A stretch of 63,815 nt of DNA from Chitinophagaceae bacterium (GTDB taxonomy: Bacteria; Bacteroidota; Bacteroidia; Chitinophagales; Chitinophagaceae): NCBI GenBank assembly GCA_025449645.1, contig JANWIY010000027.1, forward strand, positions 1-63,815, read 5' to 3'. Below the pieces are notes generated by a model. That model made no database searches. It was not told the origin of the DNA and saw only the letters and a program-made list of their open reading frames with translations. Both the position numbers and the translations under genes were made by a program. Shown here piece by piece: positions 1-63,815 of this stretch. Within the stretch, counting starts at the first letter, position 1. Every line of letters starts with the position of its first letter.

Positions 1-268
1 AACCCCAGGCATAATCAGAGATCCAGGTCCATCCATCCGGCGTAAACACCCAGTGTCCCGAACTTCCATAGGGACGAAATCCCGTGCTCACGGAAGTAGG
101 CACCCACGCGTATCCATATTGATTATAATTCACCCAGGATCCATAAGGGGAAAGCTGATCGTAAAAAACCTGGAAGCTTACGGATCCCTGGGCCCGGGAT
201 GAAGAAACAGTTAAAAACAGGGCCAGGGTGAGAATAAATGAGATGAGATGTGAAGATTTCTTTTTCAT
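1..268 (-). CDS. Secreted YXWGXW-type (DUF6600-like) protein, 3' part cut by window edge
   Basis: Reading the minus strand from an ATG at 268 gives 89 codons open to the window edge, so the C-terminus is missing. The first 27 or so residues form a clear signal peptide (KKK, hydrophobic stretch, then SRAQG). The mature part is rich in Tyr, Trp and Gly, with segments such as FYDQLSPYGSW and WTWISDYAWG. This is the pattern of secreted bacterial proteins with WG/YG repeats (DUF6600 or YXWGXW families). Function is unknown; a cell-envelope role is inferred only from the signal peptide. It is divergent from the GMC oxidoreductase gene, and the 113 nt between them show no consensus TAnnTTTG box. Confidence 0.7.
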   Translation of the reverse strand, partial: MKKKSSHLISFILTLALFLTVSSSRAQGSVSFQVFYDQLSPYGSWVNYNQYGYAWVPTSVSTGFRPYGSSGHWVFTPDGWTWISDYAWG

Positions 269-381
269 ACATCCATAGAATTCAATAAGCATGCCGCGCA
301 AACAAAAAAGATATCACCTATTCATTTATCAATTAAATTTAAACTTTCATTTCTGCTAATTTGTTTCTTACAAACAATTAC

Positions 382-2121
382 ATGGGAGATATTCAAATCA
401 GGAAGACGCCAAAGAAATATGACGCAGTGATTGTCGGATCAGGCGCCGGCGGGGGAATGGCCGCTTATGTGCTGGCAAATGCAGGATTAAAAGTCTGCCT
501 TATAGAAGCAGGCCCTATGTTTGACCCCAAGACAGATTCCAACCAGTTAAAAAACCCCTGGGAATCGCCGCGCCGGGGCGCGGGTACAAAATTCCGTCCC
601 TTCGGTGATTTCGATGGCTGTTACTGGGGTTGGGAAATTGACGGCGAACCGTACACGCACAAAAACAATACGGAATGGGAATGGTGGCGTGCACGCATGC
701 TTGGCGGACGAACCAATCATTGGGGAAGAATTTCCTTAAGGTTCGGTCCGAAGGATTTCAAGCGAAAAAGCATTGATGGTCTGGGTGACGACTGGCCCAT
801 CGGATATGAAGATATAAAACCGTATTACGACAGAATCGACAAATTATTAGGCGTGTTCGGCACCAACGAAGGTTTGCCCAATGATCCCGATGGTTTCTTT
901 ATTCCTCCACCAAAACCCCGCCTCCATGAATTGTTTATAAAAAGGGCAGGGGCCAGTATCGGCATACCGGTGATCCCTGCAAGGCTTTCCATTCTTACCA
1001 AACAAATCAATAAGGACCGCGGAGGCTGTTTCTTTTGCGCACAATGCGGCAGGAGTTGTAAGGTGTATGCCGATTTTTCGTCTTCTTCCTGCCTCGTGAT
1101 CCCGGCATTAAAGACCGGAAATGTTGACCTTGTTACCAATGCCATGGCCCGCGAAGTGCTCACGGACAAAGAAGGTCTGGCGACCGGCGTCTCCTATGTG
1201 AACAAGCAGGACCTTCAGGAGTATCAGGTCAGTGGCCGTACAATAATTCTGGCGGCAAGCGCCTGCGAAAGTGCCAGGCTCCTGCTGAATTCAAAGTCTG
1301 CCCGCCACCCCAACGGACTCGCAAACAGCAGCAATGTGGTTGGAAAATATCTTCACGATTCCACGGGTGCGGATATGGGTGGAATCATTCCCGAATTGTT
1401 CGACAGAAAGCGTTATAATGAAGATGGCGTCGGCGGCATGCATGTTTACACGCCCTGGTGGCTCGATAATAAAAAACTCGATTTCCCGAGAGGCTATCAT
1501 ATTGAATACGGTGGTGGGTTCGGTCAGCCTTTGTATGGATTTAACTGGGGAATTGAAAATCTTAACGGAACCTATAAAATAAAAGGTAAGCAAAAGGAAG
1601 CGGGCGGCTATGGCGCATCTTTAAAAGAGGATTACCGGTATTTCTTCGGAGCACATGTAGGCATGGCTGGCCGCGGCGAAGCAATCGCGCGCGAAGACAG
1701 CTACTGCGAAATCGATCCTTCCGTTATTGATAAATACGGCATCCCCGTGCTGCGTTTCAACACTTCTTATACCGAATACGAATTCAAGCAGGCCAAGCAC
1801 ATGAAAGAAACTTTCTCGGAAATATTACATGCCATGGGTGCCGTGATAACCTGGGGCGGTGACGACGGGCCCCAAAATAACTACGGCCTTCATGCACCGG
1901 GAAACATCATTCATGAAGCAGGGACCGTTCGGATGGGAAATGATCCCAGGCGATCACCGCTGAATAAATTCAGTCAGGCGCATGAATGCAGGAATTTATT
2001 CTGTGTAGACGGCGGCCCATTTGTTTCTCAGGCAGATAAGAACATTACCTGGACCATTCTCGCTCTTTCTATGAGAACATCGGACTATATCGTGGATGAA
2101 ATGAAAAAGCGTAACATTTAA
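382..2121 (+). CDS. GMC-family FAD-dependent oxidoreductase (large subunit of a membrane dehydrogenase)
   Basis: 579 residues. The N-terminus has the FAD Rossmann motif GSGAGGG at residues 19-25, followed by IEAGP. A GMC signature region follows (LGGRTNHWGR), and the C-terminal GMC domain ends with HEAGTVRMG and DGGPFVSQADKN. A cysteine-rich stretch (CFFCAQCGRSC) lies mid-protein, as in many bacterial three-subunit sugar or alcohol dehydrogenases. No signal peptide is visible. The next gene, 10 nt downstream, encodes a Tat-exported small-subunit homologue, so the pair probably forms a periplasm-facing dehydrogenase in which the small subunit carries the export signal (inference). The substrate is unknown; a sugar or gluconate-like compound is plausible. 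The ATG at 382 is preferred over the in-frame TTG at 361. Confidence 0.9.
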   Translation: MGDIQIRKTPKKYDAVIVGSGAGGGMAAYVLANAGLKVCLIEAGPMFDPKTDSNQLKNPWESPRRGAGTKFRPFGDFDGCYWGWEIDGEPYTHKNNTEWEWWRARMLGGRTNHWGRISLRFGPKDFKRKSIDGLGDDWPIGYEDIKPYYDRIDKLLGVFGTNEGLPNDPDGFFIPPPKPRLHELFIKRAGASIGIPVIPARLSILTKQINKDRGGCFFCAQCGRSCKVYADFSSSSCLVIPALKTGNVDLVTNAMAREVLTDKEGLATGVSYVNKQDLQEYQVSGRTIILAASACESARLLLNSKSARHPNGLANSSNVVGKYLHDSTGADMGGIIPELFDRKRYNEDGVGGMHVYTPWWLDNKKLDFPRGYHIEYGGGFGQPLYGFNWGIENLNGTYKIKGKQKEAGGYGASLKEDYRYFFGAHVGMAGRGEAIAREDSYCEIDPSVIDKYGIPVLRFNTSYTEYEFKQAKHMKETFSEILHAMGAVITWGGDDGPQNNYGLHAPGNIIHEAGTVRMGNDPRRSPLNKFSQAHECRNLFCVDGGPFVSQADKNITWTILALSMRTSDYIVDEMKKRNI

Positions 2122-2131
2122 AATAACGGTC

Positions 2132-2800
2132 ATGGACAGACGTAAATCGATCAAGACCCTCCTTATCGGCGGGATTTCCACCAGCGTGCTGGCGGAAGCG
2201 TGTACATCGGCGGAAAAGAAACCCGTAACAAATCCGGAGGAAGCGAAAGATATGACGGGAACCACGCTTAACCGTATGCCGGAAGAAAAGAAATATGAAA
2301 AGCAATTGCAGGCCGAAACTTTTTTTACTCCTGAAGAAATGGCCACGATCACTATCCTGGGAGACATTATTATTCCCCGTGACGAGGTGAGCGGGAGCGC
2401 ATCAGATGCAAAAGTTCCGGATTTCATAGAATTTATCGTCAAGGATATGCCGGAACATCAAACGCCGATGCGGGGCGGACTGCGATGGCTGGATGTGCAA
2501 TGTCTTAACCGTTATGAGAAACCTTTTAAGGAATGCACGCATAAGCAGCAAATGGAAATGGTTGATCTGATCGCCTGGCCAAATAAAGCAAAACCGGAAA
2601 TGACACAGGGAGTTGCATTCTTTACCCTGATCCGCAACCTGGTCGGGACCGGATTTTATACTTCAGAAATGGGTGTGAAAGATATTGGCTATATCGGTAA
2701 TGTTCCAAACCAATGGAACGGTGTGCCGGATGATGTATTGAAGCAATACCACATGGCTTATACAGAAAAGGAACTGAAGGAATGCATCAGTTTCTCCTGA
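2132..2800 (+). CDS. Gluconate 2-dehydrogenase subunit 3 family protein, Tat signal
   Basis: 222 residues. It starts MDRRKSIKTLLIGGIS, a twin-arginine-like signal, followed by LAEAC, a possible lipobox, so it may be a Tat-exported lipoprotein. The rest matches the small-subunit family that accompanies GMC dehydrogenases: a helical protein with FFTPEEMATITILGDIIIPRD near residue 70 and a C-terminal segment TGFYTSEMG. It begins 10 nt after the oxidoreductase stop codon, so the two genes are almost certainly one operon. The family is thought to help export or anchor the catalytic subunit. No cytochrome c gene follows directly. Confidence 0.87.
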   Translation: MDRRKSIKTLLIGGISTSVLAEACTSAEKKPVTNPEEAKDMTGTTLNRMPEEKKYEKQLQAETFFTPEEMATITILGDIIIPRDEVSGSASDAKVPDFIEFIVKDMPEHQTPMRGGLRWLDVQCLNRYEKPFKECTHKQQMEMVDLIAWPNKAKPEMTQGVAFFTLIRNLVGTGFYTSEMGVKDIGYIGNVPNQWNGVPDDVLKQYHMAYTEKELKECISFS

Positions 2801-2818
2801 GGGCAGATCGGTTATCTC

Positions 2819-3073
2819 TTAATTCTCGATCGGATTCAGGTAATAACCCTCTTCGCTTAACACAAACGTATTTGGAACAAAAGAAAGCAGGGACTGAGTG
2901 ATCATGGAAGCCGCTTCCCGCAGATAGGTTGACCCGATCTCCGGAGTACGGACGGCAAATTGCCAGCTTTGAATTTTGAGATAAGCAACTTTACTTTCCT
3001 GGGTCACCTGGTTGTCCATTTGTCGGAAAATCTCCGCAAGGCGGTCTTGCTGATTGTCGATGTGGGGTTGCAT
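2819..3073 (-). CDS. Small conserved-looking hypothetical protein
   Basis: 84 residues, acidic to neutral, predicted soluble and mostly helical, with no signal peptide and no motif I recognise. It is convergent with the dehydrogenase small-subunit gene (18 nt between stop codons) and lies downstream of the subtilase gene on the same strand. Codon usage resembles the neighbours and the reading frame fills the space between flanking genes, which supports a real gene. No function is proposed. Confidence 0.5.
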   Translation of the reverse strand: MQPHIDNQQDRLAEIFRQMDNQVTQESKVAYLKIQSWQFAVRTPEIGSTYLREAASMITQSLLSFVPNTFVLSEEGYYLNPIEN

Positions 3074-3162
3074 AGGAAGTTCAGATTTAGGTTTTCAGAG
3101 GTTTGAACTATCGAACAATAACGATATTAATGTACAAAAAATTGTTTGCAGCTCCAATATCG

Positions 3163-4851
3163 TCAGTCGAGGTTTTTGTGTATAACCTTCATCCTGAGCG
3201 CCTTCCTTCTTTTCCCTTTCAGGGTAGATGCCAATTTAAGGGCATTATAGGCATTGACGATACCACCGCTGACCGACAAGGTATCAAAATCAACCATTTT
3301 ACCGGTATGTGCCAGCTTTGTCCTGGAATCAGGCAGCTTCATTACGGAATGTAGAAGAACATATTTTACCTGACGGGCACTCAGCTTGGGATAATATTCG
3401 AGTAAAAGTGCGGCAACGCCGGCAGCGACCGGAGTTGCCATGCTCGTTCCGCTATATGCTTCATATTGATTTCCAGGAACAGTTGAATAGATCCGCACAC
3501 CGGGCGCAAAAAGATCCACACCCTTTTGACCATAGTTTGAAAATTTGGCAATCACCAGGCTGTCAGGCCCCCATGTATTGGCCCCAACGGTTAGAAATGC
3601 AGATGCCTTCCCGCCTGTTCCTTCGAAATACGGATTTGGATAATCCGGCACTGTATCTATATCTATCCCTTCATTTCCTGCAGCATGCAAAAGCAATACG
3701 TCGTGATCTTCTGCATATTTCACGGCTTCATCCACCCATTTTTTTCCCGGAGATAACGCTTTGCTAAAGCTCATATTTATGATCTGGGCTCCATTGTCGA
3801 CCGCATACCGGATTGCGAGGGCCACGTCCTTATCCCGCTCATCTCCATCGGGAACCGCACGGATCGGCATGATCAAAACATTATCAGCTATACCGTCCAT
3901 TCCCTTACCATTGTGCCTGGATGCCGCAATGATGCCTGACACATGGGTGCCATGCATCATGGAGCCTGCAGCAACATTATTGTTCCCGTAGTTGTGGTCA
4001 TTAATATTATCATAATCATCGCCTGCTATTTCTTTGCGCACCGCGTTAGGATCTTCGGAAAAAGCTTTCAGTTTGGCCTGCTCGCCGGCCAGATATTCAT
4101 TTACTTCCACCAGGTATTTTTCAAGCGACATGTCTTCTGAAATCCAGGAACTTCTGAAATAATACAATCCGGCTTTTTTTGCTTTCGCTGTCGTCGAATC
4201 CGATGTTTGTAATTGCTCCAGGTCGCGGGAATAAACCGAAGTTTTATGGAGGGCCAACTGCAGCAGACTATCCGTAGTCCTTAACTGCGGTATCATCTGT
4301 GCGACCTTGGTAACTGTTCGCGCCTGCATCAGGGAATCTTCCAGAAAATGCTCTTTCACTTTTTGCCAGTACGCATATTCAGCATCACGAGAATGCAATG
4401 CACTGTCTGCTGAGGAATAGATCTTCCGGAGCCGGTAATATTCCCGGTAGGATTCATAACTCTCCACCGTAATATTTCTCCCATCCTTTCCGCCCAGAAA
4501 ATTCCATCCATGCACATCATCCACATAACCATTGTGATCATCGTCAATGCCATTTCCCGGGATTTCTTTCGTGTTGGTCCAGATATGGCCAACCAGGTCT
4601 TCATGAGAGGTATCGACGCCGACGTCTATTACAGCTACAATTACGGTATGGCTTTTCCTGCCTTTTAATAATTCGTTGTAGGCCCTGGTTACGCCTGCGC
4701 CAAAGACGCTGTCAACCCGGTAATCCTCCAACTGCCAACCCGGGGCACCGTATTTTGGATCTTGATCCTGCGCTGACACATTCAGGGATAACATACACAT
4801 GACCAGCAGGAATAGCGTGGTTCCAATTCCCTGAAGACTTTTCATAATCAT
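3163..4851 (-). CDS. Secreted subtilisin-like serine protease (peptidase S8)
   Basis: 562 residues with an N-terminal signal peptide (hydrophobic MCMLSLNVSAQ). The catalytic triad is visible: Asp76 in VIDVGVDTSHEDL, His in HGTHVSGII near residue 305, and Ser in SGTSMATPVAAG near residue 470. An insertion of about 200 charged, helical residues separates the Asp and His motifs, as in the Bacteroidota S8 proteins that carry the NGIDDDHNGYVDD segment. It is probably exported or envelope-attached; no T9SS sorting domain is seen at the C-terminus. The start at 4851 is chosen because AAGGAG lies 7 nt upstream, an unusually good Shine-Dalgarno for this window; an in-frame TTG at 4857 and an ATG at 4845 are alternatives. 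Confidence 0.92.
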   Translation of the reverse strand: MIMKSLQGIGTTLFLLVMCMLSLNVSAQDQDPKYGAPGWQLEDYRVDSVFGAGVTRAYNELLKGRKSHTVIVAVIDVGVDTSHEDLVGHIWTNTKEIPGNGIDDDHNGYVDDVHGWNFLGGKDGRNITVESYESYREYYRLRKIYSSADSALHSRDAEYAYWQKVKEHFLEDSLMQARTVTKVAQMIPQLRTTDSLLQLALHKTSVYSRDLEQLQTSDSTTAKAKKAGLYYFRSSWISEDMSLEKYLVEVNEYLAGEQAKLKAFSEDPNAVRKEIAGDDYDNINDHNYGNNNVAAGSMMHGTHVSGIIAASRHNGKGMDGIADNVLIMPIRAVPDGDERDKDVALAIRYAVDNGAQIINMSFSKALSPGKKWVDEAVKYAEDHDVLLLHAAGNEGIDIDTVPDYPNPYFEGTGGKASAFLTVGANTWGPDSLVIAKFSNYGQKGVDLFAPGVRIYSTVPGNQYEAYSGTSMATPVAAGVAALLLEYYPKLSARQVKYVLLHSVMKLPDSRTKLAHTGKMVDFDTLSVSGGIVNAYNALKLASTLKGKRRKALRMKVIHKNLD

Positions 4852-4863
4852 TTTCAAGCTCCT

Positions 4864-4871
4864 TATTTTTG
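4864..4871 (+). promoter_or_regulatory. TAnnTTTG promoter box upstream of the MFS gene
   Basis: TATTTTTG fits the Bacteroidota -7 consensus TAnnTTTG. It lies 66 nt before the MFS start codon in the 86-nt divergent spacer to the subtilase gene. Confidence 0.45.
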
Positions 4872-4937
4872 CGACGTGGCAATTTATAGAATATTTGACT
4901 TCTTACCGGCTTTTCATACACGAACGGATTTTGCGCG

Positions 4938-6143
4938 ATGAAGACGGCAAATCCTTTCAGCACAACGCTTTCCTTATACAAAGATGCCTACAGTGGTTTG
5001 TCACAATCCACCTGGCTGCTTTCTGCCGTGATGCTCGTAAACCGGAGCGGCACTATGGTTCTCCCCTTTATGACCATCTACCTTACGGCCATGGGCTTTT
5101 CTCTTTTCCAGGCCGGTATCGTTGTGGGCCTGTTCGGAGCAGGTGCGATGTGCGGAGGATTCCTTGGCGGGAAACTGACGGATAAGCTGGGTTTTCATCA
5201 AATCCAATTGATCACCCTTTCCGGTGGCGGATTGCTTTTCATCCTGCTGGGTCTGATGAAAAGCTATCCGCTTATCTGCATTTTCACTTTTATCCTCAGT
5301 CTGGTGAATGATGCTTTCCGTCCCGCAAACAGTACTGCAATCGCGTATTACAGCAAGGAAGAAAACAGGACCAGGTCATATTCGCTTAACCGGCTGGCCA
5401 TCAACCTGGGTTGGGCCATCGGAGGATCAATCGGAGGAATTATTGCTTCCTTCAATTATCATTTACTATTCTGGATCGACGGGTTGACCAACATCGTTGC
5501 TGCTGTTCTTCTGTCCTATCTGCTCAGGCCCGGTCCGGACCCTGGGCCCGTCAATAAAACAGGACCTGCCGTCAAAGCAGCCCGATCATCGTTTCATGAC
5601 AAGCCATATCTTCTCTTTATTGGTTTTACCATACTCTTTGCCATGGTTTTTTTTCAGTGGTACTCCACTTTGCCTGTGTACTACAAAAATTACCTGCACC
5701 TCTCCGAGTTTTATATTGGTTTGCTCATGGGCATGAACGGACTTATCATTGTCGTTGTGGAAATGGTTGTGGTCTTCAGGCTGGAAGCGAAAAAAAAGAT
5801 CATGCACTATATTTCCAACGGTGTTCTCCTAACCGGCCTTTCTTTTATCATTTTCAACCTTTTGCCCGCACATCCGATGACTGCTGTGCTTTCGGTGGTT
5901 CTGGTCACATTCGGCGAAATGCTTTCCATGCCCTTCATGAATACATTTTGGATCAGCAGAACAATTCCGGCAAACAGGGGTCAATATGCAGGCCTCTATA
6001 CCATGGCCTTTTCATTTGCACAGGCGGCCGGCCCAACGGGCGGATCATGGATCGCCGGCCATTATAGTTTCAGTTTATTATGGTGGGTCACCGGCGCCAT
6101 TTGTTTAGTGACAGGTATTCTATTCCGCTCGGCAAAATTCTAA
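4938..6143 (+). CDS. MFS transporter, drug/metabolite exporter type
   Basis: 401 residues with about 12 hydrophobic segments and a short linker near residue 195, the usual MFS 6+6 arrangement. The loop between helices 2 and 3 has the motif GGFLGGKLTDKLGFH, close to the MFS signature GxxxDRxGRR. It resembles the MdtH/YdeE-like H+ antiporters of the inner membrane; the substrate cannot be read from the sequence. It is divergent from the subtilase gene and convergent with the DUF4197 gene (8 nt apart). The ATG at 4938 is the first in the open frame that keeps the first helix intact. Confidence 0.88.
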   Translation: MKTANPFSTTLSLYKDAYSGLSQSTWLLSAVMLVNRSGTMVLPFMTIYLTAMGFSLFQAGIVVGLFGAGAMCGGFLGGKLTDKLGFHQIQLITLSGGGLLFILLGLMKSYPLICIFTFILSLVNDAFRPANSTAIAYYSKEENRTRSYSLNRLAINLGWAIGGSIGGIIASFNYHLLFWIDGLTNIVAAVLLSYLLRPGPDPGPVNKTGPAVKAARSSFHDKPYLLFIGFTILFAMVFFQWYSTLPVYYKNYLHLSEFYIGLLMGMNGLIIVVVEMVVVFRLEAKKKIMHYISNGVLLTGLSFIIFNLLPAHPMTAVLSVVLVTFGEMLSMPFMNTFWISRTIPANRGQYAGLYTMAFSFAQAAGPTGGSWIAGHYSFSLLWWVTGAICLVTGILFRSAKF

Positions 6144-6151
6144 TATTCCCT

Positions 6152-6877
6152 TCATTGACTTCCAAACACTTTTTTCAGGAGATCTGTTACCTGCGCAGCC
6201 GGATCTTTCCTGATCTGTTTTTCTTCCTGGGCTACATAATAGAAAATGCCGTCCATGGCTTTTTGCGTTACATAACCCGAGAGATCAGGATTCACTTTTT
6301 TAAATGTCGTTGGCAGCTTATTATAGGTGTTGAAAACGTCTTTCCAGTATTTGGTTGCTCCTGTTTTTTGCAATGAAGAATCGATAACCGGATGAAAAGC
6401 AGTCGAAAGTTGCGGTGAGGTAGTCTTTCTCAGATACCCTGTTGCGGCCGTATCGGCGCCGCGCAATATGCCCAGGCCGTCCTGAACGGTCATTCCTTTG
6501 ATCGCGCTGACGAAAATAGGTGCAGCCGATTTAGAAGCATCCTCAGCCGCACGGTTCATACTCAGAATGGCGTTGTCCACCAGCTGACCCATACCCAGGC
6601 TGCGAAGTGTCTTTTCAGCATTCTGGGCCTGCGGCGGCAATAGGATCTTCACCACGGCATCTTTAAAAAACCCGTCTGCGGCCGAAAGCTTGTCCGCGCT
6701 TTTCTGGGCCCCTAAAGTCAGTGCCTGTTTTAATCCATTTACTATATCTTCTGAACTCAGGGAAGAACCATTGCTGCTGCCGGTGACCTTTTTTTTCAGG
6801 TTGTCAAGTAATGACTGTGCCCGCCCGGCTCCTGCTACACCTGCTGTTAGCAATAATGCGACCAAAAATCTTTTCAT
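6152..6877 (-). CDS. DUF4197 family secreted protein
   Basis: 241 residues. MKRFLVALLLTAGVAGAGRAQS is a signal peptide. The mature protein begins with LLDNLKKK and carries the alternating helical pattern of DUF4197, including EDIVNGLKQALTLG, GFFKDAVVKILLP and the C-terminal AMDGIFYYVAQEEKQIRKDP. The family is widespread in Gram-negative bacteria and its function is unknown. The start at 6877 is taken because upstream in-frame codons would place eight extra residues before the signal peptide. Confidence 0.88.
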   Translation of the reverse strand: MKRFLVALLLTAGVAGAGRAQSLLDNLKKKVTGSSNGSSLSSEDIVNGLKQALTLGAQKSADKLSAADGFFKDAVVKILLPPQAQNAEKTLRSLGMGQLVDNAILSMNRAAEDASKSAAPIFVSAIKGMTVQDGLGILRGADTAATGYLRKTTSPQLSTAFHPVIDSSLQKTGATKYWKDVFNTYNKLPTTFKKVNPDLSGYVTQKAMDGIFYYVAQEEKQIRKDPAAQVTDLLKKVFGSQ

Positions 6878-6985
6878 TTTTATGGATTTTAAATAGACCA
6901 TTTCCGATAGGATCTCCTCATTCTTTTAAAACGCAAACCAAAAAAGTATATTTTACCCCCAACTCCGAATTTGCCAAATAAGGTC

Positions 6986-7027
6986 TAATTTTTACTTTTT
7001 AATTTTTACTTTTTACTTTTAAAAGTA
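6986..7027. repeat. TTTTTACTTTTTAA word array
   Basis: About three imperfect copies of the word TTTTTACTTTTTAA run from 6986 to 7020, ending with ACTTTTAAAAGT. It lies in the 244-nt spacer between the DUF4197 and FKBP genes. The same word type occurs between trpD and trpG (57573-57612 and 57764-57774). Confidence 0.6.
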
Positions 7028-7101
7028 TCCACAAAAAAACAAACAAAATGTTAACCCTTTGAGTGATTCTTTCTTTTGCCCAGGTACTCAGACGGTTTCC
7101 G

Positions 7102-7109
7102 TAATTTTG
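7102..7109 (+). promoter_or_regulatory. Promoter of the FKBP gene (TAnnTTTG)
   Basis: TAATTTTG ends 12 nt before the ATG at 7122. A TTTTG at 7074-7078 lies 23 nt upstream, within the spacing range usual for the -33 element in Bacteroidota. A transcript from here would have a leader of only about 8 nt, which rules out the longer in-frame start at 7059. Confidence 0.6.
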
Positions 7110-7121
7110 CCGATCCAAAAA

Positions 7122-7832
7122 ATGAGTATGAAAAAAATTTCAATGATCCTGGCGATTTCTGTGCTGTCTGCCGGCTTATTCGCCCAGGCAAAGAAAAAAC
7201 AGCCCACTCATCCGGTAGCGGCTCCGGCTCCTTTGAAAAACCTTACGGATTCATTGAGCTATTGTATTGGCTTAATGGTCGCCAATTTCTCCAAGCAACA
7301 GGGCATTACTTCAATCAATACAGTGCAGGTTACGAATGCCATAGATGCCGAGATGAAAAACGGTTCCGCCCTGCTTGACCAGCAGCAGGCGCAGCAGGTA
7401 TTAATGGGATATGTGGAAAAGGCCAAGGCCGACAAAGCAGCGGTCACAAAAAGGGAAGGGGTCGCATTTCTAGCCGACAACAAGACAAAGCCTGGTGTTG
7501 TCACAACAGCCTCGGGTTTACAATACCTGGTTTTGAAGGAAGGCGGCGGGGCAAAACCTGCTTCCACCGACAAGGTAAAATGTGATTACGAAGGAAGGCT
7601 CTTAGATGGGACCGTTTTTGATAGTTCTGTGAAGCAGGGCCATCCCATTGAATTTACGGTGACCGGGGTGATCCGTGGTTGGACGGAAGCTTTGCAACTC
7701 ATGCCCGTAGGAAGTAAATGGCGTCTTTTTGTTCCATCCGACCTGGCTTATGGAGACCAGCAGATGGGACCTGATATTAAACCGGGATCTACCCTGATAT
7801 TCGATGTGGAATTACTGGATATAGTTAAATAG
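7122..7832 (+). CDS. FKBP-type peptidyl-prolyl cis-trans isomerase, exported
   Basis: 236 residues. The signal peptide MKKISMILAISVLSAGLFAQ is followed by a Lys/Pro/Ala linker. An FkpA-type N-terminal dimerisation domain comes next (DSLSYCIGLMVANFSKQQG), then an FKBP domain from about residue 130 with YEGRLLDGTVFDSS, IRGWTEALQLMPVGSKW and SDLAYG. These are the usual active-site residues (Tyr, Phe-Asp, Val-Ile-Trp, Tyr). It probably folds or isomerises envelope proteins in the periplasm. The start at 7122 is supported by the promoter box just upstream; the frame is open further back to 7059. Confidence 0.93.
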   Translation: MSMKKISMILAISVLSAGLFAQAKKKQPTHPVAAPAPLKNLTDSLSYCIGLMVANFSKQQGITSINTVQVTNAIDAEMKNGSALLDQQQAQQVLMGYVEKAKADKAAVTKREGVAFLADNKTKPGVVTTASGLQYLVLKEGGGAKPASTDKVKCDYEGRLLDGTVFDSSVKQGHPIEFTVTGVIRGWTEALQLMPVGSKWRLFVPSDLAYGDQQMGPDIKPGSTLIFDVELLDIVK

Positions 7833-9488
7833 CTAAACGTAAAGCTTTTCGTAATATTCAGTTGCCATACGACCTGAATCGAACTGGAACCGGACATCCC
7901 GCATGCCATTCTTAAGGACCTGGCGCCAGGTATCCTTTTGTTCATAATACAAAGGAAGGATCTCATTCCGAAGAATCTCATACAATTGATGAAGATCGTA
8001 TTCATCCTGCTCAGGGACCGTCATATTAGCGTAGTCTGCCTTTGAAATAACAAACCCGTTGTTGCCGTGATTAATAAATTCCGGGATCCACCCATCATCA
8101 GTAGAGAAATTAATTGCTCCGTTCATGGCAGCGGTCATTCCGCTGGTGCCAGATGCCTCCCGCGGAACCCTGGGATTATTCAACCACAGGTCCGCGGCCT
8201 GTTTAAGCCGCTTGGATAAACCCAGTTCATATCCCGTCATCACAGCTACCTGGGGGTGCTCCTTGCTTAACTGCACGAGGAAATTGAAATCGTTGATCGC
8301 AGGATAGTCCATGGGGTAAGGTTTGCCGGCCCAGATGATCTGGACAGGAAACTTCGGATCATTCAACAGGTCATTGAATTTTTTTTTATCCCTGGTGATC
8401 AGGTCCGCCCTTTTATAACCAGCAAACCTGCGTGCCCAAACGATAGTAAATATATTTGGATCAAATAACCTGCCCGTTTGATCCGCAACAAGTTCAAATG
8501 ATCTTTTCTTCAGATATTTTTTCCGGTCATCCAGCCAGAAATCATCCCCTTCATCCAGCTTCTTGTACAATTGTTTGTCTGACCAATAACTCCAGTTTTG
8601 AGCGTTCGTTATATAAATGATTGGGCAAATGCCAGTGTACTTACTCCACATCGCTTTGGCAACCTGCCCGTGCAAACGCGAGACACCGTTCGCAATGTGG
8701 GCCAGGCGCAGGGCAGCAAGTGAATGGTTGAACAAATCATCTTCTATGCCTGTGATTCCACGCACTTCCTGCAAGCTCAATCCACAGAAATAGCTCATCT
8801 TTTCACAAAGGAAAATATCATGCTTTTCGTTTCCGGCTTCTTCGGGCGTATGGGTGGTGAAGACAAGGCGCTTCTTCACTTCATTTACATTCTTGTTGAA
8901 TTTCTGATAGAGATAAAAAGCAGCACTAATACCATGGGCTTCATTTAAATGATACCGGTCGGGATTGAAATTAAGCTCATCGACCAGTTTCGCGCCTCCG
9001 ATGCCAAGCAAAATAAACTGGGCAACCTTGGTGGCAACGTTGGCATCATAGAGCCGATGGCTGATGGTTTGAGAAACGTAGTCATTTTCCGGCAGATCTG
9101 TGGTCAGGAGAAAAAGAGGCGCACCGTTAAATGTTTCGGGTGCCAGATAATAGGCCTTAACCCAAACCGGGTGATCGTGGATGCTGATCTGGTATTTGAT
9201 GCCCGTATCCTGCAGAAATGGATATTGTTTTTCAACCCAGGTCACCTGAAGGGTGCGGTCCTGATTTCTGGCCTGATCGTAATAGCCGTACTTCCACAGA
9301 ATACCTACAAATATCATCTGCTGCCGCAATTCATAAGCGCTCCGGACATGCGACCCGGCAAGGAATCCCAAGCCGCCGCTATAGATCTTCAGCGGCTGGT
9401 GCACGGCGAATTCCATGGAGAAATAAGCTACTTTTTTTGAAAAACGGTCGTTAATGGGGTAAGGGTGGGTAAAAGGTGTAAAACTCAT
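7833..9488 (-). CDS. Alpha-glucan phosphorylase-like protein (GT35, short form), PLP lysine not conserved
   Basis: 551 residues, the short GT35 form seen in Bacteroidota. N-terminal hallmarks are AYFSMEFAVHQPLKIYSGGLGFLAG and HLNEAH (the family H-x-N-E-x-H region). The C-terminal half has RRFAGYKRADL and the EASGTSGM loop. In classical phosphorylases the Lys after this Met carries the PLP cofactor; here residue 452 is Thr (GMTAAMNGA). It may therefore not be a PLP-dependent phosphorylase, although the rest of the fold looks intact. The gene ends immediately next to the FKBP stop codon (convergent, no spacer). Glycogen metabolism in the cytoplasm is the default guess. Confidence 0.85.
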   Translation of the reverse strand: MSFTPFTHPYPINDRFSKKVAYFSMEFAVHQPLKIYSGGLGFLAGSHVRSAYELRQQMIFVGILWKYGYYDQARNQDRTLQVTWVEKQYPFLQDTGIKYQISIHDHPVWVKAYYLAPETFNGAPLFLLTTDLPENDYVSQTISHRLYDANVATKVAQFILLGIGGAKLVDELNFNPDRYHLNEAHGISAAFYLYQKFNKNVNEVKKRLVFTTHTPEEAGNEKHDIFLCEKMSYFCGLSLQEVRGITGIEDDLFNHSLAALRLAHIANGVSRLHGQVAKAMWSKYTGICPIIYITNAQNWSYWSDKQLYKKLDEGDDFWLDDRKKYLKKRSFELVADQTGRLFDPNIFTIVWARRFAGYKRADLITRDKKKFNDLLNDPKFPVQIIWAGKPYPMDYPAINDFNFLVQLSKEHPQVAVMTGYELGLSKRLKQAADLWLNNPRVPREASGTSGMTAAMNGAINFSTDDGWIPEFINHGNNGFVISKADYANMTVPEQDEYDLHQLYEILRNEILPLYYEQKDTWRQVLKNGMRDVRFQFDSGRMATEYYEKLYV

Positions 9489-9530
9489 AATGAATGGGTA
9501 AACGGATGCGAATTTATTTTATTTTATTAT

Positions 9531-10517
9531 TTAATGCCTTGGTTTTGTTTTGGTTTGCATTGATTTTACAGCTTTGCGCTTATCATAAACGCCATCAAAA
9601 TAACACCGGATTCCGCGATGATTCCCGCAGCCCTCAAGTTCCTTCATGCGCACATTTTTCTCTGTAAAGGTAAATTCAATCGAGCAGGGATCCCCGTTCG
9701 CGTTATAGCGGGCCACGGCGGTGGAAATAAATCTGGCTTCTCCCTTGAGTTCACCTTTGCAGTCCCCGTTTTCCTTCTCGAAATGTACAAAGAACCTGAC
9801 CACTGCATTGCTTCGTCCGTCCCGGACAGAAATGAAATTACGTTTGTCCTGGATATAATCTCCGGTAAATTTATGTTTATGGGAAAGGGTGTCGATGGGA
9901 TTATAGATTGTGGCCGGTCCTGTCTTTTGCTCATTGGATTCGGTCATGATCAGGGTAAATGCACCCTCCTCGTTAAACACATAGACTGATTTCTTAAAAA
10001 AATTCCTCCCATCCGGATTTCTGTGCAACCTGGATACCGTGATCGTATACTTGCTGTCCATAGAAGAGGCATACCTTATATCCGGGTCTTCGTCCTTTAT
10101 CAGCAAAGGCAAACCGGCTTTAAACCTGTCCGAATTATCGAATCCAAGAGCATACAGCACCCGCTTTGAAGAAGCCAGGGCTTTGACGAAGAGATAGGTT
10201 TCCCCTTTTTTTACTGAAACTTTTCCGGAGGCGTAAAACTTTGTTTTTGGGCTCCTGCCAAAATACCTGTGAAAGAGAGAGTCCGGAATAAATTGCAAAA
10301 GGACATTTGCAGAAATAGCTGAGTCCCCGGATTTCCTTGAAAGGGAGCTGTCGCCAAAGCTCGCGGGAAGCCGGATGGCAGGGAACATGCCCATAAAGTC
10401 CTTTAAATCAACCGGTTTTTCCTTTTCTGGTGTGTTGCCCGATTTATGTCCGCAGCTACACAAAAAGCAAACAACCACAGGAAGCAGGATCCTTTTCAAT
10501 AGTCCCATGAACCCCAT
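9531..10517 (-). CDS. Hypothetical lipoprotein
   Basis: 328 residues. Its N-terminus is a lipoprotein signal (hydrophobic LPVVVCF followed by the lipobox LCSC). The mature protein is predicted mostly beta with charged loops and has no domain I recognise; the segment YTITVSRLHRNPDGRNFFKKSVYVF suggests a beta-rich envelope protein. It lies 42 nt upstream of the glucan phosphorylase-like gene on the same strand, so cotranscription is possible. A promoter box at 10525-10532 ends 7 nt before this ATG. A second in-frame ATG at 10508 would leave a slightly longer leader and keeps the lipoprotein signal. Confidence 0.75.
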   Translation of the reverse strand: MGFMGLLKRILLPVVVCFLCSCGHKSGNTPEKEKPVDLKDFMGMFPAIRLPASFGDSSLSRKSGDSAISANVLLQFIPDSLFHRYFGRSPKTKFYASGKVSVKKGETYLFVKALASSKRVLYALGFDNSDRFKAGLPLLIKDEDPDIRYASSMDSKYTITVSRLHRNPDGRNFFKKSVYVFNEEGAFTLIMTESNEQKTGPATIYNPIDTLSHKHKFTGDYIQDKRNFISVRDGRSNAVVRFFVHFEKENGDCKGELKGEARFISTAVARYNANGDPCSIEFTFTEKNVRMKELEGCGNHRGIRCYFDGVYDKRKAVKSMQTKTKPRH

Positions 10518-10524
10518 TTAAGTT

Positions 10525-10532
10525 CAAAAATA
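10525..10532 (-). promoter_or_regulatory. Promoter of the 9531-10517 lipoprotein gene
   Basis: TATTTTTG on the minus strand, 7 nt before the ATG at 10517, predicting an almost leaderless transcript. Confidence 0.55.
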
Positions 10533-10590
10533 AAGATTCGGCAATAACTGCGCCCGGCTATTATTTTCCTCAACTGTTCCGAACATATTT

Positions 10591-10598
10591 TAGATTTG
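10591..10598 (+). promoter_or_regulatory. Promoter box of the Nramp-USP gene
   Basis: TAGATTTG fits TAnnTTTG and ends 52 nt before the ATG at 10651. AAGGAG occurs at 10626-10631 but lies about 19 nt from the start codon, so it is not in ribosome-binding position. Confidence 0.45.
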
Positions 10599-10650
10599 TT
10601 CAAACCGGGTGCATTCAAATCACCTAAGGAGAATGCCTGGTTAAATCTTC

Positions 10651-12531
10651 ATGAGCCTGGTCGAATACAAGGATGTTTCTTTAAGCGAAGTGCATGGCAC
10701 GGTGGAAGTGAACCATACAGGTTCACGATGGAAGCAGATTTTTTCTTTTTTCGGTCCTGCTTACCTGGTCAGCGTAGGATATATGGACCCGGGAAACTGG
10801 GCGACTGATCTTGCCGGTGGGAGTCAGTTCGGATACACACTTCTTTGGGTGCTGCTGATGAGTAACCTGATGGCTCTATTGCTGCAGAGCCTTTCAGCCC
10901 GCCTCGGCATTGTGCGGGGACGCGATCTGGCTCAAGCCAACCGGGAAACCTATCCCAGGCCCATTAACTTCTCACTGTATATCCTTGCCGAAATAGCCAT
11001 CACAGCCTGCGATCTGGCGGAGGTGTTAGGCATGGCCATCGGCATTCAGTTATTAACTCATTTGCCGCTCATTTATGGAGTGCTTATTACCGCTTTCGAT
11101 ACCTTCCTCTTGCTTTCGCTGCAGAAGCTGGGCATGAGGAAAATAGAAATGTTTATCATTAGCCTGATTGCGATTGTAGGTATTTCTTTTTTTCTGGAAA
11201 TCATATTGGCCCAACCTCATGCAGGAGAAATCAGCCGCGGACTCATTCCGAGGCTTCCGAGCAAAGCGGCCCTCTATATCGCCATCGGCATCATAGGTGC
11301 CACGGTAATGCCCCATAATCTTTATCTCCATTCAGCCCTGGTGCAGACCAGGAAAATAAAAAGGGAAGAAAAACATATAAGAAGAGCGCTCAGGCTCACA
11401 TTCCTTGACAGTACCATTGCATTGAATCTCGCTTTCCTGGTGAATGCTGCTATATTGATCCTCGCAGGCACCGTTTTTTTCAAATCCGGCCGCACCGGTG
11501 TGGCATCTATTAGTGAAGCCTATAAGTTATTATCTCCCCTGCTTGGCTCGAAAGCAGCCTCCACGCTGTTTGCCGTCGCCCTGATTGCAGCCGGGCAAAG
11601 CTCCACCGTAACGGGTACGCTGGCCGGACAAATTGTTATGGAAGGCCACCTGCATCTCCGTATCAATCCAATATTGAGAAGACTCATTACGCGCACGCTT
11701 GCCATCATTCCCGCTGTTATAGTGATTGGAATTGCCGGAGAGCAGCAGGTGGATCAGCTGCTGGTGCTTAGTCAGGTTATACTTAGCCTGCAGCTGGGTT
11801 TTGCAGTGATCCCATTAATTCACTTCGTGAGCAACAGGAGAACGATGGGAATATTCACCATAAAAAAAACGACCAGGTTCTTTGCCTGGGCAATTGCCGC
11901 CCTTTTGGTATATCTTAACCTCAAGCTTGTTATTGAGGAAGGAAGTGATTTTTTCAGCCACCCGGGAAACGGAATTTGGAAAATACTTCTTACTGTTGTT
12001 GCGCTGGCGGCTGTTGCTTTGTTATTCTATGTATTTATTCGTCCCTGGACCGGAAAACCGCCAGATACAGAAATTGCCATGCACGGAAAAACCTCTGCCG
12101 TTGTTAAACTGGAGATCCCGAAATTCAAAAGGATCGCGATCGCGCTCGACTTCAGCGGAAAGGATGAAAAACTGCTGGCTTTTGCTGTCGGCCAGGGCGG
12201 AAGTGAATGCACGTATATCCTGATCCATGTTGTGGAAAGTGCATCCGCCCGTATGCTTGGAAAACAGAGTGATGACCTGGAAACGCGCAGTGACCAGGAA
12301 AGGCTGGATAAATATCAGGAATCCCTTGAAGGCAACGAATATAAAGTGGAGACCCGGCTTGGTTATAAGCAGCGCAGCATTGAGATCGTTCGCATCGTGA
12401 AGGAAGAAAAAGCTGACATGCTGGTGATCGGAGCACACGGTCACACCGGATTCAAGGATTTTGTTTACGGGGAAACAGTAAACACTGTCAGGCACGAAAT
12501 CAAGATTCCCGTACTTATCGTAAACTTATGA
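10651..12531 (+). CDS. Nramp divalent metal transporter fused to a C-terminal universal stress (USP) domain
   Basis: 626 residues. Residues 1-455 are an Nramp (SLC11) transporter with about 11 membrane helices. The metal-site motifs are present: DPGNW in helix 1 and MPHNLYLH in helix 6. Residues 480-626 form a UspA-like nucleotide-binding domain, KRIAIALDFSGKDEKLL through the Gly-rich VIGAHGHTG near the end. Nramp proteins import Mn2+ or Fe2+ with protons across the inner membrane. The USP part faces the cytoplasm and could sense nucleotides, as in other transporter-USP fusions (inference). The gene overlaps the end of the convergent Crp-type gene by 6 nt. Confidence 0.92.
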   Translation: MSLVEYKDVSLSEVHGTVEVNHTGSRWKQIFSFFGPAYLVSVGYMDPGNWATDLAGGSQFGYTLLWVLLMSNLMALLLQSLSARLGIVRGRDLAQANRETYPRPINFSLYILAEIAITACDLAEVLGMAIGIQLLTHLPLIYGVLITAFDTFLLLSLQKLGMRKIEMFIISLIAIVGISFFLEIILAQPHAGEISRGLIPRLPSKAALYIAIGIIGATVMPHNLYLHSALVQTRKIKREEKHIRRALRLTFLDSTIALNLAFLVNAAILILAGTVFFKSGRTGVASISEAYKLLSPLLGSKAASTLFAVALIAAGQSSTVTGTLAGQIVMEGHLHLRINPILRRLITRTLAIIPAVIVIGIAGEQQVDQLLVLSQVILSLQLGFAVIPLIHFVSNRRTMGIFTIKKTTRFFAWAIAALLVYLNLKLVIEEGSDFFSHPGNGIWKILLTVVALAAVALLFYVFIRPWTGKPPDTEIAMHGKTSAVVKLEIPKFKRIAIALDFSGKDEKLLAFAVGQGGSECTYILIHVVESASARMLGKQSDDLETRSDQERLDKYQESLEGNEYKVETRLGYKQRSIEIVRIVKEEKADMLVIGAHGHTGFKDFVYGETVNTVRHEIKIPVLIVNL

Positions 12532-13110
12532 TGGTTGTTTTAAAAGATGTTTCAGCCTGCTGAACGTTTCAGGTTTCATGTTCAGATAAGATGCCAGATA
12601 TTTTTGTGGTACCCTTTGAAGCAAATCTGCATTGTTACGCATAAAATTCAAAAACCTTTCGGGCGAGCTGAGGCGGATCCGGTCATATTCAAAATTTTCC
12701 CTGCTTAGAAATTGCTGGGTTGCAATCAGCCTGCCCATCCTCTCCATTTTAGGACTGTATTCATATAGCAGTTCTACGCTTTCCCTGGTTATGGAGAGCA
12801 GGGTGCAGGGTTCAATACAGTCAACGGAATAAGTGGAAGGTTCTCCGGAAAGAAAAGAATCATAGCAGCAAATAAGCTCGTTTTCACTGGCAAATTGGGT
12901 AACCATTTCTTCCTTCCTGCGGTGAAAGAATTTTCTCGCAATGCCCCTGATTATAAAGTTCAGATAACGCTCTACCTGCCCCTCAGCAATGAGAAGTTGC
13001 TTTTTTTTCGTTTGCCGCAATTCAAACATCCCTGTCAGGTAGGCCAGTTCCCGGTCATTCAAACAGACATAATTTGATACGTAGGATCTTACGGTATCAA
13101 TCAATTCCAT
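12526..13110 (-). CDS. Crp/Fnr-family transcription regulator
   Basis: 194 residues. An N-terminal cyclic-nucleotide-binding-like barrel covers about residues 25-115 (LRQTKKKQLLIAEGQ, then FASENELICCYDSFLSGEPS). A shortened C-terminal HTH follows, where RVPQKYLASYLNMKPETFSRLKH fits the recognition helix of Bacteroidota Crp-like proteins. No Fe-S cysteine set is seen. The ligand is unknown, and the phosphate-binding Arg-Ala of true cAMP receptors is not evident. The start at 13110 (MELIDTV) is preferred: the frame continues 39 residues upstream with an unrelated basic stretch that would extend into the icd promoter region. Confidence 0.87.
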   Translation of the reverse strand: MELIDTVRSYVSNYVCLNDRELAYLTGMFELRQTKKKQLLIAEGQVERYLNFIIRGIARKFFHRRKEEMVTQFASENELICCYDSFLSGEPSTYSVDCIEPCTLLSITRESVELLYEYSPKMERMGRLIATQQFLSRENFEYDRIRLSSPERFLNFMRNNADLLQRVPQKYLASYLNMKPETFSRLKHLLKQPS

Positions 13111-13272
13111 AGGTACTTTTTTGATTCCGCAAATTACCACGATAAATCCTTCACATAAAATATTTATGAAGAATGGTCTCCTTCGAAAGATTTTCATCAA
13201 GGCACATTCCATGAGTGGTCTTTTCAAATGGGCCGCTGCCGGTCAGGGCTTTGTGAATTGATGCATTTCATG

Positions 13273-13280
13273 TAGGTTTG
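13273..13280 (+). promoter_or_regulatory. Promoter box of icd
   Basis: TAGGTTTG fits TAnnTTTG and ends 28 nt before the icd start codon. Confidence 0.5.
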
Positions 13281-13308
13281 CAGACTTTTGAAATAAAATG
13301 CTTTATTC

Positions 13309-14544
13309 ATGGCAAAGCAAATTAAAGTAGCGAATCCGGTAGTGGAAATTGATGGAGATGAAATGACCCGGATCATCTGGAAATTTATCAAAGACAAATT
13401 GATCCTGCCATACCTTGAACTGGATATTAAGTATTTTGATCTCGGAATTGAATCGCGCGACCGCACAGATGATCAGATCACTGTGGATGCCGCCAAAGCC
13501 ATATTGAAATATGGTGTAGGGATCAAATGCGCTACCATCACGCCGGATGAAGCACGCGTAAAGGAATTTCAGCTAAAACAAATGTGGAAAAGCCCAAATG
13601 GTACGATCCGTAATATCCTGGACGGTACGGTATTCAGAGAACCGATCGTGATTAATAATATTCCGCGTCTTATTCCTAACTGGACGGCGCCAATCATTGT
13701 GGGAAGACATGCATTCGGCGATCAGTATCGTGCGACCGATACCGTAATAAAAGGCAAAGGTAAACTCACCATGACTTTCACTCCGGCAGACGGCAGTGAA
13801 CCAAAGGTATTTGAAGTGTATGATTTCAAAGGTGACGGCGTGGCGCTGAGCATGTACAATACGGATGAGAGCATCCAGGGTTTTGCAAGAAGCTGTTTCA
13901 ATATGGCGTTGAGTAAAAAATGGCCGCTTTATCTGTCGACTAAAAATACCATTCTTAAAAAGTACGACGGACGATTCAAAGATATATTCGAAACTGTTTA
14001 TGAACTGGAGTTCAAAGAGAAATTCCGCGATGCCGGCATTACTTATGAGCATCGTTTAATTGATGATATGGTAGCCAGCGCATTGAAATGGCACGGTAAT
14101 TTTGTGTGGGCCTGCAAAAATTATGATGGCGATGTTCAAAGCGACACGATTGCCCAGGGATTTGGATCACTCGGATTAATGACATCTGTTCTCATCACAC
14201 CGGATGGTAATATCATGGAGGCAGAAGCGGCCCATGGAACCGTTACCCGCCATTACCGGGATCATCAGCAGGGAAGACCCACTTCCACAAATCCGATTGC
14301 GTCTATTTTTGCCTGGACGCGGGGCCTCGCTTTCAGAGGGAAGCTGGACCATCATCCGGAACTGGTCCATTTTTGTGAAGCATTGGAACAGGTTTGTATT
14401 AAAACCGTTGAGAGCGGAAAAATGACTAAGGATCTGGCAGTATGCCTTTATGGGACAAAAGTGACCCATGGAAACCATTTTCTATATACAGAGGAGTTTT
14501 TGGATGCCATTGACCAGGGCCTCCGGGAAAGAATTCATATGTAA
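13309..14544 (+). CDS. icd: NADP-dependent isocitrate dehydrogenase, eukaryote-like homodimeric type
   Basis: 411 residues. It catalyses oxidative decarboxylation of isocitrate to 2-oxoglutarate in the TCA cycle. The N-terminus ([14 protein letters not shown]) and [19 protein letters not shown] are hallmarks of the subfamily shared with eukaryotic cytosolic and mitochondrial IDH, not the E. coli type. YDGDVQSD supplies metal-binding aspartates and [10 protein letters not shown] the NADP-site region. Length is normal for this subfamily. The gene is monocistronic: its own promoter box precedes it and a hairpin follows 11 nt after the stop codon. Confidence 0.97.
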
Positions 14545-14550
14545 GAAATG

Positions 14551-14586
14551 AAAAAGCCGTCCCGGTTTAAACGGAACGGCCTTTAA
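14551..14586. terminator. Bidirectional intrinsic terminator between icd and the small lipoprotein gene
   Basis: A GC-rich inverted repeat with stem 14556-14564 against 14572-14580 (one mismatch) has a TTTAAAC loop. On the minus strand it is followed by TTTTT, a good terminator for the small lipoprotein gene. In the plus direction it has only CCTTTA after it, weaker for icd. Confidence 0.7.
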
Positions 14587-14611
14587 CGATTGCTTGCCAG
14601 ATAAAAAAAGC

Positions 14612-14816
14612 CTATTTTTTTGTAGAATCAACCTTGGCCTTCATGCTGTCTTTAGCAGCGCGCAGTTGAATCAATTGCAGTCTTACCGGAGTCAGCAGTT
14701 GCATTTACGGATTCGGTAGCAGATTTAGCAGCAGAATCTGTTTTACCTTCTGAACTTGATGCACTGTTGCAGGCCGCGAATGAGCCAATTGCTAAAACAA
14801 CCAAAAGTTTCTTCAT
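14612..14816 (-). pseudogene. Small alanine/serine-rich lipoprotein gene with a 1-nt frameshift
   Basis: From the ATG at 14816 (or 14822) the frame encodes a signal with lipobox FAAC, then a Ser/Ala/Lys/Asp-rich tail, and ends early at a TAA (14652-14654) after 54 residues with the sequence DSTARC. In the +1 frame the same stretch continues as AAKDSMKAKVDSTKK to a TAG at 14612-14614. Removing one base from the GCGCGC run near 14658-14663 joins the two parts as DSTAAAKDSMKAKVDSTKK, a natural continuation of the repeat-like D-S-x-K pattern, 67 residues in all. This is either a real frameshift or a sequencing error. It ends next to an intrinsic terminator. Function unknown; small lipoproteins of this type are common in Bacteroidota. 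Confidence 0.6.
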
Positions 14817-15066
14817 TGTCATTTGTTGTTGTGAATGATTTTAAGTTAATACCCTGAAGCTGAAAAAGTAACCTGAACCAATCCGAATATTGGGACGTTT
14901 TTATGTTTTTAAGATAACTGTTTGACAGTAAGCAACTTAAATTGAATTTACAAGAGCTTTTCGGGTTTTAATTCAGATCCCCCGGGAACCTGCGGGTTAT
15001 TCCCAGAATTCCCTGCCTGACGATGGGTTACAAATCTTTACTTTCAGTATTAAATTAGGCAACTGC

Positions 15067-15630
15067 GTGACTACGGACAGCAATGAGCAAGCGCTATTGA
15101 TGGGATTAGCAAACAACGAGCGGGGGGCTATCGAGGCCATTTACAGGAATCACTACAGCATGGTTAAAACCCTGGTCGTTAGTAACAGCGGAACTGCAGA
15201 CGATGCCAGGGATGTCTTTCAGGAAGCGCTGATCGTTTTGTACGAAAAGGCAAGATCAGGCAGTTTTGAGTTGCATTCTCAGCTAAAAACCTATATCTAT
15301 GCTGTGTGCCGGCGGTTGTGGTTGAAAAGATTGCAGTTTGACCGGAAGTTCTCGGTAGATCTGGCCAATGCGGAGGAAACGGCAAGCATTGAGGAAGACA
15401 TAGAAAAGTACGAGCTCAGGAGTTGCGATTTTGAATTAATGGAGAAGGCGATGGAAAGCCTTGGAGAGCCGTGCAAGGCATTATTGGAATCTTACTATTT
15501 GCAAAAGAAGAAAATGGTTGAAATTGCAAGGGAATTTGGTTATACGAATGCTGACAATGCCAAGAATCAGAAATACAAATGCCTGATGCGATTGAAAAAA
15601 ATATTCTTCGGTCATTATAAAAAGCCTTAA
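15067..15630 (+). CDS. ECF-type RNA polymerase sigma factor
   Basis: 187 residues. The region-2 pattern is clear: AIEAIYRNHYSMVKTLV, then DARDVFQEALIVLYEKAR, then LKTYIYAVCRRLWLKRL. Region 4 follows near residues 135-180 (CKALLESYYLQKKKMVEIAREFGY with an HTH and NQKYKCLMRLKK). It should direct RNA polymerase to a dedicated set of promoters in response to an envelope signal. The start codon is GTG. The next gene begins 10 nt downstream and encodes a membrane protein with an anti-sigma-like N-terminus, so the pair is an operon and probably a sigma/anti-sigma unit (inference). No TAnnTTTG box is found upstream, as might be expected of a self-activated gene. Confidence 0.9.
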   Translation: MTTDSNEQALLMGLANNERGAIEAIYRNHYSMVKTLVVSNSGTADDARDVFQEALIVLYEKARSGSFELHSQLKTYIYAVCRRLWLKRLQFDRKFSVDLANAEETASIEEDIEKYELRSCDFELMEKAMESLGEPCKALLESYYLQKKKMVEIAREFGYTNADNAKNQKYKCLMRLKKIFFGHYKKP

Positions 15631-15640
15631 ACGAAGCAGA

Positions 15641-16735
15641 ATGGAAGAGATGGTTATTCTGGAGTCCATTGAAAGATATATCCGCGGGGAAATGCTTCCC
15701 GAAGAGAGAATATTTTTTGAGGAGCTCCGGAAAAATAATCCGGGTGTTGACCAAATGGTGGTTGAGCATACGGATTTCCTGCATCGGATGGAAAATTTTG
15801 GTGAACGGAAAAGCCTGAAGGCAACCATTCAGGATATACATAATCAACTCTCGGAGACCGGACAGATCAAAATAAGCCAGGAACCCAAGGTGATCAGGCC
15901 CTGGCTGAGATACCGGAAAGTGATTGGCGTTGCAGCTTCTATCGCAGGCATCACGGCGCTGGGCATTACCGGAATGGTAACCTATTTCTCCTCAAAAACT
16001 GCAAATAAATCCCTGGAGGATCTTAGCCGGAAAGTTTTTATTCTGGGAGGAAACATGACTACACTCAGTGACAGGCTTAAGGAAGACTCTTCAAAAACAC
16101 CTGCACCTGCCCAACCCGCCTTCAAATTGGGCGGCACAGGATTTCTGATCGATCCCAAGGGCTATATCGTAACTAATGCGCACGTGATCGACAATGCTTC
16201 CACAGTAATCGTTCAGAATAATAAAGGTCAGGAATTCAAAACGAGGATTATTTATGTTAACCCGATTGCAGACCTGGCTTTCCTGAAAATTATGGACAGT
16301 GACTATAAGGTTCCCGCTCTCATCCCTTACGGCATGAACAAAAGTAACGTAGACCTCGGAGAAGAGATTTTTACCCTGGGTTACCCGCGGGATGAAATTG
16401 TTTATGGTGAGGGATACCTGAGTGCTAAAACAGGTTTCCGCGGAGACACACTTGCCTGCCAGATATCCATAGCTGCCAACCCGGGGAATAGCGGCGGACC
16501 CGTTCTGGATAAAAATGGAGACGTGATCGGCATCCTCAGCAACCGCCAGGCACAGGCCCAGGGCGTTGTTTTTGCTATTCGTTCCAAATATATTCTTTCC
16601 GCCCTTGAAGAGATCAAGTCAGATACGGCCTACGCAGATATCCGTTTGCCTCAGCCTTCCGCAGTAAAAAATCTCGATCGCATTCAGCAGATCAAGAAAA
16701 TTCAGGAATTTATTTATATGGTGAAGAGCTATTGA
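15641..16735 (+). CDS. Membrane-anchored trypsin-like (HtrA/Deg) protease with anti-sigma-like cytoplasmic domain
   Basis: 364 residues. Residues 1-85 form a charged helical region (IERYIRGEMLPEERIFFEEL) like the cytoplasmic part of Bacteroidota anti-sigma factors. One membrane helix follows near residues 90-110 (GVAASIAGITALGITGMV). The outside part is a chymotrypsin-fold protease with His in VTNAHVID, Asp in NPIADLAFLKI and Ser in NPGNSGGPV. No PDZ domain follows. Coming directly after an ECF sigma gene, this arrangement suggests one protein that both holds the sigma factor and has its own periplasmic protease (inference). The alternative is a plain envelope stress protease with an unrelated N-terminus. 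It overlaps the convergent nucleotidyltransferase gene by 26 nt. Confidence 0.85.
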   Translation: MEEMVILESIERYIRGEMLPEERIFFEELRKNNPGVDQMVVEHTDFLHRMENFGERKSLKATIQDIHNQLSETGQIKISQEPKVIRPWLRYRKVIGVAASIAGITALGITGMVTYFSSKTANKSLEDLSRKVFILGGNMTTLSDRLKEDSSKTPAPAQPAFKLGGTGFLIDPKGYIVTNAHVIDNASTVIVQNNKGQEFKTRIIYVNPIADLAFLKIMDSDYKVPALIPYGMNKSNVDLGEEIFTLGYPRDEIVYGEGYLSAKTGFRGDTLACQISIAANPGNSGGPVLDKNGDVIGILSNRQAQAQGVVFAIRSKYILSALEEIKSDTAYADIRLPQPSAVKNLDRIQQIKKIQEFIYMVKSY

Positions 16736-17630
16736 ACAACTCCTTCGGATACTCCCCCCCATTAACTAAAGCATTCAGACTCCGTTTCACATCAGGCGCG
16801 TCTTCCTTATAGGTTACGCCGAACCAGCTGGAGGCTGTTGGAATAATCTTTATCTGTCCCATCCCCTCCTGAATAAACCGGTCTCCGATGATAGGAATAA
16901 AAAATTCTGCCTTGGGATCATGGCCCTGAGCAGAAAGAAACTCTTTAAAAATTTTGTCAATAAACCCGAATACTGAAGGATCAAAGCACCAAAAATTCAT
17001 AGACACTTTTGAATCGTCAGGAACACGGAAGGTTTTGCCATTCTCTTCATATGTAATCTGACCTTCTTTATTGCGATATATTTTGGTTCTCTCCCTGATG
17101 GAAATAAGGTTATTATTTTCATCCACTTTACAAACACCCCGGCTGACGGAACCATTCTCAGAAAGGGTATTTGCCAGATCATATCCAATGATGCTGTAGC
17201 AGGTGGCACTGCAGCCGGTATTGAGAAACCGGTAAGCTTTCTCAAAGGCGTCCCTGCCATAAAAATCATCTGCATTGATCACAGAAAACGGATCGCCGAT
17301 GGCATGCTTTGCACAAAGGACTGCGTGCCCGGTGCCCCAGGGTTTCGTTCGACCGGCAGGCGGCAAATAACCATCTGTAAATTCTGTCAGTTCCTGAAAT
17401 ACATATTGGGTCTCCACCCTATCCTTCAGCCTGGGCTCGAAAATATTCTTGAATTCGGTTGCAAACTCCTCGCGGATTACAAAGACGATTTTCTTAAAGC
17501 CACTCAGGATCGCATCATAAATGGAATAATCCATAATCGTTTCTCCCGAAGGCCCGAATGATTGAACCTGTTTCATGCTTCCATAACGTGAGGCCATACC
17601 AGCAGCAAGTACCAATAAAGTTGGTTTCAT
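16710..17630 (-). CDS. Nucleotidyltransferase (sugar-phosphate NTP transferase family)
   Basis: 306 residues. The N-terminal nucleotide-binding motif is LAAGMASRYGSMKQ, a variant of LAxGxGxRxxxxxK. INADDFYGRDAF supplies the metal-binding Asp region, and PWGTGHAVLCAK is the typical uracil/guanine-contact segment. This resembles cytoplasmic NDP-sugar pyrophosphorylases that activate sugar-1-phosphates or related compounds. The exact sugar cannot be told; similar Bacteroidota proteins are annotated only as nucleotidyltransferases. It is convergent with the protease gene, overlapping its end. Confidence 0.87.
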   Translation of the reverse strand: MKPTLLVLAAGMASRYGSMKQVQSFGPSGETIMDYSIYDAILSGFKKIVFVIREEFATEFKNIFEPRLKDRVETQYVFQELTEFTDGYLPPAGRTKPWGTGHAVLCAKHAIGDPFSVINADDFYGRDAFEKAYRFLNTGCSATCYSIIGYDLANTLSENGSVSRGVCKVDENNNLISIRERTKIYRNKEGQITYEENGKTFRVPDDSKVSMNFWCFDPSVFGFIDKIFKEFLSAQGHDPKAEFFIPIIGDRFIQEGMGQIKIIPTASSWFGVTYKEDAPDVKRSLNALVNGGEYPKELFNSSSPYK

Positions 17631-17787
17631 CCGATCATTTTTATTTTTCTACCCACCCGGTGAATCTTTGATTCCAGGGCATCTTTAACCACTAAAGATG
17701 CAGCCTGTTAAGAAAGATTCAATTGCCGTAATTTTATTGCGCTGCGAAAATAAATAATAAAGAGTAACCGGAACAAGATTTATCAGC

Positions 17788-18705
17788 ATGGCAGATTCAA
17801 TGGTAAACCTGGAGGATATATCGACGGATTCATTGAATCTCCCCATATTCCGTGAAAAAAAGCTTGAAGTAAGCGTTTTGCGCTTAGATAAAATTCATCC
17901 TGAAATCTCGGGAAATAAATGGTTCAAACTAAAGTATTACCTGGAGACAGCCAGGATGTGGCATAAAAAAAGACTGATCAGTTTCGGCGGCCCTTATTCC
18001 AACCACATCGTTGCGCTTGCTTGTGCAGCAAAGGCAAAGGGATTTTCCTCAACGGGATTTATCAGAGGTGAAAAACCTGCACAATTGTCCCCCTCACTTT
18101 TGGCCGCACACGAATATGGGATGGGCCTTGAATTTTTGTCGAGGGAAAGATTCCGGATGAAAGAAGAGCCTTCATTTTTACTGGCCCTACAGAAGCAATA
18201 TCCCGAAGCCCTGATCATTCCTGAGGGTGGATGTACTGAACCTGGCATCCGCGGTGCGGAAGAAATCCTTTCGTTTTCCGACATAAGTTCTTATTCGCAT
18301 ATCTGTTGTGCGGTGGGTACGGGTGCAACGCTTGCGGGGATAGCCAATGCAAGCAATCCGGCTCAGAAAATTACGGGCATTTCTGTACTCAGGGGAACAA
18401 TGGGATTTGAACCTTTGCGCACTTCATGGATTAATGACCCCGAAAAATTATACAGGATAAACCTCATCCATGATTATCATTTCGGAGGCTACGCGAAAAA
18501 ATCTGCGGCACTCCTGAATTTCATGAATGAAGTTTATGAAGTATCAGGAATACCCACCGATTTTGTATATACCGCAAAACTACTTTATGGCATTGCGGAT
18601 CTGGCCTGGATCGATTATTTCCCAAAAGAAAGCAGGGTGCTTATTATTCATTCCGGGGGACTTGCAGGAAACCTGTCCCTGCCCTCAGGGACCCTTCACT
18701 TTTAA
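17788..18705 (+). CDS. PLP-dependent ACC deaminase / D-cysteine desulfhydrase family enzyme
   Basis: 305 residues, fold type II PLP enzyme. The PLP lysine lies in ISGNKWFKLKYYL near residue 52, followed by SFGGPYSNHIVALA, which binds the cofactor phosphate and substrate. CCAVGTGATLAGI is the glycine-rich phosphate loop. Members deaminate 1-aminocyclopropane-1-carboxylate or D-cysteine; the latter is likelier in Bacteroidota (inference). Slightly short compared with family members of about 330 residues. It stands alone between a divergent nucleotidyltransferase gene and a downstream secreted protein 65 nt away. Confidence 0.87.
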   Translation: MADSMVNLEDISTDSLNLPIFREKKLEVSVLRLDKIHPEISGNKWFKLKYYLETARMWHKKRLISFGGPYSNHIVALACAAKAKGFSSTGFIRGEKPAQLSPSLLAAHEYGMGLEFLSRERFRMKEEPSFLLALQKQYPEALIIPEGGCTEPGIRGAEEILSFSDISSYSHICCAVGTGATLAGIANASNPAQKITGISVLRGTMGFEPLRTSWINDPEKLYRINLIHDYHFGGYAKKSAALLNFMNEVYEVSGIPTDFVYTAKLLYGIADLAWIDYFPKESRVLIIHSGGLAGNLSLPSGTLHF

Positions 18706-18728
18706 TCGCCTGAAAAGGCCGCTTCCCT

Positions 18729-18736
18729 TATCTTTG
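18729..18736 (+). promoter_or_regulatory. Promoter box of the 18771-19730 gene
   Basis: TATCTTTG fits TAnnTTTG, ends 34 nt before the ATG at 18771 and begins 23 nt after the preceding stop codon, so this gene can be transcribed independently. Confidence 0.5.
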
Positions 18737-18770
18737 CCGGGATCTCAAGATTAAAGATACCGGTCGTGCC

Positions 18771-19730
18771 ATGCGATTTCTTTTTGCACCGTTTTTACTG
18801 TCCCTATTTTACCTGCCTGGTGCAAAGGCGCAGGAGACCCTCCCCGGTTTTTCCGCTTTACTGAAATCCAATGGGAAGGTGGTCATCAGTTGGAAGAACG
18901 CCTATCCCGCCATTAACCAGATTAGCATACAACGTTCTACAGACAGTCTCCATAATTTCACAACCCTTATCACAGTTCCCGATCCGCACACACCGGAAAA
19001 CGGATTTGTGGATAGCAAACCGCAGGGACCGCACACTTATTACCGGATTTTTATCCTGCTCGGAAACAGCAGGTACATGTTTACCAAATCCAAGAGAGCC
19101 ATTCCGGAGCCTGTTGCTCAACAAAAACGGCAGCAGCAACAACAACAGGTGGCAAAGAAGGAAGTGCCCGAAGAAAATGATCTCATTATTCCGAAAATTG
19201 ACAATTCGCGCATTTTTTATCTCGAAGAAAAAAGAAGCCCCAATAAACCGCTGGTTGTGGGTCCTTCTAAAATAAAGGCGCAAACCATAGAAGTTGAAAA
19301 AACTCTTTTCGTAAAAAAAAGGGATTCCGTGATCATGCAGCTGGAGGGTAATAAAGTGCGCAAATTCAGCGACTCACTCTTAAAACAGACCAGGGACACT
19401 TTATTGTTTGTGAATGCAGATACCCTGATGATCAAACCTTATGTCGAAAGTCAGAAAGAGGTAAAGGACGTCTACCGGGTTTCTCCTTATGTGTTCACGG
19501 CAAAAGATGGGAACGTGAATATTGCATTGGCAGACTGGAACAAGAAGAATTATTCAGTTCAGTTTTTTGAAGATGATCATACTCCGCTAATGGAAATAAA
19601 GAATATTAAGGATCCGCTCCTGATCATTGATAAAACCAATTTCACGCACTCCGGCTGGTTCCGTTTTGAATTATTTGAAGACGGCCGGCTCAAGGAAAGG
19701 AATAAACTATTTATACCGAAGGAATTTTAA
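18771..19730 (+). CDS. Secreted protein with fibronectin-type-III-like N-terminal domain, function unknown
   Basis: 319 residues. The signal peptide is MRFLFAPFLLSLFYLPGAKAQ. The first 90 mature residues look like an FN3-type fold: VVISWKNAYPAINQISIQRSTDSLHNF, with the W-x-N and I-Q-R-S-x-D pattern of Bacteroidota FN3 modules. A Gln-rich linker (QQKRQQQQQQ) follows near residue 120, and the second half is mixed alpha/beta and charged. No catalytic motif and no T9SS sorting domain are seen. It is probably periplasmic or surface-located. Confidence 0.75.
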   Translation: MRFLFAPFLLSLFYLPGAKAQETLPGFSALLKSNGKVVISWKNAYPAINQISIQRSTDSLHNFTTLITVPDPHTPENGFVDSKPQGPHTYYRIFILLGNSRYMFTKSKRAIPEPVAQQKRQQQQQQVAKKEVPEENDLIIPKIDNSRIFYLEEKRSPNKPLVVGPSKIKAQTIEVEKTLFVKKRDSVIMQLEGNKVRKFSDSLLKQTRDTLLFVNADTLMIKPYVESQKEVKDVYRVSPYVFTAKDGNVNIALADWNKKNYSVQFFEDDHTPLMEIKNIKDPLLIIDKTNFTHSGWFRFELFEDGRLKERNKLFIPKEF

Positions 19731-19800
19731 TCCTGGTCCTGGTTGCCTCATTTCAAATAAACAACCTGCCACAATCAATCTCTGGTAAATTTCCTTTGTT

Positions 19801-20532
19801 TCAGGCCGGGACCTCCTCCATCGGAATGATCACAGCATGAAACACTTCTTCAAAATGCGCTTTGAGTTTCATTTTTACCTCGGCCAGGTCCCCCTTTCTT
19901 CCCAGCTCAAGAGCCAGTGAACTAACCAGTTTGTTGCGTATGCCGCAGGGAATGATCCCGTCAAAATAACTCAGGTCCGTGTTGATATTAAAAGCAAATC
20001 CGTGCATGGTGATCCACCGGCTGCAGCGCACACCGAGAGCGGCGATTTTTCTTTCACGGCCAGGAATCCCGGGTTCGATCCAGACACCTGTCTCCCCTTT
20101 TGAACGTTCTCCACGGATGCCATAATCTTCCAACGTTCGGATAATCACTTCTTCCAGGTTGCGGAGGTATTTGCCAATATCCGTTCCGAATTTTTCGAGG
20201 TCAAGTATCGGGTATCCCACAATTTGTTCAGGGCCATGAAAGGTTATATCGCCACCCCGGTTTGTCCGGAAAAACCGGATGCCGCGCGCATTCATTTCAG
20301 CTTCATTCAGCAGCACATTTTCCTCGTGACCGCTTTTTCCAATCGTGTATACCGGCGGATGCTCAACAAAAAGCAGGTAATTCACAGTTTCGGAATTTTC
20401 GTTTCCGGCTTCGCCCGACCTCGCACTGGCCTTTATTGCCACATTTTTCTGAAGCAGGGATTCCTGGTAATCCCATGCCTCAGGATAGTTCATTTTACCC
20501 AGATCCTTAAATAAAACAAGCTCTTTGTTCAT
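19801..20532 (-). CDS. lipB: Octanoyltransferase (lipoate biosynthesis)
   Basis: 243 residues. LipB moves octanoyl from acyl carrier protein to lipoyl domains, the first step of lipoate synthesis. Recognisable segments are EHPPVYTIGKSGHEENVL, the substrate-site FRTNRGGDITFHGPEQIVGYPILDL, and KIAALGVRCSRWITMHGFAFNINTDLSYFDGIIPCGI with the catalytic Cys (PCGI) and its partner Lys (KIAALG). The protein is complete. The start at 20532 lies 7 nt after a TAnnTTTG box, so the mRNA is probably nearly leaderless. The gene is divergent from rluD. Confidence 0.96.
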   Translation of the reverse strand: MNKELVLFKDLGKMNYPEAWDYQESLLQKNVAIKASARSGEAGNENSETVNYLLFVEHPPVYTIGKSGHEENVLLNEAEMNARGIRFFRTNRGGDITFHGPEQIVGYPILDLEKFGTDIGKYLRNLEEVIIRTLEDYGIRGERSKGETGVWIEPGIPGRERKIAALGVRCSRWITMHGFAFNINTDLSYFDGIIPCGIRNKLVSSLALELGRKGDLAEVKMKLKAHFEEVFHAVIIPMEEVPA

Positions 20533-20539
20533 GCGGATG

Positions 20540-20547
20540 CAAAATTA
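20540..20547 (-). promoter_or_regulatory. Promoter of lipB
   Basis: TAATTTTG on the minus strand ends 7 nt before the lipB ATG. Confidence 0.6.
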
Positions 20548-20560
20548 CGGGAATCCCCTT

Positions 20561-20587
20561 GTTGGTTGATGGTTGATAGTTGATGGC
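20561..20587. repeat. GTTGATGG word array
   Basis: A 23-nt stretch at 20564-20586 made of GTTGATGG/GTTGATAG words is identical, in inverse orientation, to part of the array at 27255-27290 near ruvX. It lies between the lipB and rluD promoters. Confidence 0.65.
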
Positions 20588-20742
20588 TTCACCCCCCGAA
20601 CAGAAGCGAAGGTGGGGTGGATGGATTTGGCAGCTGACGAGAAATGGAGGGGTTTGGTTTTGGAGCGCTGTTCAGGGAGTTTAAGGCCATCCGATGAGAC
20701 GGAGCAAAGGCGTGAGTTGGCGTGCATCAGCGTGGAACGCAG

Positions 20743-20750
20743 TATTTTTG
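20743..20750 (+). promoter_or_regulatory. Promoter of rluD
   Basis: TATTTTTG ends 5 nt before the ATG at 20756; TTG at 20717-20719 lies 23 nt further upstream. This fixes the rluD start at 20756 although the frame is open back to 20573. Confidence 0.6.
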
Positions 20751-20755
20751 CCGGA

Positions 20756-21979
20756 ATGACCAAGAAACCAAGCAGAATCAAACAGGAGGAGGAAGATTCC
20801 GGTAAACCAGAAAAACGGGCCAAAAAAGGATCCGGGACCAATGAAAGCCTGCATGGCCCTTCAAAGGAAATTATTGAACTGCACAACAAGGAATTGCCAA
20901 CTTCAAAAGGTGCAAGTATTCCAGCCATGCCAGGAGAAATCGCGGAATCCTCGGACGCACTTTATGAAAGAATGAACCTGGTTGTGGATAAGGGTCAGGA
21001 GCCGATGCGGCTGGACAAATTCCTTACGGCGAGGATAGAAAATATTTCGCGCAATAAAGTGCAGCAGGCGATTGACGGCGGAAGAGTGCTGGTGAATAGT
21101 CAGATTGTTTCTGCAAATTATAAGATCCGTCCAGGCGATAATATCCTGACCTATTCCGAAAAGCAGGTAGCAGGAGAAGAAATTATCCCGGAGAAAATAC
21201 CATTGAATATTGCTTATGAAGATGATGAGGTATTGGTCATAAATAAACCTGCGGGACTGGTTGTTCATCCTGCTTCGGGAAATTACAGCGGAACCCTGAT
21301 CAATGGAGTGGCCTGGTATCTGCAGACAAAAAATAAAACCATATCCGAGGATACATTGCCGCGTTTCGGACTTGTGCACCGGATAGACAAGAATACCAGC
21401 GGGCTCCTCGTGCTGGCAAAAACAAGCACCGCCGTAGCTGCACTGGCAAAGCAATTTTTTGATCATACGGTGAAACGCCTCTATATCGCTCTCGTTTGGG
21501 GAGATATGGAAGAAGACAGGGGAACCATATCAGCCCATGTTGGCCGCCATCAGCGCTTCCGAAAGCAATTCGAATCCTATCCGGAAGGAGAACACGGAAA
21601 AGAAGCCGTCACCCACTACGAAGTTCTGGAAAGGTTTGGTTATGTGACCCTGGTTCAATGCGTGCTGGAAACGGGACGCACGCACCAGATTCGCGTGCAT
21701 ATGAAATCCATTGGCCACCCTATATTTAATGACGATACCTATGGAGGAAATAAAATTGTGAAAGGAACTATATTCAGCAAGTATAAACAGTTTGTCGATA
21801 ATTGCTTTGCCATATGCGGTCGCCAGGCATTGCACGCCAAAACCATCGGGTTTATTCATCCCGTAACCAAAGAGGAAAAATGGTTTGTCAGTGACCTGCC
21901 CGCCGATATGGAGCAGCTGATAGAGAAATGGAGAAAATATACCGGAACTATTAAGGCAAGCCCTGAGCGCGATTCCTGA
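20756..21979 (+). CDS. rluD: 23S rRNA pseudouridine synthase, RluD family, with long basic N-terminal extension
   Basis: 407 residues. From about residue 85 there is an S4 RNA-binding domain (MRLDKFLTARIENISRNKVQQAIDGGRVLVN). The RsuA/RluA catalytic domain follows, with the catalytic Asp in HRIDKNTSGLLVLAK and the family segments KRLYIALVWG and GRTHQIRVHMKSIGHPI. It should make pseudouridines in helix 69 of 23S rRNA. The first 80 or so residues are an unusual Lys/Glu/Ser-rich low-complexity tail absent from E. coli RluD. The start is chosen from the promoter box 5 nt upstream; a later ATG at 20972 would remove the tail. Confidence 0.92.
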   Translation: MTKKPSRIKQEEEDSGKPEKRAKKGSGTNESLHGPSKEIIELHNKELPTSKGASIPAMPGEIAESSDALYERMNLVVDKGQEPMRLDKFLTARIENISRNKVQQAIDGGRVLVNSQIVSANYKIRPGDNILTYSEKQVAGEEIIPEKIPLNIAYEDDEVLVINKPAGLVVHPASGNYSGTLINGVAWYLQTKNKTISEDTLPRFGLVHRIDKNTSGLLVLAKTSTAVAALAKQFFDHTVKRLYIALVWGDMEEDRGTISAHVGRHQRFRKQFESYPEGEHGKEAVTHYEVLERFGYVTLVQCVLETGRTHQIRVHMKSIGHPIFNDDTYGGNKIVKGTIFSKYKQFVDNCFAICGRQALHAKTIGFIHPVTKEEKWFVSDLPADMEQLIEKWRKYTGTIKASPERDS

Positions 21980-22129
21980 GCGGACAATTCAGGTATCAAA
22001 ACCGTACAGTTTAGCCCGCCCCTCAAAATGCAGATTATTGATTAAGAAATAAATAGCATTTTGGTATTTATTTGGCTGCTGACAGGTTAAATTCCCCGAC
22101 ATCTTTGGCAATCACTAAATCATGCTATT

Positions 22130-24499
22130 ATGTTTAGAAACTATTTCAAGATCGCCTTCAGAAATCTGATACATCATAAGGCATATTCCATAATTAACAT
22201 CTCAGGTCTTGCCATTGGAATGGCATCGAGCATACTCATCCTGCTCTGGGTACAGAACGAATTAAGCTTTGACCGGTTTCACAAAAATGCTGACCAGATT
22301 TACCGGATTATTTGTAATGCCAGTGATTTTAAAGCTGCAGTGAATCCGGCCGGAATGCCTGCTGGCTTAAAAGCGGAAATGCCTGAAATAAAAAATACGG
22401 TCCGGCTGAGCCATTTATCCTCGGTGTTAGTTGAAGCAGGCGACCGAAAATTTGATGAAAAGCAGGTCTTTTATGCGGACTCGACTTTTTTAGGCGTATT
22501 TACTTTCCCGCTCCTGAGAGGAAACCCCAGAACAGCTCTTCTGCGTCCGGACGGCGTCCTCTTGACTGAAAATATGGCCAAAAAATATTTCGGCAATATA
22601 GACGCCCTGGGCAAGACCCTGCGGATAAACAACCAGCATTTGGTTACGGTTACTGCGGTACTTGCCAATATCCCCTCCAATTCCAGCCTTCAATTTGATT
22701 TCATTTTACCCATATCCTCAGTTACATGGGAGAATGATGATATAAAAAATAATGTTTGGGGTAATTTTAATTTCTACTCCTATGTTCAGCTAAATAAGAA
22801 TTTCCTGCCTTCTCCTGCATCCATTGCAGGGCTTAACAACCAGATGGACCAGATTTACAAGAAGCATGAACCTGATATAAAAATTAAATTTCAATTACAG
22901 CCAATCACGAGTATCCATTTGCATTCCAACCAGCTTCAGGTGGATCTGCCGGGCCGCGGAAATGCGCAATATGTAAATATTTTTTTTATCGTTGCGCTTT
23001 TCATTCTCGTAGTTGCCTGTATTAATTTTATGAACCTGGCCACCGCCCGCTCTGCCAGACGAGCAAAAGAAATCGGGTTGCGTAAGGTGGCGGGCGCTTT
23101 GCGGTGGCAGCTCATCAAACAATTTTTAGGAGAATCCCTGTTCGTTTCTTTTTTTGCGCTCGTGCTGGCAATTGCTTTGGTTATATTGGTTCTTCCGGGA
23201 TTCAATGAGCTGGCTGGTAAAACCCTCGCTATACATTTCACGGATGCCAGGCTTTTGGTAACCCTTTTCGCGATCGCCCTCTCCACCGGATTGATTTCCG
23301 GCAGCTATCCTGCTCTTTTCCTTTCGGGTTTTCAACCGGTGAAAGTGTTGAAAGGAAATATAAAATCAATGGGAGCAAACCTTATTTTCCGGAATACGCT
23401 TGTAACCACGCAGTTTATTGTGTCCATCCTCCTCCTGATCGGTACTGTGGTCATCTATAATCAACTGCAATTCATCAGGCACAAGGATCTGGGATTTGAT
23501 AAAGAAAACCTGCTCTGCATGCCGATGACAGGAGACATATGGGGAAAACAGACGGCATTAAAAACCGAATTAAGTCAGAACCCGCTTACCAATCATTTTA
23601 CCATCATTTCCGAATTGCCTGTAAACCTCATGAGTGGCACCATCAGCGTGCTTTGGGAGGGAAAGGATCCCAAATCCCAGGTGGTAATCCCTTCCATTGA
23701 TGTGAGCGAGGATTTTGTTTCTGTTTTTAAGATGAAGATCCTGCGGGGCCGGGATTTCTCTACTTCATTCAAAGCAGACTCCGGCAATTATATCATCAAC
23801 GAAAAAATGGTACAGGTTATGGGTAAGACCCTGGATAATGTAGTTGGCAAACCGCTCAGCTTCGGAGATGTAAAAGGGTCAGTTATCGGGGTCGTCAAAG
23901 ATTTTAATTTTAAACCGATTCAACAGGCTATTGAGCCCCTGGTCCTGCGCCTGAATAAATACGGAGGGATCGTGGTGGTCAGAACAAAACCCGGAACCAC
24001 TGAAGCTACCATAAATGTACTGGGGAAAATAAGCCGGGAACTAAACCCGGCCTATCCGTTCTCATACAAATTTTTCGATCAGGATCTGAACAGCCTATAC
24101 CTGGGGGATCAGCAAATGGGTAAGATTTTTAATTTGTTTGCGCTGCTTGCTGTTTTTATTTCAAGTCTGGGTCTGTACGGTTTATCTGCGTTCATGGCTG
24201 AACAACGCACCAAAGAAATCGGTGTGCGCAAAGTATTAGGAGCATCTATTTTCAATATTGTTTATCTTCTTTCAACTGGTTTTACCCGCCTGATCTTTCT
24301 CGCGATTGCAATTTCCATCCCGCTATCCTGGTTCGCTGTGGGCCGTTGGCTGGAAACCTTTGCTTACCATATTCATGTCAGTTGGATTATTTTTTTAATC
24401 GCTCCTTTAGCTGCATTGGTGATCGCCTGGCTGACGGTAAGCTATGAATCAATAAAAGCAGCCTTCGTCAATCCGGTAAAGAGTCTCAGAACGGAATGA
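22130..24499 (+). CDS. ABC transporter permease, FtsX/MacB type (duplicated)
   Basis: 789 residues. The layout is: one N-terminal membrane helix, a MacB-like periplasmic core domain (about 40-250), three FtsX membrane helices (about 285-430), a second periplasmic domain and three more helices to the C-terminus. The cytoplasmic coupling motifs RRAKEIGLRKVAGA and EQRTKEIGVRKVLGA appear in both halves. Such proteins work with a separate ATPase in lipoprotein handling, efflux or stress; no ATPase gene is in this window. The TATG start follows about 150 nt of noncoding DNA holding an 8-bp inverted repeat (22024-22031 with 22056-22063). Confidence 0.9.
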   Translation: MFRNYFKIAFRNLIHHKAYSIINISGLAIGMASSILILLWVQNELSFDRFHKNADQIYRIICNASDFKAAVNPAGMPAGLKAEMPEIKNTVRLSHLSSVLVEAGDRKFDEKQVFYADSTFLGVFTFPLLRGNPRTALLRPDGVLLTENMAKKYFGNIDALGKTLRINNQHLVTVTAVLANIPSNSSLQFDFILPISSVTWENDDIKNNVWGNFNFYSYVQLNKNFLPSPASIAGLNNQMDQIYKKHEPDIKIKFQLQPITSIHLHSNQLQVDLPGRGNAQYVNIFFIVALFILVVACINFMNLATARSARRAKEIGLRKVAGALRWQLIKQFLGESLFVSFFALVLAIALVILVLPGFNELAGKTLAIHFTDARLLVTLFAIALSTGLISGSYPALFLSGFQPVKVLKGNIKSMGANLIFRNTLVTTQFIVSILLLIGTVVIYNQLQFIRHKDLGFDKENLLCMPMTGDIWGKQTALKTELSQNPLTNHFTIISELPVNLMSGTISVLWEGKDPKSQVVIPSIDVSEDFVSVFKMKILRGRDFSTSFKADSGNYIINEKMVQVMGKTLDNVVGKPLSFGDVKGSVIGVVKDFNFKPIQQAIEPLVLRLNKYGGIVVVRTKPGTTEATINVLGKISRELNPAYPFSYKFFDQDLNSLYLGDQQMGKIFNLFALLAVFISSLGLYGLSAFMAEQRTKEIGVRKVLGASIFNIVYLLSTGFTRLIFLAIAISIPLSWFAVGRWLETFAYHIHVSWIIFLIAPLAALVIAWLTVSYESIKAAFVNPVKSLRTE

Positions 24500-24549
24500 A
24501 ACCTCAGGAAATGCGCACATCATTGGGTCTGGGGCGATCATATGATTAT

Positions 24550-26511
24550 CTAGTGTTCCCTTGGATCATATAATTGCGGCATCCACACCTGGAATGTTGA
24601 TTGCTCACCTCCATTCCCCGCGGAAGCATAATCGCATAATGATATTTGTATTGGTTGAGGACCTGCTTCTGAATACGCTTCCGGCATGAAGGAAGCCCGG
24701 TACTGCATCCAGTTTTTATTTTGGCCCACCCCTTCCGCCTCCAGCTTAATATTTCCGTCAGCTTCCCGGATGGGGCGGTTGAACGTTCCTAAATTCGTGT
24801 GTGCCAGTTGGGTATCGCGCGCCAATACAACAGGTCCTTTTAAAATGGCAGCATAAGTTGCTCCTTCTCCCTGGACTACCACCCTCCCGGCCAAGTCCAG
24901 CTGTAAAAAAATATGATCCTCCGGGGACCAGGTTCTTTTTATTTCTGCATATTCTCCCGGTATGATGCCCTGGATTTCATTGCCATTAACTTTTAAGGAT
25001 GTGTGCCTGCTCCAGGCCGGGATTCTGATACGCAGGGTCATTTCTTCAGGTGCTTCCATCCCCAAATGGAAATGAATTGCACCCGAAAGCGGATAATCCG
25101 TTTTCTGAATTATAATCATTTTTTTTTGTGAAGGTGTTCCCAATGTATAGGACCCTTCAACAAAAAAATTAATGGATATTCCTTCATGCATCGACATAAT
25201 GGTCGTAAACGGAAGAGTGAACTGCCCCCTCGGGCCATTGGCAACACAACAATTTAATTTCATCCCACATTGTCCGCTTCCGGGGAGCCTTCGCCCATTT
25301 AAAGGAGTATATTTTGCCCATGTTGATCCGTCAGCACTCAGGGCGCCCATCAACGCATTGTAATAGGATTGTTCAATGGCATCTCCATATTTTGCCTCAC
25401 CGGTAAGCCGCAATAGTTGCTGGGAGAGTTTGATCCAGGTTACCGTCACGCAGGTTTCCTGGAAATGCTCCACGGGTGATGTTTGTAATTTCTCCCCGCC
25501 AAACCAGGTCTCAACGGAAGCGCCCGAACCGGCAATATTAATCTCATTCTTCAGAATATTATTCCAGGTGGCTTCGACTGCTTGTTTATATTCTGATTTC
25601 CCCGTCGCGCGGTAAAGTTCCAGTAATCCTTCATAACAAGACATCATCTCATAAGCCTTTTGTCCCTGCTCATAGCTGTACCAAACTTTTGGTTTGGGGA
25701 ATCTCCTGCTTACATCCACGTTCGCTTTGCTGATTAAATGCGGGCCCTGCGGAATTTCCCACTGCCTTACTATTTCTTCTGCAAACCCAAGGTATTTTTT
25801 ATCGCCGGTCTGGTTGTATAAACGAACAATAGGCTCCAGGACGGAGGAAGCAGCCATACCACGGTAATTGCCCTTATTTACAATCAGTCCGTCCATTTCC
25901 TTAATTTCCTTTATCAGGTGATCTGCTAATTTCTTTGCTGCCTGCACACTTGCCTGATCTCCCGTCAGGTCAGCATAATCCAGCAATCCCAGCATACAGT
26001 ATTTTCTTCCCCAGATGTCCCACTCTTCCAGGTGATTTTCTTTTTTATAATTCCCGATATAGCCATCTTCAGTTTGTGTGGAAATCAGATCTGTAACTGA
26101 GTCCTGCAATATTTTCTTCAAGCCATTATCCGGCCGGTAGCGGTAAGCAAGGACCGCGGAAGTAAACCACTTACCCCAGAACTCATTCTGCCAGAGATGG
26201 GTCTCAGTCCTGTGCCTGAATGGGTCAACAAGTGCCTTTGCATCCTGGGCCATTATTCTGTTCTTATAAGACAGATCTAGCTTTCTGCCAATGAATCCTT
26301 TTAATTCGGCATGGTCGCACACTTTAAGTTTATCATTAGCCAATGCTGACCTGTTGGCATCCGGGCTATTGAAGAATAACTTATTCCCCGCCAGGCGGAG
26401 CCGCGGAGCCAGTATAAATCCGGTCGCCGTAAGACCACCATTCCGGATAAAATTCCTTCTTGAAAAACCTGAGGCTACTTTTTGTTTTTTATTCATGGCC
26501 TGTGTTTTCAT
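24550..26511 (-). CDS. GH127 (DUF1680) beta-L-arabinofuranosidase-like glycoside hydrolase, Tat signal
   Basis: 653 residues. The N-terminus SRRNFIRNGGLTATGF is a twin-arginine signal, so the enzyme is exported folded. An (alpha/alpha)6 barrel follows. The active-site features of GH127 are visible: EETWFGGEK-like segments, FQETCVTVTW, and NCCVANGPRG, where the paired Cys include the proposed zinc-bound nucleophile. A beta-sandwich ends the protein. It should remove beta-L-arabinofuranose or related sugars from plant glycans. The start overlaps the stop codon of def (ATGA), which suggests translational coupling with an unrelated gene; no SusC/D pair is nearby. Confidence 0.88.
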   Translation of the reverse strand: MKTQAMNKKQKVASGFSRRNFIRNGGLTATGFILAPRLRLAGNKLFFNSPDANRSALANDKLKVCDHAELKGFIGRKLDLSYKNRIMAQDAKALVDPFRHRTETHLWQNEFWGKWFTSAVLAYRYRPDNGLKKILQDSVTDLISTQTEDGYIGNYKKENHLEEWDIWGRKYCMLGLLDYADLTGDQASVQAAKKLADHLIKEIKEMDGLIVNKGNYRGMAASSVLEPIVRLYNQTGDKKYLGFAEEIVRQWEIPQGPHLISKANVDVSRRFPKPKVWYSYEQGQKAYEMMSCYEGLLELYRATGKSEYKQAVEATWNNILKNEINIAGSGASVETWFGGEKLQTSPVEHFQETCVTVTWIKLSQQLLRLTGEAKYGDAIEQSYYNALMGALSADGSTWAKYTPLNGRRLPGSGQCGMKLNCCVANGPRGQFTLPFTTIMSMHEGISINFFVEGSYTLGTPSQKKMIIIQKTDYPLSGAIHFHLGMEAPEEMTLRIRIPAWSRHTSLKVNGNEIQGIIPGEYAEIKRTWSPEDHIFLQLDLAGRVVVQGEGATYAAILKGPVVLARDTQLAHTNLGTFNRPIREADGNIKLEAEGVGQNKNWMQYRASFMPEAYSEAGPQPIQISLCDYASAGNGGEQSTFQVWMPQLYDPREH

Positions 26512-27083
26512 CCAAAGCTCATCTTGTAATCCACGCTCACTTTCCCTTTTGAGATATCATCCAGTTTGCTGCGGAGCAATTTTCTTTTGAGGGGTTTGAG
26601 ATAATCAATGAAGAGCTTGCCTTCGATATGATCATATTCATGCAGGATTATACGGGCAGAAATTCCGTTGTATGTTTTAGTATGCGTTTGAAATTGTTCG
26701 TCTGCAAACTCAAGGGTCACTTCTTCATTCCTGAGTATCTCTTCCCGGATCTTGGGGATGCTGAGGCAGCCTTCGGCATATAACCAGGGTTCACCATTTA
26801 ACCTGAGCATTTTTGCATTGATGAAAACCTGTTTGATGCCGGGACTATCGGGATACTTTTCTTTTTCGTCTTCACCAAGATTAGTGAAGATCTGGGTACT
26901 GTCTACTATAAACAGCCGGATAGGCTTATTGACCTGCGGTGCTGCAAGGCCAACACCGCTGCTCTCGTACATGGTTTCCCACATATCCCCGATCAGTTTT
27001 AGCAGATCGGGATAATCAGCCGTAATTTCCTGGCCCCTGGTTCTTAACACATGAGACCCGTATGCGACTATCGGTAAAATCAT
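26508..27083 (-). CDS. def: Peptide deformylase
   Basis: 191 residues. It removes the formyl group from nascent proteins and needs Fe2+ or another metal. The three conserved motifs are present: GVGLAAPQV (motif 1, G-x-G-x-A-A-x-Q), EGCLSIP (motif 2, metal Cys) and ILHEYDHIEGKLFIDYL (motif 3, HExxH). The ATG at 27083 is preferred over an upstream in-frame TTG because a TAAATTTG box ends only 3 nt before it. The last 4 nt overlap the start of the GH127 gene. Confidence 0.97.
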   Translation of the reverse strand: MILPIVAYGSHVLRTRGQEITADYPDLLKLIGDMWETMYESSGVGLAAPQVNKPIRLFIVDSTQIFTNLGEDEKEKYPDSPGIKQVFINAKMLRLNGEPWLYAEGCLSIPKIREEILRNEEVTLEFADEQFQTHTKTYNGISARIILHEYDHIEGKLFIDYLKPLKRKLLRSKLDDISKGKVSVDYKMSFG

Positions 27084-27086
27084 GGG

Positions 27087-27094
27087 CAAATTTA
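27087..27094 (-). promoter_or_regulatory. Promoter of def
   Basis: TAAATTTG on the minus strand, 3 nt (CCC) before the def ATG, predicting a leaderless mRNA. Confidence 0.6.
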
Positions 27095-27125
27095 ATAAAA
27101 CCCGATGATTTATTGTCTCCGATCG

Positions 27126-27290
27126 GTTGAGGGTTGATGGTTGATGGTAGATAGTTGATGGTTAATGGACTTCAAGTGCAAATTTCAAATTGTAATCTGG
27201 CTGCTAAATTTGTTAAGCCAGAATTCCCTTTCGCCTGCTCCACCTCCACGGACGTCCATCAACCATCAACTATCAACCATCAACCAATCC
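27126..27290. repeat. Palindromic GTTGATGG word element between ruvX and def
   Basis: A left arm at 27126-27167 (GGTTGATGG, GATAGTTGATGG words) and a right arm at 27255-27290 (the complement) flank an 87-nt core with no word copies and no ORF I can support. The right arm overlaps the last codons of ruvX and supplies its TGA stop. A 23-nt stretch of the right arm recurs at 20564-20586. Confidence 0.7.
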
Positions 27291-27713
27291 CCGGGATCCA
27301 GTATCAAGGTGATGCAAAAACTCCTGCAACATCATCGTAGCTGCCACCTGATCAACAGTTGCTTTTACCCTGCGACGATTTTTCTTAAGACCCATTTCGA
27401 CCATAGCACGGGATGCCATCACCGAAGTATGGCGTTCGTCTACGGGAAGAACCGGTATTTCAGGGAATTTCTTATGCAATATTCCAATAATCCGGCGCAC
27501 ATGAGGCGTTGCATCCGTTGGACTATCATCCAGGTTTTTCGGGTCGCCGATCAGAATCAGCTCTACAGGTTCTTTCTTAAAATATGTTTCCAGGAAAGTG
27601 AAAATCCGGGCAGACTCAATGGTCGTGAGCGCGGTTGCAATAATTTTCTCCGGATCAGTTACCGCTATCCCCGTTCTCTTCAGTCCATAATCAATTGCCA
27701 GGATGCGCGGCAT
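27273..27713 (-). CDS. ruvX: YqgF/RuvX-family Holliday junction resolvase-like nuclease
   Basis: 146 residues, RNase H fold. The N-terminal metal motif is ILAIDYGLKRTGIAVTD, followed by IGDPKNLDDSPTD and VDERHTSVMASRAM, with conserved acidic residues in all three. A role in pre-16S rRNA 5' processing or junction resolution is established for homologues. The last residues (GLVDG) and the stop codon are encoded by the GTTGATGG word array, so the original C-terminus has probably been replaced. It starts 7 nt after the ubiA stop codon. Confidence 0.93.
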   Translation of the reverse strand: MPRILAIDYGLKRTGIAVTDPEKIIATALTTIESARIFTFLETYFKKEPVELILIGDPKNLDDSPTDATPHVRRIIGILHKKFPEIPVLPVDERHTSVMASRAMVEMGLKKNRRRVKATVDQVAATMMLQEFLHHLDTGSRGLVDG

Positions 27714-27720
27714 GAGTAAC

Positions 27721-28617
27721 TCAGTGTTTATGGGTAACTATAATATCCGTGATCACAAACAAGGAAAACATTAAGCTGGCAATCCCATTCGCTGTCATGA
27801 AAGCCAGGTTGACCCGGCTCAGGTCCTGCGGTTTAACCAGGGTGTGCTGGTAAATGAGCATCCCGATGAAGAGCAGCATCCCAAACCAGTACCAATACCC
27901 GAATCCACCCAGCACGCCGGCCGCAAGTACAAACAAAGCGCTCATCACATGCAGTATGCTGGAGATGACAAGTGCATTTCTTTTCCCTACCGAAGCAGGA
28001 ATAGAATGCAATTGCCAGGACCTATCAAATTCTTCGTCCTGCAAAGCATAAATAATATCGAAACCGCTGACCCAGCAAATCACCGCTCCAGAAAATAAAA
28101 GCGGCAGAACTGCAAAATATCCTGTAACAGCCAAAAATGCGCCGATTGGAGCGAGAGACAAACCTATTCCGAGAACAAGATGGCACAAAACTGTAAACCG
28201 CTTGGTATAACTATAAAACAAAATGACAAAGAGGGCGGCAGGAGAAAGAAAAAAACAAAGAGGATTGATAAACCAGCAGCAAATCATAAACAATATGCAG
28301 CAAATAATGACGAACCTGAGAGCGCTTTTGGGGGCAATAATACCAATGGGAATTTCGCGGATTGCTGTCCTCGGGTTTTGCGCATCAAAACGGCGATCCA
28401 GGAAACGGTTGAATGCCATGGCAGCACTTCTGGCAGTGATCATGCAAATCAGTACCAGGATGAATTTCAATGCCAGGGACCCAAATGGTAAAGAATGCGC
28501 CTCCGGAACCAATTCCTGATGGTAAACCCCAAGGAAAAAACCGATCATTGCAAATGGAAGTGCAAATAAAGTATGTGAAAACCTGATAAGACTCAGGTAG
28601 TTTTTGACCCTGCTCAT
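27721..28617 (-). CDS. ubiA: UbiA-family prenyltransferase (4-hydroxybenzoate/futalosine-pathway type)
   Basis: 298 residues with about eight membrane helices. The first Asp-rich motif, AFNRFLDRRFDAQNPRT (NxxxDxxxD), binds the prenyl diphosphate through Mg2+; the second is DIIYALQDEEFDRS. It prenylates an aromatic ring in quinone synthesis. In Bacteroidota lacking the classical men pathway this group serves the futalosine route to menaquinone (MqnP), but the window does not show which applies. The ATG follows a near-consensus box (TAACTTCG, 6 nt before the start). Confidence 0.9.
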   Translation of the reverse strand: MSRVKNYLSLIRFSHTLFALPFAMIGFFLGVYHQELVPEAHSLPFGSLALKFILVLICMITARSAAMAFNRFLDRRFDAQNPRTAIREIPIGIIAPKSALRFVIICCILFMICCWFINPLCFFLSPAALFVILFYSYTKRFTVLCHLVLGIGLSLAPIGAFLAVTGYFAVLPLLFSGAVICWVSGFDIIYALQDEEFDRSWQLHSIPASVGKRNALVISSILHVMSALFVLAAGVLGGFGYWYWFGMLLFIGMLIYQHTLVKPQDLSRVNLAFMTANGIASLMFSLFVITDIIVTHKH

Positions 28618-28633
28618 GATGAACGAAGTTAAT

Positions 28634-28795
28634 GAGGAAATGTGGAAATGTGAAAATGTGGAAATGTGGAAATGTGTAAATTAGAGTTTACGAATTTGAA
28701 AATTACATTGTATGTTCTCATTCCCACATTTCCAAATTTCCACATTCCCACATTTCCACATTTTCACATTTCCACATTTTCAAATTCTCAAATTT
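28634..28795. repeat. Large palindromic ATGTGGAAATGTG word element between trmH-like and ubiA genes
   Basis: The left arm 28634-28677 has about five tandem ATGTGGAA/ATGTGAAA words. The right arm 28719-28795 has the complement, ending in CAAATTCTCAAATTTG. The core is about 40 nt. The right arm overlaps the 3' end of the methyltransferase gene and supplies its last codons and TGA. The two arms could form a long imperfect hairpin. Confidence 0.75.
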
Positions 28796-29313
28796 GCCCT
28801 CACAATTTCCCAAAGCACAATGCCTGCGGCAACCGAAACATTCAGGGAATGTTTCATACCGAATTGTGGGATCTCTATGCAATTATCGCAATGGCCCAGT
28901 ACCTCCTCACTCACACCCTCAACCTCATTACCGAAGATCAGGACCATTTTTTCGCCTGATTCGAGTCTGAAGGATTGAAGCGGTATACTCTTTTCTGCCT
29001 GCTCAACCGCGACCGTGCGAAAACCGGTATCGCGCAGTTGTCGGACAGTGTCTACTGCAGAACCGCTATATTTCCATTCAACCGTTTCTGTCGCTCCAAG
29101 CGCGGTTTTATGAATATCGCGATGAGGAGGTCTGGGTGTGTATCCGCAGAGAAAAATGGCCTGAACAAGAAATGCATCAGCCGTACGGAAAACGCTCCCT
29201 ACATTATGCATGCTGCGGATATTTTCCAACAGCATCATCACCGGCAGTTTTTCTGCCCTGCGGAACTCATCAGTGCTCTTACGGGGCAGCTCATCCATCC
29301 GAAGTTTCCGCAT
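28780..29313 (-). CDS. SPOUT-family RNA 2'-O-methyltransferase (TrmH-like)
   Basis: 177 residues. Motif 1 is VMMLLENIRSMHNVGSVFRTADAF (the Asn-Ile-Arg and catalytic Arg region), motif 2 is VLIFGNEVEGVSEEVL, and motif 3 is IEIPQFGMKHSLNVSVAAGIVLWE. All three build the SAM-binding knot. It methylates a tRNA or rRNA ribose; the target is not evident. The start at 29313 follows a TATCTTTG box with only 4 nt between, so the upstream in-frame codons to 29334 are rejected. The last residues (NLRI) and the stop codon lie inside the ATGTGAAA word array. Confidence 0.92.
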   Translation of the reverse strand: MRKLRMDELPRKSTDEFRRAEKLPVMMLLENIRSMHNVGSVFRTADAFLVQAIFLCGYTPRPPHRDIHKTALGATETVEWKYSGSAVDTVRQLRDTGFRTVAVEQAEKSIPLQSFRLESGEKMVLIFGNEVEGVSEEVLGHCDNCIEIPQFGMKHSLNVSVAAGIVLWEIVRANLRI

Positions 29314-29317
29314 GTGG

Positions 29318-29325
29318 CAAAGATA
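29318..29325 (-). promoter_or_regulatory. Promoter of the TrmH-like gene
   Basis: TATCTTTG on the minus strand ends 4 nt before the ATG at 29313, predicting a leaderless mRNA. Confidence 0.6.
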
Positions 29326-29426
29326 CAGGTACATGGTATAATCAATGAGGGGTAAAACCCGGATAAGATGGTTTTTTTAGTTGTTCACACCATGGAAAAC
29401 CCTGTTTTTTTTGAGGATCGCTTGCT

Positions 29427-29434
29427 TACTTTTG
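29427..29434 (+). promoter_or_regulatory. Promoter box of mutS
   Basis: TACTTTTG fits TAnnTTTG and ends 49 nt before the mutS ATG at 29484. Confidence 0.45.
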
Positions 29435-29483
29435 CCGCATTCCGCAACGATGTCCGCCATTTTACGGCATGCGGAGGCCGCCC

Positions 29484-32084
29484 ATGTCCAAAAACTCCGA
29501 AGACACTCCACTGATGCAGCAGCACAGGGCTATTAAACAAAAATATCCCGACGCTATCCTGCTATTCCGTGTCGGGGATTTTTATGAAACCTTTGGCGAG
29601 GACGCCATCCTGGCCTCCGGGATACTTGGCATCACCCTGACCAAAAGAAATAATGGCGCTGCATTTTCAAGTGAGCTTGCCGGATTCCCCCATCATGCGC
29701 TGGATACTTATCTGCACAAACTCGTAAAGGCAGGCCACCGCGTAGCCATTTGCGATCAGCTTGAGGATCCCCGTCTGGCCAAGGGCATTGTGAAAAGAGG
29801 CGTAACCGAAATGGTAACCCCGGGAACGGCAACACAGGATAAGCTGCTTGAGCACAGAAGTAATAATTTTCTGGCTGCAGTTCATTTTTCGGAGGGCCTC
29901 CTGGGCATTGCATTCCTGGATATTTCAACCGGAGAATTCTTTGCCGCAGAAGGACCTGTAGAATACATTGATCAGTTGCTCCAAACCCTGAACCCTGCAG
30001 AAGTGATCTTTCAGCGCAACCAGCAAAAAGCTTTTAAAACTGCATTCGGCGACAGGTTTTATACCTATTCTCTGGAAAGCTGGATCTTCGATGAGCATTA
30101 TACCAGGGAGATTCTGCTGAAACATTTCCAGACCCATTCGCTTAAAGGATTTGGGATGGAACACTTTGTTGAAGGCGTTATTGCAGCCGGTGCCATCATC
30201 CACTACCTCAAAGACACCGAACATCCGCACCTCCAGCATATCAGCAGCATTCAATGCATTGACAGAAAAGATTATCTCTGGATGGACAAATTCAGCATCC
30301 GGAACCTCGAGCTGCTTCCTTCCGGAGAACAGGGACACTCGCTGCTTCAGGTGCTTGACAATACGGTTTCTGCAATGGGTGCACGTCTGATGAAACGGTG
30401 GATGCTGATGCCGCTTAAAGACCTGCTTCCGATCCGGGAAAGACAGGAATTGGTTGAATTCTTTATCCGGGAAGCGGACCTTCGCATCCGACTTTTGCAA
30501 CATATCCGCCAGTGCGGCGACATGGAAAGAATGCTGGGCAAAACAGCTTCAGGAAAAATTAATCCACGGGAATTGCTGCAGCTCGCCCGCGGGCTGAAAG
30601 AAACAGCAGCTATCCAACAGCGATGCGCTGGTGCTGCAGATCCCTATCTGAAAAGACTTAAAAGCCTGATAAATCCATGTCAGTTGATAGCGGATCAGAT
30701 CATGGAACAACTGGTCGAAAATCCGCCCGCCCTGGCTGTAAAGGGAAATATGATCCGGACGGGCGTTCATGCAGAACTTGATGAACTGAGAAATATTGCG
30801 TCAGGCGGAAAGCAGTACCTTGCCGAACTGCAGCAAAGGGAATCAGAACTCACAGGTATCAGTTCCTTAAAAATCAGCTTTAACCAGGTGTTCGGTTATT
30901 ACCTTGAAGTTACGAACGTCCATAAGCATAAAGTACCTGACACATGGATCCGCAAACAAACACTCAGCAACGCTGAACGGTATGTTACGCCATTGTTGAA
31001 GGAATATGAAGAAAAGATAACAGGCGCCGAAGAAAAAATTCAAATCCTGGAGGCCCAGGTTTATGAAAGGCTGATCCTTTCCCTAAACCAGTATATCGCG
31101 CCAATGCAAATAAACTGCAGTGTGATCGCTACGTTGGATTGCCTGCTTTGCTTCGCCCAGAATGCACTTCAGAATAATTACAAAAGGCCAGACCTCCACG
31201 GGGGAAAAGAAATGCAACTCAATGACAGTCGCCACCCAGTAATTGAAAAAACACTCGCTCACGGAGAAGAATATATTCCGAATGACCTTTTTCTCGATCC
31301 TGAGACACAGCAGATCATTATTCTGACCGGCCCAAACATGAGCGGCAAAAGTGCCTTGCTCAGGCAAACTGCGCTCATAACCCTGATGGCGCATATGGGT
31401 AGTTTTGTTCCGGCCTCCCAGGCAAAGATACCGCTTACCGATAAAATTTTTACACGTGTTGGTGCATCTGATAATCTGAGTGCGGGAGAATCCACTTTCC
31501 TGGTGGAGATGAATGAAACGGCCAGCATTTTAAATAATATTACTGATCGAAGTCTGATCATCCTCGACGAGATCGGCCGCGGAACTTCCACTTACGATGG
31601 AATTTCCATCGCCTGGAGTATCGCAGAATTCCTCCATCATTCGCCCTTCAAGCCAAAAACACTGTTTGCCACGCATTATCATGAGCTCAATGAACTGGAA
31701 AATAAGTTTCCGGGCATTAATAATTATCATATCACGAGCCGGGAACTCGGGAACAAGATTATTTTCCTGCGCAAGTTGTCGCCAGGTGGGAGCACTCATA
31801 GTTTCGGCATCCATGTAGCAAGAATGGCGGGCATGCCGGCGGATCTCATTGAACGGGCTAACCAGATATTAAAGCAACTGGAAGAAAGCCGCAGCGGAGG
31901 CGGCACCGCATTATATGAAGGGTTAAAAAAAATATCAGCTCCTCAGGTCCAGCTCTCTATTTTTGACGCACATACCCAGATTTTTGAAGAGATCAGGAAA
32001 TTATTATCCGAACTGGATATCAACCGGCTCACGCCTGTTGAAGCACTGCTTAAATTAAATGAGATCAAAGGCATGCTTAAGTAA
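29484..32084 (+). CDS. mutS: DNA mismatch repair protein MutS
   Basis: 866 residues, full length. Domain I starts with the mismatch-reading FYE motif in GDFYETFGEDA near residue 37. Connector, core and clamp domains follow. The C-terminal ABC ATPase has the Walker A GPNMSGKSALLRQ near residue 620, Walker B LIILDEIGRGTSTYDG and the trans-acting FATHYHEL. It recognises mismatches and recruits MutL. The start at 29484 (MSKNSEDTPLMQQH) is chosen because the segment PLMQQ is the usual N-terminus; an upstream in-frame start at 29469 would add five residues. Convergent with the acyltransferase-like gene. Confidence 0.98.
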   Translation: MSKNSEDTPLMQQHRAIKQKYPDAILLFRVGDFYETFGEDAILASGILGITLTKRNNGAAFSSELAGFPHHALDTYLHKLVKAGHRVAICDQLEDPRLAKGIVKRGVTEMVTPGTATQDKLLEHRSNNFLAAVHFSEGLLGIAFLDISTGEFFAAEGPVEYIDQLLQTLNPAEVIFQRNQQKAFKTAFGDRFYTYSLESWIFDEHYTREILLKHFQTHSLKGFGMEHFVEGVIAAGAIIHYLKDTEHPHLQHISSIQCIDRKDYLWMDKFSIRNLELLPSGEQGHSLLQVLDNTVSAMGARLMKRWMLMPLKDLLPIRERQELVEFFIREADLRIRLLQHIRQCGDMERMLGKTASGKINPRELLQLARGLKETAAIQQRCAGAADPYLKRLKSLINPCQLIADQIMEQLVENPPALAVKGNMIRTGVHAELDELRNIASGGKQYLAELQQRESELTGISSLKISFNQVFGYYLEVTNVHKHKVPDTWIRKQTLSNAERYVTPLLKEYEEKITGAEEKIQILEAQVYERLILSLNQYIAPMQINCSVIATLDCLLCFAQNALQNNYKRPDLHGGKEMQLNDSRHPVIEKTLAHGEEYIPNDLFLDPETQQIIILTGPNMSGKSALLRQTALITLMAHMGSFVPASQAKIPLTDKIFTRVGASDNLSAGESTFLVEMNETASILNNITDRSLIILDEIGRGTSTYDGISIAWSIAEFLHHSPFKPKTLFATHYHELNELENKFPGINNYHITSRELGNKIIFLRKLSPGGSTHSFGIHVARMAGMPADLIERANQILKQLEESRSGGGTALYEGLKKISAPQVQLSIFDAHTQIFEEIRKLLSELDINRLTPVEALLKLNEIKGMLK

Positions 32085-32087
32085 TAA

Positions 32088-33278
32088 TCAGAGATAACTC
32101 AACCACCACGCATGATGCGTCGCTTTATAACCGCTATACCATTTACAAAGCGGATAAACAAGCAGGATCAGCAAAATCCATATAACATACACGACCCACA
32201 AACTGAACCCGAAATAATCAGGTCTGAATAAAAATGCTGTATGCATGGGCCCAATATCTTTTGCCGGCAGTTTCTCCAACAAAAATATCAGCATCACAGA
32301 TAAATGAATCAAATACAAATGCAACACATAATAGAAAAACGGAACACGGCCGAATACAACCAAGAATTGCAGTGATTTTCCTGATACATTATCGAGCAAG
32401 GCCAGCACCATCAGAGAAATCCCGATAGTTACCCCGATATAATCCAGGGAAGGCGGATATTTCGTAACATTAATAAAAGACAAAATGCTGTATAACGGTG
32501 AATTCTGAACCGACCAGGGCGAAGGATCTCCATATGCATTGATGAATCGAAGAATAAGAAAAACCAAAACCAGGGCAGCTCCGGCGCCGAAAAGGATTTT
32601 TTTCCGTTGAATTCCGGAAAATCCTTTCGCGAATAGCCTTCCGATTCCGTAACCCACCATCATGATTCCAGTCCACGGTAAAAAAGCGTAGACAATAGTG
32701 ATCCCGTAATGTTGGAAAAGCTGATAGTGCGCAAAGAATGCGTGATGTACCAGATCCCAGAAAAATCCAAGGTTTCCTTGTTGCGCAGCTTCAGGATAAT
32801 CGAGCAGGTTATGACAAAAAACGATTAAAAGTCCGGTGAAAAGAATAACATGGTAAGAAAACCTGGCGAAAATTCCCAAAATAATCATGCTGATACCGAT
32901 GGCCCAGATCACCTGCAGGATGATCAGATTATATAAGGGATTGAACGTCCATGCAAAGGAAATGATCAGCATTTCCACTAATACCAGCCACACCCCCCGG
33001 GTGATCAAAAAGCGGCTTAGTTCCTTTTTCGTTTTTTTCTGCCCTGCCAGGTAAGCAGAAACGCCGGCGAGAAGAACAAAAGTGGGTGCACAAAAATGGG
33101 TTATCCAGCGGGTAAAAAACAATACGGGTGTGGTGGTAGCCAGGTTTGTTGGCGAATCCGTTGAGGCATTGATATGAAAATAGTCCCGCACATGGTCCAG
33201 GGCCATAATGATCATTACGACCCCTCTCAATATATCAATCGAATAAATCCTCGCGGATTTGGGTGTTTCGGCTGCCAT
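32088..33278 (-). CDS. Heparan-alpha-glucosaminide N-acetyltransferase-like membrane protein (DUF1624/DUF5009 type)
   Basis: 396 residues with about ten membrane helices. The N-terminus ARIYSIDILRGVVMIIMALDHVRDYF has the R-x-x-S-x-D-x-x-R-G and D-H-x-R-D pattern of the DUF1624/YeiB group of acyltransferase-like proteins. The catalytic His of the HGSNAT family may correspond to the His in ALDHVRD. It probably transfers acetyl groups to envelope sugars across the membrane (inference). It ends 3 nt from the mutS stop codon. Confidence 0.82.
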   Translation of the reverse strand: MAAETPKSARIYSIDILRGVVMIIMALDHVRDYFHINASTDSPTNLATTTPVLFFTRWITHFCAPTFVLLAGVSAYLAGQKKTKKELSRFLITRGVWLVLVEMLIISFAWTFNPLYNLIILQVIWAIGISMIILGIFARFSYHVILFTGLLIVFCHNLLDYPEAAQQGNLGFFWDLVHHAFFAHYQLFQHYGITIVYAFLPWTGIMMVGYGIGRLFAKGFSGIQRKKILFGAGAALVLVFLILRFINAYGDPSPWSVQNSPLYSILSFINVTKYPPSLDYIGVTIGISLMVLALLDNVSGKSLQFLVVFGRVPFFYYVLHLYLIHLSVMLIFLLEKLPAKDIGPMHTAFLFRPDYFGFSLWVVYVIWILLILLVYPLCKWYSGYKATHHAWWLSYL

Positions 33279-33446
33279 AATATGAAGATAGCCAGGCTAT
33301 ACAAGATAACACTTAGCCGGCTCATTTTCGTAATTCCGATCCCGTAATGGGAATAATTCCTTCAAAATTTGTTTAATAATGTGATGATAATCAATATTAT
33401 ATAATTTGGCATCCTGCTGGTAATCAATAGAGCGTAATCCGAACTT

Positions 33447-34175
33447 ATGAAAACTATTATTATTTCAACTGCCCTTTTCCTGATCAGCGCCCTGAGTTAT
33501 GCAGGTTACACACCAGCAGGTGATCAAACAACCTACGGAACGAATAAGGTGCGGGGAAACTATAACATTGTAAAGGAATATTATCAGAATGGAGGTGGAA
33601 CAGTACTTCCTGTAACATTGACCGGTTTCCAGGGCGAACTAAAACCAGACGATCAGGTTGACCTTAGCTGGAGCACGATAATGGAAAGAGATATTGATCA
33701 TTATGAAGTTGAAAGAAGCGGAGACGGCCTGAATTTCACTGAAATCGGAAGTACTCCTTCCAAAATGACCATTACAACCAATGCTTATCAGTTGTTATAC
33801 AACTTTACTGACCAGAATCCCCTGCCCGGTGCTTCTTATTACCGCATCAAAGTGGTGGGAAAAGATAATAATACAAGTCAGACACCGATCGTGATGATCA
33901 CCAATAATCAGATTGAAGGAACAAAGATCTACCCGACCCTGGTCCAGAACAATATGGTTTTTGTTGAATCAGACAAAACCCTGAACGGAGCAAAACTTGA
34001 ATTCTTTGACCTTTCAGGAAGAAAATTGAGTGAAACGAATTGGGAAAGCCTTAGCGGCCGGCAGAATTGCACGGTCTCCAGATCAGGACATTTGCCGGCA
34101 GGTACTTATGTTGCAAGACTTACGGCCAATGGTCAGTCGATCAAAAACCAGCTGATGATCATACAGAATAATTAA
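33447..34175 (+). CDS. Secreted protein with FN3-like domain and T9SS C-terminal sorting domain
   Basis: 242 residues. The signal peptide is MKTIIISTALFLISALSYAG. After a linker, LPVTLTGFQGELKPDDQVDLSWSTIMERDIDHYEVERS is the FN3-like module that often precedes type IX sorting domains. The C-terminal 75 residues (KIYPTLVQNNMVFVES through PAGTYVARLTANGQSIKNQLMI) are a type A T9SS sorting signal. The protein is therefore probably carried through the outer membrane by the type IX system, with no enzymatic part of its own. It may be a small surface or adhesin-like protein. Confidence 0.87.
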   Translation: MKTIIISTALFLISALSYAGYTPAGDQTTYGTNKVRGNYNIVKEYYQNGGGTVLPVTLTGFQGELKPDDQVDLSWSTIMERDIDHYEVERSGDGLNFTEIGSTPSKMTITTNAYQLLYNFTDQNPLPGASYYRIKVVGKDNNTSQTPIVMITNNQIEGTKIYPTLVQNNMVFVESDKTLNGAKLEFFDLSGRKLSETNWESLSGRQNCTVSRSGHLPAGTYVARLTANGQSIKNQLMIIQNN

Positions 34176-34263
34176 GCCGGTAAAACGAAATGTTAAGATT
34201 TCAGCAGAGATATAAGTGTGAGAAACTTTTATAATGATTTGAATCCCCAAATAAGAATAGCTG

Positions 34264-34271
34264 TAAATTTG
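34264..34271 (+). promoter_or_regulatory. Promoter of a candidate small RNA
   Basis: TAAATTTG fits TAnnTTTG, with TTTG at 34238-34241, 22 nt upstream. No protein-coding start with a plausible frame follows; instead there is a structured segment and a terminator. Confidence 0.5.
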
Positions 34272-34273
34272 TA

Positions 34274-34377
34274 TTCGAAGAGCCCGTTTTTGGTCCAAGA
34301 TCCATCTGGTTCCCTTTCGAAGATTTCTTACTCAAAACACATAAAAAGATCCAGCATAAAATGACTGGGTTTTTTTA
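34274..34377 (+). ncRNA. Candidate small RNA, about 104 nt, with intrinsic terminator
   Basis: The 210-nt spacer between the T9SS cargo gene and the cysteine desulfurase gene holds a full transcription unit without an ORF. A TAnnTTTG promoter lies at 34264-34271. A long hairpin follows, with TTCGAAGAGCC at 34274-34284 pairing with GGTTC at 34308-34312 and TTCGAA at 34316-34321, and a bulged 3' side. An intrinsic terminator ends it: AGATCCAG at 34347-34354 against CTGGGTTT at 34365-34372, then more T residues. Size and shape are reminiscent of 6S-like RNAs (Rfam has a Bacteroidota 6S-Flavo family), but I cannot confirm membership. The alternative is an orphan regulatory RNA. Confidence 0.5.
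34346..34377 (+). terminator. Intrinsic terminator of the candidate small RNA
   Basis: AAGATCCAG pairs with CTGGGTTTT around a CATAAAATGA loop, followed by a run of seven T residues (34370-34376). Confidence 0.65.
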
Positions 34378-34388
34378 TTTGCAGGCAT

Positions 34389-35516
34389 TCATATCAATTC
34401 TTTCAATTTACTTACCACGCAGTCCACTTCCTTTTCAGAATTATTTCCGTTAAAGGAAAAACGAACTGTGACCCGGTCTGATCCCGGGTACAGGGCCTGA
34501 ATCACATGTGATCCCTGCTCCGCACCGCTGGTACAAGCACTTCCACCGGAGGCACAAATATGATTGATATCCAGATTAAACAATAACATGTCACTCTTTT
34601 CTGTTCTCGGGAAGCCGACACTTAAGATAGTATAGAGGCAATTCCCAAAAGGGTCTCCATTAAACAGGACAGCAGGTACAGCCGCTTTCAGTTGCGAAGC
34701 CATATAATTCTTTAGTTTGCCTATATGCGCCCTTTCTTTTTCCAGCCTTGCGATGGCAAGTTCGAGGGCTTTTGCGAAGCCAACGATGCCATAAACATTT
34801 TCAGTACCAGCGCGCATATTCCGCTCCTGTGATCCGCCATGAATATAAGGATGAATCTTTATTTTTTCATTGATATAAAGCATACCCACACCCTTGGGTC
34901 CACGAAATTTATGAGCCGCACCGGCGATGAAATGCACCGGCGTCTTTCTGAGGTCAAACGCATAATGTCCGACGGTCTGAACCGTATCGGAATGAAAGAC
35001 AGCATCAAATTTCCTGCAGATAGTACCGGCAGCATCAAGGTCAAGCATATTGCCGATCTCATTGTTTGCGTGCATCAGGCTAACCAGGCATCTGGATTCC
35101 AGCTGCGAAAGTATTTGCTCGAGGTGGTTCAGATCAACATGCCCGTCTGGAAGCAACTTCACATAGTGCAGGGTGGCATCGCCTCTTTCCTTGTAGTAAT
35201 CTACGGTATGCAGCGTGGCGTGATGTTCAATATGAGTCGTTATGATATGGCGGCATCCCAGATCATAAATTGCTGCTGTGATGGCGGTATTGGTTCCTTC
35301 TGTTCCACCGCTGGTAAAAAAAATTTCAGCGGGATTGGCATTGAGCACCCTGGAAACTGTTTTACGGGCCTGCTCCACGGCGAGCCGTCCTTCACGGCCG
35401 TAAGAATAAATCGAAGAAGGATTCCCGAATTTCTCCGTGAGAAAAGGCATCATGGCATCCAGGACTTCGGGATCGAGAGAAGTAGTAGCTGCATTATCAA
35501 AATAAATTCTTTCCAT
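34389..35516 (-). CDS. Cysteine desulfurase, NifS/IscS type
   Basis: 375 residues. It takes sulfur from cysteine for Fe-S cluster or thio-cofactor synthesis. The N-terminus IYFDNAATTSLDPEVLDAM, the PLP lysine in GAAHKFRGPKGVG near residue 203 and the catalytic loop GGSACTSGAEQGSHV near residue 325 are typical of group I enzymes (ACTSG, not the SufS loop). No IscU or other Fe-S assembly gene is adjacent, so its partner lies elsewhere. The C-terminus RVTVRFSFNGNNSEKEVD is conserved in the family. Confidence 0.94.
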   Translation of the reverse strand: MERIYFDNAATTSLDPEVLDAMMPFLTEKFGNPSSIYSYGREGRLAVEQARKTVSRVLNANPAEIFFTSGGTEGTNTAITAAIYDLGCRHIITTHIEHHATLHTVDYYKERGDATLHYVKLLPDGHVDLNHLEQILSQLESRCLVSLMHANNEIGNMLDLDAAGTICRKFDAVFHSDTVQTVGHYAFDLRKTPVHFIAGAAHKFRGPKGVGMLYINEKIKIHPYIHGGSQERNMRAGTENVYGIVGFAKALELAIARLEKERAHIGKLKNYMASQLKAAVPAVLFNGDPFGNCLYTILSVGFPRTEKSDMLLFNLDINHICASGGSACTSGAEQGSHVIQALYPGSDRVTVRFSFNGNNSEKEVDCVVSKLKELI

Positions 35517-35527
35517 AGAAGGGAGGC

Positions 35528-35588
35528 AATTTGAAAATTTGAAAATTTGAAAATTTGAAAATGAAAAACAGGGTTTCCGTTTTCAAAT
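35528..35588. repeat. GAAAATTT word array with inverted end
   Basis: Four tandem GAAAATTT words (35533-35562) are followed 20 nt later by the complement TTTTCAAAT. It lies between glmM and the cysteine desulfurase gene, just upstream of the latter's start codon. Confidence 0.65.
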
Positions 35589-35655
35589 CCTCGATTAAGG
35601 ATTATCCTGAACTGATAACCGCCATCCGGTTATACGTTCAGTCCCCGATGGAATA

Positions 35656-37038
35656 CTAAATGAATTCCTGGATATCCTTCATCAGCCGCCTTGCGATATT
35701 ATTTGCAGTAGTTTCAAAATTGCTCTCCGCATAGATGCGCAGGATGGGCTCTGTATTGGACGTGCGGAGGTGCACCCAATCATCGTCAAATTCTATTTTG
35801 AGTCCATCCTCGGTATTCGCAGGATGGTTTTTATATTTTAACTTAATCTTGTCGAACAGGTCGTTCACATCTATCCCTTTACCGAGTTCAATTTTATTTT
35901 TGGAAATAAAATAGTCAGGGTATTTTGACCGGAATGACCGCATCCCGTTTTTATGATGTGCAAGGGCACTTAAAAAAAGCCCGATGCCGATCAGTGCATC
36001 TCTGCCGTAATGAAGATCAGGAACAATGATGCCTCCGTTTCCTTCTCCTCCAATGACGGCATGGACGGCTTTCATCTTGTTCACTACGTTCACTTCACCA
36101 ACCGGAGATGGAAAATATTCGCCTCCGTATTGAATGGTAATTTCTTTCAGGGCCTTCGTGCTGCTCATATTGCTTACACTGTTCCCGGGCCTTCGCGCCA
36201 GAACATAATCCGCCACGGCCACCAGGGTAAATTCCTCGCCGAACATGCTGCCATCTTCGCAGACGAAACAAAGCCGGTCAACATCCGGATCTACGGCAAT
36301 TCCAAGGTCAGCACCGGATTTTTTCACTTCAGCACTGAGAACAGAGAGGTTTTCCGGCAGCGGCTCGGGATTGTGGGCAAATTTGCCGCTGTCTTCTTCA
36401 TTCAATACCGATACCTGATCCACGCCCAGGGCCTTCAGCAGGGGCGGAATAAATATCGCACCTGTGGAATTGATCACATCCACGACAACCTTAAAGTTCT
36501 TTTGTTGAATTGCGTGGCGATCCACCAGCGGGTATTGTAATACGGCTGTGATATGTTTTTCAAGGTAACTATTATCCGCCTTGCAAACTCCCAGTTTTTC
36601 AACGGGCACAAAAACATACGCATCCTTGGCGACCCGGTCGAGGATCCATTTGCCATCCTCTCCGCTGATAAATTCACCCTTGCAGTTAAGTAGTTTCAGC
36701 GCATTCCATTCCTTCGGATTATGGCTTGCAGAGATGATGATGCCGCCCGCTGCTTTTTCGCCGATGACCGCAAGTTCAACCGTTGGCGTAGTGGATAAGC
36801 CAAGGTCTACTACGTCAAGCCCAAGCCCGTTCAGCGTGCTTACAACCAGATTGCGAACCATCTCTCCACTGATACGGCCATCGCGACCGATAATGATTTT
36901 TTTTGAATTGGTCTGGATCTCTTTGATCCAGCTGCCGTATGCAGCAGTGAATTTGACAATATCAAGGGGTGTCAGGTTTTCACTGGGTTTGCCGCCAATC
37001 GTTCCTCTGATTCCTGAAATACTCTTGATCAATGCCAC
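35656..37038 (-). CDS. glmM: Phosphoglucosamine mutase / phosphomannomutase family
   Basis: 460 residues, alpha-D-phosphohexomutase fold. N-terminal SISGIRGTIGG is the family start; the phosphoserine loop is IIISASHNPKEWNALK near residue 100; the metal loop is DPDVDRLCF near residue 245; the sugar-specificity loop is GGEGNGGII; and the phosphate-binding loop is RTSNTEPILRIYAE. It probably makes glucosamine-1-phosphate for cell-wall precursors, although phosphomannomutase activity is possible. The start codon is GTG, the only candidate after an in-frame stop. A CAAAAATA element (TATTTTTG on the minus strand) lies 24 nt upstream. Confidence 0.92.
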   Translation of the reverse strand: MALIKSISGIRGTIGGKPSENLTPLDIVKFTAAYGSWIKEIQTNSKKIIIGRDGRISGEMVRNLVVSTLNGLGLDVVDLGLSTTPTVELAVIGEKAAGGIIISASHNPKEWNALKLLNCKGEFISGEDGKWILDRVAKDAYVFVPVEKLGVCKADNSYLEKHITAVLQYPLVDRHAIQQKNFKVVVDVINSTGAIFIPPLLKALGVDQVSVLNEEDSGKFAHNPEPLPENLSVLSAEVKKSGADLGIAVDPDVDRLCFVCEDGSMFGEEFTLVAVADYVLARRPGNSVSNMSSTKALKEITIQYGGEYFPSPVGEVNVVNKMKAVHAVIGGEGNGGIIVPDLHYGRDALIGIGLFLSALAHHKNGMRSFRSKYPDYFISKNKIELGKGIDVNDLFDKIKLKYKNHPANTEDGLKIEFDDDWVHLRTSNTEPILRIYAESNFETTANNIARRLMKDIQEFI

Positions 37039-37062
37039 AAAAGTTCCGATTTAAATGAGTAG

Positions 37063-37070
37063 CAAAAATA
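37063..37070 (-). promoter_or_regulatory. Promoter box of glmM
   Basis: TATTTTTG on the minus strand, 24 nt before the GTG start at 37038, in the 80-nt spacer after carA. Confidence 0.45.
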
Positions 37071-37118
37071 CGGTTTTCGAACGATCGAAACGAAGTTCCG
37101 GCCAGCGGAAAAAATAAA

Positions 37119-38234
37119 TCATGCGGGTTGGTGCTCCTTGAGAAGATCCATGAATTCATCAAAGAGATATCGGCTGTCATGCGGACCTGGCGTGGCTTCC
37201 GGATGGTACTGAACAGAAAAAACAGGTTTATTTTTTACCCGGATTCCTTCAATGGATTGGTCGTTCAGGTTCACATGGGTCACCACCACGTTTGCATTCT
37301 TTCTTACGGCCTCAGGATCCACCCCGAATCCATGGTTCTGGGTGGTGATTTCGCATTTGCCTGAGACCAGGTTTTTGACGGGGTGGTTGAGGCCCCGGTG
37401 CCCGTGATGCATTTTGAATGTGGGAATTCCATTCGCCAGGGCCAGGAGCTGATGCCCCAGACAAATGCCGAATACGGGCCTATCTTCTTTTAAAAGTTTC
37501 TTCAGGATTTCTACTGCATACCCCATGGCCGAAGGATCGCCGGGACCGTTCGAAAGAAAATATCCGGTTGGGTTAAAGGACTTTAATTCAGAGAGATCCG
37601 TTTTAGCCGGAAACACCTTAACATAAGCGCCGCGGTCTATCATGCATTTTACGATATTCCTTTTTACACCGTAGTCCAATACAGCAATGCGATATGGAGA
37701 GGCTGGATCCCCGGCCCCATAAGCCGTTCCGGTAGAAACAGCCGATGCAAGCTCCAGTCCGTCCATTGCAGGCACCATTGACAATTTTGCTTTCAGCTCG
37801 TCCACATCTGCAGTCTCCGACGAGATAATGCAATTCATGGCTCCCCTGATGCGCACGTGGGTAACAAGCGCGCGTGTATCCACGGCTTCGATACAGACAA
37901 TATGATTTGCCTTCAGATAATCGTCCAGTGATCCTTTTGCCTGAATACGGGAGAATTGTTCTTCCAGATTCCGCCCGATCAGCCCTTTGATTTTCACATT
38001 ATCCGATTCCACATCCTCTTCTTTCACACCATAATTTCCGATATGAACGCTGTTCATGATCAGTACCTGGCCGTAATAACTTGGGTCAGTAAATACCTCC
38101 TGGTAACCGGTCATGCCAGTGTTAAAACAAATCTCTCCGGCGGTAGTTCCTATTTTCCCATAGGCTTTCCCATGATGAATTGTTCCGTCCTCAAGAATCA
38201 GTATTGCAGGATGTTGAATTGGGGATGCGGGCAT
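37119..38234 (-). CDS. carA: Carbamoyl phosphate synthase small subunit (glutaminase)
   Basis: 371 residues. It supplies ammonia from glutamine for carbamoyl phosphate, used in pyrimidine and arginine synthesis. The N-terminal domain has ILILEDGTIHHGKAYG and CFNTGMTGYQEVFTDPSY; the class I amidotransferase part has the nucleophile in FGICLGHQLLALANG and the His-Glu pair in VQYHPEATPGPHDS. The start is the ATG at 38234; an upstream in-frame TTG (38255) is less likely. It follows the rplQ terminator on the same strand and so needs its own promoter, but no TAnnTTTG box is clear. carB is not in this window. Confidence 0.96.
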   Translation of the reverse strand: MPASPIQHPAILILEDGTIHHGKAYGKIGTTAGEICFNTGMTGYQEVFTDPSYYGQVLIMNSVHIGNYGVKEEDVESDNVKIKGLIGRNLEEQFSRIQAKGSLDDYLKANHIVCIEAVDTRALVTHVRIRGAMNCIISSETADVDELKAKLSMVPAMDGLELASAVSTGTAYGAGDPASPYRIAVLDYGVKRNIVKCMIDRGAYVKVFPAKTDLSELKSFNPTGYFLSNGPGDPSAMGYAVEILKKLLKEDRPVFGICLGHQLLALANGIPTFKMHHGHRGLNHPVKNLVSGKCEITTQNHGFGVDPEAVRKNANVVVTHVNLNDQSIEGIRVKNKPVFSVQYHPEATPGPHDSRYLFDEFMDLLKEHQPA

Positions 38235-38269
38235 ATGCGTAGAAAAGTTTTGCAAAGAAATGAAAAAAT

Positions 38270-38330
38270 AATGTGGAAATGGGGTAATGTGGAAAGGTGG
38301 GGGGAAATTTGAAAATTATTCCCCACATTA
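38270..38330. repeat. ATGTGGAAA/GGGG palindromic element upstream of carA
   Basis: AATGTGGAAATGGGGTAATGTGG at 38270-38291 faces TTATTCCCCACATTA at 38317-38330, with a TTTGAAAA middle. It lies between the rplQ terminator and the carA start. Confidence 0.6.
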
Positions 38331-38358
38331 AAAAGCCCTCTGATGGTTGAGGGCTTCA
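38327..38358 (-). terminator. Intrinsic terminator of the infA-rplQ operon
   Basis: On the minus strand GAAGCCCTC, loop AACCATCA, GAGGGCTT and a run of T give a strong rho-independent terminator just past the end of the in-frame tail of rplQ. Confidence 0.85.
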
Positions 38359-38382
38359 TGTTTTTCAAAAAGGAATGCATAT

Positions 38383-38541
38383 TTATTTTGCGGGTTCTTC
38401 TTTTTTTGCAGTTTCATCTTTTTTTGCGGTTTCTTCTTTGCCTGCGACCTGCGTTGCTTTGCCTGTTTTTGGCGGTTCGCCCGCTTCCGCTTTTTCTGCT
38501 GTCTTTTTGCGGCCACCTGCACGCCGGGTCTTTTTGCCGGT
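38383..38541 (-). other. Untranslated in-frame continuation of rplQ (lost or read-through C-terminal tail)
   Basis: Directly after the rplQ TAA (38542-38544) the same frame stays open for 52 codons to a TAA at 38383-38385. It reads TGKKTRRAGGRKKTAEKAE..., then a Lys/Ala/Glu-rich run ending KKEEPAK. Bacteroidota L17 proteins often carry just such basic, alanine-rich C-terminal extensions. The segment therefore looks like part of rplQ cut off by an in-frame stop codon, not like spacer DNA. The operon terminator lies just after it. Confidence 0.6.
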
Positions 38542-38934
38542 TTACTTTGCTTCTCCTTTGCCTTTGCCATAGATCTCGTTGAAGTCAACCAGCTCAATCA
38601 TTGCTGTTTCGGCCGCGTCTCCCTGGCGTTTACCCAGTTTGATAACCCGGGTATAACCACCTGGTCTTCCGGCAATTTTTTCAGCAACAGTACTGAAGAG
38701 CTCTGTGATCACTTCTTTGTCCTGGAGGTAGCTGAACACTATCCGCCGCTGGTGCGTAGTATTTTCTTTCGCCTTGGTGATCAGCGGTTCCACATAAGTT
38801 CTTAATGCTTTCGCTTTAGCCAGCGTAGTAACGATTCTCTTATTGGCGATCAGCTGGATTGCCAGATTGCTCAGCAGCGCGCTGCGGTGTGAGGCAGTGC
38901 GGCCCAGGTTATTTATTTTGTCTCCGTGACGCAT
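38542..38934 (-). CDS. rplQ: 50S ribosomal protein L17 (bL17), core only
   Basis: 130 residues. [25 protein letters not shown] and [26 protein letters not shown] are typical of L17. It is the last gene of the infA-rpmJ-rpsM-rpsK-rpsD-rpoA-rplQ operon. The L17 core is complete at FNEIYGKG, so the protein should work. The C-terminal extension usual in this phylum appears to be separated by an in-frame TAA (see 38383-38541). Confidence 0.97.
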
Positions 38935-38945
38935 GAGGTTTTGTT

Positions 38946-39024
38946 TAATGTGCTAATGTGAAAATGTGTAAATATGAAAATGCCGGAGAATTTTCACATT
39001 CCCACATCTTCACATTTACCCATT
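38946..39024. repeat. Palindromic ATGTGAAA word element between rpoA and rplQ
   Basis: The left arm 38946-38980 (TAATGTGCTAATGTGAAAATGTGTAA) and the right arm 38991-39020 (TTTTCACATTCCCACATCTTCACATTTA) can pair across a short GCCGGAG loop. It starts 3 nt from the rpoA stop codon and ends just before the rplQ start. The whole element lies inside a ribosomal operon and must be transcribed. Confidence 0.75.
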
Positions 39025-39026
39025 GA

Positions 39027-40022
39027 TTACTCATCATCCAGCTTCAGCTTGCTCAGGTCCATTCCAAAATGAAGGCCTCTTTCATGCAAAACCTGCTCGA
39101 TCTCGGCAAGTGATTTCTGACCGAAATTCCGGAATTTCATGAGGTCCTCCTGTTCGTAGGTGACCAGCTCGCTCAGGCTGTTGATCTTTGCTGCTTTGAG
39201 GCAGTTAAACGCTCTTACGGAAAGATCAAGGTCCTCCAGCGGCGTCTTCAGCACTTTGCGTAACTGAAGGGTTTGCTCGTCCACCAGGTCCTCCTTCTTC
39301 TCTTCCTTATTATCGAATGTAATGTTCTCGTCAGTGATGATCATCAGATGCTGAATCAGGATCCGGGAGGCCTGTTTAACCGCTTCCTCAGGATGGATTG
39401 TACCATCAGTGGACACTTCCATCAATAGTTTTTCGAAGTCAGTCCGCTGCTCCACGCGGGTATTTTCAATTGAATATTTCACGTTTTTAATCGGCGTAAA
39501 AATCGCATCGGTAGGAATATATCCGAATATCGCGTCCTTGGGCTTATTGTCTTCCGCAGGAACATATCCGCGACCCTTGCCGATGGTGATTTCAATATCA
39601 AGACGGGCAGACGCATCCATAGTGCAGATCAGGAGCCCGGGATTCATCACTTCAAAGCTGGGCAATACTTCGCCGATTGTGGCTGCAGTGAACTCCGTTT
39701 TATTTTTCAGGCTGAGGTTGATCTTTTCCTGGGTCACTTCATGGTCCACTTTTTTCTTGAAACGCACCTGTTTCAGATTCAGGATGATTTCCACCACGTC
39801 TTCGGTCACGCCTTTCAACGTTGCAAATTCGTGATCAGCTCCTTCTATCTTAACACCAATGATCGCATATCCTTCCAGGGAATTCAGCAATACCCTGCGC
39901 AGAGCATTCCCGATAGTTACACCGTAACCCGGCTCCAAAGGACGGAATTCGAACTGGGCTTCGAAATCAGTAGCTTTTTGAAGAATGATTTTGTCTGGTT
40001 TCTGGAAATTTAAAATGGCCAT
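39027..40022 (-). CDS. rpoA: RNA polymerase alpha subunit
   Basis: 331 residues. N-terminal dimerisation domain: FEFRPLEPGYGVTIGNALRRVLLNSLEGYAI; CTD from about residue 255: LEDLDLSVRAFNCLKAAKINSLSELVTYEQEDLMKFRNFGQKSLAEIEQVL, with the helix-hairpin-helix that binds DNA and activators. Normal length. It sits between rpsD and rplQ as in most bacteria. Confidence 0.99.
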   Translation of the reverse strand: MAILNFQKPDKIILQKATDFEAQFEFRPLEPGYGVTIGNALRRVLLNSLEGYAIIGVKIEGADHEFATLKGVTEDVVEIILNLKQVRFKKKVDHEVTQEKINLSLKNKTEFTAATIGEVLPSFEVMNPGLLICTMDASARLDIEITIGKGRGYVPAEDNKPKDAIFGYIPTDAIFTPIKNVKYSIENTRVEQRTDFEKLLMEVSTDGTIHPEEAVKQASRILIQHLMIITDENITFDNKEEKKEDLVDEQTLQLRKVLKTPLEDLDLSVRAFNCLKAAKINSLSELVTYEQEDLMKFRNFGQKSLAEIEQVLHERGLHFGMDLSKLKLDDE

Positions 40023-40059
40023 ATTTAAATTTTCGATTATTTACAAATGATGAGTACGA

Positions 40060-40665
40060 TTACTTACTATATAACTCCACGATCAGCTGTTCCTTAATAT
40101 TTTCCGGAACACTTTCCCTTTCGGGATATGCGATGAAAGTGCCTTTCATTTCCGTTTCGTTCCAGTCCAGCCAGTTGATCCGGTTGCCTTTCCCCTTGGA
40201 CGCGCTGGTAATCCCGGTATTACCCTGTGAGGAAGGTTTAAGTCCGATGGTATCACCGGGCTTTAGCTGAAAAGAAGGTATATTCACCACCTCTCCGTTT
40301 ACCGTAATATGTTTGTGAGAAACCAGCTGGCGTGCGCCGGGGCGCGAAGGGGCAATACCCAAACGGTAAATTGTATTATCCAGACGCGCTTCAAGCAAAC
40401 GGATCAGGTTTTCACCTGTTACCCCTTTCCGGCGCGCGGCTTCCTCGAATGTTTTTCTGAACTGACGTTCGAGAACACCGTATGTATATTTTGCTTTCTG
40501 TTTTTCTTTGAGCTGGAGTGCATATTCTCCAAGGGTTTTACGCTTGCGGGAAGCTCCATGCTGACCGGGCGGGTTGCTGTTTTTATTCAGCCATTTACCA
40601 TTGCCTAATATGGGCTCCCCAAACATGCGGGAGATCTTGGTCTTCGGACCGATGTAACGTGCCAT
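40060..40665 (-). CDS. rpsD: 30S ribosomal protein S4 (uS4)
   Basis: 201 residues. ARYIGPKTKISRMFGEPIL is the start of the zinc-free type; the S4 RNA-binding domain is RLDNTIYRLGIAPSRPGARQLVSHKHITVNG. S4 starts 16S rRNA assembly and in many bacteria represses its own operon. A hairpin in the 5' leader (40696-40728) could be a regulatory site (inference). Confidence 0.99.
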   Translation of the reverse strand: MARYIGPKTKISRMFGEPILGNGKWLNKNSNPPGQHGASRKRKTLGEYALQLKEKQKAKYTYGVLERQFRKTFEEAARRKGVTGENLIRLLEARLDNTIYRLGIAPSRPGARQLVSHKHITVNGEVVNIPSFQLKPGDTIGLKPSSQGNTGITSASKGKGNRINWLDWNETEMKGTFIAYPERESVPENIKEQLIVELYSK

Positions 40666-40695
40666 AAATATGTATCAGATTTTTAAGTACCCGGA

Positions 40696-40728
40696 CAGGA
40701 TTATAAAAAATCTTAAAATGAAATCCTG
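40696..40728 (-). promoter_or_regulatory. Hairpin in the rpsD leader
   Basis: CAGGATT at 40696-40702 pairs with AATCCTG at 40722-40728 around an A/T-rich loop, 30 nt upstream of the rpsD start. Possible S4 control site or simple structure; no T run follows, so it is not a terminator. Confidence 0.35.
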
Positions 40729-40742
40729 GCCAGCTTGTTATT

Positions 40743-40820
40743 AAATGTGCTAATTTGAAAATGTGTTAATGTGTAAATGAAGAGAATTTTCACATTCTCA
40801 CATTAGCACATTTACAAATT
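40743..40820. repeat. Palindromic ATGTGTTAATGTG word element between rpsK and rpsD
   Basis: The left arm 40743-40779 (AATGTGCTAATTTGAAAATGTGTTAATGTG) and the right arm 40786-40817 (AATTTTCACATTCTCACATTAGCACATTTA) are largely complementary over an AAGAG loop. It begins within 5 nt of the rpsK stop codon, and the inner words match those of the rpoA-rplQ element. Confidence 0.75.
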
Positions 40821-40823
40821 GTT

Positions 40824-41231
40824 CTATACTCTTCTCTTTTTTGGCGGACGGCAACCATTGTGCGGCAAGGGTGTCACGTCCTTGATCATCACAACTTCGA
40901 TGCCATTATTCGCGAGTGAACGGATGGCACTTTCCCTTCCCGATCCCGGGCCTTTCACATATACATCCACGCGCTTCAGACCTGCATCCAGGGCTGTCTT
41001 GGCCGCATCGGCAGAAGCCATCTGGGCTGCATAAGGGGTATTTTTCTTCGACCCTTTGAATCCCATTTTTCCTGCACTGCTCCAGGAAATGAGTTGTCCG
41101 CTCTTATTGGTAATGCTGATGATGATATTGTTAAAGCTGGCAGAAACATGGGCATCCCCATAGGCATCCACTTTAACCACTCTTTTTTTTGCAGCGGTCT
41201 TAGCGCTGGGTTGCTGTTGTACTTTTGCCAT
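40824..41231 (-). CDS. rpsK: 30S ribosomal protein S11 (uS11)
   Basis: 135 residues. [46 protein letters not shown] and the C-terminal [15 protein letters not shown] are diagnostic. Normal position between rpsM and rpsD. Confidence 0.99.
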
Positions 41232-41279
41232 TTTTCGAAATAGATAATCTTTTTATAATGTTTCCGGCTTATCCGGATC

Positions 41280-41320
41280 GAATCAATCCTCCACCTGCAC
41301 CCGGTATCCGGTATTGATTC
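41280..41320 (-). promoter_or_regulatory. Hairpin between rpsM and rpsK
   Basis: GAATCAAT (41280-41287) and ATTGATTC (41313-41320) form a perfect 8-bp stem around a GC-rich loop containing ACCGGATACCGG. This spacer of 137 nt holds no ORF; no T run follows. Purpose unknown. Confidence 0.35.
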
Positions 41321-41368
41321 TGAAAATAGTGCTATAATTCAATCACATCCTTTCCGGATGCAGCCTTA

Positions 41369-41749
41369 CTACTTCTTCGGTGCCTTCTTTTTGCCAGCCA
41401 CCGTTCTGCGCTTGCCCTTACGTGTGCGGCTGTTCGTGCGTGTACGCTGTCCCCGAACTGGCAGACCCTTACGATGCCTTACACCGCGGTAGCAGGCAAT
41501 ATCCAGCAAACGCTTGATGCTCATCTGAACATCGGAACGGAGCGCGCCTTCTACCTTCAACTCATTCGTAATGATATTCCGTATAGCATTGAGTTCTTCA
41601 TCATCCCACTGGGAAACTTTTTTATCTACACTGATCCCCGCTTTGGAGAGGATATACTTGGCAGTGGACGGACCGATCCCATATATGTAGGTCAGCCCGA
41701 TTTCTCCTCTTTTGTTTTTTGGTAAGTCTACACCGGCAATACGCGCCAT
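41369..41749 (-). CDS. rpsM: 30S ribosomal protein S13 (uS13)
   Basis: 126 residues. [33 protein letters not shown] is the helix-turn-helix start, and [32 protein letters not shown] the basic tail that reaches tRNA and 16S rRNA in the head of the 30S subunit. Confidence 0.99.
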
Positions 41750-41798
41750 CTTTTATTTTTTATTACTGATTGATCAATGGGAAACCCCGAAACCGGGA

Positions 41799-41915
41799 TT
41801 ATCCCTGACGCTGTTTAAAGCGGGGGTTCTTTTTGTTGATAATATACAGTTTCCCTTTTCTCCGCACGATCTTGCAATCTACACTGCGTTTCTTAATGGA
41901 TGCCCTGACTTTCAT
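41799..41915 (-). CDS. rpmJ: 50S ribosomal protein L36 (bL36), zinc-free type
   Basis: 38 residues: [20 protein letters not shown] then [18 protein letters not shown]. The gene is short but unmistakable by its ends and by its place between infA and rpsM. Of the four zinc ligands of the classical type (Cys11, Cys14, Cys27, His33), only Cys14 remains; the others are Ser, Asn and Phe. This is the zinc-free paralogue type common in Bacteroidota. Confidence 0.97.
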
Positions 41916-41932
41916 ACAAGTCTTTTTACTTT

Positions 41933-42151
41933 TTATTTGTACCTGAATATGATCCTTCCCCGGGTTAAATCATACGGACTCATTTCCACACCCACTTTAT
42001 CTCCCGGCAGGATCCGTATGTAGTGCATTCTCATTTTTCCGGAAATTGTGGCCAGTATTTCATGTCCGTTTTCCAGCTTGACTTTAAACATGGCATTCGA
42101 AAGTGCTTCTACAATTGTACCATCTTGTTTGATAAGCGCTTGTTTAGCCAT
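41933..42151 (-). CDS. infA: Translation initiation factor IF-1
   Basis: 72 residues, one OB-fold: [68 protein letters not shown]-type sequence throughout. It binds the A site of the 30S subunit during initiation. It is the first gene of the operon here: a TATCTTTG box lies 14 nt before its start, and secY/map do not precede it. Confidence 0.98.
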
Positions 42152-42165
42152 ATATTTTGGGAGCG

Positions 42166-42173
42166 CAAAGATA
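42166..42173 (-). promoter_or_regulatory. Promoter of the infA-rplQ ribosomal operon
   Basis: TATCTTTG on the minus strand, 14 nt before the infA ATG. In many bacteria infA is cotranscribed with secY; here the unit starts anew. Confidence 0.6.
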
Positions 42174-42267
42174 ATATTACTCGGCCAAAGAATAAAATTT
42201 CAATGGATAAATATCCGTTTTGACGGCTGGAGGAGCCGGAAAGGCTTAAAACGGTGAGGATTAAGGC

Positions 42268-42666
42268 TTAATCCCTGGTTAGATCCACTTTTGTCATCTG
42301 GTTATAGTAGTTCTGGAGCTCATGCACCCCAATAGGATGATGGATATGACGGCGGTCTTCCCTGTACCACATTTCAAAATCGCTGAACTGATCTTTTCCA
42401 GGGAGGAGAATGCGAAATGGGCCACGCATATATTTGACACTGTTGTCACCATTTAACTCTTTATTAAAATTGAACCTGAGGAGTTGACTATCATCCAACG
42501 GGATCGGATACAGGTCGTTCGGGCTGTACCAGAATTCCTGTTCACCCGTCCGGACGCGAACCAGTTTATCCTCATGATCCAGTTCAATGACCTCTCCTTC
42601 GTACCGCTGATTCTCGTAATCAACCTGGAGAATATCACCATCTTTAATTTCGTGAAATTTGATCAT
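42268..42666 (-). CDS. Conserved-looking hypothetical protein
   Basis: 132 residues, cytoplasmic, no signal peptide. The first half (IKDGDILQVDYENQRYEGEVIELDHEDKLVRVRTGEQEFWYSPNDLYPIPLD) looks like a small SH3-like or Tudor-like beta-barrel with a following Trp-Tyr-rich part. The second half has MWYREDRRHIHHPIGVHELQNYYNQMT, predicted helical. I do not recognise the family. It precedes the infA operon on the same strand and has its own TAnnTTTG box. Confidence 0.7.
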   Translation of the reverse strand: MIKFHEIKDGDILQVDYENQRYEGEVIELDHEDKLVRVRTGEQEFWYSPNDLYPIPLDDSQLLRFNFNKELNGDNSVKYMRGPFRILLPGKDQFSDFEMWYREDRRHIHHPIGVHELQNYYNQMTKVDLTRD

Positions 42667-42706
42667 ATCGCGGTTTTTTGAGGGTATGAATATAAAAAAA
42701 TTATAC

Positions 42707-42714
42707 CAAATTTA
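42707..42714 (-). promoter_or_regulatory. Promoter box of the 42268-42666 gene
   Basis: TAAATTTG on the minus strand, 40 nt before the ATG at 42666. Confidence 0.45.
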
Positions 42715-42755
42715 TAGTCTCCGGAAATTAGCCAGGCGATTTTTTGCTGTCATTT

Positions 42756-43214
42756 TCAAAGGGAACGTCCGACAATATCCATGCCCGGCCATGGGATCAC
42801 GGAAAGGATGATCAATAAAGCAAGCAGGAAAAGCCAGAAAGCCCGTTTATACTTCAGCGGGTCCTTTATTTGTTTCTTAACCATCCCCCTTCCAAGTGTG
42901 ATCAGCGCTGTAGCCAGCACCATACCCACCGGATGTTCAATCCAGAAAAACCGGTAAAATTTATCTTTCATCAGCTGCACACCCTCCGGAAGTCCGGCAC
43001 TGAGAATCCCGAAACGGCCGAAAAACAATAGATATAACCCAATGAGCAGGGTAATATGTGCACTGATCATCGTAAAAAGCCAGAGTCTGGCGTCTCTGTC
43101 CCTTAACACTTTGTTTTTCCGCCAGCCGGCAAAACTTTGTATGATGGAAAGTAAAAGCAGTATTAGTATGATCCAGCGAAAAATACTGTGAACCTCCAGA
43201 AGGACAGCTTGCAT
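42756..43214 (-). CDS. Four-helix membrane protein, function unknown
   Basis: 152 residues with about four membrane helices (IILILLLLSIIQSFAGW, ARLWLFTMISAHITLLIGLYLLFF, HPVGMVLATALITLG, FWLFLLALLIILSVIPW). Conserved-looking His residues near helices 1, 2 and 3 (EVHSIFRW, ISAHITLL, IEHPVGM) recall haem-binding cytochrome b561-like proteins, but this is only suggestive. It is divergent from the TPR lipoprotein gene. Confidence 0.75.
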   Translation of the reverse strand: MQAVLLEVHSIFRWIILILLLLSIIQSFAGWRKNKVLRDRDARLWLFTMISAHITLLIGLYLLFFGRFGILSAGLPEGVQLMKDKFYRFFWIEHPVGMVLATALITLGRGMVKKQIKDPLKYKRAFWLFLLALLIILSVIPWPGMDIVGRSL

Positions 43215-43282
43215 ATAAAAAATTTAGAGTGAAATTATATCTTTTCAGCTTGCCGGATCTTAAGAACCATCGGGAATGATTG

Positions 43283-43290
43283 TAGTTTTG
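43283..43290 (+). promoter_or_regulatory. Promoter of the TPR lipoprotein gene
   Basis: TAGTTTTG ends 4 nt before the ATG at 43295, predicting a leaderless mRNA. Confidence 0.6.
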
Positions 43291-43294
43291 CAGG

Positions 43295-44326
43295 ATGTTA
43301 TGCTTTTCCAGACCCTTTCTTTTTGCCGTATTCGTATGTCTCGTGATCCTTAATGGCTGCGGAAATGGTCCGGCCATTTCCCCCCAATCGCCGGTTGAAA
43401 CCAATCCGGCTTATTCCAGTCTCAATGACAGCATTGACCTTTCTCCCAATGATGCTTCGCTTTACCTGCGACGTGCCAACCGCCTTTCTCTCGCCAACGC
43501 TCATGAGCTGGCTTACGGTGATTTCAAAAAAGCCTGGTCGCTTAAGGCTTCCGAAGACATCGCTTTACCCTATGCGGCCAATCTGCAGATCCTCGGTAAA
43601 ACCGCAGAGCGGCTTGCCCTGCTTAAATCCTGCAGCACGAAATTTCCGGATAACCAGCGTTTGCAGCGCCTGCTGGCAGATGCATACGGAGCTGCCGGAA
43701 ACAATGATCTCGCCCTGAGTCAGTACCAGCAGATATTAAATCGGGATCCGAAGGATTTTGAATCCTGGTATGAGGAAGCACTCCTCCTGGAGCAACTAAA
43801 AGATACTGCGGAGGCCATCAGCGCTCTGCGCAAAGCGTATGAATTGCAGGGAGTAAGTTCTTATGGTCTCGAACTGGCCCATTTGTACGCAGAACAAAAA
43901 AATCCAAAGGCCCTGGAGATTTGCAATTTCATCCTGAAGCAGGATTCAGGGTCTTCGCTCATAGATCCGCTTTTCATCAAAGGAATTTACTATTCAAATA
44001 TAAAAAGGTATCCGCAGGCCATTGCCCAATTTGATTCATGTATCCTGCGCGACTGGAAAACGACCGATGCTTATCTGGAAAAAGGAATAGCTTATTATCA
44101 CCTGAAGAATTATAATGCGGCAATCAATACTTTCAACATGGCTGTAACCGTTTCCAATACGGATCCTGATGCCTATTACTGGTTGGGAAGATGCTATGAA
44201 GCATCCCACCGGAATGCAGATGCGATCAGCAATTATCAAAAGACGCTCTCGCTGGATAAAAGTTTTACGGATGCAAAAGAGGGGATCAAAAGACTTCAAT
44301 CCGGATTTGGGGATGCTTCGCACTAA
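43295..44326 (+). CDS. Tetratricopeptide-repeat lipoprotein
   Basis: 343 residues. The signal ends in a lipobox (VILNGCGN), so it is probably anchored in an envelope membrane. About eight TPR units follow, for example ASLYLRRANRLSLANAHELAYGDFKKAW, ALSQYQQILNRDPKDFESWYEEALLLEQLKDTAEAISALRKAYEL and TDAYLEKGIAYYHLKNYNAAINTFNMAV. TPR proteins hold partner proteins; no enzyme domain is present. Its transcript is predicted to begin at the start codon. Confidence 0.9.
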   Translation: MLCFSRPFLFAVFVCLVILNGCGNGPAISPQSPVETNPAYSSLNDSIDLSPNDASLYLRRANRLSLANAHELAYGDFKKAWSLKASEDIALPYAANLQILGKTAERLALLKSCSTKFPDNQRLQRLLADAYGAAGNNDLALSQYQQILNRDPKDFESWYEEALLLEQLKDTAEAISALRKAYELQGVSSYGLELAHLYAEQKNPKALEICNFILKQDSGSSLIDPLFIKGIYYSNIKRYPQAIAQFDSCILRDWKTTDAYLEKGIAYYHLKNYNAAINTFNMAVTVSNTDPDAYYWLGRCYEASHRNADAISNYQKTLSLDKSFTDAKEGIKRLQSGFGDASH

Positions 44327-44357
44327 GATTACATTTGACAATGGACAGTTGTCATGG

Positions 44358-44436
44358 ATTATGAATTATGGGTTATGAATTATGAGTTATTAATCATCCA
44401 ACATTCATAACCCATAATTCATAACCCATAATTCCT
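44358..44436. repeat. Palindromic ATAATTCATAACCC word element
   Basis: Left arm 44358-44392 (ATTATGAATTATGGGTTATGAATTATG) and right arm 44402-44436 (CATAACCCATAATTCATAACCCATAATTC) are near-perfect complements over a 10-nt loop. It lies between the TPR gene stop codon and rpe. Confidence 0.75.
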
Positions 44437-44470
44437 AACGACCGTCCATTCTTTAGCTAAAACCTACTAA

Positions 44471-45118
44471 ATGCCCCTTATCGCCCCTTCTCTTCTGGCT
44501 TCCGACTTTCTTCACCTGGCAGATGCATGTAAAATGGTGAACGAAAGTGAAGCCGACTGGTTTCACCTGGATGTAATGGATGGCCGCTTTGTGCCGAATA
44601 TCAGTTATGGGATCCCCGTGATCGAACATATTCGAAAAGTTGCCCGGAAACCATGCGACGTACACCTGATGATCGAGGAACCGGAAAAACTCACTCCTGC
44701 TTTTAAAATGGCTGGAGCAGACATGCTCATCGTTCATCTGGAGACCTGCAGGAACCTGCACAGCAATATCCAGCAGATCCGTTCGCTGGGTATGAAGCCG
44801 GCGGTGGCCGTAAATCCGCATACACCTGTTGAACTGCTAAAAGATATTTTATTCGATCTGCATCATGTGCTCATCATGACTGTAAATCCTGGATTCGGCG
44901 GGCAATCCTTCATCCCCCATTCTATTGAAAAAGTTCGCGAATTGAGAAAAATGATTGCAAAAACCGGTAAAGAAATTCTGATTGAAGTGGACGGGGGAAT
45001 CACACTGGAGAATGCAGCCAGTCTGGTTGAAGCCGGCGCCGATATTCTTGTTGCCGGCTCATCCGTTTTCCAGGCAAAAGATCCTGCGCGGGTAATCCAC
45101 CTACTCAAAAACAGCTAA
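44471..45118 (+). CDS. rpe: Ribulose-phosphate 3-epimerase
   Basis: 215 residues, TIM barrel. It interconverts ribulose-5-phosphate and xylulose-5-phosphate. Motifs: IAPSLLASDFLHL, FHLDVMDGRFVPNISYG (metal His/Asp), DVHLMIEEPE, TVNPGFGGQSFI and EVDGGITLENA (metal Asp). Full length. The TonB-dependent receptor gene follows 8 nt after its stop, an odd pairing that suggests shared transcription. Confidence 0.98.
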   Translation: MPLIAPSLLASDFLHLADACKMVNESEADWFHLDVMDGRFVPNISYGIPVIEHIRKVARKPCDVHLMIEEPEKLTPAFKMAGADMLIVHLETCRNLHSNIQQIRSLGMKPAVAVNPHTPVELLKDILFDLHHVLIMTVNPGFGGQSFIPHSIEKVRELRKMIAKTGKEILIEVDGGITLENAASLVEAGADILVAGSSVFQAKDPARVIHLLKNS

Positions 45119-45126
45119 ACCTGATC

Positions 45127-47637
45127 ATGGCGAAGGGCGGGAAAAAATACCTGGTTTGCTGCTTACCGTTTGTCTTTTTTGTATTATTGCTTTACCCCTG
45201 CACGCATGCGCTTGCACAGAAGCCGACTGCTGTGATCTCCGGAAAAGTGTTCGATGAAAATGAGAAGCCTCTTTCAAATGTGTCGATTATTGTGCTTGGC
45301 CGGGAAACAGGCATCATCAGCTCGGATTCGGGAACATTCCGTTTACGCGTCCCCGCCGATAAAGCCTTTGCCCTGCTCTTTTCTTACACTGGCTACAAGA
45401 CCAACCAACAGAATTTCTTGCTGAATGACAAAGAAGAAGAACACGTACTGATCCGTATGGAAAAATCCATCGATGCACTGAAGGATGTAACAGTTCGTGA
45501 TGAGAACGACCGTAAAGAAGCGGGGCTTATCCGGATCAATCCGAAGGATGCGATCAATATACCATCGCCGACCGGAGGCATTGAAAGCCTGATCAAGGTA
45601 TTTGTTGGTTCAACAAATGAACTTACTTCCCAATATTCCGTACGAGGCGGTAACTATGACGAAAACCTGATCTATGTAAATGATTTTGAAATATACCGTC
45701 CCTACCTCGTCAGTAATGCACAACAGGAAGGATTGAGCTTCATCAATCCGGAGATGACACGGAACGTCAGCTTTTACAACGGCGGATACCAGGCTAAATA
45801 CGGAGATAAGATTTCCTCTGTGCTGGACATTCAATATAAAAACCCAAAACAACTCGGTGGCTCAGCATATATCGGTTTGCTGGAGCAGGGTCTGGAACTG
45901 GAAGGAGCCACAAAAGATAAGCGGTTCAGCTGGCTCATCGGATTGCGTAACAGAAGTAATAAAAATCTCCTCAACTCCCAGGAAACAAAAGGAAATTATA
46001 TTCCTTCCTCGAGCGACATACAAGGTCTTTTCAGTTATCAGCTCGACAAAAAAAATTCCCTTGAACTATTTTCCGTCTATTCGCAAACTGCCTTCACCCT
46101 GATTCCCCAATCCGCCCAACTTACAAGTGCTGTATTTTCCCCGTATTTTACTTCGGACCTGGCCCTCGATGTTTTTTTTAACGGGCAGGAGAAGGACCTT
46201 TATTCGACCAGTCTGTTTGGGCTTACCTGGAATCATCAGCCGAATAAAGACCTGAAATTAAAATGGATGATTTCACGATTTAATGATCTGGAGCACGAAT
46301 CCTATGATATCACCGGTGATTATTTGTTCGGAGAAAGAGATTTTGATAAAACCAGTTCGGACTATGGCAATATTGTCAACCCCCTGGGCGCAGGAACCTA
46401 TCAGAATTACGCAAGGGATATGCTGAACATCACCATCCTGAATTTTTCGCACAAAGGGTATTACACCCGCAGCAATCATTTCTTACAATGGGGAGTTTCA
46501 GCTGAGCAGGAAACAGTGCATGATCAGCTGAATGAATGGCAATACCAGGACTCAGCAGGATATTCCCTGCCTTATCAACCCGGTTCCCTCCTGTTATTCA
46601 GTGCAGAGAAAGGTCAGGCAGATCTCGTGTCTGGCCGCTTTACGGGTTTTGTACAGGATAATATTTCCTTTAACGACGCACGGGCATTTACGCTGCAATC
46701 CGGCGTCAGAATAAATTACAACACGCTCAACCGTGAAACTATAGTTTCTCCGCGTGCAGGATTTTCATGGAAACCCAGAAAGGGGAATCAGGACGTCGTC
46801 TACCGGGGCGCCATCGGGATTTATGATCAACCTCCTTTTTATCGCGAACTGAGGAAACCGGATGGTTCACTCAATACGGATCTCAAAGCACAAAAAAGCT
46901 GGCAGGTGGTTGCCGGCGCAGATTTTAATTTTCATGCCAAAGAGAAACCTTTCCGCCTATCCGTGGAAGCCTACTATAAAAATCTATGGGATGTGGATCC
47001 TTATGATATAAATAACGTGCATATTCAATATTATGGCACGAACAACGCCAGGGCCTATGCCGCGGGCATAGAAGGGAGATTATTTGGGAACCTCGTAAAA
47101 GATGCGGAAAGCTGGATCAGCATAGGGCTCATGCATACTATGGAGAAAATTGAGGGAGCCGAATATTATAATTACACTGTTGATTCACTAAACAGGCCGG
47201 TCGACAGCACCCTGGTTCATCAGGGCTGGATAAGAAGACCGACTGACCGATTGCTTACCCTTGGGATGTTTATCCAGGATTATTTATCGACAAATAAAAA
47301 TTTCAAAGTATATCTGAACCTGCTTTATGGCAGCAACCTCCCGTTCAGCATTCCGGGAAGTGTCAAATACCGTGACGCTTTGATTATTGATCCTTATATA
47401 CGGGCAGATATCGGATTCAGTGCACTCCTGCTGGATAATGACAAAAGCAACCGGAGAAGTCATAATCCTTTCCGGAACCTCGAAAATATCTGGGCCACAC
47501 TGGAAGTTTTTAATCTCATTGACAGGGAGAATACCATCTCTTATCTGCTCATAAAGGACTTTGCAAATACAACTTATGCCATGCCGCAACGCCTCACACC
47601 CCGGCTAATCAATCTCAAACTGATTACCCGGTTCTAA
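45127..47637 (+). CDS. TonB-dependent outer-membrane receptor with carboxypeptidase-like regulatory domain
   Basis: 836 residues. A signal peptide (hydrophobic VCCLPFVFFVLLLYP, ending HALAQ) is followed by a carboxypeptidase-like domain (AVISGKVFDENEKPLSNVSIIVLG) at about 35-115. A plug domain (GGIESLIKVFVGSTNELTSQYSVRGGNYDENLIYVNDFEIYRP) at about 150-260 and a long beta-barrel ending LINLKLITRF at the C-terminus complete it. It takes up an unknown ligand through the outer membrane with TonB energy. No SusD partner is next to it. It probably shares a transcript with rpe. Confidence 0.92.
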   Translation: MAKGGKKYLVCCLPFVFFVLLLYPCTHALAQKPTAVISGKVFDENEKPLSNVSIIVLGRETGIISSDSGTFRLRVPADKAFALLFSYTGYKTNQQNFLLNDKEEEHVLIRMEKSIDALKDVTVRDENDRKEAGLIRINPKDAINIPSPTGGIESLIKVFVGSTNELTSQYSVRGGNYDENLIYVNDFEIYRPYLVSNAQQEGLSFINPEMTRNVSFYNGGYQAKYGDKISSVLDIQYKNPKQLGGSAYIGLLEQGLELEGATKDKRFSWLIGLRNRSNKNLLNSQETKGNYIPSSSDIQGLFSYQLDKKNSLELFSVYSQTAFTLIPQSAQLTSAVFSPYFTSDLALDVFFNGQEKDLYSTSLFGLTWNHQPNKDLKLKWMISRFNDLEHESYDITGDYLFGERDFDKTSSDYGNIVNPLGAGTYQNYARDMLNITILNFSHKGYYTRSNHFLQWGVSAEQETVHDQLNEWQYQDSAGYSLPYQPGSLLLFSAEKGQADLVSGRFTGFVQDNISFNDARAFTLQSGVRINYNTLNRETIVSPRAGFSWKPRKGNQDVVYRGAIGIYDQPPFYRELRKPDGSLNTDLKAQKSWQVVAGADFNFHAKEKPFRLSVEAYYKNLWDVDPYDINNVHIQYYGTNNARAYAAGIEGRLFGNLVKDAESWISIGLMHTMEKIEGAEYYNYTVDSLNRPVDSTLVHQGWIRRPTDRLLTLGMFIQDYLSTNKNFKVYLNLLYGSNLPFSIPGSVKYRDALIIDPYIRADIGFSALLLDNDKSNRRSHNPFRNLENIWATLEVFNLIDRENTISYLLIKDFANTTYAMPQRLTPRLINLKLITRF

Positions 47638-47781
47638 AGCCAGTCCGGGATCCTTTCCAGAAAAGAATGAAAATTTCCCAAATAGGGATAATTCTTCCCT
47701 GCATTCACCAGTCAAGTGATTGTAAATCAGTAATTTAATTATTGGCAAATAAATAGATAGTTAAGTAGTAAATCGAACCTT

Positions 47782-47937
47782 ATGAAATCAACTTTAAAAA
47801 ACCTGCTCGAAATGCTCAAAGAACTGATTCCTGAAACAAATCAGGACCAGCAGGAATATAATAACATGCGACTCATACCTGTTCCGGTAAGACCACGGGA
47901 ACAGAAAAGGCCGAGTCCATTTAATACCGTTAGATAA
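47782..47937 (+). CDS. Small hypothetical protein, first gene of a two-gene unit
   Basis: 51 residues: amphipathic helix-like start (MKSTLKNLLEMLKELIPE), a Gln-rich middle and a basic, Pro/Arg-rich end (PVPVRPREQKRPSPFNTVR). No signal peptide. Its stop codon overlaps the next start (TAATG), so the two are translationally coupled. I do not recognise it. Codon usage is normal and the spacing is tight, which supports a real gene. Confidence 0.6.
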   Translation: MKSTLKNLLEMLKELIPETNQDQQEYNNMRLIPVPVRPREQKRPSPFNTVR

Positions 47938-48239
47938 TGTATTATCTAGAAGAGGATCTTACTCCTAAACCCGTTTCCAATATGGATATATCATCCTACC
48001 CAGAAAAATTTTCCGACGACATTATCGTAGAAATCAGTGCGGATGCCGAAGATCATTGCATCATCGTATTGGCCAATCAATCCGGACGCATACGAAGAAT
48101 GATGGGCGTAAATCTGAACCAGGGGAGAAATAATATCCACGTAGAAAATGTTGATACACTTGAATCCGGATTATATCAGCTCAGCGTTAAGAATACCGAT
48201 TCAACACTATTGTATACTTCGATACTTACGAAATCATAA
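47937..48239 (+). CDS. Small protein resembling a stand-alone T9SS-type sorting domain
   Basis: 100 residues without any signal peptide. From about residue 28 the pattern IIVEISADAEDHCIIVLANQSGRIRRMMGVNLNQGRNNIHVENVDTLESGLYQLSVKN follows the beta-sandwich of type A T9SS C-terminal domains (G-R-hydrophobic, N/D-x-L-x-x-G-x-Y-x-L). No cargo is attached and there is no Sec signal, so it is either a cytoplasmic decoy or regulator, or a domain of convergent design (inference). Coupled by overlapping TAATG to the 51-residue gene; followed by an intrinsic terminator. Confidence 0.6.
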   Translation: MYYLEEDLTPKPVSNMDISSYPEKFSDDIIVEISADAEDHCIIVLANQSGRIRRMMGVNLNQGRNNIHVENVDTLESGLYQLSVKNTDSTLLYTSILTKS

Positions 48240-48307
48240 CAAAATATTCAATAACCATTACCTAAGCCTGCCAAGTTTTTAATAGCTGCACTTTTATAAG
48301 GATTACG

Positions 48308-48338
48308 AAGGGGCCTTTCCAGGCTCCTTCTTTTTTTC
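48308..48338 (+). terminator. Intrinsic terminator of the two-gene unit
   Basis: AAGGGGCC, loop TTTCCA, GGCTCCTT (one mismatch), then a run of eight T residues, 69 nt after the last stop codon. Confidence 0.8.
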
Positions 48339-48398
48339 ACTAACACTGGATTAAGGCGTCACATTTCTGCGTGGTGTCGGCTATTATTCTGCATCGAC

Positions 48399-48406
48399 TA
48401 ACTTTG
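48399..48406 (+). promoter_or_regulatory. Promoter of pdxJ
   Basis: TAACTTTG ends 4 nt before the pdxJ ATG, predicting a leaderless mRNA. Confidence 0.6.
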
Positions 48407-48410
48407 TGCC

Positions 48411-49133
48411 ATGACAAAGCTCTCCGTAAACATCAACAAGTTTGCAACTCTTCGTAACAGCCGCGGCGGCAATAATCCTGATGTGCTCAAGGCAGCCATA
48501 GATGCGCAACGTTTCGGAGCCGATGGCGTTACTGTTCATCCCAGACCAGATGAACGGCATATCCGATATCAGGATGTTTATGATATTAAGAAGATCATCA
48601 CGACTGAATTCAATATTGAGGGCAACTGTCAGGAACAGAAATTCATTGATCTTGTCCTGGATGTGAAGCCCGATCAGGTTACACTGGTGCCGGACGCCCT
48701 CGGCCAGATTACTTCCAATCATGGATGGGATACGATCAGGCATGAGGTTTATCTAAAAGAAACCATTGCTGTTTTTAAAAAAGCCGGTATCCGGGTGTCC
48801 ATTTTTGTAGATCCATCGGAGAAAATGGTGGAAGCCGCTTCCAAAACGGGAACAGACCGCGTTGAATTGTATACGGAAGCATACGCCAGAGGATTCCATC
48901 AAAACAAAGAACAGGCAATCGCAGCCTATCTGGCGGCTGCAGAAAAGGCAAAATCCGCGGGCTTAGGTGTTAATGCAGGCCACGATCTTGATCTGGAGAA
49001 CCTTCATTATTTTTCGCAGTCCATCCCCTGGCTTGATGAAGTATCCATCGGTCATGCACTGATCAGCGATGCGTTATACCTGGGATATGAAAACGCCGTA
49101 CAATTGTACAAAAGACAATTAAAAATTGGTTAG
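48411..49133 (+). CDS. pdxJ: Pyridoxine 5'-phosphate synthase
   Basis: 240 residues, TIM barrel. It condenses 1-deoxyxylulose-5-phosphate with 3-amino-1-hydroxyacetone phosphate in de novo vitamin B6 synthesis. KLSVNINKFATLRNSRGG, GVTVHPRPDERHIR (catalytic His, phosphate site), EGNCQ, YTEAYA and VNAGHDLDLENL are the family motifs. Its stop codon overlaps that of the convergent TlpA-like gene by 4 nt. Confidence 0.98.
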   Translation: MTKLSVNINKFATLRNSRGGNNPDVLKAAIDAQRFGADGVTVHPRPDERHIRYQDVYDIKKIITTEFNIEGNCQEQKFIDLVLDVKPDQVTLVPDALGQITSNHGWDTIRHEVYLKETIAVFKKAGIRVSIFVDPSEKMVEAASKTGTDRVELYTEAYARGFHQNKEQAIAAYLAAAEKAKSAGLGVNAGHDLDLENLHYFSQSIPWLDEVSIGHALISDALYLGYENAVQLYKRQLKIG

Positions 49134-50227
49134 TTACATCCCAGCAGTTCGCAGAGCCTGGAATCGAGGTCGGGTCCACGCAGGTTTTTTGCAATGATCT
49201 TTCCATTCGGATCAATCAGGAAGTTCTGCGGTATCTGCTGGATCCTGTATTTTGCAGCTGCTTCATTGTTCCAGAATTTCAAATCGCTGACCTGTTGCCA
49301 GTCAAGTTTGTCATCCTGAATTGCTTTTATCCAGGGACTGCGCTCACGATCCAGGGAAACGCCCAGCACAGTGAAATTCTTGGATTTGAATTTTCCATAA
49401 ACTGCCAGTACGTTTGGGTTTTCCATTCGGCAGGGGCGGCACCAGCTCGCCCAAAAATCCACAAGCACGTATTTTCCTTTGAATGAGGACAGGCTTACAG
49501 GCTTACCGGAAGTATCATTCTGGGTAAAATCGATTTCGTTTGTACCCACAGCCCCTATCTTTCCGTTTTCTATTTGTTCTTTAAGGTACTTACCGTACAT
49601 GCTCTCCTGAACAACAGGTGACAAGCCAAGGAATCTGCGTTCCAACAGCAGCGGATCATCCGTGAGTTGGTTTGTTACGACCAGCACAAAAGCGCTTACG
49701 AAAGAAGACCTTTTTTGCTGGATAAAACTATCAATTTTTGATTCAATTATGCCGGCCGTACTATTGTACAACACACCAAGGGAATCTCTTTTGAGCGATC
49801 CTTCAGGCGAATTCGCTAACTGGCCAAGGCTATTCAGTCTGGAGAAATAAGGATTAAAAACCTGCTGAAAGCTCATGAAATCATCCTCATTCGAGGAGCC
49901 AGTTACTTTCAGCGTGGCCAGATCTTCCACTGAACCATCAATTTTTATGTTTTCATTTCCGATAAAGAGAACGGTTTTCTTTTTTGGGCCGCCAAAATTC
50001 AATTCATAAAGATTAGGCTCCGGAATTACTCCTTTCAGGCTGAACGCACCCCCGCTCACAGCAGACCTTGCAATGGTATCTGTTGGCTTATTGGCATCTG
50101 TAACAAAAACATCCGACCGTTCAGCCAGCCCCTTGATATGGCCACTGATGCTGAACCCTGCGGGCTTGACATTTTGCGCATTTGCCCATCCAATCAGGCT
50201 CCAAACAATAATCAGTACTTTTTTCAT
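49130..50227 (-). CDS. TlpA-like thioredoxin-fold protein with N-terminal DUF4369 domain
   Basis: 365 residues. Signal peptide MKKVLIIVWSLIGWANAQ, then a DUF4369-like beta domain (FSISGHIKGLAERSDVFV), a helical middle, and a C-terminal TlpA/AhpC-TSA domain with the redox motif DFWASWCRPCRMENP near residue 257 and cis-Pro IPQNFLIDPNGKI. A periplasmic disulfide reductase. It starts 8 nt after the hisIE stop codon, so it is the last gene of the long his/trp run; the link to amino-acid synthesis is not obvious. Confidence 0.92.
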   Translation of the reverse strand: MKKVLIIVWSLIGWANAQNVKPAGFSISGHIKGLAERSDVFVTDANKPTDTIARSAVSGGAFSLKGVIPEPNLYELNFGGPKKKTVLFIGNENIKIDGSVEDLATLKVTGSSNEDDFMSFQQVFNPYFSRLNSLGQLANSPEGSLKRDSLGVLYNSTAGIIESKIDSFIQQKRSSFVSAFVLVVTNQLTDDPLLLERRFLGLSPVVQESMYGKYLKEQIENGKIGAVGTNEIDFTQNDTSGKPVSLSSFKGKYVLVDFWASWCRPCRMENPNVLAVYGKFKSKNFTVLGVSLDRERSPWIKAIQDDKLDWQQVSDLKFWNNEAAAKYRIQQIPQNFLIDPNGKIIAKNLRGPDLDSRLCELLGCN

Positions 50228-50235
50228 GAACCTTT

Positions 50236-50835
50236 TTACTTTTTAATATTCCTTCCCTTAAGAACGTCAACCACGTCCTGCAAATTATGTCCCTTGGCCT
50301 GTAGAAGGATCAGATAGTGAAAAAGCAGGTCAGCCGCCTCATTCAAAAACAAAGAATCATCCTGGTCTTTGGCCTCAATGATCAGCTCAACGGTTTCTTC
50401 TCCTACTTTTTGTGCGATCTTATTGATCCCCTTCTTGAACAATCCGGCAACATAAGAGTTCTCCTCGGGATTGATTTTTCTTTTCCTGATGATCCCTTCC
50501 AGTTCCGGCAAAAATCCCCCGGGTTCATTTTTTTCATTCCAGCAGGTATCTGCACCCGTATGACAAACAGGTCCGGTCGGGATGGCCTGGATCAGCAATG
50601 TATCCAGGTCGCAGTCAAGCGCCAGGCTTTTAAGCATAAGGAAATGGCCGCTTTCCTCTCCTTTTGTCCACAACCTTTTTTTTGAACGGCTGTAAAAAGT
50701 AAGCTTGCCCAGTTCATTTGTTTTATCGAAGGCTGCCTGGTTCATAAAGCCCAGCATCAGTACCTTATGTGTAAGTTCATCCTGAACAATGGCAGGCACC
50801 AGACCATCGCCGTATTTTGAAAAATTGATCTCCAT
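50236..50835 (-). CDS. hisIE: Bifunctional phosphoribosyl-AMP cyclohydrolase / phosphoribosyl-ATP pyrophosphatase
   Basis: 199 residues. HisI part (1-108): VLMLGFMNQAAF, GKLTFYSRSKKRLWTKGEESGHFL, then DCDLDTLLIQA and GPVCHTGADTCW with metal ligands. HisE part (about 112-195): KKGINKIAQKVGEETVELIIEAKD and LLFHYLILL. It performs steps 2 and 3 of histidine synthesis. Ten nt separate it from hisF. Confidence 0.98.
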   Translation of the reverse strand: MEINFSKYGDGLVPAIVQDELTHKVLMLGFMNQAAFDKTNELGKLTFYSRSKKRLWTKGEESGHFLMLKSLALDCDLDTLLIQAIPTGPVCHTGADTCWNEKNEPGGFLPELEGIIRKRKINPEENSYVAGLFKKGINKIAQKVGEETVELIIEAKDQDDSLFLNEAADLLFHYLILLQAKGHNLQDVVDVLKGRNIKK

Positions 50836-50845
50836 ACAAACAAAA

Positions 50846-51604
50846 TTAGATTCTTATACTGATACCCAATCCCTTCAGAAATTCTTTTAGGTCAGGAATA
50901 GGAATTTCACGAAAATGAAAGATACTGGCGGCAAGAGCTGCATCGGCACACCCTTCCCGGAATACGTCTGCAAAATGTTGCATATTACCACCTCCTCCCG
51001 ATGCAATAACCGGAACAGGCAGACCCAGGGCAAGCATACGGGTCAGTTCGAGGGCGAAGCCTTTTTTCGTTCCATCCTGGTCCATTGATGTGAGCAGGAT
51101 TTCACCTGCACCGAGATCCACCCCCTTTTTTGCCCAATCCATGCAAACTGTCTCTGTAGCCACCCGCCCTCCATTCAGGTGAACGTAGTATTTCCCATCA
51201 CCAGCTTTTTTCGCATCGATGGCCAGCACAATGCACTGGCTTCCGAATTCCCTGGCGAGCCCGGCAATAAGAGGCGGGTTTTTGAAAGCCGCGGTATTTA
51301 CGGAAATCTTATCTGCTCCGTTTTCAAGCAAAACCTGCACATCCTTTATGGATGAAATACCGCCGCCCACGGTAAAGGGGATATTGATATGATGTGCGAT
51401 CCGACGCGCCAGCGAACTGAGGGTCTTTCTTTTTTCGTTGGTAGCCGTGATGTCCAGGAATACCAGCTCATCCGCACCTTCCTGAGCATACCGTGAACCG
51501 AGTTCTACCGGATCGCCGGCATCACGCAGGTTGAGGAAGTTCGTTCCTTTTACTGTCCGTCCGTTTTGAATATCCAGACATGGTATAATTCTTTTAGTCA
51601 GCAT
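50846..51604 (-). CDS. hisF: Imidazole glycerol phosphate synthase, cyclase subunit
   Basis: 252 residues, (beta/alpha)8 barrel. [18 protein letters not shown] holds the first catalytic Asp, [13 protein letters not shown] the second, and [11 protein letters not shown] and IASGGGG the phosphate loops. It uses ammonia delivered by HisH. It overlaps hisA by 7 nt. Confidence 0.98.
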
Positions 51605-52317
51605 CTGGCCAGATCCTTGAGCTTAATCAGTCCTTCATAAATTGCTTTCCCCACAATGGCTCCCCTGCAACCCAGTTCTTCCAGTTTAAAAATATCATCC
51701 AGGGAACGTATTCCTCCGCTGGCGATAAAATGCAGGTCCGGAAATTTCTGCACAATATTTTTATATAAGTCCAGGGAAGGCCCTTTCATGGCGCCATCCA
51801 GATTGATATCGGTACAGAAAATCCTGGATATGCCCGCCCGAATATACTTCTCAATAAAATCATAAATCCAGGTATCCGTATCTTCCTGCCAACCGCTGAT
51901 TGAGATTTTTTCTTCCCGAACATCTGCACCCAGTAGAAAACGGCTCACACCAAATTTCACCAGCCACTCCAGAAAAAGTTTTTCGTCTTTGACTGCAACG
52001 CTGCCAATTGTAGCAAATGCTGCGCCCGAATCGAATACGATCTGCAAATCCTTACTGCTTGAAATACCTCCTCCAAAATCAATGATCAGGCTGGTTTTAC
52101 CCGCCAGTGTTTCCAGTACGGTCCAGTTTTTCACTGTTCCCTGCCTGGCTCCATCCAGGTCTACCAGGTGCAGTCTTTTTAGTCCTGCATCCTCAAACTG
52201 CCGCGCAACTTCCAACGGATGTTCATTATATATTCTCTGACGGGAATAGTCGCCCTGAACAAGCCGGACACATTTTCCGTTCAAAATATCAATAGCAGGA
52301 ATCACTTCGATAGACAT
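51598..52317 (-). CDS. hisA: ProFAR isomerase
   Basis: 239 residues, (beta/alpha)8 barrel closely related to His[23 protein letters not shown] has the catalytic Asp; [19 protein letters not shown] the second; DFGGGISS and IASGGIRS the phosphate-binding loops. The ATG at 52317 lies 13 nt after hisH; a GTG two codons earlier (52323) is the alternative. Confidence 0.97.
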
Positions 52318-52330
52318 ATACACAATAAAC

Positions 52331-52924
52331 CTAAAATTGAATGAAATTTTTTAAGATATGCTCGCCGGTAGCTGCGCTTTTTTCCGGATGGAACTGAACA
52401 CCATAGAAATTATTCTTATGAAGACCTGAACTATATGATTCTCCATAATCCGTTTTTGAAATGGTGTCAATCCCTGATCCGGCATAAAATCCATGAACAA
52501 AATAACAATAACTATTTTCCGCCACATTCCGGAACAGCGGATCCTTAAGATCATAAATTGTATTCCAACCTATCTGGGGCACTTTGAGCGTATGATCTTC
52601 TGCAGAATTAAACTTCTTCACTTCTTCTTCGAAAATTCCAAGGCATTCCGTATCATTTTCTTCTGAATAGGTACACATCAGCTGCAGGCCTAGACAAATT
52701 CCCAGCACGGGTTGCTTCAGATTCCGGATCAGGTGGTCCAGTTCTCTTTCCCGCAAATAATTCATTGCCGTGCTTGCTTCGCCCACCCCCGGAAAAATGA
52801 CCTTGTCAGCCGACTGGATGACAGAAGGATCATCGGTAACTGTTGCTTCCACGCCAATGCGCTCCAGTGCAAAGAGGACGGACTGGATATTGCCTGCATT
52901 ATATTTTAAGATGACCAGTTTCAG
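52331..52924 (-). CDS. hisH: Imidazole glycerol phosphate synthase, glutaminase subunit, with apparent CTG start
   Basis: 197 residues. The class I amidotransferase nucleophile is in VLGICLGLQLM near residue 83, with the His and Glu in FYGVQFHPEKS. The first canonical start (GTG at 52852) would cut off the first strand of the fold. The frame is open upstream, and CTG at 52924 gives a full-length N-terminus, xKLVILKYNAGNIQSVLFALERIG, matching family HisH. This CTG overlaps the trpA stop codon as CTGA, where ATGA would be usual. HisH supplies ammonia to HisF. Confidence 0.9.
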   Translation of the reverse strand: MKLVILKYNAGNIQSVLFALERIGVEATVTDDPSVIQSADKVIFPGVGEASTAMNYLRERELDHLIRNLKQPVLGICLGLQLMCTYSEENDTECLGIFEEEVKKFNSAEDHTLKVPQIGWNTIYDLKDPLFRNVAENSYCYFVHGFYAGSGIDTISKTDYGESYSSGLHKNNFYGVQFHPEKSAATGEHILKNFIQF

Positions 52925-53694
52925 GAAAGTGATTTTAGAAATTCATTTGTCCGCGTTCCAATTTCTTCAGGCTTCGCCCCTGACAAAGTCTTAATGTAAG
53001 CCGTACCTATGATTGCGCCGTTTGCATAGGCACAGGCTTTGGAAAAACTTTCTTTGTCCCTGATGCCAAACCCGATCAAAACCGGATTACGAAGGGTCAT
53101 CGCGTTTAGCCGGTTGAAGTAGACAGCCTGATCGGAAAGATTCTTGTTTTTTCCCGTCGTGGAAGAAGAGGAAACGGCGTAAAGAAAACCCGAGCTCAGG
53201 GCGTCCAGTTTCTGAATTCTTTCCACGGAGGTTTCCGGCGTTACGAGAAAAACAAAATCCAGTTGATATTTCCGAACCAGCTTACCATATTCCTTTTCAA
53301 ATTCAAACATGGGGAGATCCGGAAGAATGAGTCCGTCCACACCTGCAGCCTTTGCATCACGGCAAAATTTTTCAAACCCATATTGTAAAACGGGATTCAT
53401 ATATCCCATGAGCAGAACGGGTAAATGAATTTCCTGCCGGAATTTTTCCAATTGATGAAAGAGCACGGTGCTTGTCATTCCATTGGCCAGTGCAACGGAG
53501 CCGCTTGCCTGTATCACCGGGCCGTCCGCCAGGGGATCGCTATAGGGCATGCCCAGCTCGATCATGTCCGCCCCGGCCTCCTGAAGCGCCTTCATCACGG
53601 GCAGTGTACTGTCCAGGAATGGAAATCCTGCAGTACAATACACATTTAGAATATCATGCTTTTTCTGTTGAAAAAGTTCCTGAATACGGCCCAT
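52921..53694 (-). CDS. trpA: Tryptophan synthase alpha subunit
   Basis: 257 residues, TIM barrel. MIELGMPYSDPLADGPVIQ has the catalytic Glu (ELG) and Asp (SDP) regions; VFLVTPETS and VLIGFGIRD are phosphate-side loops. It splits indole-3-glycerol phosphate and passes indole to TrpB. The start at 53694 (MGRIQELF) is preferred; the open frame runs 26 residues further into the end of trpB. Its stop codon overlaps the hisH start. Confidence 0.97.
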   Translation of the reverse strand: MGRIQELFQQKKHDILNVYCTAGFPFLDSTLPVMKALQEAGADMIELGMPYSDPLADGPVIQASGSVALANGMTSTVLFHQLEKFRQEIHLPVLLMGYMNPVLQYGFEKFCRDAKAAGVDGLILPDLPMFEFEKEYGKLVRKYQLDFVFLVTPETSVERIQKLDALSSGFLYAVSSSSTTGKNKNLSDQAVYFNRLNAMTLRNPVLIGFGIRDKESFSKACAYANGAIIGTAYIKTLSGAKPEEIGTRTNEFLKSLS

Positions 53695-53714
53695 GGTTTT
53701 AATTATTGCTTTAT

Positions 53715-54908
53715 TTATTTCATTGCCTTCATGTAGGTATCCAGGTCTTTGTCTCCACGGCCACTCAGACAAATTACAACGGACGACTCCTTTTCAAAAT
53801 GGATTTTCTCTAAAACGGCCAGGGCATGTGCAGATTCCAATGCGGGGATTATTCCTTCCAGCCTGGCAAGAAGGAAGGCGGCACTTAATGCCTCCTCATC
53901 GGTGGCACTATAAAAATTGGCCCTCCCGGAAACAAATAAATGCGCATGCATCGGGCCGATACCGGGATAATCGAGACCCGCTGAAATACTATGGGGTTCT
54001 ATCACCTGACCATCATCAGTTTGCATTACGAGACTCCGGCTTCCATGCAAAACGCCTTTTTTACCTAATTGCGTTGTAGCTGCACTCATGCCGCTGTGAA
54101 TACCCTGACCGGCTGCTTCCACGGCGATCAGCTTTACACTTTCATCGTCCAGGTAATGGTAAAAAGCGCCTGCTGCATTGCTTCCCCCGCCGACACAAGC
54201 GATCACTGCATCCGGACTATCCCTTCCGGTTTTTGCCATCAACTGCAATTTTATTTCTCTACTGATAACACTTTGAAATCGCGCCACCATATCGGGGTAG
54301 GGATGCGGACCCACAACGCTCCCGATGATATAATGGGTATCGGCCGGGTGATTTATCCAATCCCGGATCGCCTCGTTGGTTGCATCTTTAAGGGTTTTGC
54401 TGCCGCTGGTGGCCGGAATTACAGTGGCACCCAGCATCTTCATCCGTGCCACATTGGGTGCCTGCCGCTGAATATCTTTTTCCCCCATATACACGATACA
54501 TTCCAGGCCTTTAAGGGCGCAGACTGTTGCCGTAGCCACACCGTGCTGACCAGCTCCGGTTTCGGCAATGATTCTTTTTTTTCCTAATCTACCGGCAAGC
54601 AGGATCTGACCTATCGTATTGTTGATCTTGTGTGCACCCGTATGACAAAGATCCTCGCGTTTAAGAAAAATAGAAACCCCGTATCGGCCGCTTAATCTCT
54701 CTGCACGATACAAGGCCGTCGGCCGGCCTGCATAGTCCTTCAGCAAGTCCTCAAATTCTCTGAGAAATCCAGGATCCTCCATGATCTCCAGGTAACGGGT
54801 CCTCAATTCTTCCACATTGCTGTAAAGCATTTCCGGAATGAAAGCGCCCCCGAATTCGCCGTAATATCCCTGCGCTGTCGGATGCTGATATGTTTTTGAT
54901 CTGGTCAT
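53715..54908 (-). CDS. trpB: Tryptophan synthase beta subunit
   Basis: 397 residues, fold type II PLP enzyme. PLP lysine K94 lies in HTGAHKINN; phosphate loop is [11 protein letters not shown] near residue 240; the beta-subunit signature [13 protein letters not shown] and EHS-like [15 protein letters not shown] are present. It joins indole and serine to tryptophan. Upstream, 96 nt separate it from trpF and hold an AACGCTTAACG word array and a near-consensus box (TATTTTG, 22 nt before the ATG) that might be an internal promoter. Confidence 0.98.
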
Positions 54909-54954
54909 GTTTTATGCTTCACCCGTAATGCAAAATACTGAATGCTGAGCTCAA

Positions 54955-55020
54955 AATTTGAGGCTACGCGTCAGCGTTATACGTTAAGCATTTTGCCTTC
55001 AACGTTAAGCGTTGAGCGTT
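54955..55020. repeat. AACGCTTAACG word array
   Basis: Related words GCGTTATACGTTAAGC, CAACGTTAAGCGTTGAGCG and GCTACGCGTCAGCG fill the trpB-trpF spacer. The array runs into the 3' end of trpF, encoding its last residues (TLNA) and its TAA stop codon. Confidence 0.6.
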
Positions 55021-55640
55021 TTAAAAAATTCCTCCACTTTATCGAGATCCTTAACTCCACTGCTTATTTCACAGCGGCTGTTAATATCAACAGCAAAAAG
55101 TTTTTTTCCGACGGGCTCTTCACTAAATGCTTTCAATTTTTCTACATCGTCAGGTTCAATGCCCCCGCTGAGGAAAAAAAGTTTATCGATCCCGGCTGGT
55201 TTCAATACATCCCAGTTAAACTTCTTTCCCGTACCTCCATAGCCCACGCCCAGAGTATCGAAAAGGAACATATCGCTGGGTTCATCGAAAGGCTTAATGA
55301 TCCAGGATATCGGATCATCTTCTCCCAGGCGGAATACCTTGATCACCGTCACGTAGTTTGCAATCAGGTCGCATTGGTGCGGACTTTCGTCCCCATGCAG
55401 TTGCACCATATCGAGGCCGAATTCATCCACCGTGTGCATCATCTCCTCGTAGGGCGTATTCACGAAAACGCCCACTTTGCCTATTCTTAATTTCGCCTTC
55501 CGCAATTCCTGGCCGCGGATATGCCTCGATGCAAAACGGGGTGATTTCGGATAGAAAATAAACCCGGCAAAATCAACGCCCATCTCATCAAGCTTTCTCA
55601 CCTGGTCGAGCTGCGTCATACCGCAAACTTTTACTCTCAT
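55005..55640 (-). CDS. trpF: Phosphoribosylanthranilate isomerase
   Basis: 211 residues, TIM barrel. RVKVCGMTQLDQVRKLDEMGVDFAGFIFYPKSPRF holds the catalytic Cys (KVCG) and substrate site; LFDTLGVGYGGTGKKFNWD has the catalytic Asp; LSGGIEPDDV the phosphate loop. The ATG at 55640 lies inside the 3' end of trpC (53-nt overlap). The C-terminus is encoded by the AACGCTTAACG word array. Confidence 0.97.
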   Translation of the reverse strand: MRVKVCGMTQLDQVRKLDEMGVDFAGFIFYPKSPRFASRHIRGQELRKAKLRIGKVGVFVNTPYEEMMHTVDEFGLDMVQLHGDESPHQCDLIANYVTVIKVFRLGEDDPISWIIKPFDEPSDMFLFDTLGVGYGGTGKKFNWDVLKPAGIDKLFFLSGGIEPDDVEKLKAFSEEPVGKKLFAVDINSRCEISSGVKDLDKVEEFFKTLNA

Positions 55641-56436
55641 CAAGATTCCTTTTAAGTTGGTCAACAAATGAGGCAAAAGCAATCGCCGGATCAGGTTCTT
55701 TCATAAACTGTTCACCGATCAGAAAACCGCTGAACCCGGCAGATTTCAATATACGAATCGTTTCCACATCCCGGATGCCGCTCTCTGCAATAATCGTTTT
55801 CCCCTGCGGCAGCCTTTGCGCAAGCACAATTGACCGGTTGATATCTACTTTAAAAGTTTTCAGATCCCTGTTGTTGATTCCGATGATATCTATGTCATCA
55901 CAAAGATGCGTCAATTCAGATTCCTGATGGATTTCAAGCAGGGTCTCCAAGCCTAATCCTTTCGCAAATACTGCAAGTTTTTTCGTTTCTGCGGGAGTCA
56001 GGCAGGCAGCGATCAGCAGGATCAGGTCGGCACCCATGGCCTTCGACTCTGTAATCTGGTATTCATCCAGGATAAAATCCTTTCTGAGCAGGGGCAACGC
56101 ATGTACACGGGCTTTTAAAAAGTCATCCGTTGAACCACCAAAAGAGGGCATATCGGTAAGCACCGAAATGCCAGAAGCACCAAACCGGGCATAGGCGGCC
56201 GTAATCTTTTCGACGGAAGCATCCGGATGTAGAATCCCTTTGGAAGGGGAACGTCTTTTGAACTCAGCAATAATGCCCGTTTTTCCGGGATCCCCCAGGA
56301 ATTTTTTGAGTGAAAGGATTTCCCTGGAAAAAAAGGCCGCCTTTTCCAGCCCATGCACCGGCGTTTCCAGCTTACGCTGACGCACTTCTTCCCTTTTGTA
56401 AGCAATAATCTTTTCAAGTATATTCAGTTCGCTCAT
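55588..56436 (-). CDS. trpC: Indole-3-glycerol phosphate synthase
   Basis: 282 residues, TIM barrel. IIAEFKRRSPSKGIL (catalytic Lys and Glu), PLLRKDFILDEYQITESKAMGADLILLI, IGINNRDLKTFKVD and IIAESGI are the standard motifs. The last 25 residues (about QLKRNLDESKSLRYDAARPGEKA) extend past the usual end and overlap trpF, so the stop codon has drifted downstream or trpF has been brought closer. Confidence 0.97.
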   Translation of the reverse strand: MSELNILEKIIAYKREEVRQRKLETPVHGLEKAAFFSREILSLKKFLGDPGKTGIIAEFKRRSPSKGILHPDASVEKITAAYARFGASGISVLTDMPSFGGSTDDFLKARVHALPLLRKDFILDEYQITESKAMGADLILLIAACLTPAETKKLAVFAKGLGLETLLEIHQESELTHLCDDIDIIGINNRDLKTFKVDINRSIVLAQRLPQGKTIIAESGIRDVETIRILKSAGFSGFLIGEQFMKEPDPAIAFASFVDQLKRNLDESKSLRYDAARPGEKA

Positions 56437-56532
56437 TCTTAAATCTTCAAATTATCTAACATCTCCTTCTTAAAGTGTCGGAGGGCTATTTCCACAATTG
56501 TACCCTCTCCACGCCGGGCTTCCTGAGGAAAG

Positions 56533-56573
56533 GAATTTTCAAATTTCCAAATACACAAATTTTCAAATTCCAC
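56533..56573. repeat. GGAATTTGAAAATTTG words at the trpD 3' end
   Basis: AATTTTCAAATTTCCAAATACACAAATTTTCAAATTCC lies between the trpD stop codon and trpC, starting 3 nt past the stop. It is a tandem array without an inverted arm. Confidence 0.55.
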
Positions 56574-56575
56574 TT

Positions 56576-57568
56576 TCACTGTAGGGAAACCAGTTTATCC
56601 AGTGCCCCGAGCGCTTTTCCACTTTCAAGACTTTCCACCGATGCCTCAAATGCCTGGTCGTAGGTTTCATAACGGCCTGTGCAATATAGCGCCATTGCCG
56701 CATTCGCAAATACCACCGCGTTTTGCGCCCAGGAACCCTTTCCCTGAAGGATATGGAGAAATATTTTCGCCGCCTCCTCAACGGTGTTCCCGCCATAAAT
56801 ATCAGCCGGGCTAACCATTCTCTTTCCAAGTTGCTCGGGAGTCATTACCCTTTCTCCTTCATTAGTGATCACGCGCGCATCTCCGGTCAGAGACAATTCA
56901 TCGTAGCCATCCAGGCTATGAATGATCGCAAAAGAAGACCGCGTCTGCTGAAGCAGATAAGTATAAATCCTGGCCATTTCGAGATTATAAACACCCACCA
57001 GCTGAAACTTTGGGGAAGCCGGATTCACCATGGGGCCCAGCATGTTAAAAAAAGTACGGATACCAAGGTTCTTGCGGATTCCGCCAACGGCTTTTAGAGC
57101 CGGATGAAAAATTGGCGCATGCAAAAAACAAATATTACTTTCTTCCACTTCCCTGTTCAGTTTTCCTGCATCATTGCTGAACCGGTACCCCAACTGCTCC
57201 ATTACGTTGGATGCACCGCTTATGCTGGTTGCCCCATAGTTTCCGTGCTTGGCCACTTTTTGACCAGCGCCTGCAACAATAAAACAGGAAAGGGTCGATA
57301 TATTAAAAGTATTCTTACCGTCACCTCCGGTCCCAACGATGTCAATTACCTCATGACCATTCAGATCCACTTTAACCGCCAGCTCCAAAAGCGCGTCGCG
57401 GAAACCCTGTAATTCCTCAATTGTAATACTTCGCATAAGGAACACTGTGATAAACGCGGTGATCTCCGACTCATTGTATTGACCCCTTGATATGTTTACC
57501 AGCACATCCTTCGCCTGTTCCCGGGTGAGGGTCTTGTATTCAAAGAGGAGTTGTAGTATTTTTTTCAC
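56576..57568 (-). CDS. trpD: Anthranilate phosphoribosyltransferase
   Basis: 330 residues. The PRPP loop is DIVGTGGDGKNTFNIST near residue 80; KHGNYGATSISGASNVMEQLG and GIRTFFNMLGPMVNPA are the anthranilate-side motifs. The start is a GTG at 57568. Upstream is a 201-nt spacer filled with word arrays. Confidence 0.97.
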   Translation of the reverse strand: MKKILQLLFEYKTLTREQAKDVLVNISRGQYNESEITAFITVFLMRSITIEELQGFRDALLELAVKVDLNGHEVIDIVGTGGDGKNTFNISTLSCFIVAGAGQKVAKHGNYGATSISGASNVMEQLGYRFSNDAGKLNREVEESNICFLHAPIFHPALKAVGGIRKNLGIRTFFNMLGPMVNPASPKFQLVGVYNLEMARIYTYLLQQTRSSFAIIHSLDGYDELSLTGDARVITNEGERVMTPEQLGKRMVSPADIYGGNTVEEAAKIFLHILQGKGSWAQNAVVFANAAMALYCTGRYETYDQAFEASVESLESGKALGALDKLVSLQ

Positions 57569-57775
57569 GTTAAAAATTAAAAAGTAAAAAGTAAAAAGTA
57601 AAAAGTAAAAAATGGTCTCCGTTTTTTGTTGTTAAAAGCAATTTATATAAAATGCTGCTTCATATTTTTAAATACTTTTTCAAATTTTCTATGATTGTTT
57701 TATATTTGTAGTCCTTCTGAAAATCACATTTTCACATTTTCACATTTTCACATTTTCACATTTTACTTTTTACTT
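57569..57775. repeat. Two word arrays in the trpG-trpD spacer
   Basis: A GTAAAAA array (57582-57610, about five copies) lies against the trpD start. A CACATTTT array (57725-57766, five copies) plus ACTTTTTACTT lies against the trpG stop. The ACTTTTTACTT end is complementary to the first array, so the whole 200 nt can fold back. The TAA of trpG belongs to it. A TATATTTG box at 57701-57708 points the other way (plus strand), antisense to trpG; no gene is seen there. Confidence 0.7.
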
Positions 57776-58360
57776 CCTCAGCCAATTCCTCATAATCTTC
57801 TCCCCATCCGGTGTAAGCACGCTTTCAGGATGAAACTGTACGCCCAGCACATCATACTTCCTGTGTCGCAGCGCCATAATATGTCCGCCTGCGTCCTTTG
57901 CCGTAACCTCCAGTTCAGCAGGAAATCCTGATGGATCGATTACCCAGCTGTGATAGCGCCCCGCTGCAAACTGATCAGGCAGTCCGGAGAATAGATCGGC
58001 ATTCACCTGGTTGCCGGATTCACTCCGCCGAATCACTTCCACGGGCATGGCAACACCGTGATATACCGTGGAAAGATTCAGCAATCTGCCACCGAATACC
58101 TCTGCTATGGCCTGATGGCCAAGGCAAACACCCAGGATGGATTTGCTGGAAGCATATTGTTTGATCAGGGGCAGCAGCAATCCTGCTTCAGCAGGAAGAC
58201 CGGGCCCCGGAGATAAAATGATTTTATCATATTGGTTTACGTTATCCAACAGGATCTGGTCATTTCTGTAAACATCTACCTTCTCTCCCGTGATCTTCTC
58301 GACCAGGTGAACCAGGTTATAAGTAAAAGAATCGTAATTGTCAAAAACCAGTATTTTCAT
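57770..58360 (-). CDS. trpG: Anthranilate synthase glutaminase component
   Basis: 196 residues, class I amidotransferase. ILVFDNYDSFTYNLVHLVE start, LSPGPGLPAEAG, nucleophile in ILGVCLGHQAIAEVFGG near residue 80, and GVQFHPESVLTPDG. It supplies ammonia to TrpE. Its stop codon is within the AAGTAAAAAGTAAAA words. Confidence 0.98.
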   Translation of the reverse strand: MKILVFDNYDSFTYNLVHLVEKITGEKVDVYRNDQILLDNVNQYDKIILSPGPGLPAEAGLLLPLIKQYASSKSILGVCLGHQAIAEVFGGRLLNLSTVYHGVAMPVEVIRRSESGNQVNADLFSGLPDQFAAGRYHSWVIDPSGFPAELEVTAKDAGGHIMALRHRKYDVLGVQFHPESVLTPDGEKIMRNWLRK

Positions 58361-58408
58361 CCGTTCATTTTTTATAATCTGAAGGCATGCGCGCCATAAA
58401 AATTATTC

Positions 58409-59818
58409 TTATAATGTTGCTGCGAGTTGGATAGCCCTTTTTAATGCTCCAAGTTTATGATTCACTTCCTCAAGTTCGTTTACGGGTTTGCTGGCCGCAA
58501 CCACCCCGGCTCCGGCCTGGTAGGTTAGTGTATTGCGCCGGCTCAGGAGACTCCTGATCATGATCGCCTGGGTGCATGCTCCGTCAAATCCGATAAAGCC
58601 GATACAACCTCCGTAGTAACTTCTCGGCGTCGGTTCATATCCCGCAATCAGTTCCATAGCCCGGATCTTGGGTGCGCCACTCAGGGTGCCTGCAGGGAAA
58701 GTAGCCGCCAGCAACTCAAAGGGATTGCTGTTTTTAGCCAGCTTCCCTTTTACTTCGCTCACCAGGTGGATTACATGGGAATAATACTGAACCTCACGGA
58801 AATGGGTAACCGAAACATCATCACATTTCCTGCTCAGGTCATTCCTGGCAAGATCCACGAGCATCACATGTTCCGCATTTTCCTTGGCATCTTTCACCAG
58901 GGTGTCGGCCATTTCCTTATCCACTTCGTCATTCCCCGTCCTCCGGCAGGTTCCGGCAATGGGATGCATTACAGCTTTTCCATCCCTGATCAGCACCTGA
59001 GATTCGGGGGAAGAGCCCATCAGCCGGTAATCACCATAATCAAAATAGAATAAATAAGGGCTGGGATTAACATTGCGGAGAGCCCGGTAAACATTGAATT
59101 CATCACCAATGAAGGACAGCTGAAACCGCCGGCTAAGCACAATCTGAAATACATCTCCGCGAAGGCAGCTTTTAATTCCTTTCTCAACCATCTCCATGTA
59201 TTCCTTATCCGTCAGGTTTGTTCTTTCCTCTCCGATCGCAAGGAAAGGATAAACAGGCACATCTTTGGAACGGATCAGCGACTCCACAAGGGGCAATTCA
59301 CTTTCAACGTCTGCTACCTGGTTCTCGCATAAATACAACTCGTCTTTAAAATGATTAATGGCGATAACGTATTGGTAGAGGCGATAGCGCATGAGAGGAA
59401 TAACGGGTGCATCTGTGGTCTCGGGCAGATTGATCCTGTCAAAAAATCTTACCGCGTCAAAACTTGTATATCCAAAAAGGCCTTGTGCCGTTTTCACAGG
59501 CTTCTCATCCGCGGTTTCAACATCAAAATGCTGCATATAATCCCAGAGCATACCAGGAACTTCAGCGGATCCCAGGCTTATCTTTTCTGTCGGTCTACCG
59601 GGATATTTAAACTCCATCCGCAGGTTATCGGAAATCTCAATTCCGCCTATGGCATGTATGCAGATAAACGAATAACTGTTTTCCGCAGCGTGGTAATCCG
59701 TGCTTTCAAGGAGCACCGTATCGCGGAACCGGTCGCGTAGCCTGAGGTAAATACCCACGGGCGTGTATACGTCGGAAAGTATTTTTTTGTAAATGGTCTT
59801 TAACTGGATCTTTTTCAT
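58409..59818 (-). CDS. trpE: Anthranilate synthase component I
   Basis: 469 residues. The N-terminal part has the tryptophan feedback-site motif LLES (TVLLESTDYHAAEN) near residue 35. The chorismate-binding domain has FQIVLSRRF, HPIAGTCRRTG, LVDLARNDL, FPAGTLSGAPKIRAMELI and YGGCIGFIG. The ATG at 59818 is preferred because the upstream in-frame ATG at 59869 overlaps the T run of the terminator; GAGG lies just before 59818. Confidence 0.97.
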   Translation of the reverse strand: MKKIQLKTIYKKILSDVYTPVGIYLRLRDRFRDTVLLESTDYHAAENSYSFICIHAIGGIEISDNLRMEFKYPGRPTEKISLGSAEVPGMLWDYMQHFDVETADEKPVKTAQGLFGYTSFDAVRFFDRINLPETTDAPVIPLMRYRLYQYVIAINHFKDELYLCENQVADVESELPLVESLIRSKDVPVYPFLAIGEERTNLTDKEYMEMVEKGIKSCLRGDVFQIVLSRRFQLSFIGDEFNVYRALRNVNPSPYLFYFDYGDYRLMGSSPESQVLIRDGKAVMHPIAGTCRRTGNDEVDKEMADTLVKDAKENAEHVMLVDLARNDLSRKCDDVSVTHFREVQYYSHVIHLVSEVKGKLAKNSNPFELLAATFPAGTLSGAPKIRAMELIAGYEPTPRSYYGGCIGFIGFDGACTQAIMIRSLLSRRNTLTYQAGAGVVAASKPVNELEEVNHKLGALKRAIQLAATL

Positions 59819-59869
59819 AAAGCCTCGCTGAATGATGTTTTTATTCCCGCCCTGCTTCATCCGCCACAT

Positions 59870-59896
59870 AAAAAAAGCCCCGGATAAAACCGGGGC
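59870..59896 (-). terminator. trp attenuator terminator
   Basis: On the minus strand GCCCCGG (59896-59890), a six-base loop, CCGGGGC (59883-59877), then seven T. It lies 51 nt before trpE. Its 5' arm can pair instead with CGGGGC at 59936-59931 inside the trpL coding region, giving the antiterminator. Confidence 0.9.
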
Positions 59897-59924
59897 CTGA
59901 TATGTTTATAACATAGCTATCGCA

Positions 59925-59987
59925 TTACGCGCCCCGATCGGAGTTTGTATGCCACCACCATGTATTATTTATGAGCTTTTTTGTCAT
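59925..59987 (-). CDS. trpL: trp leader peptide with three consecutive tryptophans
   Basis: 20 residues: MTKKLINNTWWWHTNSDRGA. The three Trp codons are 59960-59952. The antiterminator arm (CGGGGC, 59936-59931) falls on codons 18-19, five to six codons past the Trp run. A ribosome stalled at Trp would leave it free, and one that reaches the stop codon (59925) would cover it, so the terminator forms. The peptide begins 45 nt after hisB. The imperfect box GATATTTG lies 6 nt before its ATG. Confidence 0.85.
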   Translation of the reverse strand: MTKKLINNTWWWHTNSDRGA

Positions 59988-60004
59988 GCTTTGCAAATAT
60001 CAGC

Positions 60005-60031
60005 GGTAATTTTCAAATTTCCAAATCAGGT
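60005..60031. repeat. Short GAAAATTT word array after hisB
   Basis: AATTTTCAAATTTCCAAATC (60009-60028) follows the hisB stop codon directly, just upstream of trpL. Same word type as at 35528-35588 and 56533-56573. Confidence 0.45.
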
Positions 60032-60032
60032 T

Positions 60033-61172
60033 TCAAATGAAGCCTTTTGTAGTTGGTAAATAATTGCTCAACGGATCCCGTTTGATTGCCATTCGCACGG
60101 CTCTGGCGAATGCTTTGAAAATGGCTTCTATTTTATGGTGCTCATTCTCTCCATGACATTCAATATTCAGGTTACACCTGGCCGCATCGGAAAAAGATTT
60201 GAAGAAATGAAAAAACATTTCCGTAGGCATATCTCCCAGTTTTTCCCTCTGGAAAGAAGCGTTCCATACTATCCAGCTCCTGCCGCCGAAATCGAGCAAA
60301 ACCCGGGCTTCGGCATCATCCATGGGCAATGCAAACCCATACCGCTCCATTCCCCGCTTGTCGGCCAGCGCCATACCAAAAGCCTCTCCGAGTGCAATCC
60401 CGGTATCTTCGATGGTATGATGCTCATCGATTTGAAGGTCCCCCTTAACCTGAATGTGCAGGTCCATTTTCCCATGACGCGCGATCTGTTCCAGCATGTG
60501 ATCGAAAAAGCCAAGGCCGGTATGGATTTCTGAATTCCCCTGGCCGTCTGCATTTAATTCGATCCTTATCCTGGTTTCATGCGTATTCCGTTCATGAACA
60601 ACATGGCGGAGGCCGGATTTGAGATAAATATATATTTCCTCCCAATTCGTGGTCTCCAGCGCAACTTGTTTTTCCAGGTCGCTTAAGGAATCGCTGATCT
60701 CTTTTCTTCCCAGTCCCGCATCGTGTTTTATCCAGATGGCCGCACAGCCCAGATTCCTGGCAAGCTGCACATCCGTTATGCGATCGCCGATCACAAAGGA
60801 TCCGGGAATATCATATTCTTTATTGTTCAGGTAGCCCGTGAGCATGCCAATTCCAGGTTTACGGTTCGGCGAATGGTCCTCAGGCAAAGATTTGTCAATA
60901 TGAACCCCGCTGAAATGAATGCCTTCGTTCTCCAGGCTTTTCATGAGCAGGTTCTGTACGGGCCAGAAAGTTTTATCGGGGAAAGCCGGAGTACCCAAAC
61001 CGTCCTGGTTGGTCACCATCACCAATTCATATTCCATTTCACGGGCAATCCTGCCCATGAATTCAAACATCCCCGGATAAAATTCAAGCTTGCTGAAGTC
61101 ATCCACCTGATAGGTTGGCGGCGCTTCTCTGATCAGCGTTCCATCCCTGTCAATAAACAAGATTCTTTTCAT
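60033..61172 (-). CDS. hisB: Bifunctional histidinol-phosphatase / imidazoleglycerol-phosphate dehydratase
   Basis: 379 residues. Residues 1-165 are a HAD phosphatase: [15 protein letters not shown] (nucleophile Asp), [10 protein letters not shown] and [12 protein letters not shown]. Residues 185-379 are the dehydratase: [70 protein letters not shown], with the Mn-binding His pairs. It performs steps 6 and 8 of histidine synthesis. The region around its start is partly duplicated downstream in the spacer (61152-61289). Confidence 0.98.
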
Positions 61173-61289
61173 TTCCCCGCTTTTATCAGGATCTGAGAAT
61201 TGGATAATGTGAAAATGTGTTAATTTCTAAATAAACAAGATTCATTCCTTTTCCATGCTCCTTTCAGGATCCGAGAATTGGATAATGTG
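61152..61289. repeat. 78-nt tandem duplication covering the hisB start
   Basis: 61152-61211 and 61230-61289 match at a 78-nt offset. AATAAACAAGATTC at the left end and TCAGGATCYGAGAATTGGATAATGTG at the right end recur; the latter is 26 nt with a single difference (61186-61211 and 61264-61289). The first copy contains the first codons of hisB (KRILFI); the second is a non-coding remnant. ATGTGAAA words follow both. Confidence 0.75.
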
Positions 61290-61316
61290 CACATTTCCAC
61301 ATTTTCACATTTTTAT
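61280..61316. repeat. ATGTGGAAATGTG words at the cytochrome c 3' end
   Basis: ATAATGTGCACATTTCCACATTTTCACATTTTTATC is partly self-complementary (GTGCAC centre). It overlaps the cytochrome c gene 3' end, giving its last codons (EIKM) and its TGA stop. Confidence 0.55.
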
Positions 61317-61757
61317 CTCCGCCCTAACCGTTTTAACTTCAGAAGGCTTAATGGCAGAAGCCTTATTTCCGAAACTGCGCCTTACATAAGTGAGTACATT
61401 GGCAATTTCAGTATCCGTCAATTCCGGATGCGGGGGCATCGTGTTCTGAAATTTTTGGGCTTCAATTTCAGCGTGTTGATAATTTCCTTTAATTATACAT
61501 TCGATCAGGTCCCGCTTATTTCCCAAAACGCTCCTGGTTTTGACCAGGGAGGGGTTCTTATTGGATGAGCCGGCTCCGTCTGCCAGGTGACAGGAAATAC
61601 ACAGACCGGAATATACGACCTGCCCGGCCTCAATTGACATTTTCAAAGGAGATTTCTGAGCTATGCAATGATTTGCTTCCTGTGCCGACACTGCTCCAGG
61701 ATTAATAAATGCGGCAGCAAAAAAAAGGATAAGCAGTGTTTTTTGGTTAATGATCAT
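61305..61757 (-). CDS. Periplasmic c-type cytochrome
   Basis: 150 residues. Signal peptide ending GAVSAQ; haem-binding CISCH near residue 55 with SGLCISCHLADGAG; the distal Met is probably in NTMPPHPEL. It overlaps the upstream dehydrogenase gene by 4 nt (ATGA), so it is its likely electron acceptor. Its C-terminus is encoded by the ATGTGAAA word array. Confidence 0.92.
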   Translation of the reverse strand: MIINQKTLLILFFAAAFINPGAVSAQEANHCIAQKSPLKMSIEAGQVVYSGLCISCHLADGAGSSNKNPSLVKTRSVLGNKRDLIECIIKGNYQHAEIEAQKFQNTMPPHPELTDTEIANVLTYVRRSFGNKASAIKPSEVKTVRAEIKM

Positions 61758-63082
61758 TTTGCTTTATAGGTTATTTTCCATATGGTTCCCATGGAATCGT
61801 CTGTTACGTAAATAGAGCCGTCCGGGCCTTCTGCCAATCCGCAGGGACGGTGTACTGTACGGCCTGATGCCACCTGATCCGCTGTTCCGCCAAACCCATT
61901 GGCAAATATTTCCCATTTCCCTGAAGGCTTGCCATTCTTGAAGGGAACAAATGCAAGAAAGAACCCTTCCTGCGGCTCGGGAGCACGGTTCCAGGAACCG
62001 TGAAAAGCCACAAAAGCACCATTCTTATATTTTTCCGGGAACTGGCTTCCTGTGTAAAAGAGCAATCCATCAGGTGCAATGTGGGCAGGAAAAACCACTA
62101 CAGGATTTATCGCATCGTTTCCTCCTGTTTTCTTGCCATCGCCTCCGTATTCGGGAGCAAGGATTTTCTTATTCTGGAACCCGTCGTAATAAATATAGGG
62201 CCAACCCGCATTATCTCCTTTGTGCAATTCATACATACATTCCGCAGGAAGTTCGGCATTTTGCTTCGTTGTATATAATTTTGGAAATATGGACCCCAGC
62301 TGGTCCCTTCCATGCTGCATAACAAACAATGTATTGGTTACGGTATTCCAATCCAGACCCACCACGTTCCTTAAACCGGTGGCATAACGCAAACCATCCT
62401 TGTAGGTCTGGTTGGGTTTATCCGCCTTAAACTGCCAGATGCCTGCTGCAGAATCCAATACGGGACATGGTTTCATTCCCATCGAACCTGTTTGCCTGTC
62501 ATCTACCTGGCAGGAATTGGAAAAGGCACCAATGTTTACATAAATATTGCCATCATTATCCAGGCGGATTGCTTTAGGCTCATGCTCATTTCGGGCAATG
62601 AGACCAGTGACTATTTTTTCAGGGCTTTTTGGATTGCTTACCGTACCATCGCTATTCAATTTATACCTGAATACCTCCTCATCGGAAGAAGCATATAAAT
62701 AACCGTTCTTAACTGCAATTCCGGTTCCGGTAAAATCTCCGAATTCGGCTTGCTGATCGGCTACTCCGTCGCCATTGTTATCTTTCAACTGAACAATTGT
62801 ACCGCCGTTTTTTTTTGAGGCCAGTTTCACATACACATAGCCGCTGGGTGTTACTGCGATATGACGGGCTTTGCCAAGTCCACCTGCAAAAATCGTTGCA
62901 CTAAATCCAGCCGGCATCGTTACGGAAACATCCGGTGACGGAATTTCAGGTTTGGATACGGAGAGGGTATCGGCTGCTGCGGTCGCCGCAGAATCCATGC
63001 TGTTTGTGTCCTTGGGTTTTCCGTTGCATGATGCCGCGATCAGGATGATCATGCAGCAGAGTTTGTTGCTGAACTGTTTCAT
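61754..63082 (-). CDS. PQQ-type sugar (sorbosone/glucose) dehydrogenase-like lipoprotein
   Basis: 442 residues. N-terminal signal with lipobox (IAASC). A six-bladed propeller follows: GFSATIFAGGLGKARHIAVTPSGYVYVKL, LRYATGLRNVVGLDWN, MQHGRDQLG, FVAFHGSWNRAPEPQ and VHRPCGLAEGPDGSIYVTDDSMGTIWKI, as in L-sorbosone/soluble glucose dehydrogenases. It oxidises an unknown sugar in the periplasm and passes electrons to the cytochrome encoded downstream. Both genes stand inside the histidine cluster, between hisC and hisB. Confidence 0.9.
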   Translation of the reverse strand: MKQFSNKLCCMIILIAASCNGKPKDTNSMDSAATAAADTLSVSKPEIPSPDVSVTMPAGFSATIFAGGLGKARHIAVTPSGYVYVKLASKKNGGTIVQLKDNNGDGVADQQAEFGDFTGTGIAVKNGYLYASSDEEVFRYKLNSDGTVSNPKSPEKIVTGLIARNEHEPKAIRLDNDGNIYVNIGAFSNSCQVDDRQTGSMGMKPCPVLDSAAGIWQFKADKPNQTYKDGLRYATGLRNVVGLDWNTVTNTLFVMQHGRDQLGSIFPKLYTTKQNAELPAECMYELHKGDNAGWPYIYYDGFQNKKILAPEYGGDGKKTGGNDAINPVVVFPAHIAPDGLLFYTGSQFPEKYKNGAFVAFHGSWNRAPEPQEGFFLAFVPFKNGKPSGKWEIFANGFGGTADQVASGRTVHRPCGLAEGPDGSIYVTDDSMGTIWKITYKAK

Positions 63083-63127
63083 ATGAACCTGCTTTTAAAT
63101 ATAATTGGTAAAATTATGCAATTAGAA

Positions 63128-63815
63128 TTATTTCAGCGCTCTCAATGCCTGAATAAGCTGCTCATTCTCTTCCTTTCTCCCAACGGTAATCCGCAAACAA
63201 TCGCTGCAAAGCACCGTATTGCTGCGGTCCCGGACCACTATTCCCTGGTCCAATAGAACCTGATAAACCATCGGTGCATGTTCGATTTTAACCAGCAAAA
63301 AATTGGCGTCACTGGGGTATACTTTTTTTACGGCTGGCAATTGCCGGATCTCCGCTTCCAGGAGAGACCGCATGGAGACAATTTCCCGGATCATTTCATT
63401 TACACTGCCGGTTTGCGCAAGGGCCCTGATTACCAGTTCCTGGGCGGCCTGCCCTATATTATAAGGGGGCTTGATCTTGTTCAATGAATGAACTATCAAC
63501 CCGCTTGCAAAAGCCATACCCACCCTAAGGCCGGCAAGTCCCCAGGCCTTACTCAGGGTTTGCAGAACCACCAGGTTCGGATATTCAGTGAGTTCCCTTA
63601 TAAAGCTCTGTTGCCTTGAAAAATTAATATAAGCTTCATCAATGATGACGAGCCCGTCAAAATTATTAATGATCATTTCAACCTGCTGATGAGGAAATGC
63701 ATTTCCTGTGGGGTTATTGGGTGAACAGATCCAGATGATCTTGGTTCGCTCATCCACCAGGGATTCGATGTTCTCCAGGTTGAGTTGAAAATCTTCTGTC
63801 AGCAACGCCTTCCGC
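63128..63815 (-). CDS. hisC: Histidinol-phosphate aminotransferase, 5' part beyond window
   Basis: 229 residues of the C-terminal two-thirds; the frame runs to the window edge. IIWICSPNNPTGN (substrate/PLP Asn), VIIDEAYINFS (PLP-ring Asp/Tyr) and QTLSKAWGLAGLRVG (PLP lysine) are typical of HisC. It performs step 7 of histidine synthesis. Upstream genes (probably hisD, hisG) would lie past the right edge. Confidence 0.95.
   Translation of the reverse strand, partial: RKALLTEDFQLNLENIESLVDERTKIIWICSPNNPTGNAFPHQQVEMIINNFDGLVIIDEAYINFSRQQSFIRELTEYPNLVVLQTLSKAWGLAGLRVGMAFASGLIVHSLNKIKPPYNIGQAAQELVIRALAQTGSVNEMIREIVSMRSLLEAEIRQLPAVKKVYPSDANFLLVKIEHAPMVYQVLLDQGIVVRDRSNTVLCSDCLRITVGRKEENEQLIQALRALK

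Follow-up and report, generated by a model that had tools for sequence, protein, structure and literature searches.

A predicted ribosome-mediated trp attenuator with a WWW leader peptide in Chitinophagaceae, with similar leaders in other Bacteroidota

Attenuation by a translating ribosome is textbook knowledge, with most of its known cases in Proteobacteria and Actinobacteria. In the window analyzed here, a stretch of 63,815 nt from a Chitinophagaceae genome, a first-pass annotation placed such an attenuator between hisB and trpE, with a short leader ORF carrying three consecutive Trp codons. This raises the question of whether the trp genes, which here lie between two halves of a his operon, are controlled by translation of a leader peptide, and whether relatives share the arrangement. 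The genes concerned are as follows.

hisB, 61172-60033, minus strand: directly upstream, in the first half of the his operon; NCBIfam NF003937 above cut-off
trpE, 59818-58409, minus strand: first gene under the proposed regulation; best match NCBIfam trpE_most, below cut-off (401.4 vs 517.7 bits)
trpG, trpD, trpC, trpF, trpB and trpA, 58360-52921, minus strand: assigned by NCBIfam
hisH, hisA, hisF and hisIE, 52920-50236, minus strand: directly after trpA, forming the his operon's second half; NCBIfam matches of hisH and hisA above cut-off

We set the trpE start at 59818 and not at the longer ORF start at 59869, because many relatives align from residue 1 of the shorter version. NCBIfam matches were above cut-off for trpG (at the level of a subfamily), trpD, trpC, trpB, and trpA; the best match of trpF, phosphoribosylanthranilate isomerase, was below it (155 vs 215 bits), and hisF and hisIE were named from their ORFs rather than from the family scan. 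The same gene order recurs in relatives: trpA is followed on the same strand by hisH and hisA in eight of nine family genomes checked, and by hisF too in seven, the stretch from the eighth ending within hisA; for the ninth (G070), the stretch used contained no match. Because the trp genes lie inside the his operon, hisHAFIE are probably co-transcribed from the attenuator, which would put part of the histidine pathway under the control of tryptophan.

Within the same cluster, the expected N-terminus of HisH (52331-52920; LVILKYNAGNIQSV...) starts by eye at the end of trpA with no ATG, GTG, or TTG in view, and the first listed start, a GTG at 52852, would remove some 20–25 residues. Between a hisC-like ORF and hisB, ORFs resembling cytochrome c and sorbosone dehydrogenase by eye occupy 61305-63082, inside the his cluster.

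The spacer from the hisB stop codon to trpE (start 59818) is 217 nt long on the minus strand and holds both the leader ORF and the terminator. Its parts are listed in the order of transcription.

Leader ORF, 59987 (ATG)-59925, minus strand: MTKKLINNTWWWHTNSDRGA, 20 codons plus TAA, kept in relatives
Region 1, 59963-59940, minus strand: the Trp-codon strand, including CUCC, which pairs with GGGG (MFE fold and helix counts)
Trp codons, 59960-59952, minus strand: TGGTGGTGG, three in a row, the proposed sensor; with little or no variation among the 76 rows of alignment A1
Antiterminator 5′ strand, 59936-59931, minus strand: CGGGGC within the leader ORF (alignment pairing counts and fold model)
Region 2, 59935-59911, minus strand: GGGGC of the ORF tail, the stop codon, and the post-stop strand (MFE fold and helix counts)
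Regions 3 and 4, 59896-59877, minus strand: intrinsic terminator hairpin GCCCCGG-TTTTAT-CCGGGGC, with arms at 59896-59890 and 59883-59877 (letters, MFE fold, and A1 counts)
Terminator U-tract, 59876-59870, minus strand: seven T (letters)

The letters bear out the core of the first-pass annotation, namely a 20-codon ORF with three consecutive TGG codons, a terminator whose stem starts 28 nt after the leader stop codon, and a CGGGGC in the ORF tail that is complementary to the terminator 5′ arm. Thus trpE is preceded by tandem codons for the amino acid that the operon produces, and an intrinsic terminator precedes the first structural gene. Among 20,000 dinucleotide shuffles of the 217-nt spacer, none produced an ATG ORF of 8–34 codons containing WWW; conservation is a stronger argument than chance in shuffles.

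These parts very likely form a transcription attenuator of the classical ribosome-mediated type, with charged tRNA-Trp as the signal sensed. Their order is the classical one, with the WWWHT..S strand as region 1, the segment from GGGGC to the post-stop strand as region 2, and the terminator arms as regions 3 and 4; region 2 pairs with region 1, while its GGGGC, together with C59936, pairs with region 3. We infer the start site, the stalling, and the read-through with its tryptophan dependence from this layout. RNA polymerase would start a few nucleotides before the leader ATG. When tryptophan is short, a ribosome would stall on the three Trp codons and cover region 1, leaving the GGGGC of the ORF tail free to pair with the terminator 5′ arm once this is made, and with the antiterminator formed, transcription would proceed into trpEGDCFBA and probably through hisHAFIE. 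When tryptophan is plentiful, the ribosome would reach the stop codon and cover the GGGGC, so that the terminator forms. With no ribosome at all, the Trp-codon strand is predicted to pair with region 2 in most modelled relatives, which would make termination the default.

We counted pairing in an alignment (A1) of 76 family leaders of the GGGG type, and the counts are valid for such leaders only. Ten loci had failed the WWW/WWH pattern, and 20 of the other 96 were dropped by hand as near-duplicate, truncated, or divergent, rewired Chitinophaga-type leaders among them; the rows, in which the Trp codons scarcely vary, were thus picked for WWW or WWH. Of 680 terminator cells, 95.0% were paired (slid controls ≤59.7%), and six of nine pairs showed two-sided changes; for the antiterminator, 80.2% of 455 cells were paired (slid controls ≤69.1%), and three of six pairs showed such changes. 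The 1:2 helix, which joins the Trp-codon strand to the ORF tail and post-stop strand, was paired in 86.0% of 1286 cells (slid controls 27.9–56.2%), and its apical part, CUCY:GGGG, in 94.8% of 288 (slid controls ≤82.3%). Two-sided changes occurred at four of its 17 pairs, and one slid version has five; changes in this helix are mostly one-sided because Trp codons cannot vary. For each of the four, none of 500 shuffles attained the observed share of paired cells. Counts of pairs that change on both sides were matched in 15 of 500 shuffles for the terminator, 50 for the antiterminator, 30 for the 1:2 helix, and 187 for its apical part, and the pair types with two-sided changes in 46 of 500 (1:2) and 167 of 500 (apical).

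With a 1:2 helix so conserved, the earlier view that the geometry needs no separate pause hairpin is wrong for the family, where the helix includes the regulatory codons; in the window the helix is weak before the terminator 3′ arm is made. A small TATGTT/AACATA hairpin that had been noted in the antiterminator loop is present in the letters (59915-59901), but its conservation is not supported, with pairing in 57.6% of 455 cells of the 76 family sequences vs up to 51.5% in slid controls, and no more two-sided changes than shuffles give. The top pairs of APC mutual information on A1 include terminator pairs and the 1:2-helix pair 30-85; the highest-ranking pair of all, 58-62, resembles an artefact of register in the GGGG run, and several unrelated pairs of columns reach similar scores. 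Single-sequence complementarity, a weak test, reached p ≤ 0.05 between ORF tail and terminator arm in 30 of 100 family and 10 of 43 other leaders, and for 1:2 in 73 of 100 and 16 of 43, respectively. A pseudoknot reading of the 1:2 helix vs the antiterminator was dropped, as the CUCY:GGGG pairing puts the GGGG itself in region 2.

We then modelled folding in 81 of 100 family leaders, those with a recognizable G-run and C-run, assuming a ribosomal leading edge 15 nt from the first base of a Trp codon and 12 nt past the stop codon. Across the 81 sequences, the distance from the last Trp codon (first base) to the G-run is 16–22 nt (median 19), and that from the G-run to the stop codon 4–9 nt (median 8); with this spacing, a ribosome on Trp leaves the run free, whereas one at the stop covers it. 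Under the assumed 12–15 nt footprint, a ribosome on the first or last Trp codon left the G-run free in 81/81, and the freed run paired with the terminator 5′ arm at >0.5 in 81/81 before the 3′ arm exists. At the stop codon the ribosome covered the run in 81/81, and the antiterminator count of 0/81 there is a consequence of the assumed footprint, not of folding. Without a ribosome and before the 3′ arm, the 1:2 helix exceeded 0.5 in 53/81 leaders and the antiterminator in 24/81, the window among the latter. When the full-length RNA is folded at equilibrium, the terminator prevails even if a ribosome is stalled (mean 0.93–0.98), and the antiterminator exceeded 0.5 in the complete transcript in one state only, with the ribosome on the first Trp codon (4/81); the switch must therefore be kinetic, as is usual for attenuators. 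Spacing and conserved pairings thus support the earlier statement that the geometry fits the classical stall/antiterminate logic.

Upstream of the leader, a promoter of the Bacteroidota sigma-A type is predicted.

−33 element, 60025-60022, minus strand: predicted, TTTG, 20 nt before the −7 box (letters)
−7 element, 60001-59994, minus strand: predicted, GATATTTG, one mismatch to TAnnTTTG (letters)

The consensus given for the phylum is TAnnTTTG at about −7 and TTTG at about −33 (PMC7366714). In the window, TTTG-N20-GATATTTG ends 6 nt before the leader ATG, and this spacing predicts a near-leaderless transcript with a 5′ UTR of about 3 nt. Such a start is unusual for the phylum: 5′ UTRs of <10 nt make up about 3.7% in B. 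thetaiotaomicron (PMC7366714), and leaderless mRNAs 5.5% of those with mapped starts in F. psychrophilum (PMC9723704). Among family leaders with enough upstream DNA, 84 of 99 have a TTTG ending 4–9 nt before the leader start and 72 of 99 a second TTTG 26–30 nt further upstream; in other families, the same boxes were seen in 17/42 and 10/42, and operons that begin with trpB (families f11 and f101) show a wider promoter-to-leader spacing where any box is visible. A pattern search of the window's own genome for near-leaderless promoters gave 83 matches vs 39 in a reversed control and was too noisy to use, and the window's own −7 box does not fit the search pattern. In a genome of the same genus (L024:3012-3186), the leader is immediately preceded by tandem GATAAGATGAAA repeats, with no TTTG box visible in the 85 nt examined.

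The check that the first-pass annotation had called for, on Trp codons and pairings in relatives, was run and did not refute the attenuator reading. TrpE was found in 209 of 294 family genomes, and upstream DNA was taken for the best 30 of these 209 genomes and the best 80 named loci, giving 110 loci that represent the closest relatives and not an even sample; the nearest trpE neighbors with a name belong to Chitinophagaceae or Chitinophagales. Removal of duplicates over 175 nt (L031, L035, L036, and L037; L031 is identical to L004, from the window's own genus, over the 175 nt compared) and of L108, which had no upstream DNA, left 105. A leader with WW or W-x-W followed by an intrinsic terminator was called by script at 99 of these 105 usable trpE loci, the window included; the other six (L087, L093, L094, L097, L098, and L107) carry by eye a single-Trp leader of the NNGWH or NTGWH type. 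Single-Trp leaders, at these six loci as at L158, L161, L163, and L180, keep a terminator-like hairpin by eye. In Chitinophaga-type leaders (L096, L099, L101, L103, L104, L105, L110, L204, L187, L189, L191, L192, and L193), WW(W)H or WRWH is kept and terminator and antiterminator differ, with CUGUGUUACAG-like sequence matched by eye to CUGUUACACAG in the terminator.

A covariance model, R1, scored this site at 99.8 bits in the window's own genome, where the next match had 37.2 bits and no second trp attenuator of this type was found with the model. Across 345 genomes of the phylum, 73 had matches with E ≤ 0.001, and scores of at least 70 bits occurred only at sites of the window's own family. 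The matches inspected at 38–52 bits (L125-L146) were a mixture of loci with and without WWW leaders, and the model had no match in the own-family genomes G014, G031, and G155; for both reasons, R1 was not used to estimate prevalence.

Leader-like ORFs before other amino acid genes were also seen in the genus. Upstream of hisG in the window's own genome (L252, G000:C90), a His leader, MKIFLTIHHHHTLPNR, is followed by a terminator-like hairpin (by eye), and His-rich leaders are present at six of seven hisG loci of the genus (L252 and L253-L257 among them). Aspartokinase loci of the genus carry Thr/Ile-rich leader ORFs such as MIRLSKHIITIPAISRTIGGTIIISTTTL in five of the six cases L268-L273 (L268, L269, L271, L272, and L273), possibly a thr attenuator.

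Beyond the family, a class-wide sample gave TrpE-like matches at 77 places in 72 of 198 genomes. Upstream DNA was taken for 58 places, 57 outside the family and one inside; the 19 left out were G000, the first G004 place, contig-end or partial places in G657, G676, G631, and G771, and 13 weak, paralogue-like matches. The script called a leader with two or more Trp codons, followed by a terminator, at 43 of the 57 loci; these represent 20 families of the class, or 21 when that of the window is counted. At L149 and L170, a WW ORF is present though rejected by the start rule of the script, and four class loci (three in f73, one in f55) have a single-Trp ORF by eye; no such leader was seen at the class loci L157, L162, and L183, and the L150 contig is too short to judge. 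In the four f11 and f101 loci, trpE follows trpB, and a leader (MRTILVNTYWWWHSVQLTRS and similar) with a terminator after it lies upstream of trpB in 4/4, so in the trpB-first operons sampled the leader accompanies the gene that heads the operon.

We further examined 36 loci hand-chosen to spread over families; 13 of them belong to the class and 23 to other classes of the phylum. Within 400 nt, 13/13 class loci and 16/23 loci of other classes have a WW or W-x-W leader (shuffle rates 0.8–2.7% over the four sets of loci); the remaining 7 of the 23 have no such leader within 400 nt. The script recovered 28 of these 29 extra leaders and called a terminator after each, L294 and L297, from GC-rich genomes, being among the few doubtful cases. 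The stricter WWW motif occurs in 87/104, 24/54, 12/13, and 12/23 upstream stretches of the four sets, 135 of 194 in total, with a shuffle rate of 0.0000 in each set.

The letters of the pairing change between lineages. Five of six leaders in f64, outside the family, have W-R-W, and in several families GUGAACAGC-like sequence matches GCUGUUCAC by eye; other lineages appear to use the same kind of pairing in other letters. Among 21 family representatives, a leader's own terminator arm had a median rank of 6, where 11 is expected, which is a modest effect. The antiterminator shares the 5′ arm of the terminator and excludes it; outside the family, this pairing is seen only as family means, with mean z below zero for the antiterminator in 18 of 21 families and for the 1:2 helix in 20 of 21 (about a quarter of family leaders taken at random and mononucleotide shuffles, in the rank and z tests alike). 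It is quite possible, though we stop short of favoring it, that these elements form a phylum-wide, probably ancestral Bacteroidota family of trp attenuators that Rfam does not recognize, that is often near-leaderless, and that in Chitinophagaceae gates hisHAFIE by tryptophan through a conserved his–trp supraoperon.

Other explanations of the spacer differ in what the terminator, the RNA, or the peptide would do. The terminator might merely end the hisB transcript, with a promoter in the spacer driving trp constitutively and an incidental ORF; hisB does lie directly upstream in the window and within 700 nt on the same strand at 29 of 103 family loci. The predicted promoter, however, is upstream of both leader and terminator, so the terminator would act on the trp transcript itself, WWW leaders are as widespread as described though hisB is not within 700 nt at 74 of the 103 family loci, and the leader also precedes trpB in trpB-first operons, all of which makes this account exceedingly improbable. 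We give equally little credence to read-through being set by another regulator (a T-box, a TRAP-like protein, or a riboswitch) with the ORF only keeping the region translated: we found no point in its support, the window gave no match in a search at Rfam gathering level, and Trp_leader (RF00513) had the highest bit score in the region searched at a relaxed threshold (19.4 bits vs a cut-off of 41, E 0.18).

A stronger contender, though still unlikely, is a two-state attenuator in which read-through is the default without translation, termination requires a ribosome at the stop codon, and the 1:2 helix has no function here. Without a ribosome and before the 3′ arm, the window favors the antiterminator over the 1:2 helix (0.96 vs 0.03), and the antiterminator exceeds 0.5 in 24/81 family leaders, the window included. 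The earlier view on the pause hairpin may for this reason be right for the window sequence alone, where the modelled 1:2 helix is imperfect and the antiterminator wins. On the other side, the 1:2 helix is transcribed first, its pairing is conserved, and it pairs at 0.74 in the full transcript of the window. The peptide itself could also act, by TnaC-like nascent-chain stalling on free tryptophan or in trans like peTrpL of Sinorhizobium meliloti. It is unusually conserved in the family (often N-N/K-x-WWW-H-T-N-S-x-R-G-L), and the Asn three residues before the first W (85/98 family and 23/42 other leaders) lies outside the pairings tested in the family; RNA pairing nevertheless accounts for the codons of WWWHT..S and of RG. 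to the stop, and the residue after the W run varies outside the family (Q 12, H 9, L 8, S 5, and F 4 of 42), which leaves a peptide-based mechanism very unlikely. We therefore retain the classical attenuator as the preferred reading.

On this reading, the trp genes are probably expressed only when tryptophan is scarce, and cross-control of histidine genes by tryptophan is predicted. A trp attenuator of this kind recurs across many families of Bacteroidota, with the RNA logic kept and the pairing sequences differing between lineages. The element provides a covariance model for one family, accounts for short ORFs left unannotated ahead of trp operons, and offers a natural case of near-leaderless initiation coupled to transcription.

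The mechanism itself, classical attenuation, is already known, and the Bacteroidota trp element would be the new part. Among the titles and abstract openings listed in the literature searched, none pointed to a description of a Bacteroidota trp attenuator. A 2010 survey by Lopatovskaya and colleagues, cited in PMC4833913, may already include Bacteroidetes. The first-pass remark that attenuators are less explored in this phylum is fair, though leader-peptide attenuation there is not wholly unreported: work on Flavobacterium psychrophilum, of the same phylum, offers in general terms strong clues for it upstream of amino acid operons and describes new 5′ elements at pheA and hisG conserved in Flavobacteriaceae (PMC9723704). 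The parts of that work consulted do not name trp and contain neither covariation nor a phylum-wide survey, and the word "tryptophan" is absent from its main text (PMC9723704). Another study mentions short ORFs, within long 5′ UTRs, that recall leader peptides (PMC7366714), and leader genes in Bacteroidetes have been counted among those of other phyla for another purpose (PMC4833913).

The closest known systems are the E. coli-type attenuators (RF00513), which share with the window's element a short ORF with tandem Trp codons, regions pairing as 1:2, 2:3, and 3:4, and an intrinsic terminator before trpE. In contrast to them, the element described here falls below the RF00513 threshold, carries its antiterminator strand in the tail of the leader ORF, has a leader predicted to be near-leaderless, and belongs to another phylum and a his–trp operon context. 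The trpLE(G) leader of S. meliloti likewise encodes consecutive Trp codons, and its transcript starts with the trpL ATG, close to the arrangement predicted in the window (PMC7298713); S. meliloti, however, is an Alphaproteobacterium with a 14-residue peptide, and trans roles of peptide and leader RNA are reported there (PMC7298713).
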